In this document: piece by piece, positions 1-58,997 of the stretch
How positions within the stretch are numbered: position 1 is the stretch's first letter
Layout: the number at the start of each line of letters is the position of its first letter
From: Candidatus Gastranaerophilales bacterium
GTDB lineage: Bacteria; Cyanobacteriota; Vampirovibrionia; Gastranaerophilales; Gastranaerophilaceae
NCBI GenBank assembly: GCA_944325825.1
Contig: CALVBP010000011.1
Location: 1-58,997 of the forward strand
DNA length: 58,997 bases
Reading direction: 5' to 3'
Notes under the pieces: generated by a model
Told to the model about the DNA's origin: nothing
Databases searched by the model: none
The model's input: the letters and a program-made list of their open reading frames with translations, nothing else
Translations under genes and position numbers: made by a program

Positions 1-731
1 ATACCAAATTGAATCTTCATTAAGTCAGAGCCGATATCGGCAATTTTTGTAAAGATACCGCCGGCAACACGAAGAGCAGAAGCGCCAAGAGATTCACCGA
101 TAGCAAATCCGATGAAGCATGCCCCTGCAAGTTCGCCAGGAACAAATAAAAGAATTACAAGCATCATGATAAGTTCAATTGATACAAGTAAAACACCGAT
201 ACTCATACCTGCTTTCAAAGGTATGTTCATAGTATCAAGCGGGTTGCCTTTAAGAGCGGTAAATGCAGTTCTTGAGTTTGCAAGGGTATTCATTCTGATG
301 CCGAACCAAGCAACCAGATAAGAGCCTAAAATACCAAGTACAGACCATCCAAGGATGATTAATACTGATTTTAGAGCCATGCCTTGCAAGTACCAGAAGT
401 AGAAAGCGATACACAGACCGATTAATACTTCCAAGCACAAAAGAAACTTACCTTGTTGAATAAGATAAGTTTTACATGTTTCAAAAATAGTATTCCCAAC
501 ATCACTCATAGCGGTGTGAACATCTACTTTTTTTACTCTTAAGAACTCTATAAGCCCGAAAATAACACCGACAACAGAGACAATTAAACCAATAACCAAC
601 AGGTTATAACTGTCAATACTTGCTGCCTTAATATTCGGAACTACAAGAGAAGCTTCTCCAGCAAAAGCAGGAGCACAAATCATCGTAAGCAATGATGCAA
701 ACAATGATTTGATTAACGTTTGTTTTTTCAT
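1..731 (-). CDS. hppA: Membrane-bound proton/sodium-translocating pyrophosphatase, N-terminal part (runs off the window)
   Basis: Integral membrane enzyme that couples hydrolysis of pyrophosphate to ion export. The visible 243 codons start at an ATG at 731 behind a good AGGAG site. They begin with a signal-like segment ending AFA at residues 22-24, followed by several long hydrophobic helices. Near the window edge the family motif GGIFTKIADIGSDL appears, which in M-PPases lies just before the catalytic DNVGDNVGD loop, so the active site and the residue deciding K+ dependence lie outside the window. No other family carries this motif to my knowledge. The gene is 3'-truncated only by the window. 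Confidence 0.9.
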   Translation of the reverse strand, partial: MKKQTLIKSLFASLLTMICAPAFAGEASLVVPNIKAASIDSYNLLVIGLIVSVVGVIFGLIEFLRVKKVDVHTAMSDVGNTIFETCKTYLIQQGKFLLCLEVLIGLCIAFYFWYLQGMALKSVLIILGWSVLGILGSYLVAWFGIRMNTLANSRTAFTALKGNPLDTMNIPLKAGMSIGVLLVSIELIMMLVILLFVPGELAGACFIGFAIGESLGASALRVAGGIFTKIADIGSDLMKIQFG

Positions 732-831
732 AATTACTCTCTCCTTTTAAGTGTAATTCCTTTATAAACACTAACAACTTCTTTATTATAATTAACCTAA
801 TAAAATAAGGCAAGTCGGTTACAAAATGAAA

Positions 832-1090
832 AGATTTGGTGAGTAGGAAATAAGTTAATAAGTTAATAAGATAATAAGATGTTTGTATAACCTGTCACCC
901 TGAACTTGATTCAGGGTCTATCCATGTTAGTGATTAGTGACTGGTGAATAGTGAATAGTGAGTAGGGAATAAGTTAATAAGTAAATAGGTTAATAAGTGA
1001 ATACGTGAATAAGTGATTGAGGAATATGGTGTTTGTATAACTTGTTACCCTGAACTTGATTCAGGGTCTATCCATTCAATACAAAACTAA
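832..1090. repeat. Low-complexity and palindromic intergenic repeats
   Basis: The stretch between hppA and the next gene holds no plausible gene. It contains runs of AGTGAATAG / TTAATAAGT units at about 835-1020 and two copies of a palindrome beginning CACCCTGAACTTGATTCAGG (894 and 1048 regions). A third copy is near 5907. The same short units recur near 5850-5880 and 20100-20175. Confidence 0.7.
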
Positions 1091-1250
1091 CATTGATAGA
1101 TTCCGGGTCAAAGCCCGGAATGACGGGGAAATACGTCATTCTGAGGCGATAGCCGAAGAATCGCAATAACTGGGAGTTTCTTCTACCGTTAAACCTTGCG
1201 ATGTTTCGCTTTGCTCAACATGACGGGAGTGCATTAGCCGAAGAATCACA
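1091..1250 (+). repeat. Dispersed 160-bp repeat, copy 1
   Basis: Begins with a small palindrome (ATTCCGGG...CCCGGAAT), then a block starting TACGTCATTCTGAGGCGATA and ending AGCCGAAGAATC. Nearly identical copies lie at 6151-6310 and 8917-9075, all on the same strand. No ORF is conserved inside it, so it looks like a non-autonomous dispersed element rather than a gene. Confidence 0.85.
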
Positions 1251-1313
1251 AAAACTCCTCACATTACTTGTGCAGAGTTAATGTTTTCTACTTATATGTC
1301 GTAAATTAAATAC

Positions 1314-1343
1314 AAAAAAATCCGGAGCGGACTCCGGATTTTT
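1314..1343 (-). terminator. Rho-independent terminator of the 560-aa gene
   Basis: Perfect 8-bp stem ATCCGGAG / CTCCGGAT with a T-run on the minus strand, 26 bp after the stop codon at 1370. Confidence 0.85.
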
Positions 1344-1369
1344 AATTAATTATAAGAACAATTAATTAT

Positions 1370-3052
1370 TTATTTGTTTACAGCTTTGCCTATGCCAAGA
1401 CCTACAAGCCCGAGAGCGGCTGCAGCGATAGCTGCGTTAACCCATTTATTTGGTCCTTTAATCTTACCTAAGTCCTTTTCAATAGCTTCTTGAGCGGATT
1501 TTTTAACTTTTGCAAGATATTCTTCTTTGCTTCCCAATCCCTTTTCTTTTAGGATTTTTAATAGTTCGTCGTCAGTAAGTTCTTTTGCTGAGAGACCTAT
1601 TTTTTTAGCTTCTTCTTCAGCGGCAGTTTTGGCTGCTTCAAGTTTGGATTTAACGCTTGATTTTTCAAGAGCGGCTTTAGCTGCATCTTCAATTTCTGCT
1701 GCACTCATTGCACTACCGGTTGTTGAAGATTTCGGCATTGCCTCTTTTAAGGTTTTATTTTTGTTTACAAATCCTAGCAAATTACCGCGTTCTTTTCTTG
1801 TTGCGTTTTCAACTTCCTGTTTAGTAGCCTGCTCTAATTCCTGAGCTCTAGAAAGCTGTTTAAAGAAGCTTTTTTTGCTGGCTATAAATTCAGCATTGGC
1901 TTTTTCTTTCTTCTCCGCAAAGCCTTTTAGGATATTGATTTGATTTCTCAAGTTATCATTTTTCTTAACTGCAGGATCGTCTAGTAATTTTTTATATTCT
2001 TCTACCGTTAATAATTGCTTGTGATTAGTGAATGGTGTTGTTGTGATACTACCACTCTTATCAATTACCATTAAATCAGTTTTACCTTTGCTGGCTCGCT
2101 GTTTAATTTTATCACTAATTTCCTTAGATAAATCATTAAGCGCATTATTTGCTTCATTGTAGCTATTTCTGTATCCATTTGCATTAGTAAATACTTTACA
2201 AGTTTTTTTGCCTACTTTTACATCTTTGATGTCGCCCAAAATTTCTTTTGCCAGGGCTCTTCTAGATTTATCTAATTGTTTTTGGTATTCAGTTTGGTAA
2301 TGTCTTTGGGATTTATATCCTTTTTCTTTCCAATCAGAAAAGTCGGTAATTTCTTCAATGATATTATTATCTTTAATAATTTTAACCAGCCCATCTATAT
2401 CGTTATTTCCATGATGTTTACCACTTGCCGTTTTCTGACGTAAAGTTTCAAGATAGGTATTAACCTGTTTTTCAAAATCTGTTAGAGTTTTTTTGTTTTT
2501 AGAATTTTTTTCAGCCTTTGCTAGAGCTTTTTGGTATGCATCATATCTTGTTGTATATTCGGTCTGCATTGTTGTATTTTCAAATACGCCGGCTTTAAGA
2601 GCTTCATCAGGTGTTAGAAATCCTGTAGGAGAAGATGCTGCTTTGCGGTTAGCTAATTTTGTCTTTTCAGCCTCAAGGGCTTTTGCATAATTTTCTTCAG
2701 CTGTTTTTAAATTTTTAGCAGCTTCGTTGTCGGCAGGTAGTTGACCTACGGCAGATTTACTTTCTTCTCTAATTTTAGCAACCTGTGATTCGTATTCTTT
2801 TTCTGCATTCTGAACTGCATTCGCATGAGATTTTGCAGTTTCCCAGAAACCTTTGTTATCTCCGCCTTTGCTAATTTCTCTATTAAAAGTATCTTCAGAC
2901 TCTTTTAAAATATCTTCGTAAGAAGAATATTTAGGTTTAGTAACTCCGACCGGAGAGAAAGCTCCTGCCAAGCCTCCGACGACAGCTCCTCCTAATGCAT
3001 ATGGAGTTGCTGAACCTTGTTTTTGCTGTTGAATCGCTAATTCATCTGACAT
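1370..3052 (-). CDS. Coiled-coil protein with hydrophobic ends, family A1 (560 aa)
   Basis: No known function recognised. The N-terminus MSDELAIQQQK leads into a Gly/Ala-rich hydrophobic stretch (about residues 18-35, PYALGGAVVGGLAGAF). About 480 residues of highly charged Lys/Glu/Ala helix, predicted coiled coil, follow. The C-terminus ends in one hydrophobic segment (VNAAIAAAALGLVGLGIG) and a short basic tail. Both hydrophobic ends could anchor a rod in a membrane. The ATG at 3052 has an AGGAG site 9 bp upstream. It is a diverged paralogue of the gene at 3882, which faces away from it across a serine recombinase gene. A phage-like structural or surface role is possible but unproven. Confidence 0.75.
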   Translation of the reverse strand: MSDELAIQQQKQGSATPYALGGAVVGGLAGAFSPVGVTKPKYSSYEDILKESEDTFNREISKGGDNKGFWETAKSHANAVQNAEKEYESQVAKIREESKSAVGQLPADNEAAKNLKTAEENYAKALEAEKTKLANRKAASSPTGFLTPDEALKAGVFENTTMQTEYTTRYDAYQKALAKAEKNSKNKKTLTDFEKQVNTYLETLRQKTASGKHHGNNDIDGLVKIIKDNNIIEEITDFSDWKEKGYKSQRHYQTEYQKQLDKSRRALAKEILGDIKDVKVGKKTCKVFTNANGYRNSYNEANNALNDLSKEISDKIKQRASKGKTDLMVIDKSGSITTTPFTNHKQLLTVEEYKKLLDDPAVKKNDNLRNQINILKGFAEKKEKANAEFIASKKSFFKQLSRAQELEQATKQEVENATRKERGNLLGFVNKNKTLKEAMPKSSTTGSAMSAAEIEDAAKAALEKSSVKSKLEAAKTAAEEEAKKIGLSAKELTDDELLKILKEKGLGSKEEYLAKVKKSAQEAIEKDLGKIKGPNKWVNAAIAAAALGLVGLGIGKAVNK

Positions 3053-3064
3053 AATTAATCGCTC
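3038..3064 (-). repeat. 27-bp inverted repeat, left copy (candidate recombination site)
   Basis: Identical to 3870-3896 on the opposite strand for all 27 bases. It covers GAG of the Shine-Dalgarno sequence, the spacer GCGATTAATT and codons 1-5 of the 560-aa gene. Identity stops sharply on both sides. It includes a partial dyad TTAATT...AATTA. Confidence 0.7.
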
Positions 3065-3246
3065 CTATATTTACTTAACTTAAATTGTACCTTTTCCACT
3101 TACGTTTATATATATGTTAACGTTTAAGCATTTAAAAAATTGCTACTTTAAAAAACTTGAATTTTACGAGCATTGCTAAAACTATTATATTTACTGAATC
3201 TTGGCGGTAAAACTTTTATTTACATATCTTTACAAAAGGAGGTTAT

Positions 3247-3849
3247 ATGACAGTATTTGGTTACATACGTGTAAGTACAGATAAACAAACAACGGAAAAT
3301 CAGCGCTTTGAAATCATGCGCTTTGCAAACTCTAATTCAATAGTAATTGATAAGTGGGTTGAGGAAAGTATTTCAGCAGCTTGTGATTTAAAAAAAAGAA
3401 AATTGTGGACATTAATGAAAAAATTAAAAAAGGGAGACCTTATAATAACATCCGAAATATCCCGTCTTGGGAGGAATTTACTACAGGTAATGAGTATTCT
3501 TAATTTTTGTTTAAATAACGACACCCGTATTTGGACAGTTAAGGATAGATTTCGTCTAGGAGATGATATTCAGTCAAAAGTTTTAGCATTTGCCTTCGGT
3601 TTATCTGCAGAAATCGAAAGGAAGCTAATATCCCAAAGGACTAAAGAAGCATTATTAAGAAAAAAAGCAGAGGGTGTAATATTAGGACGACCTATAGGTC
3701 GTAAAAGCAAAGTATTAAAATTAAGTATACATGAGAAAAAAATCAAAAAGTTTCTGGCGGAAAATATGTCAAAAACTCTAATTGCAAAGAAATTAGGGGT
3801 CCATCGTTCAACTGTTTCAAACTACATAAAACGTTATTTTGCTGACTAA
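3247..3849 (+). CDS. Serine site-specific recombinase, small DNA-invertase/resolvase type (200 aa)
   Basis: Cuts and rejoins DNA at paired short sites through a serine nucleophile. Residues 1-140 form the catalytic domain: the motif GYIRVSTDKQ contains Ser10, SRLGRN lies near residue 78, and FAFGLSAEIERKLISQRTKE carries the E-helix arginines. Residues about 160-197 are a Hin-type helix-turn-helix (KTLIAKKLGVHRSTVSNYIK). Length matches Hin/Gin/Mpi-type enzymes, and the wording IWTVKDRFRLGDDIQSKVLAFAFGLS resembles the Bacteroides Mpi invertase group as I recall it. It has a full AAAGGAGG site 4-6 bp before the ATG. It sits between two divergent paralogues whose 5' ends form an inverted repeat, so inversion of its own locus is the natural hypothesis. 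Resolution or transposon excision is less likely because no transposase is near. Confidence 0.92.
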   Translation: MTVFGYIRVSTDKQTTENQRFEIMRFANSNSIVIDKWVEESISAACDLKKRKLWTLMKKLKKGDLIITSEISRLGRNLLQVMSILNFCLNNDTRIWTVKDRFRLGDDIQSKVLAFAFGLSAEIERKLISQRTKEALLRKKAEGVILGRPIGRKSKVLKLSIHEKKIKKFLAENMSKTLIAKKLGVHRSTVSNYIKRYFAD

Positions 3850-3869
3850 AATTTATGATGAAATTAAAT

Positions 3870-3896
3870 GAGCGATTAATTATGTCAGATGAATTA
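3870..3896 (+). repeat. 27-bp inverted repeat, right copy (candidate recombination site)
   Basis: Mirror copy of 3038-3064, spanning the region just before the 609-aa gene and its first five codons. Here the bases before the block make ATGAG instead of AGGAG, so the right-hand gene presently has a much weaker ribosome-binding site than the left-hand one. Confidence 0.7.
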
Positions 3897-5711
3897 AGCA
3901 TTCAACAACAGAAATCAGGCACCCCTTATCTGCTGGGCGGTTCCGTTATCGGAGGTCTTGCGGGCTACGGATTAGGAGCGCATGGTCCCAAATTGGCATC
4001 GTCACCTGCTAAGTACAAATCTTATGAAGATTTGATTCAGGAAAAGCAGGATGATTTTGTAAAATCTACGGAAAATGTCAGCGAAGATTTAAAAACAACG
4101 GCTGAAAAAATGAGAAATGATGTTACTGAAGCCAGAAAAACTTATGAAGCTGACTTGCATAAATATATAGGTGAAAATACTAAAGAATTACCTGCTGATG
4201 ATGAGCTTGTGAAGAAAATGCAGGAAGCTGAAAAAGCTCTAAATACAAAACGTGAGCAGCTTATTAACCTAGAAGCTGATAAACTAAGAAAAGCTCAGCC
4301 TGCTGCTGCAGATGCTCCAAAACCGGTGTTATCAGAAAGAGCGGCAGATGCTGCTGAAAAAGTAAAAAAAGAAATTACAGCGGAAACCAAAAGATTAGAA
4401 ACAATAACTAAAAGTTTAAATGATGCTTCTAAAGCTGCTGCTGATGATTTATACAAGGCTTTGGATAATTTAGAAACTCTCAAAGCATCAAAAGCGCCAA
4501 GCGCTGATATCAAAGCTGCACAAGCTGAAATTACAAAAATGGAAAAAGCCCTAAATGAAGCAATCACAAAAGTGGTTGATGGATATGATTTTTCAGGTAC
4601 AAAAAGCGAAGTTAAGAAAGCAAAGGCTGCAAAAGTTAAAGAAATCAGATCCTATATAGATGATATTATTGCAGAACGCACACATAACGAATCTGTACAT
4701 AAAGTAAACATAGCCGGTTTGGCTGATTCCAGAAAGAAAGCTTTGGAAAATCTGGACTCTGTATTAGGAAAAGATTTTTCTAAAGCATATACAACAAACA
4801 AAGAACAGTTCGGAAAACAGCTTGAAAGAAATATTAAAGCAGAAAATATGAGATTGAATAAGTTAAACGAATTCAAAGCTCTATATGAAAAGGCTGTTAA
4901 AGAAACAGGCAATAAGACAAAAGTTATTGAAGAAGTTAAATCCTTGTTCGGTCTGGTAACTAAAACAACAAAAACTACCGAAGTAACAAGCATCTTTGAT
5001 GAATTTGCAAAATCTTTAACTGAGTCACAAGCAGATGATTTCTTGAGATTAGTAGGCGGTGATTTGGATGACAAAGCTATTACCGATGCTATCAACAAGT
5101 CAAAAGATAAAATAAAAGTTATGGAAACATCTTCTCAGGAACTTAACAGAGTTGCTGCAGAAATTCAAAAACTCGGAGGTGAAGGCGCCTATATCAATAA
5201 AGGGGTTTTATACAGCAAGACCGGTAAGAAAGTTGAATTTACAACAAATCAAATTCAGTTAACATCCGGTGAGCTATCAGTTCCAAAATCCAAAAAACTG
5301 TCAGCACTTGAAAAACAGTTAGCAAAGATTGAAGGCGGTGCAAAACCGGCAGCGGCAGCAGATAATGCCGTTAGATTAACAGAAGAACAAATTCTTGAAA
5401 AAGCAAGGACAAACGTAACAGACGATATGGTCAAAGCAGAAAAAGAAGCTCTTGAGGCAGCTAAAAAAGCAGTGGAAGAAAAGGCTGCAACTCTTTCTCC
5501 AAAATCAAGAGAACAATTAACAAAAGAATTTGTTGAAAAGAACGGTACTGTGGATGATGCTATAAAGAAAGCTGCAGAAAAATATAAAGATGATTTGAAA
5601 AAATTATACGAAGGCAAGATTAACAATAAAAAACTGGCTGCAATAATCGCCGGGGGGATTGTCGCAGGTCTTGCAGTCGGCGCTCTTATTAAACCAAAAC
5701 ATAATGCTTAA
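3882..5711 (+). CDS. Coiled-coil protein with hydrophobic ends, family A2 (609 aa)
   Basis: Paralogue of the 560-aa protein. It has the same N-terminus pattern MSDELSIQQQK, a Gly-rich hydrophobic stretch (PYLLGGSVIGGLAGYGLG), about 540 residues of Ala/Lys/Glu-rich coiled coil, and a C-terminal hydrophobic helix (LAAIIAGGIVAGLAVGALI) with a basic tail. The start at 3882 is chosen by homology with the paralogue; an upstream in-frame ATG at 3855 would add nine residues. Its ribosome site is poor (ATGAG), and it lies only 32 bp after the recombinase stop, so at present it may be translated weakly from recombinase read-through. Function unknown. Confidence 0.75.
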   Translation: MSDELSIQQQKSGTPYLLGGSVIGGLAGYGLGAHGPKLASSPAKYKSYEDLIQEKQDDFVKSTENVSEDLKTTAEKMRNDVTEARKTYEADLHKYIGENTKELPADDELVKKMQEAEKALNTKREQLINLEADKLRKAQPAAADAPKPVLSERAADAAEKVKKEITAETKRLETITKSLNDASKAAADDLYKALDNLETLKASKAPSADIKAAQAEITKMEKALNEAITKVVDGYDFSGTKSEVKKAKAAKVKEIRSYIDDIIAERTHNESVHKVNIAGLADSRKKALENLDSVLGKDFSKAYTTNKEQFGKQLERNIKAENMRLNKLNEFKALYEKAVKETGNKTKVIEEVKSLFGLVTKTTKTTEVTSIFDEFAKSLTESQADDFLRLVGGDLDDKAITDAINKSKDKIKVMETSSQELNRVAAEIQKLGGEGAYINKGVLYSKTGKKVEFTTNQIQLTSGELSVPKSKKLSALEKQLAKIEGGAKPAAAADNAVRLTEEQILEKARTNVTDDMVKAEKEALEAAKKAVEEKAATLSPKSREQLTKEFVEKNGTVDDAIKKAAEKYKDDLKKLYEGKINNKKLAAIIAGGIVAGLAVGALIKPKHNA

Positions 5712-5729
5712 ATCATTGATTAATAACTC

Positions 5730-5767
5730 AAAAGTTCCGAGATTTATTAAAATTTCGGAACTTTTTT
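5730..5767 (+). terminator. Rho-independent terminator
   Basis: Stem AAGTTCCGA / TCGGAACTT followed by TTTTTT, 19 bp after the 609-aa gene. Confidence 0.85.
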
Positions 5768-6150
5768 GTTATGCATTAAGGATGACCGGGGGTAAATAAA
5801 TTAGCTTCCCTCCCCGAGCAGGGGAGGGCTGGGGAGCAATTAGCGACTGGTGAATAGTGAATAGTTAATAAGTGAATAATGATTAGATGATTACTATTTT
5901 TTTGTCACCCTGAACTTGATTCAGGGTCTTACCAAAGCAGCGTTATACTTGGTTTCCGGTAAGATCCCGAAATAAGTTCGGGATGACAGTTATATTGTTG
6001 TCACACTGGATTTATTTCCACTATTGTTTTAAATAAATTATTCTGTCATGCTGAACTCGTTTCAGCATCTTACAAACTTAGAGTTAAACTCATAGCTGGT
6101 AAGATCCCGAACCAAGTTCGGGATGACATTTTCGTTTATTATCGATTAAA
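5768..6150. repeat. Palindromic intergenic repeats
   Basis: No gene seen. The stretch contains the CACCCTGAACTTG...CAGGGTCT palindrome (about 5907-5932), two GTAAGATCCCGAA...TTCGGGATGACA palindromes (about 5960-5990 and 6101-6128), and a related TCATGCTGAACTCG...CAGCATCTT palindrome (about 6046-6071). All are short imperfect hairpins that recur in this window. Confidence 0.65.
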
Positions 6151-6310
6151 CATTGATAGATTCCGGCTCGGGGCCGGAATGACAGAAAAATACGTCATTC
6201 TGAGGCGATAGCCGAAGAATCGCAATAACTGGGAGTTTCTTCTACCGTTAAACCTTGCGATGTTTCGCTTCGCTCAACATGACGGGAGTGCGATAGCCGA
6301 AGAATCGCAA
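6151..6310 (+). repeat. Dispersed 160-bp repeat, copy 2
   Basis: Nearly identical to 1091-1250 and 8917-9075 and in the same orientation. Copies 1 and 2 bracket the recombinase-paralogue locus as direct repeats. Confidence 0.85.
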
Positions 6311-6382
6311 GGTTATGGAGCCCTTGCGGGTAAGCACCCTTCCCAATCTTCCCTCACAAGGAAAGGATTTTAACACCCTGAA

Positions 6383-7423
6383 TTATTTTTTTGTGATATA
6401 TTTTTCAGCGGCTTTATACCCTGCTTCAATTGTCTTGTTAGTTACGCCAGGATGCGCTTCTTTATAAGCAACATATGCTTCTCTTAGCTTTGATGCATGC
6501 TTATTTATACTATCTTGGTTACCTGATTTAATTGCTTCTTGAAGTTTTTTTAATTCACTGGTAAAGCTTTTTGTTTCGTCATTAGTAAGCTCTTCTATAG
6601 CATCTCTGCCTTCAGCTTTTTTAAGCTGTTTTTTAAGTGCTGTGAGGTTATCTAATGACTGCTGAAGAGTTTTAACTACTTCTGTTTTAGCCTCTTTGAT
6701 TTCATTTTCTAATTTGGTTTTTTTAGCTTGTAAACTATTACACTCAGCTTCTTTGGTAGTTTTTTCCCCATCTAAAGTTGCAATATTAGTATTAAGTGTA
6801 TTTATGGATTCTTGCAATTTTTTTATTTTATTAGTTAAACTCTCAATCTCATTCTGAATAGATAATTGTGCACTATCAGGGAATTGATTCGGTTTAGCTT
6901 GCATAGAGATTTGCTGGCTCATTAATGTGCTTAATTTTTGAGAATATTCTGCCAGACTTGTTTGTGCATCGCGTAATGAACTTCTTGCTGTGGATAAGTT
7001 ACTGTTTATACTATTTAATTCAGTATTTTTAGTTTCTAGTTCTTCCGTTTTTCCTTTCAACTCATTTTGCTTATTAGTAATATCGGGATAAGAGTCAAAA
7101 TTACCGCTTTGAGCTAACTGTAATCTGAGCTGAACTTCAGAAATATCCGTACATTCGACCTTTTTCAGCTCTGTCTTAATATCAGCCTGAATTGATTCAG
7201 CAAGCGCAGAAGAATCTTCGCCGTCATCAACAGGTTCTGAATCATACATATTTCCAAATTTATTGAGCGCTGTTCCAAAAATTGATGTGGCAAAATTTAC
7301 TCCCAGAATTGCCCACGGATTATGAACTTCATGTCCTCCTCCATGTTGCAGAGTGTAGGCAGCTCTCATTTGTTTGTTATAATTTGCTACTTCTCTAAAG
7401 CTTCCGTCTGATATTGCGCCCAT
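6383..7423 (-). CDS. Orphan coiled-coil protein (346 aa)
   Basis: Function not recognised. Residues 1-65 hold a Gly/His/Asn-rich head with one mildly hydrophobic stretch (WAILGVNFATSIFGTALNKF). Residues about 75-270 are a long coiled coil with heptad-like Leu/Ile spacing, and residues 270-346 form a helical tail ending AAEKYITKK. There is no signal peptide. Layout (small glycine-rich head, long coiled coil, helical tail) matches the gene upstream at 7534-8517. The start at 7423 lies 22 bp after the shared promoter core at 7446-7464 and has only a weak AAGAAAG site. Confidence 0.7.
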   Translation of the reverse strand: MGAISDGSFREVANYNKQMRAAYTLQHGGGHEVHNPWAILGVNFATSIFGTALNKFGNMYDSEPVDDGEDSSALAESIQADIKTELKKVECTDISEVQLRLQLAQSGNFDSYPDITNKQNELKGKTEELETKNTELNSINSNLSTARSSLRDAQTSLAEYSQKLSTLMSQQISMQAKPNQFPDSAQLSIQNEIESLTNKIKKLQESINTLNTNIATLDGEKTTKEAECNSLQAKKTKLENEIKEAKTEVVKTLQQSLDNLTALKKQLKKAEGRDAIEELTNDETKSFTSELKKLQEAIKSGNQDSINKHASKLREAYVAYKEAHPGVTNKTIEAGYKAAEKYITKK

Positions 7424-7445
7424 AATTCTGTCTTTCTTCTTATAT

Positions 7446-7509
7446 CTTACATATATATAAAGTCAATAAAAAAAGTCCGATTTCAGGTTCGGACTTTTTT
7501 GTTACAAAT
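7446..7509 (-). promoter_or_regulatory. Shared orphan-gene promoter, copy C
   Basis: Read on the minus strand: dyad ATTTGTAACAAAA (7497-7509), hexamer TGAAAT inside a terminator stem, and core GACTTTATATATATGTAAG (7446-7464). The offset between dyad and core is 51 bp, identical to copies A and B. It drives the 346-aa gene. Confidence 0.7.
7468..7500 (-). terminator. Rho-independent terminator of the 327-aa gene
   Basis: Stem AAAGTCCGA / TCGGACTTT with a T-run on the minus strand. It sits inside the promoter of the next gene, between the dyad and the core. Confidence 0.85.
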
Positions 7510-7533
7510 GTTAATATTTAATTATTTTTCTTT

Positions 7534-8517
7534 TTATTCGCACATTAACTTATATGCTGCTCTGATGTTATTGCTTTTTACGCTGCTGTCAAGATTGGTG
7601 TCATTATAGATTTTCTTCATGACCTTAGCCCATTTTTCTTTTGTTTCGGCATTTTCACTTGTTCTATACTGACTTATTATATATCTTAAGTCGCTCTTAC
7701 TTACATTTGATGCATCAAAACCAGCCTTATAGTCATTATTTTCAATATCATATAACTTAGCAAATTCTTCTGTTGTTGTTCGGGTTAATTTAACACCGTC
7801 TGCCTTATCTAAAACTGCTTCATTCAACTGAGCCTGAATAGCATCCCGTTCTGCCCTAAGAGCTTCTAACTCCTCTTCGCAAGCCTTAATTTTTTCTGCA
7901 AGGGCTTCTATCTTAGGTTTATTTGTGTTAATGATTGCTTCTTGCTCGGCTATTTCTTTTTCTTTTGCTTCTCTGGCTGCTACAGCCTTGTTATATTCTT
8001 CTACAGCTTTATTATAAGCTGCTTGCAAGCTTGCTCTATCATCATCTGTTGCCTTTTGCCAGTTATCGTATGCAGCATCTTTTGCATCCTCAGCCTTTGT
8101 TTCGTCAGTTTTTAAACTCTCTAATTCGCTCGTATATCTCTGAACGTTAGATTCAGCTGTTTCATTTGCTGTTTCAAGCTCTGTTTTCTCATTGACATAA
8201 CCCTGCTTTTCGGTTTCTATGTCGTGTATTTGTGCATCAAGATTATCGACATTGGCAGAAAGTGTTTTCTTTGAATTATCTTGAGCATTTGCACAAACTT
8301 TGCCCAACATCAAGCCTCCAATATTCATAAGAACTTGCCCGACACCAAATCCGGCCATAGCATTATAGTTATATGAGCCGTCGCAATTAGTAAAAATGGA
8401 AGAACCGAACATGTTACCGAACATGTTGATGCCGCCCATGTTGAACATACCCATGTTGCCGAAGCTCATAGTGTTAATACCGTACATATTCATATTGTTT
8501 AAACCGTAGCTGAACAT
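7534..8517 (-). CDS. Orphan Met/Gly/Asn-rich coiled-coil protein (327 aa)
   Basis: Function not recognised. The first 45 residues are strikingly rich in Met, Gly, Asn and Phe (NMYGINTMSFGNMGMFNMGG). A hydrophobic patch (AMAGFGVGQVLMNIGGLMLG) follows, then about 170 residues of Glu/Lys/Ala coiled coil and a C-terminal helical domain of about 80 residues. The start at 8517 has GGAAG 8 bp upstream; an ATG at 8532 is also possible but would sit almost on the predicted transcript start. It shares promoter type and layout with the 346-aa gene. Confidence 0.7.
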   Translation of the reverse strand: MFSYGLNNMNMYGINTMSFGNMGMFNMGGINMFGNMFGSSIFTNCDGSYNYNAMAGFGVGQVLMNIGGLMLGKVCANAQDNSKKTLSANVDNLDAQIHDIETEKQGYVNEKTELETANETAESNVQRYTSELESLKTDETKAEDAKDAAYDNWQKATDDDRASLQAAYNKAVEEYNKAVAAREAKEKEIAEQEAIINTNKPKIEALAEKIKACEEELEALRAERDAIQAQLNEAVLDKADGVKLTRTTTEEFAKLYDIENNDYKAGFDASNVSKSDLRYIISQYRTSENAETKEKWAKVMKKIYNDTNLDSSVKSNNIRAAYKLMCE

Positions 8518-8541
8518 CTTAATATCTTCCATCGTTGTTTT

Positions 8542-8605
8542 CTTACATATATATAAAGTATATAAGAAATTCCTGATTTCAAAGAGGATTTATTTTGTTA
8601 CAAAA
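8542..8605 (-). promoter_or_regulatory. Shared orphan-gene promoter, copy A
   Basis: Minus strand: dyad TTTTGTAACAAAA (8593-8605), hexamer TGAAAT, then core TACTTTATATATATGTAAG (8542-8560). The core ends 24 bp before the chosen start of the 327-aa gene. Confidence 0.75.
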
Positions 8606-8631
8606 CTTAATATTCATTTTGTGAGCAGGAT

Positions 8632-8660
8632 TTGACAAACGGGTTTGGGCTTGATATATT
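8632..8660 (+). promoter_or_regulatory. Promoter of tRNA-Leu
   Basis: TTGACA (8632-8637), 17-bp spacer, TATATT (8655-8660). The tRNA begins 25 bp further on. Confidence 0.75.
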
Positions 8661-8685
8661 AACGAATATTGCTGCAAAAAGCTTT

Positions 8686-8766
8686 GGGCGAGTGGCGAAA
8701 TTGGTAGACGCACTAGACTTAGGATCTAGCGCCTATGGTGTAAGAGTTCGAGTCTCTTCTCGCCCA
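8686..8766 (+). tRNA. tRNA-Leu (anticodon TAG)
   Basis: Acceptor GGGCGAG pairs with CTCGCCC. The anticodon stem CTAGA/TCTAG encloses loop CTTAGGA with TAG at 8720-8722. There is a long variable arm of class II type, T-arm GTTCGAGTC and discriminator A. CCA is not encoded. Confidence 0.95.
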
Positions 8767-8916
8767 ATTATTTTTTCTTTACTAAAAAGAAAAAGTAATC
8801 AAAAAGAAAAGAATCACCAATCGGCAGACATTGATGCCCTCCCCCCTATCATTTTTACATTTCAGGTCTGCCTCATCAGTAAAACTACCAGAATGACGAG
8901 AACTCTCAATGCGAAG
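8767..8916. other. Intergenic stretch without a gene
   Basis: A/G-rich tract after tRNA-Leu with an imperfect AAAAAGAAAA hairpin near 8770-8810. Nothing else seen before the third 160-bp repeat. Confidence 0.5.
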
Positions 8917-9075
8917 CATTAATAGATTCCGGCTCGGAGGCCGGAATGACAGAAAAATACGTCATTCTGAGGCGATAGCCGAAGAATCGCAATAACTGGG
9001 AGTTTCTTCTACCGTTAAACCTTGCGATGTTTCGCTTCGCTCAACATGACGGGAGTGCATTAGCCGAAAAATCGT
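8917..9075 (+). repeat. Dispersed 160-bp repeat, copy 3
   Basis: Same orientation and almost the same sequence as copies 1 and 2; its end is slightly decayed (AGCCGAAAAATCG). Confidence 0.85.
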
Positions 9076-9128
9076 AATAATTGAAAGTCTCTATTGTTAA
9101 ACCTTGCATACTACGTCCTTATCTTTTA

Positions 9129-9158
9129 TTGCATACACAGAATATTACATGATATAAT
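9129..9158 (+). promoter_or_regulatory. Sigma-70-type promoter of the first pilin-like gene
   Basis: TTGCAT (9129-9134), 18-bp spacer, TATAAT (9153-9158). Confidence 0.7.
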
Positions 9159-9189
9159 TTATTAGTGTTAGATTTTAAGAGGTGTTTAT

Positions 9190-9867
9190 ATGAAAAGAAG
9201 AGGCTTTACACTTGCAGAAGTTTTGATTACACTTGCTATAATAGGTGTGGTTGCAGCAGCTATGGCTCCTACTATCGGCAATCTTATTCCTGATAAGAAT
9301 AAAGCCCAGGTTATCAAGATTTATAAAACTATTGCTGATATTAATGAATCATTATTAAATAATCCAAGCCTGTATTACAGCGGAGGTAGTAATTGTCAGG
9401 GGTTTGCCTGCTTTCAGCAGCCTCTGGATTCTCCGTACAATATAGATTCTAAATACTCAGGCAATACAAAATATCCTTATTTACTGGCAAGTCATTTGCA
9501 AACAACAAAAGACCCTGTTGCCAGCGGAACCGGAATTAAATTTACAACTGTAGACGGAATCGATTGGTACGTTGGGTATTCCTCCTCGCTCAATAAGATA
9601 CAAATTGAAGTGGATTTGAATGGCGATGAAGAGCCAAATAAAGTTTATTCAACCAAATGCGACAAGCCAGACACCTTTATGTTCACTCTGAATCCTCCTG
9701 ACGGTAAGCTTCAGCCTGGTGATGCATTGACAGACGCTTATCTTAAGAATCCGGTAAAATTAAATGATAAGAAAAAAGATTACAAGACTGCTGAAAGTAT
9801 TACGTGGGATTATCCGCTTAATAATTTAGAAGCTGTTGAAGGGCTTGAAGCTAAGCCGGCAATGTAA
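9190..9867 (+). CDS. Type IV pilin-like / type II secretion pseudopilin (225 aa)
   Basis: A prepilin leader MKRRG is cut before Phe6 (G/FTLAEVLITLAIIGVVAAAMAP) and carries the conserved Glu at mature position 5. The hydrophobic helix would embed in the membrane and the pilus core. The remaining 190 residues are a globular domain with two Cys (C64 and C69 region) and a Trp-rich C-terminal part. AAGAGGTG precedes the ATG. No pilus assembly genes lie nearby, so it must use a machine encoded elsewhere. It could equally be a minor pilin or a secretion pseudopilin. Confidence 0.85.
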   Translation: MKRRGFTLAEVLITLAIIGVVAAAMAPTIGNLIPDKNKAQVIKIYKTIADINESLLNNPSLYYSGGSNCQGFACFQQPLDSPYNIDSKYSGNTKYPYLLASHLQTTKDPVASGTGIKFTTVDGIDWYVGYSSSLNKIQIEVDLNGDEEPNKVYSTKCDKPDTFMFTLNPPDGKLQPGDALTDAYLKNPVKLNDKKKDYKTAESITWDYPLNNLEAVEGLEAKPAM

Positions 9868-9897
9868 ATATTTTTTTATTGAAGGTATAGCATTAAA

Positions 9898-10476
9898 TTG
9901 AATAATTGTATTTGTGAATATATTAAAAATTCAATAGAAACAAAAAAAGCAATATTAAACGATAGTGCTTTGCCGATTCTTTTGGAAAATATAGCGGATA
10001 AAATTGCTGACTCACTACTGAATTCAGGTAAAGTGTTGGTTGCCGGTAATGGAGGTTCAGCTGCTGATGCTCAGCATTTTGCAGGTGAGCTTATGTGCAA
10101 ACTTTATAAAACACGTTCTCCATTGCCGGTTCTTGCTCTGACTACTGATTCATCCGTGATTACGGCGATTTCTAATGATATTGATTATAAATATTGCTTT
10201 TCACGACAAATAGAAGCTTTTGGAAGAAAAGGCGATGTTTTTGTTGGAATTTCAACTTCCGGCAGCTCGGAAAATGTTGTTGAAGCCCTTAAAACCGCAC
10301 ATAATAACGGGCTGATAACTGTCGGTTTAACGGGACAAAATCAAGGCAATATGGATGATTTTTGTGATTACCTGATTAAAATTCCGTCGTTTAATGTCCC
10401 GCAAATACAAGAGTCCCATATAATGATTGTGCATATTATAGCTATGCTTATTGAAAATAAGGTTTTTAAACAGTAA
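9898..10476 (+). CDS. gmhA: Sedoheptulose-7-phosphate isomerase (D-glycero-D-manno-heptose-7-P synthesis)
   Basis: Cytoplasmic SIS-domain enzyme making heptose 7-phosphate for lipopolysaccharide or glycoprotein sugars. The substrate loops are clear: [17 protein letters not shown] near residue 50, [13 protein letters not shown] near 120 and the C-terminal ESHIMIVH helix. Length 192 aa is normal. The start is a TTG at 9898 with GAAGG upstream at long spacing; no ATG fits. Its 3' end overlaps the opposite-strand UXS gene by 11 bp. No hldE or gmhB is adjacent. Confidence 0.92.
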
Positions 10477-11401
10477 TCTTATTCTTAAAGTACTCTATGG
10501 TTTCTTTTAATCCATCTTGGATATCAATTGCAGGATTCCATTTGAGTTTATCTCCGGCAAGTGTTATGTCCGGCTTTCTTTTAACCGGATCATCAGAGGG
10601 CAGCGGTTTGAAGACTAGTTTTGATTTGGAATGGATAAGTTCAATTATTAATGACGCAAGGTCTTTAATTGTTCTTTCTTCCGGATTCCCCAAATTAACA
10701 GGACCTGTGAAGTTTGGAGTATTCATCATACGAACTAATCCTTCAACAAGGTCTGATATGTAACAGAAAGATCGGGTTTGGTTCCCGTTTCCATATATTG
10801 TAATGTCATCACCCCTAAGAGCTTGAACTATAAAATTGGAAACCACTCTCCCGTCATTCGGGTGCATATTAGGACCGTAAGTGTTAAATATTCTGACAAT
10901 TTTTACATCGGTGCCAAACTGCCTCCTATAGTCCATCATAAGAGTTTCTGCGCAACGCTTGCCCTCGTCATAGCAGCTTCTGACTCCTATCGGATTAACG
11001 TTTCCCCAATACGATTCTGTCTGCGGATGGACAAGAGGGTCTCCGTATATTTCACTTGTTGATGCTTGCAGAAGAGTCGCACCGTACTTATTTGCCAGTT
11101 CAAGCATATTTATTATACCCATAACCGATGTTCGGATTGTCTTAACAGGATTATACTGATAGTGGGGGGGACTTGCAGGACATGCAAGGTTATAAATTTG
11201 ATCTATCACCGTAAAGTATTCTTCGGTTATGTCATGTTCAACCAATTCAAAATGCGGATGCTTTTGTAATTTTTCAATGTTTTCTATAGAACCTGTAAAA
11301 AAATTGTCAAGGCATATTACATAATTACCTTCATCCAGAAGCCTTTTACATAAATGTGAGCCTATAAAACCTGCTCCACCAGTAACCAGAATCCTCTTCA
11401 T
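10466..11401 (-). CDS. UDP-glucuronate decarboxylase / UDP-xylose synthase (SDR family)
   Basis: Converts UDP-glucuronate to UDP-xylose for surface polysaccharide. It is an extended short-chain dehydrogenase: the NAD loop GGAGFIGSH lies at residues 7-15, the catalytic Tyr-Lys pair in SCYDEGKR near 145-152, and the substrate-side motif [12 protein letters not shown] near 213. Length 311 aa matches bacterial UXS. The ATG at 11401 has AGGAGG 7-9 bp upstream; a GTG one codon earlier is possible. Converges with gmhA, and both supply envelope sugars. A dTDP-glucose dehydratase is a less likely alternative. Confidence 0.88.
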
Positions 11402-11437
11402 CACCGCCCCTCCTATTTAGTATTTTAGCATAAAAAC

Positions 11438-11466
11438 TTGATATATTGATTACAATATTATATAAT
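11438..11466 (+). promoter_or_regulatory. Sigma-70-type promoter of the second pilin-like gene
   Basis: TTGATA (11438-11443), 17-bp spacer, TATAAT (11461-11466). Confidence 0.7.
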
Positions 11467-11502
11467 TTTTGGGTAGTTATTGTTAAGAAATGAGGGTTTT
11501 AT

Positions 11503-12198
11503 ATGATGAAATTAAAAGGTTTTACTTTTGCAGAAGTGCTGATAACTCTTGCTGTAGTCGGTATCATTGCATCGTTAACACTACCTGCACTTATGACAAA
11601 TGTGTCAAAATCAAGCGTTGGACCTTCACTTGCTAAAGCCGTTAACACAATGGAAAATGCAAATAAGATGATTCTTACTGATAATACTGCAAGACATTTG
11701 AAAACGGTTTGTAAAAGTGATTATATTGCATGTTTAAAGAATTATGTCTCCGGGACAAGCTTGGATTTAGCTAAAGCATATTATGGATATGCTTTAACAA
11801 CAACTGGTGGTGTAACTCCGGGTGATGCTGTGATGACTAATGACGGTATGGTCTTTTTTACTGAAGTATCAACCTCTGAGGGAACAGTAGAATCTACGGG
11901 AGATAAGCCTGATGCAAGTACTGAAGTATCTCAGCCGTTCGCTCCAACGGGAACCTATTACACAGTATATGTAGATACGAACGGTTATAAAAAAGCTCCA
12001 AATGCCATAGGTCGTGATACTTTTAAATTTCTGGTTGATTACAGTGGTACTGTTATACCTTACGGCGGTCAAATGTATAAAGACTATTCGGGCGGTGCTT
12101 CTGTTCTTTGGGAAACACAATGTACAAAACCCACGCCTACGGATGGTTCTGCTTGTACAGGTTCTATTGCTGACAACGGTTGGAAAGTGGTATATTAA
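11503..12198 (+). CDS. Type IV pilin-like protein (231 aa)
   Basis: Leader MMKLKG is followed by FTFAEVLITLAVVGIIASLTLP, a class III/IV prepilin signal with Glu5 of the mature protein. The globular part has four Cys (residues about 67, 73, 206, 216), two of them near the C-terminus where pilins usually form a disulfide loop. GAGGG lies 6 bp before the ATG pair, so either ATG may be used. A second pilin-like gene 2.3 kb from the first, again without assembly genes, suggests dispersed minor pilins. Confidence 0.83.
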   Translation: MMKLKGFTFAEVLITLAVVGIIASLTLPALMTNVSKSSVGPSLAKAVNTMENANKMILTDNTARHLKTVCKSDYIACLKNYVSGTSLDLAKAYYGYALTTTGGVTPGDAVMTNDGMVFFTEVSTSEGTVESTGDKPDASTEVSQPFAPTGTYYTVYVDTNGYKKAPNAIGRDTFKFLVDYSGTVIPYGGQMYKDYSGGASVLWETQCTKPTPTDGSACTGSIADNGWKVVY

Positions 12199-12226
12199 GT
12201 ATATTAATTTAACTTTACTAATAAAT

Positions 12227-12258
12227 AAAAAGTGCGGGCTTATTACCCGCACTTTTTA
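12227..12258. terminator. Bidirectional terminator between pilin-like gene and pyk
   Basis: Stem AAAAAGTGCGGG / CCCGCACTTTTT. It overlaps the last codons of pyk, so the pyruvate kinase C-terminus is encoded inside the hairpin. Confidence 0.88.
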
Positions 12259-13694
12259 TTTTGTTCATTTTCTGCACCGATTCGATGGACTCTTATAAAA
12301 TTAGTTCTTCCTGTGATAAGTTTTGGAATTGAACCGATTATTATAATTCTTTCATCTTTTTTGAAAGAGGTGTTTTCAAAAATGTATTTATCAATTTCTT
12401 TAAGAATATTAGTATCTAAAACTGTGTCCCATTCTTTATGACTTGGTGTAATTCCCCAGTAAAGATTAAGCTTCCGGCATGTTTTTTCCTGATCTGAAAT
12501 TGCTATAACCGGAACGGAGGGCCTTAATTTTGCCAATAATCTCGGTGTGTATCCTGTGTGGCTGAAAGCAAGTATTGCTTTTGCATGTAAATCTTGAGCC
12601 ATTTTAACCGCAGCATTTGCAATTGCTTGCGGTGAAAGTTCATAATGTTCATTAATGTCCAAATTGAGGTTAGAGAGACAAAATTCACATTTCTCGGTGT
12701 TATCAGCTATTTCTCTCATCATAGTGACCGCTTCTACCGGATATTTACCCATTGCTGTTTCGCCTGAAAGCATAACCGCATCTGTTCCGTCCATAATAGC
12801 ATTTGCAATATCGCTGGCTTCCGCTCTTGTAGGAATTGGCTTTTCAATCATAGATTCAAGCATTTGGGTAGCCACTATGCATACTTTGCGCTGCTTTATG
12901 GTTTTTGCAATGATTTCTTTTTGTATAATCGGAACCTCCGCCGGAGACATTTCTATACCCAAGTCTCCTCTTGCAACCATAATTCCGTCAGCCTCGTCAA
13001 TAATTTCATCTAAATTTTGTACGGCTTGAGGTTTTTCGATTTTTGCAATTATCGGAATATCTCCACCCGCCATTTTTATACAAGCTTTAGCATATATGAC
13101 ATCACGAGCTTCTCTTACAAAGGATTGTGCTATATAATCAACTTTGTTTTTTACTGCAAATTCTATAAAATTTTTATCCCTATCGGTTACAGCATCAAGA
13201 CTTGCTGTAGCTCCGGGAAGATTTATTCCCTTTCTCGGTCTGATTTCATCCCCGTAAATAACTTCTGTATAGACGATGTTATCGCTTACGGAAGTTACTC
13301 TTAACCCTACCTTGCCGTCATCAAGCAGAATTTTATCGCCGGATTTAACATCCTCGGCAATTCCGGCATAGTCGACCGGTATGATGTCAGATTCTTTTTC
13401 GTATTCTCCATGTTGTAAAATTACGGTTTGACCTTTTTTGATTTTTACAGAATCAGGTAGATTTCCCACTCGAATTTTAGGTCCTTGTAAATCTACCATA
13501 ACAGGTATATAGCAGCCGGCATCAGATGATGCTTTTCTGATATTTTCAAGGTATCCCAAATGGTCATCTGCAGTTCCGTGCGAAGTATTAAGTCTAAACA
13601 TTGATGTGCCGGCGTTAATAAGTTTCTTTATTGTTTCATATGAAGAGGTTGCCGGCCCGAGCGTTGCAACAATTTTTGTTTTGCCTTTTTTCAT
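12243..13694 (-). CDS. pyk: Pyruvate kinase
   Basis: Catalyses phosphoenolpyruvate + ADP to pyruvate + ATP in the cytoplasm. The 483-aa protein shows the full set: N-terminal KTKIVATLGP, substrate Arg/Asn in FRLNTSHG, catalytic Lys in IAKIEKPQA, metal site MVARGDLGIE, and the signature DAVMLSGETAMGKYP. It ends after the regulatory C domain, without the extra PEP-mobile domain found in some Firmicutes. AGGAG stands 9 bp before the ATG. Its product feeds the oxaloacetate/pyruvate metabolism implied by the oad operon. Confidence 0.97.
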   Translation of the reverse strand: MKKGKTKIVATLGPATSSYETIKKLINAGTSMFRLNTSHGTADDHLGYLENIRKASSDAGCYIPVMVDLQGPKIRVGNLPDSVKIKKGQTVILQHGEYEKESDIIPVDYAGIAEDVKSGDKILLDDGKVGLRVTSVSDNIVYTEVIYGDEIRPRKGINLPGATASLDAVTDRDKNFIEFAVKNKVDYIAQSFVREARDVIYAKACIKMAGGDIPIIAKIEKPQAVQNLDEIIDEADGIMVARGDLGIEMSPAEVPIIQKEIIAKTIKQRKVCIVATQMLESMIEKPIPTRAEASDIANAIMDGTDAVMLSGETAMGKYPVEAVTMMREIADNTEKCEFCLSNLNLDINEHYELSPQAIANAAVKMAQDLHAKAILAFSHTGYTPRLLAKLRPSVPVIAISDQEKTCRKLNLYWGITPSHKEWDTVLDTNILKEIDKYIFENTSFKKDERIIIIGSIPKLITGRTNFIRVHRIGAENEQNKKCG

Positions 13695-13842
13695 ACTATT
13701 TATCTCCTCGTAAAATCTTTAAAACATCCTAATTATATTGGAAAAATTTTTTCATGTATACAAATCTTAATAATTAACGCAATTTTTTTAACATAAAATT
13801 TTTTAATAAATTATAGGGAATATTTAAAATAGGAGATTTTTT

Positions 13843-14544
13843 ATGGTGGATGTTAAAAAAGAGAATCAATACATTAGTTATATGATGCCGCGTATCCCTT
13901 CGCAAGAAGTTGAAAAAGAAGAATATAAAGTAAAGTCCGGAGATAATTTGTGGAATCTCGCAAAAAAAGAACTGGAAAAGGACGGAAAAGCTACTAACCA
14001 GGAGATTAGTGACTATATGTTATTGATAGCCAAGTTAAACGGTCTTGATTCTTATGAGAAAATGAATAAACTGAGTGTTAATCAGTCTATTTTTATTCCG
14101 GATACTGAAAAAATCTCTGCAAGGGATTATATTGATGATTTTACCCCAAGAGGTGAAGATACTGTTGTTACAGAGAAATTCAAGTCTCTTGTGGAAGAAC
14201 TGACGACCAGAGATGATGTTCAGATAGAGAAAAGTGATGTTAATGGCTTATATTTCATTACAACTCCCGGAGAACATGGTTATGCGTATAGGCAGCATCT
14301 TCTTTCTTTTACGGTTAGAAACGGCAAAGTCGTATCAGTATCATTTGAATTGAATGGAGATAAGCGTGACGATGTCGCAAGATTTATACCGCTAGACAGC
14401 TTTAGTAATGGTACAAGGATGGATTGGGATATAAAATCCGACGGTACAATTGTTAAACGCGGTGCGTATCCGGAAGTTTCATATGGAAAAATTGATATGA
14501 CTGCTCTGGGAAAACAACTTATGGAATTATTACCGCAAGAATAG
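13843..14544 (+). CDS. LysM-domain protein (233 aa)
   Basis: One LysM repeat (YKVKSGDNLWNLAKKEL at about 27-45 to IFIPDTEK near 87), which would bind peptidoglycan, followed by a 145-residue domain that I do not recognise. There is no signal peptide or membrane segment at the N-terminus, which is odd for a wall-binding protein and suggests either non-classical export or a phage-like role. AGGAG precedes the ATG. A strong terminator follows. Confidence 0.8.
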   Translation: MVDVKKENQYISYMMPRIPSQEVEKEEYKVKSGDNLWNLAKKELEKDGKATNQEISDYMLLIAKLNGLDSYEKMNKLSVNQSIFIPDTEKISARDYIDDFTPRGEDTVVTEKFKSLVEELTTRDDVQIEKSDVNGLYFITTPGEHGYAYRQHLLSFTVRNGKVVSVSFELNGDKRDDVARFIPLDSFSNGTRMDWDIKSDGTIVKRGAYPEVSYGKIDMTALGKQLMELLPQE

Positions 14545-14567
14545 TGTAAAAGTTAAGAATGCAAAAT

Positions 14568-14600
14568 AAAACAGAGTTCCGTTTAAAGGAACTCTGTTTT
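14568..14600 (+). terminator. Rho-independent terminator after the LysM gene
   Basis: Stem AAAACAGAGTTCC / GGAACTCTGTTTT with loop GTTTAAA. Confidence 0.88.
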
Positions 14601-14612
14601 GTTTGTAAAATA

Positions 14613-14686
14613 TCGGGATGACAGGATTTGAACCTGCGACCCCTTCGTCCCGAACGAAGTACGCTACCAAGCTGCGCTACATCCCG
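14613..14686 (-). tRNA. tRNA-Pro (anticodon CGG)
   Basis: Acceptor CGGGATG / CATCCCG, anticodon stem CTTCG/CGAAG with loop TTCGGGA giving CGG, T-arm GGTTCAAATCC and discriminator A. Confidence 0.95.
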
Positions 14687-14731
14687 ATGTATTAAAGTAT
14701 TAAGTTGTCAAACGGGTTGTTGAGCGTACTT

Positions 14732-14808
14732 GAACGAAGTACTACCTCTCCTAAAACGTGACATTTAGTCACGTTTTACTCGGCAGAGTCAAGCTGCGCC
14801 GCATCCCG
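14732..14808 (-). pseudogene. Broken tRNA-Pro copy split by a 43-bp hairpin element
   Basis: On the minus strand the sequence begins CGGGATGCGGCGCAGCTTG, matching the 5' end of tRNA-Pro next door with two changes. It is then interrupted by 43 bp (14747-14789) and resumes with GGTAGTACTTCGTTC, the tRNA D-loop to anticodon stem. The 3' half is gone. This looks like a duplicated tRNA inactivated by an insertion. Confidence 0.65.
14747..14789 (-). repeat. 43-bp hairpin element, copy 1
   Basis: Minus-strand order: ACTCTGCCGA, then stem TAAAACGTGAC-TAAAT-GTCACGTTTTA, then GGAGA. A same-length copy lies at 19750-19792 with a different but still paired outer stem. Confidence 0.65.
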
Positions 14809-14904
14809 AAAGATAAAATTATTAGGTTGTCAACCAGGGGATAACCCTATAATTATTCTAATATTAAAATATATACTTTCAAGTGCGTGTTTAAAATAGT
14901 ATAA

Positions 14905-15132
14905 AAACTTTTTATCTTTCACAATTAATAAAATGCCGATTATTTTCGGACGATACTGGAATGTGGTTTATGAAAATAGCCCTGAGGTTGTTTTAAAGGA
15001 TAAAGTAATTATGCAAAATATGAGAATTCTTGCTAAAAATACTTATGACAAATTTTATAGATTAACATATTTGCTGAATAACATTAAAGCTGTCATAATA
15101 TTATGGCAGCTTTTTTTATAAAGAAATTAACG
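14905..15132 (+). other. Gene-poor stretch with a possible short transcript
   Basis: A -10-like TATAAA near 14901 and a good terminator at 15086-15117 could define a transcript of about 200 nt. The only ORF (14933-15121) runs into the terminator stem and has no ribosome site, so I do not call a protein. Confidence 0.3.
15086..15117 (+). terminator. Rho-independent terminator
   Basis: Stem AAGCTGTCATAA / TTATGGCAGCTT (one G-T pair) followed by TTTTTTT. Confidence 0.8.
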
Positions 15133-15729
15133 ATGCTTGAGAATTATATAAAATATTTAAACTTTCTGGATGGGAAATTAAGTAAATTTTTTACGGAACA
15201 AAAGCCCTACATCTTTTGTAAAGAAGGGTGTTCCAGATGCTGCAAACATGCACAGTTTCCTTACACATCGATAGAAATGACCTATCTCTTGACAGGGCTG
15301 CTTAATCTTGATAGAGAAACCCGGAATATTGTTACACAGAATGTAGTTAAGATTTTGGAAGAAGAATCTTCTTTTGAAGGAGAAAAATTCAGGTATGACT
15401 GTCCGTTTCTTATACAAGATTCCTGTTCGGTTTATCAATACAGAGGAATTTTGTGCAGAACCTTTGGGCTTCCGGCACAGGCAAATGACGGTGCTTTATT
15501 GATGCCGTTTTGCTGTTACGAAGGTTTGAATTACTCTAATGTTTTTGATATTGATAAAAATAAGGTGTCAGAAGTTAAAGTAAAAGCTGTTAACTCTGAA
15601 TTTGAACCTTGCGGATTTAATATAAGCTACGAGTATTTAACCAACCCTGACATTGGGCGGGAGTTTAACTTTTCATTTGGAGAGAGAAAACCTCTTATTT
15701 ACTGGTTTAAACAGAAAGGAAAATATTAA
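15133..15729 (+). CDS. YkgJ-family cysteine-cluster protein (198 aa)
   Basis: Two Cys groups typical of the family are visible: GCSRCCKH near residue 34 and, later, DCPFLIQDSCSVYQYRGILC, expected to bind zinc or an iron-sulfur cluster. The biochemical role of the family is unsettled. I place the start at 15133 because the upstream ATG at 15103 lies inside a terminator hairpin; the ribosome site is weak either way. The MFS gene follows after 3 bp, so the two are probably cotranscribed. Confidence 0.82.
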   Translation: MLENYIKYLNFLDGKLSKFFTEQKPYIFCKEGCSRCCKHAQFPYTSIEMTYLLTGLLNLDRETRNIVTQNVVKILEEESSFEGEKFRYDCPFLIQDSCSVYQYRGILCRTFGLPAQANDGALLMPFCCYEGLNYSNVFDIDKNKVSEVKVKAVNSEFEPCGFNISYEYLTNPDIGREFNFSFGERKPLIYWFKQKGKY

Positions 15730-15732
15730 TAA

Positions 15733-16965
15733 ATGAATAGATTTGCATCTGCATTCAGATCATTAAAATACAGAAACTTTAGATTATTTTTCCCCGGTCT
15801 TGTAACTTCTCAAGTAGGGATTTGGATTCAAAATGTTGCTATAAGCTGGGTTGTATACGATATGACACGTTCGCCATTTATGATGGGAGCAATAATGTTT
15901 TTTAATACAATCCCTTTATTTTTGGTAACTCCGTTTGCCGGAGTTATTGTAGATAAGTTTAACAGACATAAAATTTTGATGTCAATTCAAGTCTTATTTG
16001 CGCTGCAAGCTTTTTTGATGGCAGTATTTGCATTGAGCGGGCATCTAAGAATCTGGAATATCATGTTATTAGGACTATTTTTAAATACAATAGCAGCGAT
16101 AGATGCTCCCCTAAGACAGTCTACATATATAATACTCGTAGATGACAAAAAAGATTTAGGTAATGCAATTTCATTAAATTCAACCTGTTTTAATCTGGCA
16201 AGACTTCTGGGGCCTGCTTTAGCCGGAATCTTACTTTCACTTGTCGGTGTCGGTTGGTGTTTTGCAATAAATTTTATTTGTATATTCCCTTCAATTATTC
16301 TTGTGGCAATGATGCGCTTTGAAGATGTTAAATCTGAAAAAATAAAGAATGAGACGATTTGGGAAGGATTTAAAGAGGGTTTAGCATATGCATTTTCTTC
16401 AGAGCAGATAGTGACATTACTCTCCTTTTTAGGCATATTTGCTTTTATTGCACTTACATATCCAATGTTAATGCCGATTTATACTAAAGAAATTCTGCAT
16501 GGTAATTCTGTCGCATTGGGTGATACCATGAGTGCGGCAGGTATAGGTGCATTATGTGCATCTATGTTTCTGGCTTCAAAAACAACTTTAAGGGGAATGA
16601 AATATATTTTATGTGCAGGAGCATTACTTTTGAGCATAGCATTTATAATTCTCGGGTTTGTTAATAATCTTGTCGCAGCTTGTCTGGTTATGTTTTGTGT
16701 CGGATTCGGGATGGTCTCGGCGACTATTCCTGATAATACTCTTTTGCAGTCGGTTGTCGATGATGATAAAAGAGGCAGGGTTATGGGGATTCACACAATA
16801 TGTTTTTTGGGGGCGACTTCTCTTAGTAACCTGATTGCAGGTTCAATAGCACAGTTTATAGGAATATCTCATACTATGATTCTATTTGGTGTAATTCTCT
16901 TTGTTACTACTCTATTTTATACTGTCAAACTATGGAAAATGCGTTTTGAATCAAAGTTGTTTTAA
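15733..16965 (+). CDS. MFS exporter, EntS/DHA3-like (410 aa)
   Basis: Twelve hydrophobic segments and the MFS motif A in GVIVDKFNRHKI after helix 2 indicate a major facilitator transporter of the inner membrane. The N-terminus SLKYRNFRLFFPGLVTSQVGIWIQ is typical of the enterobactin-exporter-like subfamily, so drug or siderophore export is the likely job. The substrate cannot be read from sequence. It starts 3 bp after the YkgJ-like gene. Confidence 0.87.
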   Translation: MNRFASAFRSLKYRNFRLFFPGLVTSQVGIWIQNVAISWVVYDMTRSPFMMGAIMFFNTIPLFLVTPFAGVIVDKFNRHKILMSIQVLFALQAFLMAVFALSGHLRIWNIMLLGLFLNTIAAIDAPLRQSTYIILVDDKKDLGNAISLNSTCFNLARLLGPALAGILLSLVGVGWCFAINFICIFPSIILVAMMRFEDVKSEKIKNETIWEGFKEGLAYAFSSEQIVTLLSFLGIFAFIALTYPMLMPIYTKEILHGNSVALGDTMSAAGIGALCASMFLASKTTLRGMKYILCAGALLLSIAFIILGFVNNLVAACLVMFCVGFGMVSATIPDNTLLQSVVDDDKRGRVMGIHTICFLGATSLSNLIAGSIAQFIGISHTMILFGVILFVTTLFYTVKLWKMRFESKLF

Positions 16966-17023
16966 ATACAGTTTTTAATTAAAAATATTTTTCAAAGGCT
17001 GTTATTAAAATCCGGATAATATC

Positions 17024-17054
17024 TTGACTGAGAGCTACTCTAAAGGTTTAAAAT
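17024..17054 (+). promoter_or_regulatory. MerR-type promoter (19-bp spacer) with palindromic operator
   Basis: TTGACT (17024-17029), a 19-bp spacer holding the dyad GAGAGCTACTCT, then TAAAAT (17049-17054). The overlong spacer with a centred dyad is the hallmark of promoters activated by MerR-family proteins. No MerR gene is visible in this window. Confidence 0.7.
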
Positions 17055-17088
17055 AAAAAACATGATATATGACAAAAGGTCAACTATT

Positions 17089-17667
17089 ATGAAAAAAGGG
17101 TTATTTATAGTATTTACAGGATTAATACTGATATGTATACTGGCAGTATTAGCAGGTATTAACATAAAAGCGGAGGGAACTTCTATGACAGAAAAGAAAG
17201 TACTGGTAGCATACTTTAGTGCAACAGGCGTTACAAAAAAAGTTGCAGAAAGATTAGCAAAGGTTACAAAAGCGGATTTATTTGAAATTAAGCCGGCAAA
17301 ACCTTATACAGATGCTGATTTGGATTGGATGAACGAACAGAGCAGGAGTTCTGTCGAGATGAAAGACAAATCTTGCCGTCCTGAAATGGCTTCCAAACTG
17401 AAGGATATCAGTAAATATGAAGTTGTATTTGTAGGATTTCCTGTCTGGTGGTATAGAGAACCCTCTATTATAGATACGTTTATAGAGGCTTATGACTTCT
17501 CCGGTAAAACAATTGTGCCGTTTGCAACCTCTGGCGGAAGTCCGATAGGGGATTCTTGGGAAAATATTCAGGAGCTTGCCCCGCAAGCTAAGGTATTCAG
17601 AGGAAAGTGTTTACCTGCCAATGTGACAGAAGAAAACCTTAAGACCTGGGCTTTTGAGTATTTATAA
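17089..17667 (+). CDS. Membrane-anchored flavodoxin (192 aa)
   Basis: Residues 1-28 are one hydrophobic anchor (KKGLFIVFTGLILICILAVL). The rest is a flavodoxin fold: FMN phosphate loop YFSATGVTKKVA, isoalloxazine-side loops FPVWWYREP and ATSGGSPIGDSW. AAAGG is 9 bp before the ATG at 17089. An internal ATG at 17185 has GGAGGG before it and would give a soluble form starting MTEKKVLVAYFS, so dual products are possible. It is probably an electron carrier or quinone-type reductase coupled to the alcohol dehydrogenase 29 bp downstream and induced by the MerR-type promoter. Confidence 0.88.
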   Translation: MKKGLFIVFTGLILICILAVLAGINIKAEGTSMTEKKVLVAYFSATGVTKKVAERLAKVTKADLFEIKPAKPYTDADLDWMNEQSRSSVEMKDKSCRPEMASKLKDISKYEVVFVGFPVWWYREPSIIDTFIEAYDFSGKTIVPFATSGGSPIGDSWENIQELAPQAKVFRGKCLPANVTEENLKTWAFEYL

Positions 17668-17696
17668 TATTTGATATGTGATAGAGGAGAAATTTT

Positions 17697-18863
17697 ATGC
17701 AATTTGATTTTACATTCCAAAACTGTACTAAAATCTATTTTGGTAAAACGGCTCTCAATAACTTAAAAGACGAGCTGAACAAATATGGTAATACAATAAT
17801 GCTTGCCTATGGCAAAGGTTCAATAAAAAAGATTGGTCTCTATGATGAGCTTATAAAAATATTAAAAGAAGCCGGCAAGAATGTTGTTGAGCTCTCCGGA
17901 ATTATGCCAAACCCCACTGCGGCAAAAGTAAGGGAGGGGATAAAGCTTGTAAGAGAAAATAACGTTGATTTTATTCTTGCGGTTGGCGGCGGATCTACTA
18001 TTGACTGCGTTAAAGCTATTTCTATGGGTTCAGCAAACGATGTGGATTTTTGGGAACATTTTTATATGAACTATAATATTCCGGAAAAGAAGATTCCGTT
18101 CGGAACAGTTTTAACAATGGTCGGAACAGGTTCTGAGATGAACGGCGGTTCTGTAGTTACAAATGAGGATGTAAAGATTAAAACGGGAGTCGTTTATCCG
18201 AACATGATGCCGGATTTTTCTATCTTAAATCCTGAATATACTTATTCATTATCAAAATTTCAGATGGTAAGTGGAATTTGTGATATGATGAGCCATATAA
18301 TGGAACAGTATTTTTCGGTTTCTGATGAGGATAATGTTTCGGATGATTTGGCAGAAGCCTTGATGAAAAATATTATAAGAAATGCTTATATTTGTGTTGA
18401 AAATCCGCAGGATTATAATGCCAGAAGTAATATAATGTGGGATTCTACGCTTGCTCTAAATACACTTATAGCCTGTTCTAAAAAAGGTGACTGGGAGGTT
18501 CATAATATTGAACACCAGATTAGTGCATTTTATGATGTTACGCATGGCATGGGGCTTGCTGCAATTTCTCCAAGCTACTATAGATATGTTATGGATTATG
18601 GTTTGGCTAAATTTAAAAAGTTCGCAATTAATGTATTTAATGTTAATCCGGAAGGTAAAACCGATAGACAAATCGCAACGGAAGGAATTGATAAACTGGA
18701 AGAATTCTTTAAAAATATCGGTGCAACAACTAAGTTAAGTGAACTTGGAGTAACAAATCCTGACGAGCTTGATAAGATAGCGGAAACCTGCTATGTATCA
18801 GAAGATGCTTATAAAGTCCTTACTAAGGAGGATATAAAAACTATTTTAAGAAATTCCTTATAG
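17697..18863 (+). CDS. Iron-containing alcohol dehydrogenase, butanol dehydrogenase/YqhD-like (388 aa)
   Basis: Reduces aldehydes with NAD(P)H in the cytoplasm. Family III motifs are present: nucleotide loop VGGGSTIDCVKAI, GTGSEMN, metal-ligand region CDMMSHIMEQYF and the second His motif THGMGLAA. Length and the opening FDFTFQNCTKIYFGK match the YqhD/BdhA group, which often detoxifies reactive aldehydes. Cotranscription with a flavodoxin behind a MerR-type promoter supports an aldehyde or redox stress role. Confidence 0.93.
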   Translation: MQFDFTFQNCTKIYFGKTALNNLKDELNKYGNTIMLAYGKGSIKKIGLYDELIKILKEAGKNVVELSGIMPNPTAAKVREGIKLVRENNVDFILAVGGGSTIDCVKAISMGSANDVDFWEHFYMNYNIPEKKIPFGTVLTMVGTGSEMNGGSVVTNEDVKIKTGVVYPNMMPDFSILNPEYTYSLSKFQMVSGICDMMSHIMEQYFSVSDEDNVSDDLAEALMKNIIRNAYICVENPQDYNARSNIMWDSTLALNTLIACSKKGDWEVHNIEHQISAFYDVTHGMGLAAISPSYYRYVMDYGLAKFKKFAINVFNVNPEGKTDRQIATEGIDKLEEFFKNIGATTKLSELGVTNPDELDKIAETCYVSEDAYKVLTKEDIKTILRNSL

Positions 18864-18881
18864 TAAGTAACAAAGATACAG

Positions 18882-18920
18882 AATGTCGGGTTGTGCGATT
18901 AGAACTGCCCGACATTTTTT
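18882..18920 (+). terminator. Rho-independent terminator after the alcohol dehydrogenase
   Basis: Stem ATGTCGGG / CCCGACAT followed by TTTTT. Confidence 0.85.
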
Positions 18921-18963
18921 ATGCAAAATGGCAAAATTAAATTTTACGGTTTTTGTACAATGT

Positions 18964-19719
18964 ATGAAAGTTGTTCCCGTAAAATTTAGTGAAGGTTTAT
19001 ATTCTTTTAAAAATTCGGATTGGAAATCCTCTCTTACGAGAGATATAAAGTTATTTGAGCCTTATACTCTTGGTACTGGCATGAGTGAATCCATGAATGT
19101 AACTTTAAAAAGGTATCAAAATATCTATGATAAATGGAAAATTGAGATAAGAAAAGCGGGGGGAAAGGTTTTAGGAAGAGAAATTCTCAAAATGAATCCC
19201 GCATTAGATGAAATTAAAGGAGAAACTATTGAAGTTCGCCCTGAATATAGACAGAAAGGCTACAGATACGGAGAATTACTCAGATTATTCAGTATTATTG
19301 AAATGAATGAAAACAAATATTCTAAATTAAATTTATATTCATTGCCCGAGGCTGTGTATTTTCATTCAAAATATTTTTTTGAGCCTGATAACTATTATTT
19401 GCCTGAACGTGACATGATGTTAAAGACGATTTCTCTTGATTCGGATTTCCCGGAACTTGTTAGTCTGGCTGAAGAGTTAATAAATAGACCGCATTATTCT
19501 CCTGAAGATGAAGTCCATCAGAATGAATTATCTGTACAAACAAATAAATTAACAAAACAGTATATAACCAGAGCGTTAGAAGAAGATAGAGAACTCGCAT
19601 ATTTAAAACATCCGTTCAAATATGGATTTACAATGTCCTTGACCAGAGAGAAGCTGTTGAATAACAAAGAATACTTTAATAATTTGTTTGAGCAGCATGG
19701 GATAGATTACAGAATATAA
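18964..19719 (+). CDS. GNAT-like acetyltransferase-fold protein (251 aa)
   Basis: Residues about 85-150 resemble a GNAT core: VRPEYRQKGYRYGELLRLF looks like the acetyl-CoA pyrophosphate loop (Q/RxxGxG/A) and AVYFHSKYFFEP like motif B. The 100 residues after it are unassigned. Substrate unknown. The start at 18964 is chosen because earlier in-frame ATGs lie in or next to the preceding terminator; the ribosome site is poor. The match is weak enough that only the fold, not the activity, is proposed. Confidence 0.55.
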   Translation: MKVVPVKFSEGLYSFKNSDWKSSLTRDIKLFEPYTLGTGMSESMNVTLKRYQNIYDKWKIEIRKAGGKVLGREILKMNPALDEIKGETIEVRPEYRQKGYRYGELLRLFSIIEMNENKYSKLNLYSLPEAVYFHSKYFFEPDNYYLPERDMMLKTISLDSDFPELVSLAEELINRPHYSPEDEVHQNELSVQTNKLTKQYITRALEEDRELAYLKHPFKYGFTMSLTREKLLNNKEYFNNLFEQHGIDYRI

Positions 19720-19749
19720 TGTTTAATTAAAGCAGACAGTAAGGCAAGG

Positions 19750-19792
19750 ACTCTGCCGAAGGTAAGGGGACTAAATGTCACGTTACCTGAGA
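19750..19792 (+). repeat. 43-bp hairpin element, copy 2
   Basis: ACTCTGCCGA, outer stem AGGTAA / TTACCT, conserved inner part GACTAAATGTCACGTT, then GAGA. About 33 of 43 bases match copy 1, and the differing outer stem still pairs. Located 77 bp from tRNA-Glu. Confidence 0.6.
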
Positions 19793-19868
19793 GGGGCGAG
19801 CCCCATTCGAAGGAGCCGAAGCGGGTTTAATTCCCAAACAAAAAAAATCCTCAGAAAAGGACTCTAAA

Positions 19869-19940
19869 CGGCGGTAAGGGGAATTGAACCCCTGTTTGGA
19901 GAATGAGAATCTCCCGTCCTAACCACTAGACGATACCGCT
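19869..19940 (-). tRNA. tRNA-Glu (anticodon CTC)
   Basis: D-arm GTCTAGTGGTTAGGAC, anticodon stem GGAGA/TCTCC with loop TTCTCAT giving CTC, T-arm GGGGTTCAATTCCCC and discriminator G. The first acceptor pair is A1-C72, a mismatch. Confidence 0.92.
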
Positions 19941-19967
19941 ATGATTTAATAAACCCAATAAAAATGG

Positions 19968-20040
19968 CTGGGACGGAAGGATTCGAACCTCCGGAATGGC
20001 GGGACCAAAACCCGCTGCCTTACCACTTGGCGACGTCCCA
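19968..20040 (-). tRNA. tRNA-Gln (anticodon TTG)
   Basis: Acceptor TGGGACG/CGTCCCA, anticodon stem GCGGG/CCCGC with loop TTTTGGT giving TTG, T-arm GAGGTTCGAATCCTT. It lies 27 bp upstream of tRNA-Glu on the same strand. Confidence 0.95.
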
Positions 20041-20310
20041 TCAGCCACCATATTATAATAAAATATCAAGTTTAAATGTCAAGACTTTGGGGGAAATAGT
20101 AATTAGTGAATAGTGAGTTGTGATTAGTGAATAGAAGTTGTGCAGTTCGGTTAATAAGTGAATAAGTGAATAAGAGGGTAGGTTTTTCCCAATTCCTATG
20201 TGTATTAGTGTCTATGATAAATTCAGCATGACATTTTTATGTTATTTGTCATCGAATTACTTAATATATACAGGAATAACATGGTAAATATGCGTTACTC
20301 AACTCAAAAT
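20041..20310. other. Intergenic stretch with low-complexity repeats
   Basis: Contains AGTGAATAG-type units (about 20100-20175) like those near 950 and 5860. No gene seen. Confidence 0.5.
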
Positions 20311-20340
20311 AAAAAGGCTAATCATATGACTAGCCCAAAA
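20311..20340 (-). terminator. Rho-independent terminator of the 300-aa gene
   Basis: Minus strand: GGCTA / TAGCC stem followed by TTTTT. Confidence 0.7.
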
Positions 20341-20399
20341 TATTTACACTACACACAACTTCTACACTATATGTTATCAGAGTCGTTATGCCGTTTTAT

Positions 20400-21302
20400 T
20401 TATGCATTGTTTGGTTTTGCCAACTGCCATATGGCATCTCCTACGAGAGTTGCTATACCTCCCACCAGTGCGGCTTTGCCGGCCCATTTCATCTTAATGG
20501 GAACCTTGCTTGCTTTGCCGACTACAGCAGCTCCGCCTTTAGCTATTGCGTTTAAGGCTAGCATTGCGCCGCCGGCTCCTACCGCACCATATGCACCATA
20601 TTTGATTGCGTGAGCTGCACCGCCGCCTACTGCTCCTAAGGTTTTAACCGTATCCTGGCTTTCTTTCTGGTCAATTCTTAATCCGAAGCAGTGGTTTAAG
20701 GTCTGGTCAACATATCTTTCGGATGAACCGGGTTTGAATTGCTGTTTGAAACCTGTTGCGAATGCATTGCTGCCATATTTTTCAATATCTATTCTTAAAT
20801 TGCTTGAATAAACTGTATTATATACAGATTGAATTATTTCTGATACTGAAGTTCTCGGGTTATTATATCCGTTTCTTTCATTTAGTTCATCTTTATAAGT
20901 TTGATAAATAGCACTCTTTAATTTATCAAATTCCTGACAGATACCATCCTGGTCGCCTTTTACAACCTTATCTTTTAAGTTTTGAACTCCTTGCATAATA
21001 TCAGAGTTCGTTAAAATCTTTCTGATTAAAGCTGAATCGGTTTCACGGTTAGCTCTTACACCATTCTGTGTAATCAGTGAATGCATATCTGCACTATGTT
21101 GAATCTGCGAAGATTCAATATTTTGCTGCATTCTTGCCATTATTTCCGGATAATACATCATATTATATCCGTATGGCGCATACATACCACTCATACCATA
21201 CATCATAGGATCATAAGAAGTGTATGTTCCCGGTGTGCCTAAACCTAAGTACCCGAGTCCGCTCATTGAACCTAAACCTATTCCTGATATTGGCAATGTC
21301 AT
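20400..21302 (-). CDS. Orphan protein with Gly/Tyr/Met-rich head and glycine-rich membrane tail (300 aa)
   Basis: Function not recognised. Residues 1-55 are Gly/Met/Tyr/Pro-rich (GLGSMSGLGYLGLGTPGTY and more), like the head of the 327-aa protein. Residues 55-200 are mixed helical with charged patches, and 220-285 are Gly/Ala-rich and hydrophobic (GAYGAVGAGGAMLALNAIAKG; AALVGGIATLVGDAIW), probably two membrane hairpins. AGGAGG precedes the ATG. It is transcribed from copy E of the shared promoter, linking it to the 346- and 327-aa genes. Confidence 0.7.
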   Translation of the reverse strand: MTLPISGIGLGSMSGLGYLGLGTPGTYTSYDPMMYGMSGMYAPYGYNMMYYPEIMARMQQNIESSQIQHSADMHSLITQNGVRANRETDSALIRKILTNSDIMQGVQNLKDKVVKGDQDGICQEFDKLKSAIYQTYKDELNERNGYNNPRTSVSEIIQSVYNTVYSSNLRIDIEKYGSNAFATGFKQQFKPGSSERYVDQTLNHCFGLRIDQKESQDTVKTLGAVGGGAAHAIKYGAYGAVGAGGAMLALNAIAKGGAAVVGKASKVPIKMKWAGKAALVGGIATLVGDAIWQLAKPNNA

Positions 21303-21339
21303 AATGACCTCCTACCAAACTTAAACTAACCTTTTTTAC

Positions 21340-21404
21340 CTTACATATAAATAAAGTATTTCTTTATTTATAAATTGCCTGTTTTTTAGGATTTTCTTAA
21401 TAAA
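21340..21404 (-). promoter_or_regulatory. Shared orphan-gene promoter, copy E
   Basis: Core TACTTTATTTATATGTAAG (21340-21358 on the minus strand), hexamer GGCAAT at the same relative place as TGAAAT in copies A-C, and a weak dyad-like TTTATTAAGAAAA at 52 bp offset. Confidence 0.6.
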
Positions 21405-21472
21405 AGTTTACAATTGTTACATAAGTCTTTTTCCTGACTTTGTTGTATCATGTACAAATAAAGGGGAGTGCT

Positions 21473-22198
21473 ATGAGGATTGAAGCTAAGAATCTTGTAA
21501 AGATATACGGAGATAGAAGTGTTGTAAACGACATATCTTTTTATATGGATAAAGGTGAGGTTGTTTGTCTTTTAGGCCCAAATGGTGCCGGTAAAACGAC
21601 TACATTTTATATGATTGTAGGTTTGGTTAAACCTAATAAAGGAAATGTTTATATAGATGGTACTGATATTACAACATGGCCGATGAATTTGCGTGCAAAG
21701 GCCGGTATAGGATACTTACCGCAGGAAAATTCAATATTTAGAAAACTGACTGTTGAAGAGAATATTCAGCTTGTACTTGAAATGAATGATAAACTGACGG
21801 TTAATGAAAAGAAAGCTAAACTTGAAGAACTCCTTGAGGAATTTGGTGTTGCACGATTGAGAAAATATCCGGCAGTTGCACTTTCAGGCGGTGAAAGAAG
21901 AAGAGTTGAAATAGCCCGGGCACTTGCTGCAAGTCCGGATTTTATGCTTCTTGATGAGCCTTTTGCCGGTATCGATCCTATTGCAATAGGTGAAATTAAA
22001 GATAATATTAGAAAAATTTCCGCAGAAAAGGGATTGGGTGTTCTTATAACAGACCATAACCCTAAAGCGACACTTTCTATAACGGATAGAGCGTATGTTA
22101 TTTTTGACGGGAAAATTAAAATTCAAGGTAAGAGCAGCGATGTCGCAAATGACCCGGTAGCAAAAGAATTTTATCTCGGGAAGGATTTTAAACTATAA
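21473..22198 (+). CDS. lptB: LPS export ABC transporter ATPase LptB
   Basis: Cytoplasmic motor that extracts lipopolysaccharide from the inner membrane with LptF/G. The 241-aa protein has Walker A GPNGAGKTT, Q-loop YLPQENSIFRKLT, signature LSGGERRR, Walker B FMLLDEPFAGID and the LptB-type H-loop TDHNPKATL. GGGGAG precedes the ATG at 21473. The permease gene begins 2 bp after its stop, forming an operon with the phosphodiester glycosidase gene. Confidence 0.95.
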   Translation: MRIEAKNLVKIYGDRSVVNDISFYMDKGEVVCLLGPNGAGKTTTFYMIVGLVKPNKGNVYIDGTDITTWPMNLRAKAGIGYLPQENSIFRKLTVEENIQLVLEMNDKLTVNEKKAKLEELLEEFGVARLRKYPAVALSGGERRRVEIARALAASPDFMLLDEPFAGIDPIAIGEIKDNIRKISAEKGLGVLITDHNPKATLSITDRAYVIFDGKIKIQGKSSDVANDPVAKEFYLGKDFKL

Positions 22199-22200
22199 GA

Positions 22201-23325
22201 ATGAAAAAACTTTTTACGGTGTATGACAGATATATTTTCACTCAGGTACTTGTAACAACGATAGTTGCAATATTGCTGTTTACAATTGTCTGGATTGCAC
22301 CGGAGATGCTGCTGAACACAATAAAGAAAGTGTTGGCAGGAGAATTCGGCCCCAAAACGGGGGTTTTAATACTGTTTTATGAAATACCTAAAATTTTGGG
22401 GAAAGCTTTTCCTGTGGGATTGTTACTGGGCTCTTTGTTTACATTTGATAAACTTAGTAAGGATTCGGAACTTACAATATTCAGGGCTGTCGGAATGTCT
22501 TTTTGGAGGATACTTGCCCCGGTTTTAGTTTTAAGCTTGATTGTTACGTATCTATGTTTTGTAACGTATGATAAGTTAATACCATATTCCTGCCAGAAAC
22601 TTTTGGATATTAGGGGCGGAAAAACTTTGACCCAGTATATTTATACCAAGAAGGATGAAAATAATAATCCGAAGCAGGCGGTTGTTGTGTCACGCTACTT
22701 TAATGGTTTAATGTCAAATGTTATAGTAATGAATTTTTCAAAACAAATTTTTGATGATTTGCATGGGCTTTCAAATGTTCTGGTTGCAGAAACCGGTTAT
22801 AAAGGAGTGAATCAAAAGGGGCAGCCGAGTTGGATATTAGAAGAGGTTACTTCCTATGATATTAACGAAGAAGGTATCTTTAAGTCTATTAAAAAACTTG
22901 ACCGTGTTGATATCCTTGAAGGAGAAGATTCCGAAAATGCTTATACCATAATGATTAATTCTACAAAAAGAGACAGGGATATAAACAATAAAGATTTGAA
23001 ACATTACGTATCTTTATTGAAAAAGGAGAATCTTGATGAAGATTACAGACTCATGCTGAACAAATATCTTCAAAGGTTTTTTCATCCTTTTGTATGTGTA
23101 CTCTTAGCGGTTATGGGCTGTTTGCTCGGTTTTAGCAAACCGAGAGAACAAAGATTGATAGGTTTTACAATTGCAATCGGGTGCATATTTGTTTACTATA
23201 TAACATTACCGTTTTTTGACCTCTTAGCGGAAAAGGGTGTGCTGCATCCGTTTATTACAGCTGCATTTCCGCCGCTGGCATTTTTATGCGCTATTATTGC
23301 ATTCTATAAATCGAGGGACTTGTAA
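22201..23325 (+). CDS. LptF/LptG family permease (YjgP/YjgQ)
   Basis: Inner-membrane LPS extraction permease. The 374-aa protein has an N-terminal helix after MKKLFTVYDRYIFTQV, two further helices to about residue 125, a large periplasmic beta-jellyroll (about 130-285) and three C-terminal helices. Only one such gene is present, so the partner is either elsewhere or the protein works as a homodimer. Directly follows lptB. Confidence 0.9.
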   Translation: MKKLFTVYDRYIFTQVLVTTIVAILLFTIVWIAPEMLLNTIKKVLAGEFGPKTGVLILFYEIPKILGKAFPVGLLLGSLFTFDKLSKDSELTIFRAVGMSFWRILAPVLVLSLIVTYLCFVTYDKLIPYSCQKLLDIRGGKTLTQYIYTKKDENNNPKQAVVVSRYFNGLMSNVIVMNFSKQIFDDLHGLSNVLVAETGYKGVNQKGQPSWILEEVTSYDINEEGIFKSIKKLDRVDILEGEDSENAYTIMINSTKRDRDINNKDLKHYVSLLKKENLDEDYRLMLNKYLQRFFHPFVCVLLAVMGCLLGFSKPREQRLIGFTIAIGCIFVYYITLPFFDLLAEKGVLHPFITAAFPPLAFLCAIIAFYKSRDL

Positions 23326-23326
23326 T

Positions 23327-24148
23327 ATGAAAAGAATTTTATTGTTAATCGGATTTGTATTTTTACTGCTGTCAGGGAGGGTTTTAGCTGCTCCGATAGA
23401 TGTTCAATATAATGATGGTATTTATCATATTACTTTGAGCGGTGATAAAATTAAAAAACAAATAAGCTTTGTTTCTTCTTCTAATTTGATTACAAACAAA
23501 GAGGCTCATAATAATGCTCAATCGCTGCTTACTATAAATACAGGATTTTTTGATCCTAATAATCAAAAATCGATTTCATATATTGTTAACGATTATCAAA
23601 CGGTTGAAGACCCTATATTTAACGAGAATTTAATGACAAATCCGGTAACCAGAAAAAATTTACGCAACATATTAAACAGGACAGAGTTTAGAATTTTAGA
23701 TTGTGATAGTAAGTTAAAGTATGAAATAGCTCCGCATAATTCAAAACTGGATTTTTTATGCTCGGTGAGAACTTCTGCACAAGGCGGACCGCAGCTGCTT
23801 CCTCAATTGCGGCTTGAAGAAGAATTCTTTATTGTTAAAGATGAGGAAGGTAACGTTATAAGAGAAGCTGCATCTGTGCTTCAGAAAACACCAAGGACAC
23901 TTATCGGGATAAAATCCCTTGATAAAGGGGCTCAGGAGGTTCATATTTTTATTGTAACAAACGAACACCCTATGGATATTTATGAATCAAGGGATTTGTG
24001 TGCGAAATATGGCTTAGACAGTGCTATGGCATTTGACGGAGGTAGTTCCACTTCGCTTGATTACAAAAAAATACATGTAGTGTCAACTCAAGAATCCGGA
24101 GATACCGGAAGAGCATTAAAATCATTTATGATAGTAAATAAAAAATAA
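23327..24148 (+). CDS. Exported phosphodiester glycosidase (NAGPA-like) family protein (273 aa)
   Basis: Signal peptide MKRILLLIGFVFLLLSGRVLA is followed by about 60 residues and an NAGPA/DUF2233-like domain: early TINTGFFDP, then AQGGPQLLP, PRTLIGIK, and MAFDGGSSTSLDYK near the end. This family removes sugars linked through phosphodiesters. GAGGG sits 8 bp before the ATG, which follows the LptF/G stop by one base. The operon with LPS export suggests trimming or editing of envelope glycans in the periplasm (inference). Confidence 0.85.
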   Translation: MKRILLLIGFVFLLLSGRVLAAPIDVQYNDGIYHITLSGDKIKKQISFVSSSNLITNKEAHNNAQSLLTINTGFFDPNNQKSISYIVNDYQTVEDPIFNENLMTNPVTRKNLRNILNRTEFRILDCDSKLKYEIAPHNSKLDFLCSVRTSAQGGPQLLPQLRLEEEFFIVKDEEGNVIREAASVLQKTPRTLIGIKSLDKGAQEVHIFIVTNEHPMDIYESRDLCAKYGLDSAMAFDGGSSTSLDYKKIHVVSTQESGDTGRALKSFMIVNKK

Positions 24149-24170
24149 ATAATTTTTTAAAAAAATAAAA

Positions 24171-24205
24171 AAATTCCTCTGATGTTATAATATCAGAGGA
24201 ATTTT
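24171..24205. terminator. Bidirectional terminator
   Basis: Stem AAATTCCTCTGAT / ATCAGAGGAATTT between convergent genes. Confidence 0.88.
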
Positions 24206-24226
24206 AATTCCAAATCTCCCGTTAGA

Positions 24227-26677
24227 TTAGAATTTATATTCGGGTATAACAAACGGCTGTGTATCAGCACCTTTGTCCACGAATTCAAGATAATGCTGCT
24301 GTGCAATTTCTTTAGAATTTTCGTAAAACTCATCAGAAATCAGTTCTCTATGCAGAGGTGTTCTTTCACCTGAGTAATTCCCGAGAACTCTGGCGTATCT
24401 TGAAATTTCGTCAAGATTTTCTCCTCCTCCGTATGCTTTTGTTTTGGCATCCGTTCCGGAAGGTCTGATTTCAATATATTTATCTGTGAATTCTAAATAT
24501 GTACCATCGCCTACGAATTTAACAGCTTTAAGGTTATTAAATGAAAGTTCCGGAAATGCATCCTGCAGAACTTTTCGTACGGATTCTAAGTTCGTACGGT
24601 TTTCTCTTACTGCAATCGCCATTGATAAGAAGAATAAATCATTCTTAGTTCTTTTCATTTCTCCTTCCTTTTTAGCTTGTTTTAACTTATCAATGTCAGG
24701 CTCGGACTCGTTATAATATGAAATATCTTCACGTACATCATATTTCGCAATAATATTGTTTTTGTCCATAATATCTATGAAATATTCAGAAAGAGATTTG
24801 TTTTGTTTTTCAAGTTCGGCAGCAAGAGAAGATGCTACAATAATGGCTTCTGTTGCGCTTTTTTCTCTCATAGCTACAGCCTTTCTTCCGGCCATAGATT
24901 CAATTAATTCTTCAGGCCCCATAATCATACCGCCGGATTCTTCTCCTCCGAATAGAAGTCTTGGCTGAACTCCAAGGTCAATAGTGTTGCCGAATACATC
25001 ATCTATTAATACATTTTTATCCGGATTTTTCCTCATTTGCAGTTCAACTTTTTTCATAATATTGGCTATTTCTTTAAATCCTACAGGAACGTTTATTACA
25101 TTAATCCCCTGCTTTTTGGCCCATTCATCCCAGCTGAGAGCTGATGCGGTAGTTTTAATCATAAAGCGGGGATGGTCATTAAATTTGCCCTGTGCTTTTA
25201 ATTGGTCAGCTCTGTAATTCATAAGCATTAAGAATGCTTGATTTGCCGTATAAATCGTTAGTATACGGTCATTATCCAGTTTCATGTGAGAGATACCGTA
25301 TTTATCCAGCTTATCTATATTTGAAGCGGATTCTATTTGGCAAACAGTCAGTCTATCATGATCCGGGTCGGTGATTAATACGGAAGTTCCGGTTGGGGAG
25401 TTTTTTAGAAAATCTTCGTAGTGAAGAGATTCAATCACAGGGAAATACTTCTCACCGTTCAATCTTTTTGACGTTACTGTAGCATCCACGGAATAATCGT
25501 AAAATACTTTATTGCCTTTTGGGTCAGTATCAGCTTTTCCGATTGAGTGGAAGAACGGGTCCTCTTCCGTATTATGCCAGATGTATTTATCAGATATTCC
25601 GAGTTTATCTAATACTCTGCTAAGGGTTCTGTATGCACTTCCGCCAACGCTTTCGATGACGATTTTTGAATCCATATCTTTTAAATTATCAATATTTTGG
25701 GCAACCCCTGATTTTAAATAATCTACATATAAATCAACACCGTCATTTAATTTCTGCATAACTTTTTCATCAATCAACGGATTATTTCTTGCTGCAACTT
25801 TTATTTCATAAGAACCATTTTTTTCTGTTTCATCAAATATCTCTTGAATTTTTTTTACAAATTCCAGAGATTCTTCCGGTAAATATTGGCTTCCTTGTGA
25901 ATTGAGATCTTTCGTTGCCGTTTTTACTGAGATACCGTGGCTTGATGTTATGTATTCTCCTCCAAGCAAATCCAATTTAAATGCCAAGAAAGAAGCAAGC
26001 CAAATAGGTATAGTTTTTCTCTCGACAGGGGTTAAAGTTTTAATTCCTTGCGCTGCTTGAATTCTGGCAATTGCATCCAGATATAAATCAGAGTTATAAC
26101 GGACTTCCGAACCCGCAAGTTTTACAATTTCTTCATCGGGATGGTTTTCTTTTGCTACCAGAGATTTAGCTAATGTCGCAAGAACTATTCCGACAAGGTT
26201 AATCGGGAATCTCGTATCCTGAGGGTACAGAATATTTTGAGGCCCCCTGATGCCGGCTGTTGAAACTTTTGCTTCTTTAGCGTAATTCTTAAACCAGTCA
26301 AGAAGATTTAAACCTTCAGGATTTGTTTTTTCATCATACGGGTATAAATGTTCTTTTTTTAGTTTGAAAGTAAATTCATTTTCGTTATCAAAATCAAATA
26401 AATTTAAATTTTTTATGTATGCCGGAGTTTTTGTATAGACACTTTTAAATAATTCTTTCTCTAATTCGCAGCCCGGTACTTTTACTCCAAATGTTTTATG
26501 GGGAATCTTAGGATTAACTACAACCGTTTTAAAACCGTTTAAGACTTCCGGATTAAAACCGCCTTTAAAACTAATGTCTGGGGTTGTAAATTTTCTGTTA
26601 GCACGATTTTTCTCCGATAAGCCGAGAGTTTGAGCGTATGACAAACTCTGACTGCCGGATATGGCATTGATAATCAT
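24227..26677 (-). CDS. Phosphohexomutase (PGM/PMM family), long form with SFKG leader (816 aa)
   Basis: Interconverts sugar 1- and 6-phosphates through a phosphoserine. The four family loops are recognisable: GIRG at 142-145, catalytic TSSHG at 244-248 (usually TASHNP), metal loop DPDHDR at 437-442 (usually DPDGDR), sugar loop GGEESGG at 577-583 and phosphate loop RPSGTDAK near 748. The protein is about 200-250 residues longer than normal, with an N-terminal leader of about 60 residues that contains ISFKG at 35-39. Changed catalytic loops make an altered substrate or reduced activity possible. GGAGGAAGG lies upstream of the ATG. Confidence 0.85.
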   Translation of the reverse strand: MIINAISGSQSLSYAQTLGLSEKNRANRKFTTPDISFKGGFNPEVLNGFKTVVVNPKIPHKTFGVKVPGCELEKELFKSVYTKTPAYIKNLNLFDFDNENEFTFKLKKEHLYPYDEKTNPEGLNLLDWFKNYAKEAKVSTAGIRGPQNILYPQDTRFPINLVGIVLATLAKSLVAKENHPDEEIVKLAGSEVRYNSDLYLDAIARIQAAQGIKTLTPVERKTIPIWLASFLAFKLDLLGGEYITSSHGISVKTATKDLNSQGSQYLPEESLEFVKKIQEIFDETEKNGSYEIKVAARNNPLIDEKVMQKLNDGVDLYVDYLKSGVAQNIDNLKDMDSKIVIESVGGSAYRTLSRVLDKLGISDKYIWHNTEEDPFFHSIGKADTDPKGNKVFYDYSVDATVTSKRLNGEKYFPVIESLHYEDFLKNSPTGTSVLITDPDHDRLTVCQIESASNIDKLDKYGISHMKLDNDRILTIYTANQAFLMLMNYRADQLKAQGKFNDHPRFMIKTTASALSWDEWAKKQGINVINVPVGFKEIANIMKKVELQMRKNPDKNVLIDDVFGNTIDLGVQPRLLFGGEESGGMIMGPEELIESMAGRKAVAMREKSATEAIIVASSLAAELEKQNKSLSEYFIDIMDKNNIIAKYDVREDISYYNESEPDIDKLKQAKKEGEMKRTKNDLFFLSMAIAVRENRTNLESVRKVLQDAFPELSFNNLKAVKFVGDGTYLEFTDKYIEIRPSGTDAKTKAYGGGENLDEISRYARVLGNYSGERTPLHRELISDEFYENSKEIAQQHYLEFVDKGADTQPFVIPEYKF

Positions 26678-26771
26678 AATGGACCTTCCTCCTTAATATA
26701 ATACACATATAAACCTAAAAATAATTAAATAATAAAAATGCAGAAAGAAATTTTTAAAACATATTTATATC

Positions 26772-26808
26772 AAACAGCCAGCCGGCAAGCAGCCGGACTG
26801 ACTGTTTA
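26772..26808 (-). terminator. Probable terminator of rplJL
   Basis: Long stem AAACAG-CAG-CCGGC / GCCGG-CTG-CTGTTT on the minus strand after rplL; the T-run is short. Confidence 0.6.
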
Positions 26809-26822
26809 AATACCTATTTGAA

Positions 26823-27203
26823 CTACTTGATTTCAACAGTAGCGCCAGCTGCTTCAAGCTGTTTTTTAATAGCTTCAGCGTCTTCTTTCTTAACGCCTTC
26901 TTTGATAGCTTTAGGAGCACCATCAACTAAATCTTTAGCTTCTTTTAAGCCAAGACCGGTGATAGCTCTTACTTCTTTTAATACAGCGATTTTCTTATCA
27001 GCAGGAACTGATGCTAAAACTACATTAACTTCAGAAGCTTCTTCTTCGCCAGCAGGAGCAGCACCAGCAGCAGCCGGAGCAGCAGCTACAGCTACAGGAG
27101 CAGCTGCAGATACGCCAAATTTTTCTTCCATAGCTTTTACTAATTCAGCAGCTTCTAATAATGTTAATTTTTCAATTGATTCTAAAATTGCTTCTACACT
27201 CAT
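26823..27203 (-). CDS. rplL: Ribosomal protein L7/L12
   Basis: Stalk protein of the 50S subunit that recruits translation GTPases. 126 aa: N-terminal dimer domain [21 protein letters not shown], Ala-rich hinge at about 35-52, then the conserved C domain ([31 protein letters not shown] type). Follows rplJ by 87 bp. Unlike in most bacteria, rpoB does not follow; a phosphohexomutase does. Confidence 0.98.
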
Positions 27204-27290
27204 GATTTTCTCCTTTTATTTCTTTTTTATTGTATTACGTTTTAATTTTACCTGTTAGATAGGTAATGGGTATTTATATCCAATTACCCC

Positions 27291-27812
27291 CTAAGCGGAT
27301 TTTTGGTCTCTGACAGCTGCAACAGCTCTAACAAGAGATGACATAACAGCATTGACAGAGTTTGCGATACCTGAAGCAGGTGAGTTGATACATCCAAGCA
27401 TTTTTGCGTAAATTTCTTCTTTTGAAGGAAGAGTTGCCAATGCTTTAGCTTCGCTGGCGGACATAAGTTTCCCGTCCATAGCTGCGGCTATGATTTCACC
27501 TTTTTTAGTATCTTTAATGAATTTAGACAAAGCTTTTGCAGGTGCTACCTGATCTTTGAACCCGAATGCGATAGCAATAGGTCCTTTAAAGGTTTCAGAA
27601 AGAACTTCATACGGAGTTCCTTTAATAGCGATTTTAGCCAGAGTATTTTTAGTAACCATATAGTCACCATCTTCTTTTTGAAGAGCTCTTCTAAGGTTAG
27701 TAATTTCCTCTACTGAAAGTCCTTTGTATTCGGTAACAATAGCAACTTGAGCTTTATCGATTTTTTCTTTGATAAGTGCCACCTTATCTTCTTTAAAAGC
27801 TTTTGTTGACAT
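27291..27812 (-). CDS. rplJ: Ribosomal protein L10
   Basis: Binds 23S rRNA and carries the L7/L12 stalk. 173 aa: KEDKVALIKEKIDKAQVAIV and GLSVEEITNLRRALQKE are typical N-terminal sequences, and the C-terminal helix that binds L12 is present. AAAGGAG precedes the ATG. It has a long structured leader and its own promoter; rplK and rplA are not upstream, a glycosyltransferase is. Confidence 0.98.
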   Translation of the reverse strand: MSTKAFKEDKVALIKEKIDKAQVAIVTEYKGLSVEEITNLRRALQKEDGDYMVTKNTLAKIAIKGTPYEVLSETFKGPIAIAFGFKDQVAPAKALSKFIKDTKKGEIIAAAMDGKLMSASEAKALATLPSKEEIYAKMLGCINSPASGIANSVNAVMSSLVRAVAAVRDQKSA

Positions 27813-28049
27813 TTTTTGCTCCTTTATATGTTTTCGACCTGAATCTTTATACTAAAAAGATTTTGCAATCTTTCGTAATCGCAAAATCTTACACAATTTA
27901 TAAGCTATTTATATTTATTTGCTTTATTGGCTCGGACTGGCTATTTTACGAGACTTACGTCTCTCTGCCCTTTCCCGGCCCCTGTGTAATCTCGGCTAGC
28001 TTGGTTTTATTTAAATCCTAACATAAGGATACTAACTGTCTGCGATTAT
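27813..28049 (-). promoter_or_regulatory. Ribosomal protein L10 leader RNA
   Basis: The 237-nt leader of rplJ contains a hairpin near its 5' end, a GGGGCCGGGAAAGGGCAGAGAGAC region compatible with an L10-binding kink-turn-like site, and near the start codon an attenuator hairpin. L10-L12 complexes repress such leaders in other bacteria; the exact fold here is inferred. Confidence 0.65.
27854..27890 (-). terminator. Attenuator-type terminator inside the L10 leader
   Basis: Minus strand: AAGATTTTGC, 14-nt loop, GCAAAATCTT, then TTT. Located 42 bp before rplJ. Confidence 0.65.
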
Positions 28050-28055
28050 AAAGCT

Positions 28056-28084
28056 AATTTACCAAAAGAGAATATTTGTGTCAA
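28056..28084 (-). promoter_or_regulatory. Promoter of rplJL
   Basis: Minus strand TTGACA (28079-28084), 17-bp spacer, TAAATT (28056-28061). Confidence 0.65.
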
Positions 28085-28097
28085 GCTTTTTGTAAAC

Positions 28098-29558
28098 TTA
28101 TTTTACTTTTGTTCCTGTAATAACTGTCCAATAACCGCTTTTTTGTATATCAAAGTCCCAATAATTATCGTTCAGGGTTTGAATAAGAGAGTTCCTTATT
28201 TGTGAAAATGTTATAAACATTTCTGGAACTTTATTTTCTTTTGCAATTTCTATGCCGGAAGGCGGGATAAAACTTACACTATCTAAAAATACAACAGTTA
28301 CTCGCTCTCCTTTTTTAATTCCGTTCAAAATTTGGGAAGGATTTTCAACATATTCAAATCGATTGAGCTTACTTATGTATATAGAAGGCTTTGTTTCTTT
28401 ATAATAACGTGTAAATCTATCCGGCTCGTAGTATGTATACAGAATAGTATCAGTTTTTACATTGTTCAATATGTCTCCGAGTAATTTGTTCCCTTCCAAT
28501 CTCATTATTTTGGCTGTATAGAACGGAGTAAAAACAGCTCCGATATGTAATAGAATGAATGCTGATATTAAAAGAATCCGGTTCTCAAATCCGGAAGCAA
28601 TTAAGAGGATTATTGCCGGTAAGATTTCAATAGAGTATTTTGTTATAAAAACTATTTTACCTGTTGCTCCAAGTAATGACATCACAAAAAGGGTTAACAG
28701 TACAGTAAGAGTTATCCCTTTATGTTTTTTGTATCCCAAAAGGAGTCCTGTCAATCCGATAATAGTCGGAAGTGTAATAAAAATAATAAACAAAATATTT
28801 TTATTATAAAAAAACACGGAAGGAGCATTGATATTGTTAGTAAGAATCGGGGATAAAAAGTCGCTGAACAGAAATAGAATATTAGTATATGAAAAATTTC
28901 CCCACCACTGTGAGGAGGGTGCCATTTTAAGAATATTCAGACCGAAAAATAGTATAATAATCCCTAAAATTAATGCCGGCAGAATAATTTTTGCGGAAAA
29001 ATGCTTCTTTTTATATACAAGATAAATTGTGTTAAAGAACAGATAAATAAAGCCCAGAACATGGGTTAACACCAACAGGGTTCCTGATAAAAGGTATCCT
29101 GTTATATTAAATCGGTTAGATTCCTTAAGAAGTTTCAGCGTGAATAACAGCAGCAGCGCTGAAAACAGGAAAAGAAGCGAGTAAAAGCGGACTTCTTGTG
29201 AATAGTAAATTAGAAAAGAAAGCACTGATGTCAAGGCTGCTGCAATAAGACCGTTCCTTTTAGAAACTTCACAGCCGGTAAAGTACATAACAGGTATTAC
29301 AAGTACAGAAGGTAAGACGGATGTGAGTCTTAAGATTAAATCGCTGCAAGCGCAGAAGGGCTTAAGATATAGATAATAAAGAGGCATGTGGCATTGCATT
29401 AATACTTCTGTCCAGAAGCCGTCCCTAAACGGAGTGGCAGCTACAAACCAGCTTACGTATTCGTCATTCCATAAACCTTCCGGCTTATCAATATTAATAA
29501 GCCTCAAAACAAATCCAAGAATAATGATAAAAATAAGTAAAATATTATCCCTTTTCAT
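28098..29558 (-). CDS. GT39/ArnT-like membrane glycosyltransferase (486 aa)
   Basis: Polytopic inner-membrane protein with about ten helices and the family's first-loop acidic motif in LWNDEYVSWFVA (residues about 29-40), where the Asp coordinates metal and a polyprenyl-phosphate sugar donor. It should move a sugar onto a lipid or protein on the periplasmic side. The C-terminal 120 residues are soluble. It diverges from a GT2 polyprenyl-phosphate glycosyltransferase at 29620 that could make its donor. Confidence 0.8.
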   Translation of the reverse strand: MKRDNILLIFIIILGFVLRLINIDKPEGLWNDEYVSWFVAATPFRDGFWTEVLMQCHMPLYYLYLKPFCACSDLILRLTSVLPSVLVIPVMYFTGCEVSKRNGLIAAALTSVLSFLIYYSQEVRFYSLLFLFSALLLLFTLKLLKESNRFNITGYLLSGTLLVLTHVLGFIYLFFNTIYLVYKKKHFSAKIILPALILGIIILFFGLNILKMAPSSQWWGNFSYTNILFLFSDFLSPILTNNINAPSVFFYNKNILFIIFITLPTIIGLTGLLLGYKKHKGITLTVLLTLFVMSLLGATGKIVFITKYSIEILPAIILLIASGFENRILLISAFILLHIGAVFTPFYTAKIMRLEGNKLLGDILNNVKTDTILYTYYEPDRFTRYYKETKPSIYISKLNRFEYVENPSQILNGIKKGERVTVVFLDSVSFIPPSGIEIAKENKVPEMFITFSQIRNSLIQTLNDNYWDFDIQKSGYWTVITGTKVK

Positions 29559-29619
29559 TATTTGACCTTACGCCCTCTTTTTTTTATTATACAATAAAGA
29601 GCATATAGGAGTTAATGCT

Positions 29620-30561
29620 TTGTCAAAACTTGTTATTCAGATACCGTGTTTTAATGAGGAAGAGACTCTTTTAACAACGCTTAATTCTCTTCCGAAAACA
29701 GTTGAAGGGATTGATGAGCTTGAAGTTCTTGTTATTGATGACGGCTCTACGGATAAATCTTCTGAAATTGCAAAAGCTTGGGGTGCCAAAGTCTTGGAGA
29801 TAAAACCAAATAAGGGCTTAGCAAATGCTTTTCGTTTTGGTCTGCAAGAAAGCTTAAATATGGGTGCTGATGTTATAGTAAATACGGATGCTGATAATCA
29901 GTATGATTCATCTTGTATAGAAGCTTTGATAAAACCGGTTCTGACGGGTGATGCGGATATGGTTGTCGGTGCAAGAAATATTTCCGCAATAAAAGAATTT
30001 TCTTTGATAAAAAAAGTCCTGCAAAAAATTGGTTCTGCAGTTCTAAGACTCCTTTCTTCCACTAAAGTTCAGGATGCTCCGAGCGGATTCAGAGCTTTTT
30101 CAAAGGAAGCTGCATTAAAACTTAATATTTTTGATAATTATACATATACTATGGAGACTCTTTTACAGGCTGGTGCCAAAGGCTTGAGGGTTGCCTCTGT
30201 TCCTGTAGGTGTTAATCCGCAGCTGAGAAAATCAAAATTAGTTAAAAATATATTCAATTATGTTGTTAAATCAATGAAAACTACAATAAGAATGTTTATT
30301 GTATATCGTCCGTTTAGATTTTTTATTACATTTGCAGCTCTTACCGGGCTAATAGGAACTTTCTTAGTAGGCAGATTCTTGTATTATTATATTCTTGGAC
30401 AAGGCAACGGTCATATTCAATCATTGATATTTGCGGCAGTGTTTTTGTTGTCTTCCGTCCAGCTTGTAATTATAGCTATAATAGGTGATTTGTTATCTAT
30501 TAACAGAAAGCTTCTGGAAGATATCCAAATCAGGATTAAAAAATTTGAGTTAAAAAAATAA
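29620..30561 (+). CDS. GT2 polyprenyl-phosphate glycosyltransferase (DPM1/GtrB-like, 313 aa)
   Basis: Cytoplasmic GT-A domain with IPCFNEEETL at the N-terminus, VIDDGSTD near 41-48 and the metal motif TDADNQYD near 92-99, followed by two C-terminal membrane helices (about 225-250 and 265-290). This makes polyprenyl-phosphate sugars. The start is TTG at 29620 with AGGAG 8 bp upstream. Head-to-head with the GT39-like transferase, forming a likely donor-and-transferase pair. Confidence 0.88.
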   Translation: MSKLVIQIPCFNEEETLLTTLNSLPKTVEGIDELEVLVIDDGSTDKSSEIAKAWGAKVLEIKPNKGLANAFRFGLQESLNMGADVIVNTDADNQYDSSCIEALIKPVLTGDADMVVGARNISAIKEFSLIKKVLQKIGSAVLRLLSSTKVQDAPSGFRAFSKEAALKLNIFDNYTYTMETLLQAGAKGLRVASVPVGVNPQLRKSKLVKNIFNYVVKSMKTTIRMFIVYRPFRFFITFAALTGLIGTFLVGRFLYYYILGQGNGHIQSLIFAAVFLLSSVQLVIIAIIGDLLSINRKLLEDIQIRIKKFELKK

Positions 30562-30584
30562 AACCGCTTTTTAAGAAAAGCGGC
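30561..30584 (-). terminator. Terminator of the 384-aa gene
   Basis: Minus strand: CCGCTTTT / AAAAGCGG-type stem followed by TTTTATTTTTTT; it overlaps the end of the GT2 gene. Confidence 0.7.
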
Positions 30585-30657
30585 TAAAGAAAAGGAAAAA
30601 GGAAAAAGGTTAGGTAAAATGTCGGGGGCGTATTCCCCCTTGGGGTAAATCTTACAT

Positions 30658-31812
30658 CTAGCTGAATATACCGAATGTACGTTCGATATTATCGTCTCGA
30701 ACTTGTTTGAGAGCATCCATTTCTGTAGTGATAGATGTTCTTTCGGTTTCAAGTTTGCTCAAATCTGTATCATATTTAGAGTCTTTTTGATTTATTTTAT
30801 CAAGTTCGTATTCATATTCTGCTTCTGCTCTTTTTAAATCTGTTTCATCTTGAACTTCTTGCAGATAGTTTTCATTAGTACTTGTAGCGACATTAGTATC
30901 AACCCATCCTTTGTTTGCACCATCTGTGTTATAAATCTGAATAGTTACAAGTCCTGCTTCAACCATATTTTGGAACCAGTCATTACCGGCTTCGCCGCTC
31001 ATGTACCTTTCTTCCAGTACTGTGCATCCTCCTGCGGTTTCAATACCTTCATAAAGTTGTACATAGTAATTGAATTCTTTTCTTAATTCTTCCCATTCTG
31101 TATCAGGATAAGTTAAAGCATTATCATCTTCGGCATCTCCCTTAATACCGCCTTTGATGATATTCATCCGGTCGAATATCTCATCAGAATATTTACTATA
31201 TAAATATTCCCTGAATTCGTCCAATGCTTTTTGTTTGTCGCTGTCGTTTTCGGCTTCTTCAATAGCTTCAAATGCATCGACAAGCTTGGTGTCTTCACTA
31301 TGAGAGTCATATACATCCTGTTCGCACTCAGTCATGTATAAGCTGTATCCGGTTCCGCTTTGAGAATAATATCCGTAATCCTCCTGGGCAATACCTATAC
31401 CAATTTCACATCCTTGATTACCGTTCTCCCAGCCAAAATTACCTTCAAAACCCAGCATTGCATAGGCAAAGGCATATTTATCCGTGTAGGATTTATACTT
31501 GTCTGCAACCTCTTGAGAAACAATCATATTTCCCGATTGTGAATCAATAAGAGCATACTGTTTTACTCTGGTCTCACTGTAATCACATAATGTTGAATAG
31601 TTCGCATCAACGTAGCTAACGCTGGCATCAGCATTTCTAAATGCAACCTGTATTTTAGTAGCGTCAAGAGCATCGCAATAATTCTGGTACAACTCATCTT
31701 TCTGAGTTGCCAGAGCTATCTTTTGAGCCTCTATGTTTTGAGCTTTGTACTCAACATCATGGAGTCTGCTGGTCAAAGATAGTAATCTTGCCTGTGACGC
31801 CGCCATTCCCAT
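30658..31812 (-). CDS. Orphan protein with helical ends, flagellin/hook-like layout (384 aa)
   Basis: Function not recognised. Residues 1-50 are a regular amphipathic helix (MAASQARLLSLTSRLHDVE and on). Residues 55-315 are a Tyr/Asp/Glu-rich acidic middle, and residues 315-384 are a coiled coil ending NIERTFGIFS. Paired helical ends around a variable middle recall axial flagellar and type III secreted proteins, but no sequence motif confirms that. I recall similar proteins as multigene families in Gastranaerophilales. AAGGA precedes the ATG. The upstream region carries a TTTGTAACAA dyad at the regulon position. Confidence 0.65.
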   Translation of the reverse strand: MGMAASQARLLSLTSRLHDVEYKAQNIEAQKIALATQKDELYQNYCDALDATKIQVAFRNADASVSYVDANYSTLCDYSETRVKQYALIDSQSGNMIVSQEVADKYKSYTDKYAFAYAMLGFEGNFGWENGNQGCEIGIGIAQEDYGYYSQSGTGYSLYMTECEQDVYDSHSEDTKLVDAFEAIEEAENDSDKQKALDEFREYLYSKYSDEIFDRMNIIKGGIKGDAEDDNALTYPDTEWEELRKEFNYYVQLYEGIETAGGCTVLEERYMSGEAGNDWFQNMVEAGLVTIQIYNTDGANKGWVDTNVATSTNENYLQEVQDETDLKRAEAEYEYELDKINQKDSKYDTDLSKLETERTSITTEMDALKQVRDDNIERTFGIFS

Positions 31813-31949
31813 TTTTGTAAGTTCCTTTTTGTTTTTCCTGTATCAATAATTACGGCATTTTTCCGGAAAACTTTAGGAATCTTTGGAATATTGTTACAAA
31901 TGTTTACAAAAAACCTGGATGAATTTAATTTATAGTACAGACCTGCAAT

Positions 31950-32033
31950 AAAAAAGCTTCTCTGGATGAGAAGCGGGGAAAAGGTTTTTAGGAAGGGAAT
32001 TTAGGAATTTAAATTTATTTTATCATCTTGCAC
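31950..32033 (-). ncRNA. Candidate small RNA (about 80 nt) from shared promoter copy B
   Basis: Starts at promoter core 32033-32051 and ends at a terminator (stem GCTTCTC/GAGAAGC at 31956-31974, T-run 31950-31955). No ORF longer than three codons with a ribosome site is present. The transcript carries a C/U-rich stretch TTCCCTTCCT that could pair with Shine-Dalgarno sequences. The terminator might instead belong to the radical SAM gene upstream. Confidence 0.5.
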
Positions 32034-32096
32034 TTACATATATATAAAGTATATACTCCTGTGCCAATTTCATAAAGACAAGCTTTTGTTACAAAA
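32033..32096 (-). promoter_or_regulatory. Shared orphan-gene promoter, copy B
   Basis: Minus strand: dyad TTTTGTAACAAAA (32084-32096), hexamer TGAAAT, core TACTTTATATATATGTAAG (32033-32051), offset 51 bp. No gene starts within 200 bp; a terminator follows. Confidence 0.72.
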
Positions 32097-32102
32097 CTTA
32101 AC

Positions 32103-33611
32103 CTAAATTCGCTTCATCAATCTGTTGTATTCGTTTATTAAAAGTGATTTTTGGGGATAAATTTCGATATAGTCCCAGGGAAGAGGCTCGTTTATATCAT
32201 AGCCGTTTATCGCTTTTTCATAAGATACGGACAAATCTTTAAGGGCAGATTTATAAGCTCCTATTTTTCCCCCTCTTTTATATACTTCAATAAGAAACTC
32301 TGTTAAATTCTCATTTCCTCTTGATAATAGGGTCTGCCAATAATCCCATTTGATGCTGGAGAATTTTGACCCTATACCGATTTTTGCCAGTTCTTTTTCA
32401 AGATATTTTTGCTTTTTTTCTAAAGATTTTGAATTTTCTCTTTTGCACCACTGAAAGGGGGTATGTGGTTTGGGTACAAAGGATGAAAAAGAAAATGTTA
32501 TCTGAAGCCCTTTATTATCCTCTTTGATTTTTTTCCCAAGTTTTATAAATTCTTGGATATCTTCATCATTTTCGGTTGGAATCCCTATCATTGAATATAT
32601 TTTTAACCCTTTTAAACCATTTTCTCTTGAAATTTTTGCGGCATTTAGAATTTGCTCTTCCTTAAGATTTTTGTTTATAATTCGGCGCAGCCTTTCGCTT
32701 GCAGCTTCAATTGCGATTGTTGAGTTTTTTTGACCTCCCTTAACAAGAGTTTTAATAATTTCCGGTGTCACAGAATCTGTTCTTAAAGAGGATATGCCAA
32801 TCTCAATGTTTTCACCCGCTTCCATTTTATTGTTCAAGTATGTCATTATTTTGTTAAAGTCCGGATGTGCACTAATCTGAGCTCCTAATAAGGCGATTTT
32901 ATTTGTGTATTTTAGTCCCAAATTGATTGAGTTAATAATTTTATCATAAGAATAATACCGGAAAGGAAGATTAATATAAGAAGCAGTACAAAAGGCGCAG
33001 CGATTCATACAGCCTCTTGAAACTTCTACGATAAAGGTATTTTTAAAATAACTTTTGTCGCTTAATACGGGTGTGTAAATAATGTCAGAAAGACTTGCAG
33101 TAGCTTTTTTAACCGGGTTATTCAATGCCGGGACATAAACTCCTTCCACTTCGGCTAGTTTTTCAAGAGTTTTACTTTTGGAGTGGTTTTCTTTTAATAT
33201 TTCAAGAACTTCTATAAATGAATCTTCTCCGTCTCCTAGTATAACGAAGTCAAATATCCGCTTCAAAGGTTCGGGATTTGTTGTTATAACAGGACCGCCT
33301 GCAAATATTAAAGGAGTATTTTCATCTCTTTGAGCTGCAAGAAAAGGTATTTTGTATTTCTCTAAGATTTCAAGGACTCCCATAAAGTCGAAATCAAACG
33401 ATAGAGAGAAAGCTATTGCATCGGCAGGTGAAGATAGTACATTTGAATCAGTACAAATCTTAATTGAGTTTATACCGTCCATAGTATCAGAAATCTTGTA
33501 TAACCACATATAACCGAGAGAAGATAATGCAAACTCCTCTATTGCCGGATATGCCATCCATAAATTGTAATTACCTTTATTCTTTGACGGGTGGTAAAGA
33601 AGTTGTTCCAT
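32103..33611 (-). CDS. B12-binding-type radical SAM protein (502 aa)
   Basis: An N-terminal domain of about 170 residues (SSPADAIAFSLSFDFDF, GGPVITTNPEP) resembles the cobalamin-like Rossmann region of the TIGR03960-type proteins. The radical SAM core follows, with cluster motif CMNRCAFC near residue 205, then GEEG-like and IGIPTENDED strands. The reaction is unknown for this group. It starts 1 bp from the stop of the permease gene upstream, so translation is coupled. Confidence 0.83.
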   Translation of the reverse strand: MEQLLYHPSKNKGNYNLWMAYPAIEEFALSSLGYMWLYKISDTMDGINSIKICTDSNVLSSPADAIAFSLSFDFDFMGVLEILEKYKIPFLAAQRDENTPLIFAGGPVITTNPEPLKRIFDFVILGDGEDSFIEVLEILKENHSKSKTLEKLAEVEGVYVPALNNPVKKATASLSDIIYTPVLSDKSYFKNTFIVEVSRGCMNRCAFCTASYINLPFRYYSYDKIINSINLGLKYTNKIALLGAQISAHPDFNKIMTYLNNKMEAGENIEIGISSLRTDSVTPEIIKTLVKGGQKNSTIAIEAASERLRRIINKNLKEEQILNAAKISRENGLKGLKIYSMIGIPTENDEDIQEFIKLGKKIKEDNKGLQITFSFSSFVPKPHTPFQWCKRENSKSLEKKQKYLEKELAKIGIGSKFSSIKWDYWQTLLSRGNENLTEFLIEVYKRGGKIGAYKSALKDLSVSYEKAINGYDINEPLPWDYIEIYPQKSLLINEYNRLMKRI

Positions 33612-33612
33612 A

Positions 33613-34638
33613 TCAGTTCATCGTCTTTATATAGAGTTCTTCAATTAAAACGCAAACAGTTGCAGCTATAGCAGGAGCAAAGATTACTCCTATTACACCG
33701 AGATACTGAGCCGTTATAAAAAGGAAGAAATATATTATTAGGGGATGTAAGTCCAAAAACTTACTGAAAATGTATGGTCGGACAAGATTGTTTTCTGCCC
33801 ATTGTGAAAATATAAACAATACAATAATGAGTGTTAATATAACAGGCCCGCTTTTTATAGCGCTTAAAAGGCATATTACAAGTGCAATTCCTGGCCCCAC
33901 AACAGGAACAATATCTAAAATGGCTGAGATTAAGCCCAATAAAAGAGCATAGTCAACACGCATAACCATAAGACCTATAGCCATGATTATTCCGACACTT
34001 GTCATTGTCGCAATCTGTGCAATTACATATCCGCCGATTTTTTGAGAAATCGTTTCAATAATTTCATCGGCTCGTTCTTTCATTTGAGTGGGGAAGAGGC
34101 TTAAATACGCTTTTTTTACAGTTTCTTTATCAGAAATAAAGTAGTAAATTATAATAATTGCAGCAAGAAAATATACTATTGCAGAGGCGAAATTCATACT
34201 GAAGTTTATTGAACCGTTTACAAACTTTGTAGTGAAATCAGATGTTGAGGATATAATTTCTCCGATATCCATTTGTGCAATTTGAGATTGATTAATAAAA
34301 GGAGTATTTATTATAAATGTTTTTACTGTACTTATATATTGAGGCAGCATTCCTAAGAAAGACTTTATTTCATGACCTGCCATAACAATAAGCGGAACAA
34401 AAAATGCTCCTATAATAAGAACGGATGCTGTTACAATCAGTCCTGCTGCTGCTGAACGAGACATTTTTTTTGAGAGTTTGTCTACAACAGGATTGAGAGA
34501 GCAGGCTATAACATAGGAAGCAAAGAATAGAATGGCTATATCTTTGATTTTTGTTATAAATATTATAAAAAGTATGGCAATAATAAAGAATACGATATTC
34601 TTTGCACTTACATATTTTTGAAACATTGCGTCAAACAT
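33613..34638 (-). CDS. AI-2E family transporter-like membrane protein (341 aa)
   Basis: Eight or so hydrophobic segments with the typical VVGPGIALVICLLSA and NNLVRPYIFSK regions of the AI-2E/PerM family. Members are called autoinducer exporters or Na+/H+ antiporters, but most, including this one, have no proven substrate. Operon with the radical SAM gene. Confidence 0.88.
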   Translation of the reverse strand: MFDAMFQKYVSAKNIVFFIIAILFIIFITKIKDIAILFFASYVIACSLNPVVDKLSKKMSRSAAAGLIVTASVLIIGAFFVPLIVMAGHEIKSFLGMLPQYISTVKTFIINTPFINQSQIAQMDIGEIISSTSDFTTKFVNGSINFSMNFASAIVYFLAAIIIIYYFISDKETVKKAYLSLFPTQMKERADEIIETISQKIGGYVIAQIATMTSVGIIMAIGLMVMRVDYALLLGLISAILDIVPVVGPGIALVICLLSAIKSGPVILTLIIVLFIFSQWAENNLVRPYIFSKFLDLHPLIIYFFLFITAQYLGVIGVIFAPAIAATVCVLIEELYIKTMN

Positions 34639-34725
34639 TTAATCCTCCTAATTATAAAGCCCCGAAATAATTTTATCATAAAATTTTCTAGCCTGTTATA
34701 TATTCATTTTATTTGTAATAAATGT

Positions 34726-34738
34726 TAAAATACATCTA
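34726..34738 (+). promoter_or_regulatory. Promoter -10 implying a leaderless mRNA
   Basis: TAAAAT at 34726-34731 with a weak TTCATT 17 bp upstream. The predicted transcript start falls on the ATG at 34738, which has no Shine-Dalgarno sequence. Confidence 0.5.
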
Positions 34739-35517
34739 TGGAAATTCTATTAGATATAAAAAATCTTTCAATTGAATACAAGAGTATAAACGAAGGTGAC
34801 AATACCGCAATTAAGGCTGTTAAGGATGTTTCTCTGAAACTTCAGAGAGGTGAAATATATGCTCTGGCAGGCGAGTCAGGCTGTGGTAAATCAACTTTAG
34901 CCAAGGCTATAGTAAAACTTGTTTTAAGAAAATCCGGAGACATTTTGTTTGAAGGTAGAAGTATTTATAATCAAACTCCGCTAGAGATAAAAGAGTACCC
35001 CAAAAATGTACAAATGGTTTTTCAAAACCCGTATTCAAGTCTTAATCCGAAGATGAAAATTTATGATATTTTAAAAGAACCCCTGGATATTAATACAAGA
35101 CTCAAGAAAAATGAAAAAGATTCTCTAATAGAAGCGGTTTTGGCTGACACCGGATTGCAAACAAGCTGCCTTAATCTATACCCCCATGAGTTTTCAGGCG
35201 GGCAAAGACAGAGAATTGCAATTGCACGGGCTCTTATTTTAAACCCTAAGCTTCTTATAGCGGATGAACCTGTCAGTGCATTAGATGCAAGTATACAGGC
35301 TCAAATAATTAATCTTTTAAAAGATTTAAAATACAGAAGAGATTTAACTATTCTTTTTATATCTCATGACATGAATGTTATAAAATACTTGGCTGACAGG
35401 GTTGGTATTATGTATTATGGTTCATTAATTGAAGAAAACTATACAGGTACAGTATTCAGACACCCTAGAGAAGAGTATACAAGAACTCTTTTGTCAGCTG
35501 TCCCCTCTCTTAAATGA
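34738..35517 (+). CDS. ABC transporter ATPase, oligopeptide OppF/DppF-like (259 aa)
   Basis: Walker A GESGCGKST near residue 47, Q-loop MVFQNPYSSLNPK, signature FSGGQRQR, Walker B LLIADEPVSALD and H-loop ISHDMN all match peptide-importer ATPases. It stands alone: no permease, binding protein or OppD gene is near, and the usual OppF C-terminal metal-binding tail is short. Its 3' end overlaps the opposite TPR gene by 24 bp. Confidence 0.88.
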   Translation: MEILLDIKNLSIEYKSINEGDNTAIKAVKDVSLKLQRGEIYALAGESGCGKSTLAKAIVKLVLRKSGDILFEGRSIYNQTPLEIKEYPKNVQMVFQNPYSSLNPKMKIYDILKEPLDINTRLKKNEKDSLIEAVLADTGLQTSCLNLYPHEFSGGQRQRIAIARALILNPKLLIADEPVSALDASIQAQIINLLKDLKYRRDLTILFISHDMNVIKYLADRVGIMYYGSLIEENYTGTVFRHPREEYTRTLLSAVPSLK

Positions 35518-36834
35518 TTTATTAGGAACCGGTATTTCTCCGATTAAGGTTTTATATTTTTCGTCTTTGTAAAGATAGATTCTTATTGTGTAACGTTTAA
35601 GTTCCCTGTTGGTAAAAACATTTTTCTGAAATTTGATTTTTATAGGCTGGGATTCATATCCGTTAGCCGTTAAAGGATTGTTTTTGTTTGAAATTGTTTT
35701 TGTCACTGTCTCAAGTTCTTTGTCTCTATGCGTAAGTACAAAATCTCCGTATAAGTTTGTAATATCAGAGTTTGAAACGTTTGCAAACTTGAAGACAGCT
35801 TTTATAGGATATGTAAACCAGAATTTTTTAACCTTAAATTCGTCAATGATTGTTTCTATGTCATTTTTATAAACAACTTTTCTTGCGACAAATAAGTCTA
35901 CGGAGTGAATTTTATACCTGTAGTACTTAGCCTGAGTGGGTCGGTTATCTAAATCAGCAATTGTTGCAGACTTCATAAGAGCATTGCAGTAGACTCCGTA
36001 GTCTATATCCTGTGGAATTTTATCAAGCAATTCTTCAAAATAGGAAACTGATTTTTCAGGATCGGAGTCTGAGAGGATAATGGCAAGTTTATATTTGACT
36101 TTAAGGTTATCCGGCTCATATTTTTCCGCTTTTTTAAGGAATCTGACAGCATCACTGTTAAAACCGCTTTTTACCATAATATCAGCAGTTTGAGTGTATG
36201 CGGCAACTATGCGTTCTTTTATGGATTTATCAATAACCGGGTCTTTTTTGCTGAATTTACTATAATAAAAATCTGCCCTTTCGTAACTTCTTGCTGCACT
36301 TAAGAATTTACCTATAGAGTAGTATTTATCTCCCATTTCAATATAAGCACGTGTTTTGTATTTTATTAATGTTTTGTTATGAACATCTTTCACATGGGTT
36401 AAAACACTTTGAGCTTCCGTAAATTTTTCTTGTGCAATGAGGACGCTTGCGAGTTTATAGAACGGTTTATAAATCCCGGGTTTAGCTTTTTCTGCGGCAT
36501 ATTCGTAAGCAATTTGAGCATTGTAATAATCATGAACCGTTTCATAAAGCTCACCTACATGCATACAGACGGCATATTTTTCTTTTTTTAAATCTTTTGC
36601 AAAATCCGATTGCATAATTATTTCTTTTGCAATTTTTTCGTCCAGTTGCTCCTGTTCTTCAATATTGGCATATATATTTCTTATCATTTCATTTCTTGCA
36701 TGAATAGCCAGGAATGTTGTGATTATAACAGCTGCAAGCACAGATAAAGCCACTGTTCGAACATACTCCATTATAATTTGTGACTTTGTTTTCTTTTGGT
36801 TATATTTAGTTTTTCTTTTCTGCTCTCTAATCAT
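35494..36834 (-). CDS. Membrane-anchored TPR protein (446 aa)
   Basis: Basic N-terminus (REQKRKTKYNQKK), one membrane helix at about residues 24-45 (VRTVALSVLAAVIITTFLAI), then TPR-like helical repeats from about 65 to 280 (AQIAYEYAAEKAKPG; ARSYERADFYYSK; FLKKAEKYEPDNLKVKYKLA). A C-terminal beta-rich domain of about 150 residues is not recognised. Probably a periplasmic or outer-face scaffold. Its start overlaps the MgtC gene by 8 bp, so they are cotranscribed. Confidence 0.75.
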   Translation of the reverse strand: MIREQKRKTKYNQKKTKSQIIMEYVRTVALSVLAAVIITTFLAIHARNEMIRNIYANIEEQEQLDEKIAKEIIMQSDFAKDLKKEKYAVCMHVGELYETVHDYYNAQIAYEYAAEKAKPGIYKPFYKLASVLIAQEKFTEAQSVLTHVKDVHNKTLIKYKTRAYIEMGDKYYSIGKFLSAARSYERADFYYSKFSKKDPVIDKSIKERIVAAYTQTADIMVKSGFNSDAVRFLKKAEKYEPDNLKVKYKLAIILSDSDPEKSVSYFEELLDKIPQDIDYGVYCNALMKSATIADLDNRPTQAKYYRYKIHSVDLFVARKVVYKNDIETIIDEFKVKKFWFTYPIKAVFKFANVSNSDITNLYGDFVLTHRDKELETVTKTISNKNNPLTANGYESQPIKIKFQKNVFTNRELKRYTIRIYLYKDEKYKTLIGEIPVPNKSFKRGDS

Positions 36835-37546
36835 TTAATTCCTGCATTGTTACCGAATCAGGTGAACAAATTTCAGTTATTTTTTTATAAATTTCATTCA
36901 TTATTTTTTTATGACTTAATTCAAAGGTTGTAGATATTTTTGCTTTCTCCGGGTTTTCGATTAATCTTTTTGCAGAAAAGTCAAGCATATTTTCAACTAT
37001 AGATGCCAAATATTCCTGAATTTTTTCTGTTTCATCTCTGTCGCAATAGATTGTAATTTTAAATCTTTTTGACCGCTTAATTCCGGAAGGAAGAATTCTT
37101 CTTTCAAAAATACGAATCAGTGTAAGAACAGCCACACTTAGTATAGTTGCATAAAGTGCTATGTCGAACCTCCCGACACCGCAAGCCATACCTATGCTTG
37201 CACTCATCCACAAAGTTGCTGCCGTAGTTAAACCGATTACCATCGGTCCGTTTCTCAGTACAGTACCGGCCCCGATAAAACCGATACCGGTTACAATTTG
37301 CGCTGCAACTCTTGCTGTATCACGTACACCGGTTGCGTTATCTACTATTATATTATCTCCGTCAGCGAAAGTTGGGAATCCGTAGATTGATATAATAGTG
37401 AATACACAAGCTCCCAGGCAAACCAGTATATGAGTTCGAAGTCCGGCATACTTATTTGTAAGTTCTCTTTCTAATCCCAATAAAAAGCCTAAAATAAGTG
37501 CTGCCAAAAGTCTTATAACGATATCTGAATTTATAAGATATTCCAT
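36827..37546 (-). CDS. MgtC/SapB family membrane protein (239 aa)
   Basis: Four to five N-terminal helices with the family motif RLLAALILGFLLGLERELTNKYAGLRTH and GIGFIGAGTVLR, followed by a cytoplasmic ACT-like C domain of about 85 residues. The family is linked to Mg2+ limitation and membrane potential in other bacteria; the role here is unknown. Confidence 0.9.
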   Translation of the reverse strand: MEYLINSDIVIRLLAALILGFLLGLERELTNKYAGLRTHILVCLGACVFTIISIYGFPTFADGDNIIVDNATGVRDTARVAAQIVTGIGFIGAGTVLRNGPMVIGLTTAATLWMSASIGMACGVGRFDIALYATILSVAVLTLIRIFERRILPSGIKRSKRFKITIYCDRDETEKIQEYLASIVENMLDFSAKRLIENPEKAKISTTFELSHKKIMNEIYKKITEICSPDSVTMQELND

Positions 37547-37601
37547 CTATTCTCTCCCATTTCCCTCTTTCTATAATACAATATTCAGAAGAAATTGACA
37601 A

Positions 37602-38186
37602 TTATTTTTCATATCTTAACCTGTCAGCTTCTGTAATTTCACGTATTATTTTACAAGGATTTCCTGCTGCAATTACATTTGCAGGAATATTTTTAGTAAC
37701 AATACTTCCTGCTCCTATAATACTATTATCTCCGATTGTTACTCCCGGAAGAACTACGACATTTCCGCCAAACCAAACATTATTACCAACTTTTATAGGA
37801 AAAGCATATTCAAAGCCCTGTATTCTGCTTTCCGAATCAATTGGATGCTGCGGAGTATAAAATCCGCAGTTCGGACCTATAAAAACATTATTACCGAAAG
37901 TAACTTTTCCGGGATCAAGTATAATAAGTCCATGATTAGCATAAAAATTTTCACCGATTTCAATATTATATCCGTAATCACACATGAATGGCTGCTCAAT
38001 TATAAAAGATTCTCCGGTTTTAGCAAATAAATTCCTTATTAAAGTCGTCCTTCTTGAGGTCTCTTTAGGAGGAATGTTGTTGTATTCAAAACAACGGGTC
38101 TTACAATCAAACCTTTCATTAATTAATTCCTCATCGTAAGCCGGATTATATCTCTTTCCGGAAAGCATTTTCTCTTTTTCGCTCAT
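37602..38186 (-). CDS. Maltose/galactoside-type O-acetyltransferase (194 aa)
   Basis: N-terminal Mac domain (KMLSGKRYNPAYDEELINER) and a left-handed beta-helix of hexapeptide repeats (VTFGNNVFIGPNCGF; IGDNSIIGAGSIVTK). The catalytic His is in YTPQHPID. It acetylates sugars with acetyl-CoA; the physiological acceptor is unknown. Confidence 0.9.
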   Translation of the reverse strand: MSEKEKMLSGKRYNPAYDEELINERFDCKTRCFEYNNIPPKETSRRTTLIRNLFAKTGESFIIEQPFMCDYGYNIEIGENFYANHGLIILDPGKVTFGNNVFIGPNCGFYTPQHPIDSESRIQGFEYAFPIKVGNNVWFGGNVVVLPGVTIGDNSIIGAGSIVTKNIPANVIAAGNPCKIIREITEADRLRYEK

Positions 38187-38237
38187 ACAATTCTCCTGTA
38201 AAAATTATGCTACTTAATAATAAAATTAAAGTCAATC

Positions 38238-38266
38238 TTGGACAAAATCCTTCAATTGTGTATAAT
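38238..38266 (+). promoter_or_regulatory. Strong promoter giving a leaderless dGTPase mRNA
   Basis: TTGGAC (38238-38243), 17-bp spacer, TATAAT (38261-38266). Transcription should begin at about 38273, exactly where an in-frame ATG stands. Confidence 0.7.
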
Positions 38267-38272
38267 ATGACT

Positions 38273-39307
38273 ATGACAATGGATTTAGGGACAATAAAAA
38301 ATGAATTAGAAAAGCGGGAGCTTGAACTTTTAAGCCCCTATGCAACAAAATGTTTGGAGTCAAAGGGCAGAAAACGCCCAAGGATAGATAACTTTCCTAT
38401 AAGAACAGAATTTCAGCGTGACAGAGATAAGATTATTCATTCAAAATCATTCAGACGTTTAAAACACAAAACACAGGTTTTTTTATCTCCTTATAATGAC
38501 CATTTTAGGACAAGGCTTACACACACACTTGAAGTTTCGCAGATAGCAAGAACAATGGCAAGAGCTTTAAGGCTTAATGAAGATTTGGTAGAGGCTATCT
38601 CACTGGGGCATGATTTAGGACATACTGCTTTTGGACATTGCGGGGAAGCTACACTTAATGAACTCTTACCAAACGGTTTTTATCATAATATTCAAAGTGT
38701 AAGAGTGGTAGAAGTGTTAGAAGATATGAATCTCTGTCAGGAAACGGTGGATGGTATTTTAACTCATTCCTGGGGGTATAAACCCAAAACTCCCGAGGGT
38801 CAGGTTGTCCAGTATGCTGATAAAATTGCGTACATTAACCATGATATTGAGGATTCTGTCAGAGCCGGTGTGATAACGGAGTCGGATTTGCCGAAAGACT
38901 GTACAGAATATTTTTCATCAAATCAGTCTGATAGACTCGGTAAGATGATAACAGATGTAATTGTTAATTCTATGGATAAACCAAAAGTTTCAATGTCGGA
39001 AGAAGGCTGGTTTTATGTAACTAAACTAAGAAAGTGGATGTTTGATAATGTTTATCTTGATCCGATAACGAAGGCGGAGGAAGCAAAAGCCAGAAATATT
39101 ATTAAATCATTGTTTGAATATTATACGGAAAAACTTTCTTTGTATTGTAACAAAGAAGATATTCCGCAGCTGGTTGTTGATTATATTTCAGGAATGTCTG
39201 ACCAGTATGCAATAAGAAGATATAAAGATTTATTTATACCAAAACCGCTGGCTGAAAGTACAAATGACGAGGCTCTTTTAAGAAAAATTCAAAATGAAAT
39301 ACATTAA
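38273..39307 (+). CDS. dgt: dGTPase-like triphosphohydrolase (HD domain)
   Basis: Removes triphosphate from dNTPs. HD-superfamily ligands are in HTLEV and GHDLGHTAFGHCGE, followed by the family signatures THSWGYKP and YADKIAYINHDIED; the N-terminal SPYATKCLESKGRKRP is typical of the short dGTPase class. I choose ATG 38273 because the promoter -10 lies upstream of it and inside any longer reading; ATG 38279 is also possible. The lipoyl transferase gene overlaps its end by 14 bp. Confidence 0.9.
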   Translation: MTMDLGTIKNELEKRELELLSPYATKCLESKGRKRPRIDNFPIRTEFQRDRDKIIHSKSFRRLKHKTQVFLSPYNDHFRTRLTHTLEVSQIARTMARALRLNEDLVEAISLGHDLGHTAFGHCGEATLNELLPNGFYHNIQSVRVVEVLEDMNLCQETVDGILTHSWGYKPKTPEGQVVQYADKIAYINHDIEDSVRAGVITESDLPKDCTEYFSSNQSDRLGKMITDVIVNSMDKPKVSMSEEGWFYVTKLRKWMFDNVYLDPITKAEEAKARNIIKSLFEYYTEKLSLYCNKEDIPQLVVDYISGMSDQYAIRRYKDLFIPKPLAESTNDEALLRKIQNEIH

Positions 39308-39935
39308 ATTTGGAACATATACCGGTGCGGAAAATATGCAAATTGACAGCGACCTCTTAGAGGAGGCTGTTAAAACCCGGACAACAATGCCCGTCTTCAG
39401 ACTCTATGCTTGGTCTCCAAAGTGTATATCTCTGGGAAGGAACCAGAATGACGGATTTTTGCACGATGTTCATATTGATGTTGTAAGACGTCTCACGGGA
39501 GGCCGTGCACTTTTGCATGATGATGAAATCACATACAGCTGTGTGTTTCCGGTCTCATATATTCCCGAAGGGGAAAGTGTTACTTTGTCTTATAAATATA
39601 TTTCCGGAATATTAATAAATTTTTTTAAAACTCTAGGGGTTGAATTAAATTTTGGAGAAAATAAACGTCCGGAAACAAGTTTTGACTACTGTATGCTTCT
39701 TTCTACCGGCGCAGATGTTTGTTATAACGGGAAAAAAATTATAGGCTCGGCTCAATGCCGTAAACACGGGTATATTTTACAACATGGTTCCATTTTGTTC
39801 GGGTATGATAAAGAGTTGTTGGAAAGTCTTTTCCACGAAAAAGTTCAAGGAATAACAACCGTAAAAGAGATTCTTCCCGAATTATCAAAAGAAGATTTTG
39901 TCAATAAGTTTGAAAAGTTTATTTTAAACTTATAA
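39294..39935 (+). CDS. Lipoate-protein ligase / octanoyltransferase family (213 aa)
   Basis: Attaches octanoyl or lipoyl groups to enzyme domains. The signatures RRLTGGRALLHDDEITYS and KKIIGSAQCRKHGYILQHGS fit the LplA/LipM fold. A Cys in SFDYCMLLS sits where LipM has its catalytic Cys, while Lys in GKKIIGSAQ is shared by both, so LipM-type octanoyl transfer is somewhat favoured. Translationally coupled to the dGTPase gene; overlaps rlmD by 17 bp at the 3' end. Confidence 0.85.
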   Translation: MKYIKFGTYTGAENMQIDSDLLEEAVKTRTTMPVFRLYAWSPKCISLGRNQNDGFLHDVHIDVVRRLTGGRALLHDDEITYSCVFPVSYIPEGESVTLSYKYISGILINFFKTLGVELNFGENKRPETSFDYCMLLSTGADVCYNGKKIIGSAQCRKHGYILQHGSILFGYDKELLESLFHEKVQGITTVKEILPELSKEDFVNKFEKFILNL

Positions 39936-41289
39936 TAGCTACATTTTCAATATGATAAGTATGCGGAAACATGTCAAATGGTTGGATATACTCGACTTTA
40001 CCCCCCTTAGTGATTAAATATTTTAAATCTCTGGCAAGTGTTGCCGGATTGCATGATACATAAATAATTTTCTCTTTGGTTAACTTTAAAACAAAGTCCA
40101 GAGATTTTTCGGTACACCCTTTTCTTGGAGGGTCTAAAATTGTCACATCAAATTTTGTGTTACATTTTTCCTCTGCAAATTTTTCCATTGACAAATTGTA
40201 AAGTTCAATATTATTTATTTTATTTTCCTGTATTAAAGATTGTGCTAATTGAATTGATTCTGTTACTTCTTCTACACTGACCACTTTTTGTGCAATATCA
40301 GATGTGCATATTCCGAAAGCTGCAATACCCGCATAAGCATCAAGGATTGTTGGAGATTTAAAATTGGAAGAAATATAATTTTTTACATAATTAAAAATGT
40401 TTTCAGCGCTTGAAGGATTTACCTGAAAGAATGTTTTAGCACCTATTTTGAAATCTTTACCGCATAATCTTTCTTCTATATATTCTTTTCCTTCAATAAT
40501 TTGGGTTGAGTCTCCCAAAATAAGGTTTGTTTTTGCCGGATTAAGATTTATTCCGACTCCGGATACTTCTTCAAAGTGTTCATATATACTTCTGGCTAAG
40601 TTTTCCGCTTTTTTTAGTACTTTATTTGAATTTAAAACTAAAATCACGAGATTTTTTTCGTTGTATTTTGAAGAGCGGATAACAACATGTTTTAAATCTC
40701 CGGAATGCTTCTTTTCATAATATCCGCTAATTCCGTATTTAGAAGCGTTTTCTCGTATATATTCTATAATTTTGTCACAAATTTCGGGTTGCATAGGACA
40801 GTATTTTATATTTACAATTTCGTGGGAGGCAGTTTTAAAATATCCTGCAATTAATCTTTTTGAGTCTTTAGTTTCGCTGACAGGGTATTGGATTTTGTGT
40901 CTGTATGCCATGATTTGCGGGCTTGGAATAACTTCTCGTATTTCAATATCAGCACCGCAAAGATTTCTTATAGAATCTTCAACCACCTCTTTTTTTAGCT
41001 TTAGTTGATATTCGTAATCAATATGTTGAAGCTGGCAGGCTCCGCAAACGTTATACATAGGGCAGACAGGCTTTATTCTATGAGGAGAGGGGGTGAGGAT
41101 TTCTTCAATTTTGGCATTTGCAAAGTTCTTATTCTTTTTGTTTATCTTTATTTTAGCTTTATCACCGGGGCATCCGCCCTCTATAAATACTACGTAGCCG
41201 TCAATTTTTGCGATACCATAACCGAGATTTGATAATTTTTCAATCTCTGCAATAAGCACCTGCGGAATATCTTTGATATTTTTACTCAT
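39919..41289 (-). CDS. rlmD: 23S rRNA (uracil-C5) methyltransferase, RlmD/TrmA family
   Basis: 456 aa. TRAM domain at residues 1-65, iron-sulfur Cys motif CPMYNVCGACQLQH near 85 with a further Cys near 160, SAM-binding LDAYAGIAAFGI, catalytic DPPRKGC and YVSCNPATLARDL. Members methylate U1939 or U747 of 23S rRNA; which position cannot be told. The dnaQ-like gene is 3 bp upstream. Confidence 0.93.
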   Translation of the reverse strand: MSKNIKDIPQVLIAEIEKLSNLGYGIAKIDGYVVFIEGGCPGDKAKIKINKKNKNFANAKIEEILTPSPHRIKPVCPMYNVCGACQLQHIDYEYQLKLKKEVVEDSIRNLCGADIEIREVIPSPQIMAYRHKIQYPVSETKDSKRLIAGYFKTASHEIVNIKYCPMQPEICDKIIEYIRENASKYGISGYYEKKHSGDLKHVVIRSSKYNEKNLVILVLNSNKVLKKAENLARSIYEHFEEVSGVGINLNPAKTNLILGDSTQIIEGKEYIEERLCGKDFKIGAKTFFQVNPSSAENIFNYVKNYISSNFKSPTILDAYAGIAAFGICTSDIAQKVVSVEEVTESIQLAQSLIQENKINNIELYNLSMEKFAEEKCNTKFDVTILDPPRKGCTEKSLDFVLKLTKEKIIYVSCNPATLARDLKYLITKGGKVEYIQPFDMFPHTYHIENVAIISLK

Positions 41290-41292
41290 AAT

Positions 41293-42210
41293 CTACTTAA
41301 CCGGTTTTATAACCTGAATATTCCTTGTTTCTGAAAGTTCTTGTCTGGCATCCCGTATAATTTGTTTGTATTCTTCTGATAAACTGAGCCCGTTGCATAA
41401 CCTGTCAATAAATCCCGTGTTTAATTTAACAGCTTTTTCTAAGGCTCCGACACTTTCCAAGACATCCTTGATATCAGCAAAATCATATCCGAAAGACTGT
41501 TTGGATTGATATACCATTATCTCTCCGGTTTCTGCTTCAAGCGGTTCTCCTCCGAGTTCAAAATGGAGCTTAAATATGGATTTTAAATCTTGTAATTCAG
41601 CTTGCATTGTTGCAATGCTTTGTTGAATCCTTAAATACCTGTCAAATAAATAATCCACATTATCGAGCTGCTTTCTTTGCCAGTCTAATCTTTGCAGATA
41701 TAATTTTTTAAGTTTTGGATATGCGAGCGCAAGCCCCATTGCATCAGCCATAGCTCTGTGGTGGTTTGTTAAGTCTACGTTAAACCTCAGAGTCAGTGCT
41801 TCAAGCCCATGCGATTCTAAATCGGGAGCGATTTCTTTGAACATTATCTGGGTATCAATTCTCGGGTTTTTTAACTCTTCTCCGAAGACTCTTTTCTTTG
41901 CTTCGTTTAGGAAAGAATAATCAAATATAGCATTATGCGCAACTATAGGGTAGTCTCCGATAAATTCAAGTATTTTAGGTAATGCTTCTTCTTCTGTTGG
42001 TGCATCTTCAACCATTTCCTGCGTAATTCCATGAATTGCCATGCTGGATTTCCGTATGTGCTGGTGGGGATTAATAAGTGTCTGGAATTCGTCTTTAATC
42101 TTTCCGTTTTCCAATCTGACCCCAGCAAATTCTATAATTCTTTCTCTTGTATAATCCAGACCTGTTGTTTCTGTATCCAGAACGATTTCAATTTCTTTTT
42201 TTCTTGGCAT
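41293..42210 (-). CDS. DnaQ-like DEDDh 3'-5' exonuclease (305 aa)
   Basis: Exo motifs: LDTETTGLD (8-18), HNAIFDYSFL (about 92-101) and HHRAMADA (about 150-157), which supply the four acidic ligands and the general-base His. The domain matches DNA polymerase III epsilon/PolC proofreading modules. The C-terminal 130 residues are helical and not recognised, so it may be an accessory exonuclease rather than the replicative proofreader. AAGGGA precedes the ATG. Confidence 0.88.
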   Translation of the reverse strand: MPRKKEIEIVLDTETTGLDYTRERIIEFAGVRLENGKIKDEFQTLINPHQHIRKSSMAIHGITQEMVEDAPTEEEALPKILEFIGDYPIVAHNAIFDYSFLNEAKKRVFGEELKNPRIDTQIMFKEIAPDLESHGLEALTLRFNVDLTNHHRAMADAMGLALAYPKLKKLYLQRLDWQRKQLDNVDYLFDRYLRIQQSIATMQAELQDLKSIFKLHFELGGEPLEAETGEIMVYQSKQSFGYDFADIKDVLESVGALEKAVKLNTGFIDRLCNGLSLSEEYKQIIRDARQELSETRNIQVIKPVK

Positions 42211-42349
42211 AAACTATCCCTTATCCTGTGTTTAGGAAGAGTGTAGGACTAATCCCTAAAATTATGATTTCTCCCTGTTAGTATAATAGCATGAATATAA
42301 ATTATATGGTAATATTGCTTTGTCAGGTTTTTCAAATAAGGAGTTTTAT

Positions 42350-42667
42350 ATGGTTCAAGAAATAACAACAGAATCATTTGATAGCGAAGTGTTAAACAAT
42401 AATGGTATTACAGTTGTTGACTTTTTTGCAAACTGGTGCGGACCTTGCAGAAAACTGGGTCCGGTATTAGAAGAAATAGAATCAGAACTGAATGAAAAGG
42501 TTAAGATTGTAAAAATTAATACCGATGATAACCTCGATTCAGCTAAAAAGTACCAAGTAAGCGGGCTCCCGACACTCATGGTGTTCAAAAATGGTGAACC
42601 GGTTGAGCGCATGGTCGGGTTAATGCCAAAGTCATCTATTATTACTAATATTGAAAAACATTTGTAA
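42350..42667 (+). CDS. trxA: Thioredoxin
   Basis: Cytoplasmic disulfide reductase, 105 aa. Active site WCGPC near residue 30, cis-Pro loop GLPT near 75. The ATG at 42350 has AAGGAG 7 bp upstream. Confidence 0.96.
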   Translation: MVQEITTESFDSEVLNNNGITVVDFFANWCGPCRKLGPVLEEIESELNEKVKIVKINTDDNLDSAKKYQVSGLPTLMVFKNGEPVERMVGLMPKSSIITNIEKHL

Positions 42668-42696
42668 TAAAATCAGCACAATTATCATTATGTTGT

Positions 42697-42730
42697 AAAA
42701 AAAAAGTTTGCCAAGAGTCGCATGGCAAAC
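42697..42730 (-). terminator. Rho-independent terminator of the candidate sRNA
   Basis: 8-bp perfect stem plus nine Ts on the minus strand; on the plus strand there is no T-run, so it does not serve trxA. Confidence 0.85.
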
Positions 42731-42826
42731 ATTAAATAAACACGAGGATATTAAGAGAGAGTATAAAAAGAAAACCCTTTTTGTTAAGTCATATTGATTA
42801 TTTTCAATTTACTTATTCCTTAATCC
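42697..42826 (-). ncRNA. Candidate small RNA (about 125 nt) from shared promoter copy D
   Basis: The promoter core at 42826-42844 reads leftward into a sequence without any usable ORF. It ends at a near-ideal terminator: stem GTTTGCCA/TGGCAAAC (42706-42730) and nine Ts. No minus-strand gene lies upstream within range, so the terminator has no other owner. The RNA has a small AAAAAG...CTTTTT hairpin and an unpaired ACTCTCTCTTAATATCCTC stretch able to pair with ribosome-binding sites. Confidence 0.65.
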
Positions 42827-42890
42827 TTACATTTATATAAAGTATTTTGCTTTTAGAAAATTGCCTTTTTTATTTCCTTTTGTAACAAAC
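42826..42890 (-). promoter_or_regulatory. Shared orphan-gene promoter, copy D
   Basis: Minus strand: dyad GTTTGTTACAAAA (42878-42890), hexamer GGCAAT, core TACTTTATATAAATGTAAG (42826-42844), offset 52 bp. Confidence 0.7.
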
Positions 42891-43038
42891 CTTAAAACTG
42901 TATTAACAGTGGATTTAAGAAGTATATATTTAATAGATATGATATACAAAAAATATAGATTTTTTCAGGTTAAAATTATTTACAGCAAGTATTTTTGTGT
43001 TACTATATATAGTATAGAGGGATATGGAGGAGAAGATT

Positions 43039-45600
43039 TTGGCTCAACAAAACATGTTTTCAGACGGTAAAATCGTACCGGTTAATATAAGAGAAGAGAT
43101 GAAGCGTTCATACATTGATTACGCAATGAGTGTAATCGTAGGTCGTGCGCTTCCTGACGTAAGAGACGGGTTAAAACCTGTTCACAGACGTATTTTATAC
43201 GCAATGAATGAACTCGGGATGACACCGGATAAGCCGTTTAAGAAATGTGCCCGTATCGTTGGTGAAGTATTAGGTAAATACCACCCTCACGGTGATACTG
43301 CTGTTTATGAAGCTCTTGTTCGTATGGCTCAAGATTTTTCTACCAGATACCTAACAGTAGACGGGCATGGAAACTTCGGTTCTGTTGACGGTGACGGAGC
43401 TGCAGCTATGCGTTATACAGAAGCCAGAATGCATAAAATTACAACCTCCATGCTAGCAGATATTGACTGTGAAACAGTTGATTTTGTACCCAATTTTGAC
43501 GGCTCTCTGGAGGAACCTTCCGTTCTTCCGGTAAGATTACCTATGTTGTTATTAAATGGCGTTTCGGGTATTGCAGTCGGTATGGCAACAAACATCCCGC
43601 CTCACAATCTAAGAGAGATTGTTGACGGAACTATTGCGCTTATTGACAACCCTCAAATTACAGTTGACGGATTAATGGAATATATTAAAGGACCTGATTT
43701 CCCAACCGCTGCTACAATTGTAGGTTTGAATGATATAAGACAGGCTTACCAGACAGGAAGAGGATCTATTAAAATGTCTGCGGTTGCTACTATCGAAGAG
43801 ATTCCGGGCGGAGCCGGCAGGCAGGCAAGAACGGCAATTATCGTTACAGAGATTCCGTATCAGGTTAACAAAGCGCAATTAATTGAAAAAATTGCAGAAC
43901 TGGTTAAAGAACAAAGAATTAATGGCATTTCTGATCTTCGTGATGAATCCGACAGAGAAGGTATGCGCATTGTTATTGAGCTTAAACGAGATGCTAAGCC
44001 GGAAGTTGTTAAAAACAACTTGTTTAAGTATACTCAGCTTTCAACTACATTCGGCGTTAATATGGTTACCCTATGCGGCAAACAACCCAGATTGCTTAAT
44101 TTGTACGAAGTATTAAATGAATTCGTTGAACATAGAGTCGAAATTGTTACAAGAAGAACTATTTACTTCTTAAAGAAAGCTAAAATCAGAGCTCATATTT
44201 TAGCAGGTTTGTTAATTGCTTTAGGTTCTTTGGATGAAGTTATTGAACTTATCAAGAAATCTAAAACAACTGATGATGCAAGAGTTGGTTTGATGAGTAA
44301 ATTCGGACTTGATGTTGATCAGGCTAATGCTATTTTGGAAATGCAGTTAAGAAGATTAACCGGTTTAGAGCAGGATAAAATCAAGACTGAATATGACGAA
44401 CTTATTAAAAAGATTGCAGAATACGAAGAAATCCTTGCAGACAGACAAAAAGTTCTTGATATTATTAAAGCAGAGCTTCTTGAAGATAAAGAAAAATATG
44501 GTGATGACAGAAAAACTCAAATTGTTCCGGAACAGGGTGAAGTTACAATTGAAGACCTGACACCAAATACTCCTATGGCAGTATTTATAACTCATCAAGG
44601 ATATTTAAAGAGAATTTCTCTCGACACCTTTGACCGCCAAAATAGGGCAACAAGAGGTAAGGCAGGAATCAAAACTAAAGAAGATGACGATATACAGCAC
44701 TTCTTTACAGCTATGATGCATGATAAGGTTCTGTTCTTCTCTTCTAAAGGTATTGTATACAGCCTTAATGTATACGACTTCCCGGAAGGGGGAAGACAAT
44801 CAAAAGGTCTGCCTATAGTCAATGTCCTTCCGATTGAACAAGGAGAAACCATTACAGCTGTTGTTCCTGTAAGCACATTCTCGCATGACCTCAATCTCAT
44901 TATGCTTACACAAAAGGGTTACATAAAGAGAATTGAACTTGATAATTTTGCAAACATTAGAAGAAGCGGTATTATAGCAATATCTCTTGAAGATGGCGAC
45001 AAGCTCAACTGGGTAAAACTTGCTAACCCGAACGATGAGATTATTATAGGAACCTCCTGCGGTATGGCAATCAGATTCCCGATAGCAGACCTTAGACCAC
45101 TGGGCAGAAGTGCAAGAGGGGTAAATTCTATGAAACTGAGAACAGGTGACACCATTATAGGCTGTGATATTGTTCCTAGAAATTATGATGCAGATTTGCT
45201 TGTCGTAACATCGGACGGATTCGGCAAACGTACCAAGTTATCTGAATTCAGACCTCAGAATAGAGGAGGTATTGGCTTAATCGCAACTAAATTTAAGTCT
45301 AATATGTCTCGATTAGTTGCCTTGACTATAGTCGAAGAAAAAGACGAAATTATGCTTGTAACTGCAAACGGAATAGTTACAAGGCTTAAAGCCGGAGATA
45401 TTTCTTGTCAGGGCAGACCGGCAACGGGTGTAAGAGCTCAAAACTTAACAGATAACGATACTGTTGTATCTGTTAACAAGATTGTAAATACTGATAAAGA
45501 CGATGATAACTATGATCCGGCTTCCGGCTCCTGCGCATTAGCAGAAGAAGCAGAATCCGCAGGTGAGCAAACAACCTTGAATATAACAACAGAAGAATAA
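43039..45600 (+). CDS. gyrA: DNA gyrase subunit A
   Basis: Breaks and rejoins DNA and wraps it for negative supercoiling. About 853 aa: catalytic Tyr in RYTEARM, quinolone-pocket region [10 protein letters not shown], then six C-terminal blades. I prefer a TTG start at 43039 with GGAGGAG 6 bp upstream ([10 protein letters not shown]...). The ATG at 43024 has its nearest AGAGGG only 2 bp away. The wrapping motif is degenerate ([10 protein letters not shown] in place of QRRGGKG). Position 83 (E. coli numbering) is Thr. Confidence 0.95.
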
Positions 45601-45602
45601 TA

Positions 45603-45631
45603 AAAAAAGCCGGGGAATCACCCGGCTTTTT
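45603..45631 (+). terminator. Rho-independent terminator after gyrA
   Basis: Stem AAAGCCGGG / CCCGGCTTT with TTTT. Confidence 0.88.
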
Positions 45632-45633
45632 AA

Positions 45634-46674
<1,041 letters not shown>

Positions 46675-46793
46675 TATTTAGCCACTGTGGTAACAAGCTT
46701 TTCCCCATTGGAGCTATGGTTTTTACAAACTTCTTTTTTAAAATGAACATGTATTTAAAATACGGTTTGATAATAACAGAAAAGGAGTTAGTA

Positions 46794-47168
46794 ATGAAAA
46801 AAACATTGTCAATGTTAGCTGTATTAGGGGTAGTAGCAGTAGGAATCCAGTCTGCCCAGGCATTTTCCTGGTCAAGTTTAAATCCGGCTTACTGGGGACA
46901 TTGTCCTAAATGTGAAAAGAAAAAATCTGATTGTGATTGTCAGAAAAAATGTGACCCCTGTGAAAAGATTCAAAAATGCGATCCTTGTGAAACAGGAGCC
47001 GCTGCACCATGTGATCCTTGTGCAAAGAAAGCAGAACCTTGCAACCCTTGCCAGAAAGTAAAAAAATGTGACCCTTGCGAAAAGAAAGTCCAGCCTTGCG
47101 ATCCTTGTCAGAAGGTCCAGAAGCAGCCATGCGATCCTTGTAATAAACTTCAAAATATGACTAAGTAA
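46794..47168 (+). CDS. Exported CDPC-repeat protein (124 aa)
   Basis: A signal peptide (MKKTLSMLAVLGVVAVGIQSAQA) is followed by about 100 residues with some 19 Cys. Most come as CDPC or CNPC tetrads separated by 6-10 polar residues (CDPCEK, CDPCET, CDPCAK, CNPCQK, CDPCQK, CDPCNK), after CPKC and CDCQKKC. CxxC tetrads suggest metal binding or disulfide cross-linking outside the membrane. Function unknown. AAAGGAG lies before the ATG at 46794; a longer in-frame start at 46716 lacks a ribosome site. Confidence 0.8.
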   Translation: MKKTLSMLAVLGVVAVGIQSAQAFSWSSLNPAYWGHCPKCEKKKSDCDCQKKCDPCEKIQKCDPCETGAAAPCDPCAKKAEPCNPCQKVKKCDPCEKKVQPCDPCQKVQKQPCDPCNKLQNMTK

Positions 47169-47182
47169 ATTATTTCTTTCAC

Positions 47183-47219
47183 AAAAAAATACAGCGAATA
47201 TTTTATTCGCTGTATTTTT
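47183..47219. terminator. Bidirectional terminator
   Basis: Stem AAATACAGCGAATA / TATTCGCTGTATTT between convergent genes. Confidence 0.88.
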
Positions 47220-47233
47220 ATATAGTCAAACGA

Positions 47234-48442
47234 TTAGTGGCATAATGCGAGCAATACACCTGCAGCAACAGCTGAACCGATTACACCTGAAACATTCGGC
47301 CCCATAGCGTGCATTAGCAAGAAGTTTTGCGGGTCTGCCTCTTGCCCGACTTTGTTAGAAACACGTGCTGCCATAGGTACAGCTGATACACCTGCTGACC
47401 CGATAAGCGGATTGATTTTGTTCTTTGAGAACAGGTTCATAAGTTTTGCCATCAAAACACCGCCCGCTGTAGCAAGTGAGAATGCCATTATACCTAAGAA
47501 AAGAATAAACAAAGTTTGACCTGTCAAGAACTGGTCAGCTGAAAGTTTTGAACCTACAGTTAAGCCTAAAAATATTGTAACAATATTAATCAGAGCGTTC
47601 TGCATAGTATCAGATAATCTTTCAACCACACCGCATTCTCTGCATAAGTTACCGAAGCAGAAAGCTCCTACAAGAGGACAAGCACTCGGCAGCAAGAGAA
47701 CACAGAGAAGAAGTACCATAAGAGGGAATACGATTTTTTCTCTCTTAGAAACTTCTCTTAACTGAGTCATTCTGATTTTTCTTTCTTCTTTTGTAGTTAA
47801 TAGTTTCATAATTGGCGGTTGAATTACAGGAACCAATGCCATATATGAATAAGCTGCAACAGCAATAGCACCTAAAAGTTCAGGAGCTAATTTATTTGTT
47901 ACATAGATTGAAGTAGGACCGTCGGCACCGCCAATAATACCGATAGCGCTTGCCTGCTGGATTGTAAAAGGATCCATACCCATAGCAGACATTACAGGAG
48001 CTAATGCAAGAGCTAAAAGTAAAGCGCCGAAAATACCAAACTGAGCAGCTCCGCCTAATAAAGCAGTTTTAGGATTAGCAATCAACGGTCCGAAGTCAGT
48101 CATTGCCCCAACCCCCATAAAGATAATCAGCGGGAATATACCTTTATGTATACCTGCTTCAAAAATAATTCCTAAAAACCCGGCAGGCCCGGCAATAGCT
48201 TCTCCCGGCGGCATTGGAATATTTGATAACAAACCTCCAAACGCAATCGGAACAAGAAGCAATGGTTCAAATTGCTTTTTAATACCAAGCCATAAGAGGA
48301 ACAGACAGATAAGAATCATAATCCATTGTCCATGCATATGCAAAACCTGCTCAAAACCTTTTAAATCAGGGTTTGCCGGTAGAACAAAGTTCATCAAACC
48401 TGTAGTATTCCAGAGTTCTATTAAACCGTCATGTATATTCAT
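47234..48442 (-). CDS. oadB: Sodium-pumping decarboxylase beta subunit
   Basis: Membrane subunit that releases CO2 from carboxybiotin and exports Na+. 402 aa, about nine helices, with [17 protein letters not shown] and [19 protein letters not shown] as conserved membrane loops. Thirteen bp after the alpha subunit gene in the oad operon. The paralogous glutaconyl- or methylmalonyl-CoA decarboxylase beta subunit is excluded mainly by the alpha subunit type. Confidence 0.93.
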
Positions 48443-48455
48443 AACCTATTCCTCC

Positions 48456-50252
48456 TTAACCTACTGTTGCCAAGGTTTGGCCTGTGATAACTTTATCACC
48501 CTGGTTTACAAGAATTGACTGCACAGTACCTGCAACAGGAGATTTAATTTCAATTTCCATTTTCATAGCTTCAAGAACCATGATTACATCGCCTTCATTA
48601 ACAGCAGTTCCTTCAGTTGCTTCTATTCTTAAAACATTACCGGGAACACCTGCTGCGACTTCGGTTCCGCCTGCCGCAGAAGAAGCTGCAGGCTTAGCTT
48701 CAATACCTTCTTTAACAGAAATATCATATGCTTTGCCGTTTACAACAGCTTTTTTATCACCTTCAAGTTTAACTGCATAAGCTTTTCCGTTAACATTTAC
48801 AGTAAACTCATCTCCGCTTGCGGCTGGAGTTGAACAAGTTTGAGCCGGGCAATTTTTACGGACACCAATTTGTCCTTTACCTTGTAAGAACATTATGCCT
48901 TTTTCTTTGCAAGCTCCTGCTATAAAGATATTTTCTTCATTAACTTCAAGACCTGCATCTTCAAGCATCTTCGTTGCAGCCTTAATACCTTTATTAGGGT
49001 CTTTATCATTAAGGTCAACTACTAATTCTGTTGTAGGTTGTAAACCAAGCTGTTGTTCTGCTTCTTTAACAACTTCCGGATCAGGTTCACAAGGAGTTTT
49101 ACCAAAGTATCCGAGAACCATTTTCCCGTAACCTTCTGCAATTTTCTTCCAAGAACCAAACATAACATTATTAAATGCCTGTTGGAAATAGAATTGTGAA
49201 ACCGGAGTAACTGAAGTACCGAAACCGCCTTTTTCAACAACTTCTTTCATTGCAGATACGACTTCAGGGAATTTATCCATAACTCCGTTATCTCTCATCA
49301 TCTGAGTATTAGCTGTTAAAGCTCCGCCAGGAAGCGGTGAAGATATAATCATAGGATTTACTGCCAAAGCTTCAGGAGGCAGGAAGTAATCCTTCATACA
49401 CTCTTTAAAGACTTCTTCTGTTTCAAGAATCTTATTAATATCAATACCTAAATCGTATTCAGTACCTTTAAGAGCATGCCACATCGATACAATGTCAGGT
49501 TGAGCAGTTCCGCCGGATACCGGTTTCATTGCTAAATCAATACCGTCAGCACCGCCTTCTAGTGCAGCGAGATAAGCGGCAAGACCGGTTCCTGCTGTTT
49601 CATGAGAGTGGAATCTAATATGAGCATCATTACCTAAGATTTCTCTTGTTCTCTTAATGGTTTCATACACTTTTCTAGGAGCAGATGTGCCGGAAGCATC
49701 TTTAAATGCCAAGCTGTCAAAAGGTATACCGGCATCAAGAATAGAACGTAATACTCTTTCATAGAATGCTACATCATGAGCCCCTGTACACCCGATAGGA
49801 AGCTCCATCATTGTAATTGTAACTTCATGTTTTAACCCGTTATCCTTAATACATTGTCCTGAATAAATAAGATTGTTAACATCATTTAATGCATCAAAGT
49901 TTCTTATTGTTGTAACCCCGTGCTTCTTAAACATTTTTGCGTGGAGGTTAATCATATCTCTTGGCTGAGAATCTAAACCTACAACATTTACACCTCTTGC
50001 CAGAGACTGAAGATTAACATCCGGACCAACTGTTGCTCTAATTTTATCCATTGTTTCAAAAGCATTTTCATTACAATAGAAAATCGGAGACTGAAAACGA
50101 GCGCCGCCTGCGACTTCAAAGTGCTTAATACCTGCATCTACGGCAGATTTTAATGCGGGAAGAAAGTCATCTACAAATACTCTCGCCCCGTAAACCGACT
50201 GGAAACCATCTCTAAAAGATGTATCCATTACCTTAATTAGTTTTTTTGTCAT
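48456..50252 (-). CDS. oadA: Oxaloacetate decarboxylase alpha subunit with biotinyl domain (598 aa)
   Basis: Carboxyltransferase that takes CO2 from oxaloacetate onto biotin. The N-terminal HMGL-like barrel begins MDTSFRDGFQS and keeps the metal ligand His pair in RFHSHET. A central PYC/OADA domain and an Ala-rich linker follow, ending in the biotinyl domain with the modified Lys in VLEAMKMEIE. Gene order birA-oadG-oadA-oadB puts the biotin ligase with its target. Confidence 0.93.
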   Translation of the reverse strand: MTKKLIKVMDTSFRDGFQSVYGARVFVDDFLPALKSAVDAGIKHFEVAGGARFQSPIFYCNENAFETMDKIRATVGPDVNLQSLARGVNVVGLDSQPRDMINLHAKMFKKHGVTTIRNFDALNDVNNLIYSGQCIKDNGLKHEVTITMMELPIGCTGAHDVAFYERVLRSILDAGIPFDSLAFKDASGTSAPRKVYETIKRTREILGNDAHIRFHSHETAGTGLAAYLAALEGGADGIDLAMKPVSGGTAQPDIVSMWHALKGTEYDLGIDINKILETEEVFKECMKDYFLPPEALAVNPMIISSPLPGGALTANTQMMRDNGVMDKFPEVVSAMKEVVEKGGFGTSVTPVSQFYFQQAFNNVMFGSWKKIAEGYGKMVLGYFGKTPCEPDPEVVKEAEQQLGLQPTTELVVDLNDKDPNKGIKAATKMLEDAGLEVNEENIFIAGACKEKGIMFLQGKGQIGVRKNCPAQTCSTPAASGDEFTVNVNGKAYAVKLEGDKKAVVNGKAYDISVKEGIEAKPAASSAAGGTEVAAGVPGNVLRIEATEGTAVNEGDVIMVLEAMKMEIEIKSPVAGTVQSILVNQGDKVITGQTLATVG

Positions 50253-50295
50253 TTTTCTACCTCACTTTTATCGACAAATTATAAATTTTAACTTA

Positions 50296-50502
50296 TTACT
50301 TCTTTTTTATCATTGCTACTATCGCCGCAATGATTCCGTTATCATCTGTTTTTGTGCAATTTTTCTCCGGACACATTTGATTAAATTTTTTAACAGCCTT
50401 TGACATAAGGAATATTAAACAAATAAGCAACGTCAAAAACAGAAGAACAAATGTTACTCCTGTAATCATTAATGTTAAACCTTGAAAAGCTGTACCATTC
50501 AT
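50296..50502 (-). CDS. oadG: Decarboxylase gamma subunit, OadG-like (68 aa)
   Basis: Small membrane protein: one N-terminal helix (LTLMITGVTFVLLFLTLLI), then a short polar tail with two Cys (CPEKNC). Size, topology and place just before oadA mark it as the gamma subunit that anchors alpha to beta. It overlaps birA by 4 bp. Confidence 0.82.
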   Translation of the reverse strand: MNGTAFQGLTLMITGVTFVLLFLTLLICLIFLMSKAVKKFNQMCPEKNCTKTDDNGIIAAIVAMIKKK

Positions 50503-51215
50503 AATATATCTCCTACCAACAAAATATGTTCATTGTTATTTTCAATCAGCCTCAGGGCACCATTATCCGTAATTCCGGCTGCAAGTCCCGTAATTTCTTT
50601 ATCAAATACTCTTACAGAAATTATATTATTGAGGAATCCGGCTCTTCTTATGTAATCATCTTTAATTAACAAAAATCCTTCCTCAATGAATTTATCATAC
50701 AACAAAAAAAACTTGTTTATAAGTTGATTTAGAAATTTTTCTTTATCAATTTCCAACCCTGTTTCAATGTTTAAAGATGTAGCAGGCTGATTTATCATAT
50801 TTAAAAGATTATCAGAAGTGTTGAGGTTAACTCCAAAACCTAAAACAATTCCGTCGAGAGAATTCTTTCTCACAACTCCTTCCGCCAGAATTCCGGAAAT
50901 TTTCTTACCATTTATTTGGATATCATTCGGCCACTTAATTTTAGGCACAAGAGAGTATTCTTCAAAAAGTTCTGACATAACGACACATAAATACTGGGTG
51001 AGATTTGAATAATTTTCCTTCATCACCTTACCCGGCTTTAAAACAATACTCGCATATATATTATTTGCGCCAAGATAGTTCCAGCTTCTCTGGAGACGTC
51101 CTCTTCCGGCAGTTTGTTTGTTAGTATAAATAACAGTTTTGTCTTCTATACTATTAATATTTTCTTTAGCATATTTATTTGTTGAATCAATCTCTTCTAA
51201 AAAAATGTATTTCAT
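50499..51215 (-). CDS. birA: Biotin-protein ligase (no DNA-binding domain)
   Basis: Joins biotin to the acceptor Lys of OadA and other carrier domains. 238 aa: EIDSTNKYAKEN at the N-terminus, biotin-AMP loop GRGRLQRSW near 38-46, KWPNDIQINGKKISGIL near 95-112. The N-terminal helix-turn-helix of repressor-type BirA is absent, so it is enzyme only. First gene of the oad operon. Confidence 0.94.
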   Translation of the reverse strand: MKYIFLEEIDSTNKYAKENINSIEDKTVIYTNKQTAGRGRLQRSWNYLGANNIYASIVLKPGKVMKENYSNLTQYLCVVMSELFEEYSLVPKIKWPNDIQINGKKISGILAEGVVRKNSLDGIVLGFGVNLNTSDNLLNMINQPATSLNIETGLEIDKEKFLNQLINKFFLLYDKFIEEGFLLIKDDYIRRAGFLNNIISVRVFDKEITGLAAGITDNGALRLIENNNEHILLVGDIL

Positions 51216-51238
51216 ACACTTATTATACTATAAACATA

Positions 51239-51269
51239 AAAAGAAACTGCCTCGTCTGAGACAGTTTTT
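51239..51269 (-). terminator. Terminator of the SFKG gene pair
   Basis: Minus strand: AAACTGTCTC / GAGGCAGTTT stem and a TCTTTTT run. Confidence 0.75.
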
Positions 51270-51296
51270 ATATGTACACATTAGGTTTGCTTATAT

Positions 51297-51986
51297 CTAA
51301 CTTTTCTTTTCTGTTTGTACTTTGAATTTAGGTTCTGCACTCTGTGCCTTTTTTGCGGCTTTATGTTCATTAATTTTTCTACCGATAGAATTGGCAACCG
51401 GTGTAATCACAACAGGAGTAATAAAACGATATATCATGGTGAAAGTAAGGATACCTGCAAGAGTTCTAAAACCTTTCAACTGACGGCTTAACTGCCTTTC
51501 GGCGGTTTTCCTTGTATCCTTTGCCAGAGTGCTTATTTTAGTTTCCTGAATCGCAGAATATTTATATTCAAGCTGTTTAATTAAATTCCTGATTACTATA
51601 TCAATAGTATAAGCTGCAACTGTAGGTATTAAGAAATTCAAGCCCTGGTTTACAGCAAGTGTCAGCGCATTATCTTTATCCATATCCTTATTTTTTAAAG
51701 TCGAATGCATGTAAGCTGCACTTGTAATAACTGACCCTAGAACCTGAAAATGTCTTGTTACATCTCCTTTATCCATCTTAGAAAGTTTCTCGGAGAATTT
51801 TCTTACTTTATCAGAATCTGCAATCCATTTTCCGTAATATTTAGCGAAAAACTTTGTTACCTTTCCGGGCTCTCCTTTACCTTTAAACGATGGTGATAAA
51901 GAATTTGCCGGAGCATTTCCTGATACAGTTCTATTTGAAAAGTTATTTTTATAATTGTTATTTACTGAAAGTGGCTGTATATTCAT
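51297..51986 (-). CDS. SFKG-leader membrane protein (229 aa)
   Basis: Function not recognised. An Asn/Ser-rich leader of 32 residues is followed by the box PSFKGKGEPGK (32-42), then four hydrophobic segments (about 72-85, 105-130, 170-185, 190-205) with a charged loop between, and a basic C-terminus. The hydrophobic core resembles that of the upstream gene product (a Lys/Asn/Asp-rich turn followed by AL-AV-G-I/V-P), so the two are probably distant paralogues. Overlaps its neighbour by one base. Confidence 0.65.
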   Translation of the reverse strand: MNIQPLSVNNNYKNNFSNRTVSGNAPANSLSPSFKGKGEPGKVTKFFAKYYGKWIADSDKVRKFSEKLSKMDKGDVTRHFQVLGSVITSAAYMHSTLKNKDMDKDNALTLAVNQGLNFLIPTVAAYTIDIVIRNLIKQLEYKYSAIQETKISTLAKDTRKTAERQLSRQLKGFRTLAGILTFTMIYRFITPVVITPVANSIGRKINEHKAAKKAQSAEPKFKVQTEKKS

Positions 51987-53341
51987 TATGACACCGCCTT
52001 TCTTTCAGTTTCAGACAGATTTACCGGTGGTTTTTGCTCCGGCTTTTTAGACTTTTCTATACCGAAAACATTCTTTAGAATAAATGGCAGTATCGCGATA
52101 GTAGCCGTTGCTCTCGGATATGACACAATCAAATCCGGCAGCCAGCCGCCAAATTTATCAACAACTGCATTTGTACTGGCAGCATCAAGCATCTCTCCGG
52201 TAATAGGAGTACCAGGAGTAAACAATTCACCATCCATATTATTTTTTTGATAGCATACGTCTTTGACTTCACCGGAAGCTAGCTTTGTTGTTTCGCCCGT
52301 TACCAATGGTATACCAAGTCTTGATTCCGCCCAATCTGAAATAAATATGTTATTCATATCAAATTCAAAAGGTTTACCGTCTTTTGTATGCCATTTATCA
52401 AAATGCAATCGTTCACCATTGACAGCTTTTGTAGATGCAATATCCAAATTAGGATAAACTTCTTTTAATATATCCTCTTTTACGTATTTTAGCGGATAAT
52501 AGCTCACTTTACCCTTATCAACATCTTTTACTGCTATAAACACATTCTGCAAATCAATTGAGGCTTTTTTCCCATCTGTTCTTACCCATTGATTAGGTGA
52601 AATATTTTTAGTTTTTGACAAATCAATATCTGTAAAGAATTTTTGAAGTGTTTTATCTGAAACCTCGGATATATGTTTTGGCTTCGCCACCTTTTTAACA
52701 TCTTTGATATCACGTATAAAATCATTATTCTTATAATCTTTCCATTCCTTCATTGGTTTTATAGTTCCGTCAGGATTTTTAATGGAAGAAATATTGAGAT
52801 GGGGCCATCTTTTTTTAATAGTTGATTCTCTTAAATACTTACCTGCTTCATCAATTACATGGTTATAAGCTTTTGCAAGAGGTTTAATAAATATCAGAGG
52901 AACAATAAATCCCCAAACACCTGAAGAAACGGAGTGGGCTGCTGCATATGCACAGTCTTTTTTGTTTTTGTCCCCCGGAAGAGCCATAATAGTTGCAGGT
53001 CTTAATAATGTACAAATAACAAGTGCCGTACCGGAGTTGATTAATACTTCCTGTTTATTTGTTATTTCCAAAAGCTTACTAAAAGAGCCGCTTTTGAACA
53101 TTTTATCCCAAATATTCCAATCAGCGACTCTTTCTACAAATTTCTTTTTACCAGCTTTTACAGCTTTATCCACAATCTCTTTTTTGCCTTTAAATGATAC
53201 AGAATCATGCGATGTATCCGGCTCCGATGAATGCATGTCATCCGAATATTTTGTATATCTAATTTCACGCGGCAATGTAATATTTGTTGGTTGGGATACC
53301 GTCTGTGAACTTAGATTTTGCGTTGTATGAATCTTCATCAT
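51986..53341 (-). CDS. SFKG-leader membrane protein with a central soluble insert (451 aa)
   Basis: Function not recognised. A Thr/Ser-rich leader carries the box DSVSFKGKKEI (about residues 47-57). Two hydrophobic segments (TALVICTLLRPATIMALPG; GVWGFIVPLIFIKPLA) precede a soluble domain of about 250 residues, and a C-terminal membrane segment (ATIAILPFILKNVFGI) precedes a Pro/Lys-rich tail. Compared with the 229-aa neighbour, the soluble domain looks inserted. Start is uncertain among TTG 53350, ATG 53341 and ATG 53338; 53341 fits the GGAAA site best. Confidence 0.65.
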   Translation of the reverse strand: MMKIHTTQNLSSQTVSQPTNITLPREIRYTKYSDDMHSSEPDTSHDSVSFKGKKEIVDKAVKAGKKKFVERVADWNIWDKMFKSGSFSKLLEITNKQEVLINSGTALVICTLLRPATIMALPGDKNKKDCAYAAAHSVSSGVWGFIVPLIFIKPLAKAYNHVIDEAGKYLRESTIKKRWPHLNISSIKNPDGTIKPMKEWKDYKNNDFIRDIKDVKKVAKPKHISEVSDKTLQKFFTDIDLSKTKNISPNQWVRTDGKKASIDLQNVFIAVKDVDKGKVSYYPLKYVKEDILKEVYPNLDIASTKAVNGERLHFDKWHTKDGKPFEFDMNNIFISDWAESRLGIPLVTGETTKLASGEVKDVCYQKNNMDGELFTPGTPITGEMLDAASTNAVVDKFGGWLPDLIVSYPRATATIAILPFILKNVFGIEKSKKPEQKPPVNLSETERKAVS

Positions 53342-53416
53342 AGTTTCCAATCTAACAATTTAACTAACTGTCTACACATTTATCATAAAACAAAACAAAA
53401 TATTTTTTGCTAGTTG

Positions 53417-53445
53417 TTAACAATTTTGTTACAATTTGGTAAAAT
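53417..53445 (+). promoter_or_regulatory. Sigma-70-type promoter of the 293-aa secreted protein
   Basis: TTAACA (53417-53422), 17-bp spacer, TAAAAT (53440-53445); a TTTTGTTACAAT half-matching dyad lies inside the spacer. Confidence 0.65.
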
Positions 53446-53468
53446 GATGTAAGAGAGCTAATTACAGA

Positions 53469-54350
53469 ATGAAAAAGAATGTAAACAAAACACTTATTAT
53501 AATATTTTTAAGCATGCTTATAACAAATTCCGGGCATGCTTTAGACCTTGATGCAACTGTCGATGATGAAATTCGAAAAAACTATAACCCTAACCAGTTG
53601 ATTGAAGATGTCGGAATAAAAGAAAGTGCTCTTGAAAAAAATTTAAAATCGACAAAGCCGGATGAAACACTTCCAGCTCTCCCCAATATATCAAATTCAA
53701 CAAAAAGCTCGGATGTAAAAAGCGGAAATGTTATAGATATTCCTTCTCCGCCACCGGTCAGCACTAAAAGAGGTAATATTAAAATCCGGAAATGGACAAG
53801 TTTTGACGTTGTCAGCACTTCTGCAATATCAGACTGGCAAGGGGAAGGAACAAAGCTAAGATTTAAAACAAAACAAAATAAATACGGTAAAAACTATGTT
53901 ATACCCGGTTCAACCGTATTTTTAGGCGAAATTATCGATTCTCATCAACCCCAAATCACATGTAACGGAGGGCTGGTTGCTATAGAACTTTACGGGATGA
54001 TTTATAAAGGACAGACCATTCCGGTTAAAGGATATATAACCAGAGCTGATGACAAAAAAATATTTTTTAATAATATCAAAGGAGACAGAACCTACCTTAA
54101 AACGATGTGGAAAAAGGGGAATTGGGGAAGAACATTATTCGGGAAAATGTTTAACTTAACCGTTAACCTCGGCGGAGATGGTTCAACATTTATACTTTCT
54201 CCATTCCCGCTTGCTTACGGAACTCTATGCTTCGGAGTAAATACTCTTATATCTCCCATAACTGCATTTTTCTCAAAAGGCGGACATGTTTCAATACCCG
54301 CAAACAGTAATTTTAGGATAAAGTTAACGGAAGATGCATATATAGATTAA
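53469..54350 (+). CDS. Exported protein of unknown function (293 aa)
   Basis: Signal peptide about residues 1-25 (KTLIIIFLSMLITNSGHA), then a disordered Lys/Asp/Ser/Pro region to about 100, then a beta-rich domain. That domain includes VIPGSTVFLGEIIDSHQP, a pattern that recalls the pore-lining barrel of TrbI/VirB10-like proteins, and a later glycine-rich hydrophobic stretch near 235-265. The VirB10 resemblance is weak and no secretion genes are near. Faces away from the SFKG pair. Confidence 0.6.
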   Translation: MKKNVNKTLIIIFLSMLITNSGHALDLDATVDDEIRKNYNPNQLIEDVGIKESALEKNLKSTKPDETLPALPNISNSTKSSDVKSGNVIDIPSPPPVSTKRGNIKIRKWTSFDVVSTSAISDWQGEGTKLRFKTKQNKYGKNYVIPGSTVFLGEIIDSHQPQITCNGGLVAIELYGMIYKGQTIPVKGYITRADDKKIFFNNIKGDRTYLKTMWKKGNWGRTLFGKMFNLTVNLGGDGSTFILSPFPLAYGTLCFGVNTLISPITAFFSKGGHVSIPANSNFRIKLTEDAYID

Positions 54351-54352
54351 AA

Positions 54353-54381
54353 AATGTCCGGCAGACGTTCTGCCGGACATT
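54353..54381. terminator. Bidirectional terminator hairpin
   Basis: Stem AATGTCCGGCAGA / TCTGCCGGACATT between convergent genes. Confidence 0.82.
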
Positions 54382-54398
54382 CACTTAAAATAAAGCTA

Positions 54399-55502
54399 CT
54401 AGAGTTTTTCAAGTTCTTCACATAAAGCTTTCAATTCTCTTATTGATAAATTTTCAATAAGCCCTTTAATTGCTTCCGGGTTGCTTCTTGTCCTATTTTC
54501 AAAGAAAAGCCCCGGCGTAAAATTTGCTAAGAATTTTTTCCGCTCAATTTGCATATCCTTAGATTCAAGAATATTGTTTAGAGCTTTTTCAAGTTTCTTA
54601 GGATGATTATTCCAATATTCATAAACAGTAGAACTCATTTCCCTTCGCATTTCTTCGCCGTATTCTTCTTTTTTGAGTTGAGCTCTTGTCCTATGCCCAT
54701 CAATCTCTACGGTATCTCGAATTATTGTAGATTCCTCTCTTACAACGTCTCTTGTATACGCACCGTCATCGCGTACAGTAGCTCTAGTCCTGGCCCCCTC
54801 GTGAACTACAACAGCTCTTGTAAAATCGCTTTCATTATGTACGACATCACGAGTAAACTCAGATTCTGAGTAGACAGCAGATCTCGTTCTTGAGCCCTCT
54901 CTGGAAATATCGGAAGCGAGTTCTTTTACTGCGCCATCCAACGCTTCTTTTAAAGCATTTATATCACCTTTGCATTCCTCAATCTTTGCATCAATAAATT
55001 CTCTTGTCAGTCCGAAATTTATATACATATCAATGAAACCTTTTGTTATATTTCGATTTACATCGTTTAAATTTGTACTGCGTAGAGTTTGCATATCCTG
55101 CTTACAATCTTCAGTCCATTCCTTAATGGCATCTTTCCAAACATTATAAGCAGCATCTTTCCCACCATAGTTTTTTGCCTCAAAATCTTCAGGTCTTGGG
55201 AAGGAGGTATAATCCGGCACGTACGGAGAAGTAGGGAAGTCGCTGTTAAATATTCTTACTGCATCTTTTACTTCGTTCAAGGAACGAGTCGCTAATTCAT
55301 TAGCATGCTCTCGATCGCTCCGTTTAAAAGATTCAAAATTGAGTTTTGGCGGTTCATTTTTTGGCTGTGCTACATTACCTTCTTGTATTTCTCCCGAAAA
55401 TACCGGCATGTTAGCCAAATTGTCCGATGGAACAGTATTTCGTTGGGTATTATCCAATACCTTATACCCCATATTGTTTGAAATAGATTCTGCCATAAAC
55501 AC
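54399..55502 (-). CDS. Hendecad-repeat protein (367 aa)
   Basis: Function not recognised. Residues 1-60 are polar with a VFSGE box at 34-38. Residues 60-200 are helical. Residues 202-278 consist of seven exact 11-residue repeats with consensus E-x-x-x-T-R-x-x-V-x-x. The tail to 367 is helical, ending KALCEELEKL. Unbroken 11-mers form right-handed coiled-coil stalks or amphipathic surface helices in other proteins. No signal peptide. AAAGGAG lies 5 bp before the ATG. Confidence 0.75.
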   Translation of the reverse strand: MFMAESISNNMGYKVLDNTQRNTVPSDNLANMPVFSGEIQEGNVAQPKNEPPKLNFESFKRSDREHANELATRSLNEVKDAVRIFNSDFPTSPYVPDYTSFPRPEDFEAKNYGGKDAAYNVWKDAIKEWTEDCKQDMQTLRSTNLNDVNRNITKGFIDMYINFGLTREFIDAKIEECKGDINALKEALDGAVKELASDISREGSRTRSAVYSESEFTRDVVHNESDFTRAVVVHEGARTRATVRDDGAYTRDVVREESTIIRDTVEIDGHRTRAQLKKEEYGEEMRREMSSTVYEYWNNHPKKLEKALNNILESKDMQIERKKFLANFTPGLFFENRTRSNPEAIKGLIENLSIRELKALCEELEKL

Positions 55503-55558
55503 TCCTTTCTTTTATTGTTAATGTAATATATGGTATCTACAGACTTTTAAACCTTCTC

Positions 55559-55582
55559 GCAACACAATACCTATTATGTTGC
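55559..55582 (+). repeat. 24-bp imperfect palindrome, left copy
   Basis: GCAACACAATAC then CTATTATGTTGC: arms pair at 10 of 12 positions around an asymmetric CC centre. The exact reverse complement occurs at 56207-56230. Confidence 0.75.
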
Positions 55583-56206
55583 AGGAGTAAAGGAGATATT
55601 TATACGGGAAATTCCCCTCTTCTTCCAGGGAGGGAAGAAGCTGTTCTTAAGCGATACCGAAAGTTACAGCTTCGACTTGGGTTACTTTCAAACGGATATT
55701 CTTACCCGATATGCATCCGGTGAATAATTTGTAAGTTTATTCTTGAGCATTTCTTTCTTTTTTTTGCGATGAAAAAAGAAAGAAACGCTCCCAAAGAAAG
55801 AAAAACCCGCATTGCTGAATTTTTCTGACGAAAAATTCTTATAAAACTTTTTTCTTGAATAAAGTAATGAAAGATTAATCCGACCTTCACGGAGCGAACA
55901 ATCAATGTTAGCGAAACAGCAACAAAACGGGTGTTGTTTGAGCGTTAGCGAGTTCACCCGTTCTGGTTGAGCTTTACAATTGATTAGTGAGTGGAGTTCA
56001 GGTCGGGAGTTTCTTTGCGCCGCGTTTCTTTGCTCTCAAAGAAATGCGGCTATATTACATCTATAACTGTTTTGTAACTTTATACTTGTATATTTCTTTC
56101 CCTTTGTATCACATTTTCTGATTAGAATTATTAATTTATGTAACAATTTTTATTTAGAGTCTAAAGTTTTTTTATAAAATGCCGTATAAGAAATTGTACA
56201 AAACGT
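55583..56206. other. Non-coding segment between inverted palindromes
   Basis: 624 bp with no convincing gene. Contains a 14-bp stem hairpin TTTCTTTCTTTTTT / AAAAAAGAAAGAAA (about 55748-55785), a second one GCCGC-TTTCTTTG / CAAAGAAA-GCGGC (about 56019-56051), and AT-rich promoter-like sequence at 56070-56145 (TTTTGTAAC, later TTATGTAAC) pointing right. Confidence 0.5.
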
Positions 56207-56237
56207 GCAACATAATAGGTATTGTGTTGCACGTTTT
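56200..56237 (-). terminator. Terminator hairpin after the membrane glycosyltransferase
   Basis: Arms AAAACGTGCAACA / TGTTGCACGTTTT, 43 bp after the stop codon at 56280. Confidence 0.65.
56207..56230 (-). repeat. 24-bp imperfect palindrome, right copy
   Basis: Exact reverse complement of 55559-55582. Here it is embedded in longer pairing arms AAAACGT / ACGTTTT, so it also works as the terminator of the glycosyltransferase gene. Confidence 0.75.
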
Positions 56238-56279
56238 GTTTTTTTTAGAATATTACTGAATTTTAGATGCTAAATAAAA

Positions 56280-57788
56280 TCAAAATAAATTTACAACATT
56301 CTGCTGTTCAAATCTTGGGCAAGTATTCCAAACCAGAGTGGGTATTATATCCCCAGGAGTTCTACCCTGGAATTGGCAATTACAGCAGCCTTTAATCATG
56401 TTTGTAGAGCCATCTACAACAGGCTGAAAATACTTGCAGCATTGGCACACCTTAAGTGTCAAACCATAGTCTGCAAGCTTGGTTGTTAACTCCTTTATTG
56501 CATCAATCATACGTAAATGATTATTTTTAGTTGTATAAGTTTTCCCTTTATTAATAAATTTTACCCTTGCTAAACCATCATCAGATATTAATTCTAACTG
56601 ACAGGCAAACTCTCTGGTTCCATCTGTTACAATAACATTAGTTACCATTTTCTCTATATTATGTTTTCTTGTAGTTGCTTTTATAATATTTCTGATTCCT
56701 CTTACCGGCGGGAAATTGTGTGACATCTTGGCGATTGAGAGTAGCGGATACATAAACAAATATGCATATTCTTTTGTGTAAAGCTTTGAATTAAGCAAGC
56801 TTACAAAAAATGCTATTGTTAGCAGTATAGCTGTTATAAGAATTGTGGAATAACCTACCCAAAATGGAAACACATAAGAATGTCTTAAAATTAACAGATA
56901 TATTAAAATACAGGTCAGCCAATTTGGAGCAGCTAATGAAAAAACGAATTCTTGGGTCGTAAAATTTGGAGTTTTAGTTAAATTCGCCCAGAAAATATTC
57001 ATTCTCTTTGACAGAGATGGGATTCTGTAATCAAAATTATCAATTACCGTATAGACTTTTAAATCTTCCACAAAAGCAACCGAGATTCTTTCTTTCGCTA
57101 ATTTCAGCGTGTACAGAACCTCAGATATTAAATTCTGAAACTCAAAAGAACCTATTCTGTTTAACAAAGATTTCTTAATTACGAAAGAATCTGTATTAAT
57201 AATATTTGTTAAACCCATTCGAGTTCTTGTCGCATAGATAAATTTAGAGCAATAGCGTGAGTATGCAGATTTAACATTTTCCCAGAAAGTTAGCTTATCA
57301 CCTTTAGGGAAATAATTAACCATAGGATTAATTACATCATATTTTGTCAAATAGTAATTTGCGTTCGTAAGAAAATCTGAATCAACATAATTATTGGAAT
57401 CAAGAAATACATATGCATCCAAGTCTCTTATATCATGTAGCTTCTCTGCAATTATTGAGTAGGCTTGGCTCTTACCGACAGGCTCCATGTTATTAATATT
57501 AATTACATTAACATTTAAATCACTTTGAAGTGTTACTTCCGAAATACTTTCACATTTATCAAGTATTGTATAAATTGTATAATTTTGCTTCGGATAAGTT
57601 TGATTTTTAAGCTGTTTAATCAAATTTTCCAGAGTATCTGCTTGACCTGTTGCATAAATTACGACACAAAGATTGGCATCTTTTGGTGTATATTTATCCC
57701 TAATCTTGCGGGATGATTTCATAGATACCGCAGCTAAAATTATAAAATAAATAGTAAAAACAGTAATATAGATGTATAAAAATATCAT
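56280..57788 (-). CDS. Membrane GT2 glycosyltransferase with C-terminal Cys-rich domain (502 aa)
   Basis: One N-terminal membrane helix, then a GT-A domain (ICVVIYATGQADTLE-like start; FLDSNNYVDSDF in place of the usual DxD region near 120), and two to three membrane helices near 295-365. This is the layout of processive or lipid-linked transferases. A C-terminal 120-residue extension holds clustered Cys: CQCCKYF, GCCNCQF and WNTCPRF, probably a zinc site. The first Asp motif is altered (DSNN), so donor use may differ. Transcribed alone. Confidence 0.78.
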   Translation of the reverse strand: MIFLYIYITVFTIYFIILAAVSMKSSRKIRDKYTPKDANLCVVIYATGQADTLENLIKQLKNQTYPKQNYTIYTILDKCESISEVTLQSDLNVNVININNMEPVGKSQAYSIIAEKLHDIRDLDAYVFLDSNNYVDSDFLTNANYYLTKYDVINPMVNYFPKGDKLTFWENVKSAYSRYCSKFIYATRTRMGLTNIINTDSFVIKKSLLNRIGSFEFQNLISEVLYTLKLAKERISVAFVEDLKVYTVIDNFDYRIPSLSKRMNIFWANLTKTPNFTTQEFVFSLAAPNWLTCILIYLLILRHSYVFPFWVGYSTILITAILLTIAFFVSLLNSKLYTKEYAYLFMYPLLSIAKMSHNFPPVRGIRNIIKATTRKHNIEKMVTNVIVTDGTREFACQLELISDDGLARVKFINKGKTYTTKNNHLRMIDAIKELTTKLADYGLTLKVCQCCKYFQPVVDGSTNMIKGCCNCQFQGRTPGDIIPTLVWNTCPRFEQQNVVNLF

Positions 57789-57890
57789 TGTAACAGTCTC
57801 CGAAAAAAGTGTACTCTAAATATAATTAAAAATCCAGAGGTACGATAAGGTAAGGTAAAATAATGAGTTTAAAATAAAAAGAAAAAAGAC

Positions 57891-57919
57891 TTGATTTAAA
57901 AAAATGTCCATGATAAATT
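57891..57919 (+). promoter_or_regulatory. Promoter of tRNA-Ile
   Basis: TTGATT (57891-57896), 17-bp spacer, TAAATT (57914-57919). Confidence 0.65.
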
Positions 57920-57947
57920 AAATCTTGCGTAAAGACACTAGCGAGGT

Positions 57948-58021
<74 letters not shown>

Positions 58022-58025
58022 GATT

Positions 58026-58056
58026 AAAAAAGACAGGTCATGTACCTGTCTTTTTT
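58026..58056 (+). terminator. Terminator of tRNA-Ile
   Basis: Stem AAAAAAGACAGGT / ACCTGTCTTTTTT. Confidence 0.9.
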
Positions 58057-58206
58057 AATTAATACCACTTAGAAGGTAAAGCAATCGCACTTACAAAATA
58101 CAAACTCAAAGAGCAAGGTCAGAAGTGCTCAAAAATTTTCTACAACGTTCAAAAATAAATTTCAGCCTGCAAAAATTCATTTACCCCTACTTACATACAT
58201 TTACCC

Positions 58207-58240
58207 CAAAATACAACACAACTTCATTGTGTCGTATTTT
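58207..58240. terminator. Hairpin upstream of hipB
   Basis: AAAATACAACACAA / TTGTGTCGTATTTT, one mismatch; could insulate the toxin-antitoxin operon from upstream transcription. Confidence 0.55.
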
Positions 58241-58254
58241 ACTCGCAATAAAAT

Positions 58255-58312
58255 AGATAATATATTATCTAAATATTGACTTTTTACTAAAAATAGTATA
58301 ATATATTATCTA
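58255..58312 (+). promoter_or_regulatory. hipBA promoter with two palindromic operators
   Basis: Operator 1 is the perfect palindrome AGATAATATATTATCT (58255-58270). TTGACT (58275-58280) and TATAAT/TAATAT (58296-58303) form the promoter. Operator 2 (ATAATATATTATCT, 58298-58311) overlaps the -10 and reaches the start codon. This is the autorepressor layout of HipB-type antitoxins and implies a leader of almost no length. Confidence 0.75.
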
Positions 58313-58590
58313 TGAATGATTTTTTATTTAATCCTAAAACTCCCAATGAAATCGCAAAAGAACTGGTTGGGAAAATTAAGCAGTACAGGAAAAAGCTTAA
58401 GGTTTCTCAAACTCAACTTGCAACTAAATCAGGTGTTAGTCTTGGTTCTATTAAAAGGTTTGAGTCCAAGTATGAAATTTCTCTCAATTCTTTTATAAAA
58501 ATCTTAATCGCTCTTAATTTAGAGCATGATTTAGAAAATTTATTTTTGCAAAAAAGCTACAACTCAATTGATGAGGTTATAAATGGATAA
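58312..58590 (+). CDS. hipB: HipB-like XRE antitoxin (92 aa)
   Basis: Helix-turn-helix SQTQLATKSGVSLGSIKRFE (about residues 33-52) in a small protein that should bind the paired palindromes and neutralise HipA. Its stop overlaps the next start by 8 bp (ATGGATAA), coupling toxin translation to antitoxin translation. Confidence 0.85.
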   Translation: MNDFLFNPKTPNEIAKELVGKIKQYRKKLKVSQTQLATKSGVSLGSIKRFESKYEISLNSFIKILIALNLEHDLENLFLQKSYNSIDEVING

Positions 58591-58997
58591 CTATAAATAT
58601 TTAAAAGTTTTTTATAACGATATTTTAGTTGGAACTCTTGCAAAAACACCTGAAAGAGTTGTTGCTTTTGAATATGATTCAGATTGGTTAAATAATGGGT
58701 TTAGCATATCCCCCTTTAGTTTACCGCTCATCAAGAAAGTTTTTATTCCAAAATATGACCATTTTGGCGGATTATTTGGAGCTTTTAATGACAGTTTGCC
58801 TGATGGTTGGGGGCGATTGCTTGTTGACAGATTATTTTTGAAAAATAAAATTAACCCTGTAGAAATAGATAACCTCAATCGACTTGCTATTGTTCAGGAA
58901 AGCGGAATGGGGGCTTTAATTTATAAACCTGAGCATAGATTTGAATCAGAAAATAGCATTAGTGATTATGATATTCTTGCACAAGAGTGTTCAAAAA
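58583..58997 (+). CDS. hipA: HipA-like toxin kinase, N-terminal part (runs off the window)
   Basis: The 138 visible codons show the HipA N1 subdomain: LKVFYNDILVGTLAKTPERVVAFEYD, then FSLPLIKK, GLFGAFNDSLPDGWGRLL and AIVQESGMGALIY. Serine/threonine kinases of this family phosphorylate glutamyl-tRNA synthetase or other translation factors. The kinase core is beyond the window. Confidence 0.88.
   Translation, partial: MDNYKYLKVFYNDILVGTLAKTPERVVAFEYDSDWLNNGFSISPFSLPLIKKVFIPKYDHFGGLFGAFNDSLPDGWGRLLVDRLFLKNKINPVEIDNLNRLAIVQESGMGALIYKPEHRFESENSISDYDILAQECSK

Follow-up and report, generated by a model that had tools for sequence, protein, structure and literature searches.

A Putative Mpi-Family Inversion Switch Between Two Divergent Members of a Hypervariable Gene Family in Gastranaerophilales

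In a 58,997-nt stretch of a Candidatus Gastranaerophilales genome (contig CALVBP010000011.1, hereafter the window), the flipping of a 0.8-kb segment probably decides which of two divergent paralogues is made. Judged from the sequence, the best explanation of the locus is quite likely an either/or phase-variation switch operated by the Mpi-family serine invertase that the segment encloses. The switch is favored by a single family promoter between the two genes, by a site motif of the invertase family that is accompanied by a shared dyad center, by the constraint on the invertase, and by the joint decay of the invertase and one paralogue in a sister species (G004).

Organization of the Locus

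In the list of open reading frames, two long genes diverge from positions 3052 (left) and 3882 (right), with a 200-aa recombinase between them. A preliminary description of this DNA had given the two long genes as 560 and 609 aa and had placed a serine invertase resembling Mpi between inverted blocks of 27 identical bp at the 5′ ends of the paralogues; both statements were confirmed, and the invertase is an intact member of the Mpi family. The features are as follows.

1370..3052, minus strand: left paralogue, 560 aa, member of a hypervariable coiled-coil family, promoter-linked in the assembled orientation
3038..3064, minus strand: left arm, a 27-nt block over the Shine-Dalgarno edge, the spacer, and the first five codons
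3050..3075, minus strand: proposed left 26-bp recombination site, AGTAAATATAGG-AG-CGATTAATTATG, core AG at 3063-3062 (placed by its dyad center, as in family sites)
3175..3212, minus strand: family promoter element, TTTACC-16-TATAAT at 3211-3184 (conservation among orthologues; hexamers)
3247..3849, plus strand: Mpi-family serine invertase, 200 aa (NF009949, Pfam Resolvase, structures, dN/dS)
3859..3884, plus strand: proposed right 26-bp recombination site, TGAAATTAAATG-AG-CGATTAATTATG, core AG at 3871-3872 (placed by GAGC[GC][ATG]TT near the stop codon and by its dyad center)
3870..3896, plus strand: right arm, an inverted copy of the 27-nt block
3882..5711, plus strand: right paralogue, 609 aa from the ATG at 3882, with no family promoter of its own and a weak Shine-Dalgarno sequence, ATGAG

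Dispersed intergenic repeats of about 84-137 nt, 75-95% alike, are found around the locus (1091-1174, 6150-6233, and 8917-9000).

Promoter, Translation Signals, and the Proposed Inversion

In 24 of the 27 testable orthologues, a 38-nt element with TTTACC-16-TATAAT precedes the start codon by 156-288 nt, with a score above that of every shuffle. Between the two window genes it occurs in a single copy, inside the segment at 3175-3212 and aimed left. The left genes of the window and of G004 have the element; upstream of the two right genes it is absent. It is taken as a promoter because it is conserved among orthologues and not on the strength of a sigma-70 scan, which when used alone returned no more promoters than shuffled sequences and was rejected as evidence. 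The Shine-Dalgarno sequences also differ, with TAGGAG (-6.5 kcal/mol) before the left gene versus ATGAG (-1.9 kcal/mol) before the right. From these signals we infer that in the assembled orientation the left gene is ON and the right gene is OFF or low.

Under the proposed mechanism, the enclosed invertase would recombine two inverted sites of about 26 bp, centered on the AG of GAGC and lying at the translation starts of the two paralogues. The segment bears the sole family promoter; in the assembled orientation this promoter and TAGGAG feed the left gene, and the right gene would get only possible read-through from the invertase plus the weak ATGAG. Inversion would swap the inner half-sites, giving the promoter and TAGGAG to the right gene and the 3′ flank of the invertase to the left gene. 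When the segment was inverted in silico at the AG cores, the leaders swapped exactly, with AAATATAGGAGCGATTAATTATG now at the right gene and AAATTAAATGAGCGATTAATTATG at the left, in agreement with the earlier expectation that promoter and good ribosome site would pass from one paralogue to the other. The junction between promoter and right gene in a flipped segment would read AAATATAGGAGCGATTAATTATGTCAGATGAATTAAGC. The enzyme is predicted to act on these arms, both orientations to coexist, and expression to alternate.

The short distance between the invertase stop and the right-gene start (32 nt, with no terminator) is also what would be seen if the right gene were the second gene of an invertase operon, both proteins being made together and the invertase having a different role. 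An alternative in-frame ATG at 3855, just past the stop codon, would extend the right protein to 618 aa and fits such an operon. This arrangement is nevertheless improbable given the weak Shine-Dalgarno sequence of the right gene and the state of the locus in G004, where the right-gene frame was lost along with the invertase and the extension from 3855 is missing, being ended by ATGAAATTATAG.

An Intact and Constrained Invertase

The recombinase matches the NCBIfam "master DNA invertase Mpi family" (NF009949) with 298.7 bits over residues 3-196, above the cut-off of 272 bits, and it also matches Pfam Resolvase. In a comparison with resolvase/invertase structures, its alignment to gamma-delta resolvase takes in the RVST and RLGR motifs. 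The label "Mpi-like" in the preliminary description therefore holds for family membership; in contrast to the master Mpi of Bacteroides, only two copies of the block are present in the genome. The reading frame is intact and enclosed by the inverted arms. Relative to the 85%-identical orthologue in G038, dN is 0.081 and dS is 1.57, values which indicate that the invertase is under strong purifying selection.

Descent from type IIG-linked invertases was considered and rejected: the tree sets the window lineage apart, with weak deeper support. In its closest relatives other than orthologues, L080 and L082, the core is a different one, CGACCG, which weighs against the switch proposed here. Searches of viral contigs, plasmids, and phages for copies of the locus returned none, only distant matches to the invertase. 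In nine loci (L080, L090, L094, L095, L097, L109, L111, L129, and L150), the contig ends within about 110 nt of an Mpi-family invertase; such ends are as expected from assembly breaks at mixed orientations or repeated arms.

The Inverted Block and Its Orthologue Control

The block GAGCGATTAATTATGTCAGATGAATTA is found at both gene starts, inverted, at 3038-3064 (minus strand) and 3870-3896 (plus strand), matching at 27/27 positions, far above chance. It sits within a longer inverted repeat of 58 nt with 83% complementarity, and downstream of it the left and right genes are 51% identical over 270 aligned nt. The preliminary description had made this identity its main argument, with the reservation that the block should not be equally conserved where no recombinase is nearby. 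Equal conservation is what was found. The starts of single-copy orthologues match the block at 18-25 of 27 positions, and orthologue pairs from sister genomes with no adjacent invertase (such as G052/G028, G012/G045, and G047/G042) are identical at all 27 positions and 51-57% identical downstream; for G052/G028, neighborhoods of 10 kb and 4 kb contain no invertase. Identity of this degree is thus to be expected from the homology of two gene starts. Because orthologues lacking an adjacent recombinase match equally well, the identity is by itself no evidence of a recombination site, and it was ruled out as an argument for the switch. The caution applies to any inverted identity at gene starts, which may be ordinary homology and for which orthologues without a recombinase are the control.

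The same control lends weight to a simpler explanation, in which the inverted repeat is just the conserved 5′ ends of homologous genes pointing apart and the invertase is locked or uses other sites. Also compatible with it are the orientation of G004, which is that of the window, and the retention of an intact invertase in G038, where there is no second gene. We consider this explanation fairly unlikely on four grounds. The right gene is intact and constrained despite having no family promoter. The invertase is constrained as well. Further copies of GAGCGATTAATTATGTCAGATGAATTA, which the preliminary description had proposed to look for, are lacking beyond the two arms when up to 3 mismatches are allowed across the whole assembly (1.85 Mb, 57 contigs). 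Finally, the right arm carries the motif that adjoins invertase stop codons in the family, and its upstream half is unlike that of all orthologues, with AAATGAG in place of TATAGGAG. A degenerate form of the site matched the right arm and one other place.

The Candidate Recombination Sites

The argument for a switch at these arms draws on the sites of related invertases. Among the 76 Mpi-family homologues with enough sequence past the invertase stop, 18 have GAGC[GC][ATG]TT within -6 to +34 nt of that stop, versus 0.31 expected. At ten loci an exact inverted repeat of 18-300 nt has the motif at its edge. These loci (L081, L099, L100, L106, L115, L118, L130, L146, L152, and L153) are spread over Bacteroidota, Verrucomicrobiota, and Melainabacteria, with L081 and L106 being the two from Melainabacteria/Gastranaerophilales. 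The repeat of L106 encloses a TaqI_C specificity domain beside an Eco57I methylase; the alternative specificity domains inside it belong to a type IIG restriction-modification enzyme.

In the window, the right arm reads AAATGAGCGATTAATT 20 nt past the invertase stop and carries the GAGC[GC][ATG]TT motif, and the left arm is without the T that precedes GAGCG in most family sites. Mean dyad symmetry over the family sites peaks at the AG of GAGC, the position expected for the core of a Hin-type enzyme. In each window arm this same center gives the best dyad or ties for it, the dyads being modest (7/12 and 6/12 matches, with background P of 0.02 and 0.08). The weight of the site evidence lies in position and agreement, since each test alone is modest. 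Scanning the 59-kb window with a motif matrix was too unspecific when used alone; such a scan would miss the sites.

The Locus in Related Genomes

A comparison of orientation among relatives, suggested in the preliminary description, covered one genome per species and yielded a single informative case, the sister species G004, which has the layout and orientation of the window together with a dead invertase. The G004 invertase has lost its ATG and is frameshifted, and the right gene is broken by an internal deletion and frameshifts; the left gene is open. Joint loss of the invertase and the gene that would depend on it, with survival of the promoter-linked gene, is what the switch model predicts, here in one case from a draft assembly.

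In G038 the invertase is intact and the right gene is absent. The invertase of this genome is followed by AAATGAGCCTTTTTGGCTCTTTTT (L035 8840-8900), which is both site-like and terminator-like. The G038 locus is possibly an ON/OFF version of the switch. G010 has the left gene, preceded by the same stretch of about 180 bp, and no invertase; a short stretch resembling the invertase 3′ end weakly suggests that the invertase was lost there.

The block g6383-g7534-tRNA-Leu (window 5711-9179) is inverted relative to G038 (L035) and G010 (L062), and the right gene stands at the breakpoint of this inversion, beside the invertase. A larger inversion spanning the right gene, g6383, g7534, and tRNA-Leu could accordingly be the real event, with the invertase perhaps using a distant partner site. 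The gene orders agree with it: left-invertase-right-g6383-g7534-tRNA-Leu in the window, left-invertase-tRNA-Leu-g7534-g6383 in G038, and left-tRNA-Leu-g7534-g6383 in G010. One breakpoint falls 20 nt past the invertase stop. Yet inspection of the far breakpoint (8771-9179) by eye revealed no matching site, and the dispersed repeats near 6150 and 8917 could have caused the rearrangement by homologous recombination, so that we regard this event as very improbable as the explanation of the locus.

The Paralogue Family

Of the 65 genomes of the genus, 48 carry the family to which the left and right genes belong, nearly always as one copy. Its members share a conserved N-terminus and a hydrophobic helix at the C-terminus, with a hypervariable region between; in the alignment of the window paralogues with the genus orthologues (A2), the ends are constant and the middle is extremely variable (229-726 aa). 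The right gene is intact, with constraint like that on the left gene (dN/dS about 0.27 and 0.28). The paralogues had been described as surface proteins, a label that found no support: the window paralogues have a glycine-rich N-terminus and the C-terminal hydrophobic helix, and no signal peptide is evident. They match no family significantly in Pfam, NCBIfam, PADLOC, or PHROGs. AlphaFold models the right protein as a helical coiled-coil (pLDDT 76, pTM 0.43), which has no significant fold match.

Comparison With Known Inversion Systems

Inversion switches with enclosed serine invertases are already known. In Salmonella, Hin controls one operon directly and the other phase via a repressor. The Hin/fljBA system has an invertible segment of about 1 kb that encodes the serine invertase acting on it and contains a promoter pointing outward, a layout shared by the candidate segment of the window, and the Hin-like features found in the window are the intact invertase inside and inverted putative sites at the ends. 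The window differs from Hin in that the segment is flanked by two homologous genes, the putative sites fall inside ribosome-binding sites, and the invertase is of another subfamily. The hix sites of Hin are 26 bp long, with crossover at the central core (PMC4513852). Mpi of Bacteroides fragilis belongs to the same family, NF009949, and acts by promoter inversion; it inverts 13 distant regions (PMC4747536). In contrast to these many dispersed sites, the window has two block copies only, both local.

In Campylobacter fetus, the sapA system likewise has one promoter on an invertible segment, and the homologous genes on either side of it have conserved 5′ ends in common. The sapA segment is larger, RecA-dependent, and without an enclosed serine invertase. 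Two features of the window would be unusual: the overlap of the site with the ribosome-binding sites of both target genes, and the alternation of one promoter between two paralogues from a hypervariable family.

We can offer a wider reading only tentatively, namely that in Gastranaerophilales an Mpi-family invertase adopted as its recombination site the start of translation in a hypervariable family of membrane coiled-coil proteins. The outcome would be either/or in the window species and possibly ON/OFF in G038 (site-like AAATGAGCCTTTTTGG after the invertase, no second gene), with decay in G004 and loss in G010. A partial literature search found no paper that joins Gastranaerophilales and phase variation. 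If the proposal is true, this uncultured gut order has a phase-variation switch, selection for cell-to-cell variation acts on the hypervariable coiled-coil family, and the site of the paralogue family is linked to the sites of restriction-specificity switches.

Type IIG specificity modules (L081, L106, L118, and others) share with the window a homologous invertase and a GAGCG-type site beside its stop codon. Their segment consists of alternative target-recognition domains with the invertase outside, whereas the window segment consists of promoter and invertase, and the genes flanking it, which gave no significant Pfam or PADLOC match, show no sign of an Eco57I-type methylase with an invertible target-recognition domain. 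A 65% homologue of the invertase in the same genus (G022, L037 5210-8270) lies beside two convergent genes that we take, from their sequence, to be HsdS-like. Its arms are 67-nt exact inverted repeats that begin at ACGACCG, and a third copy of the core follows the invertase stop; the design is that of the GAGCG-type loci, but with the core CGACCG.
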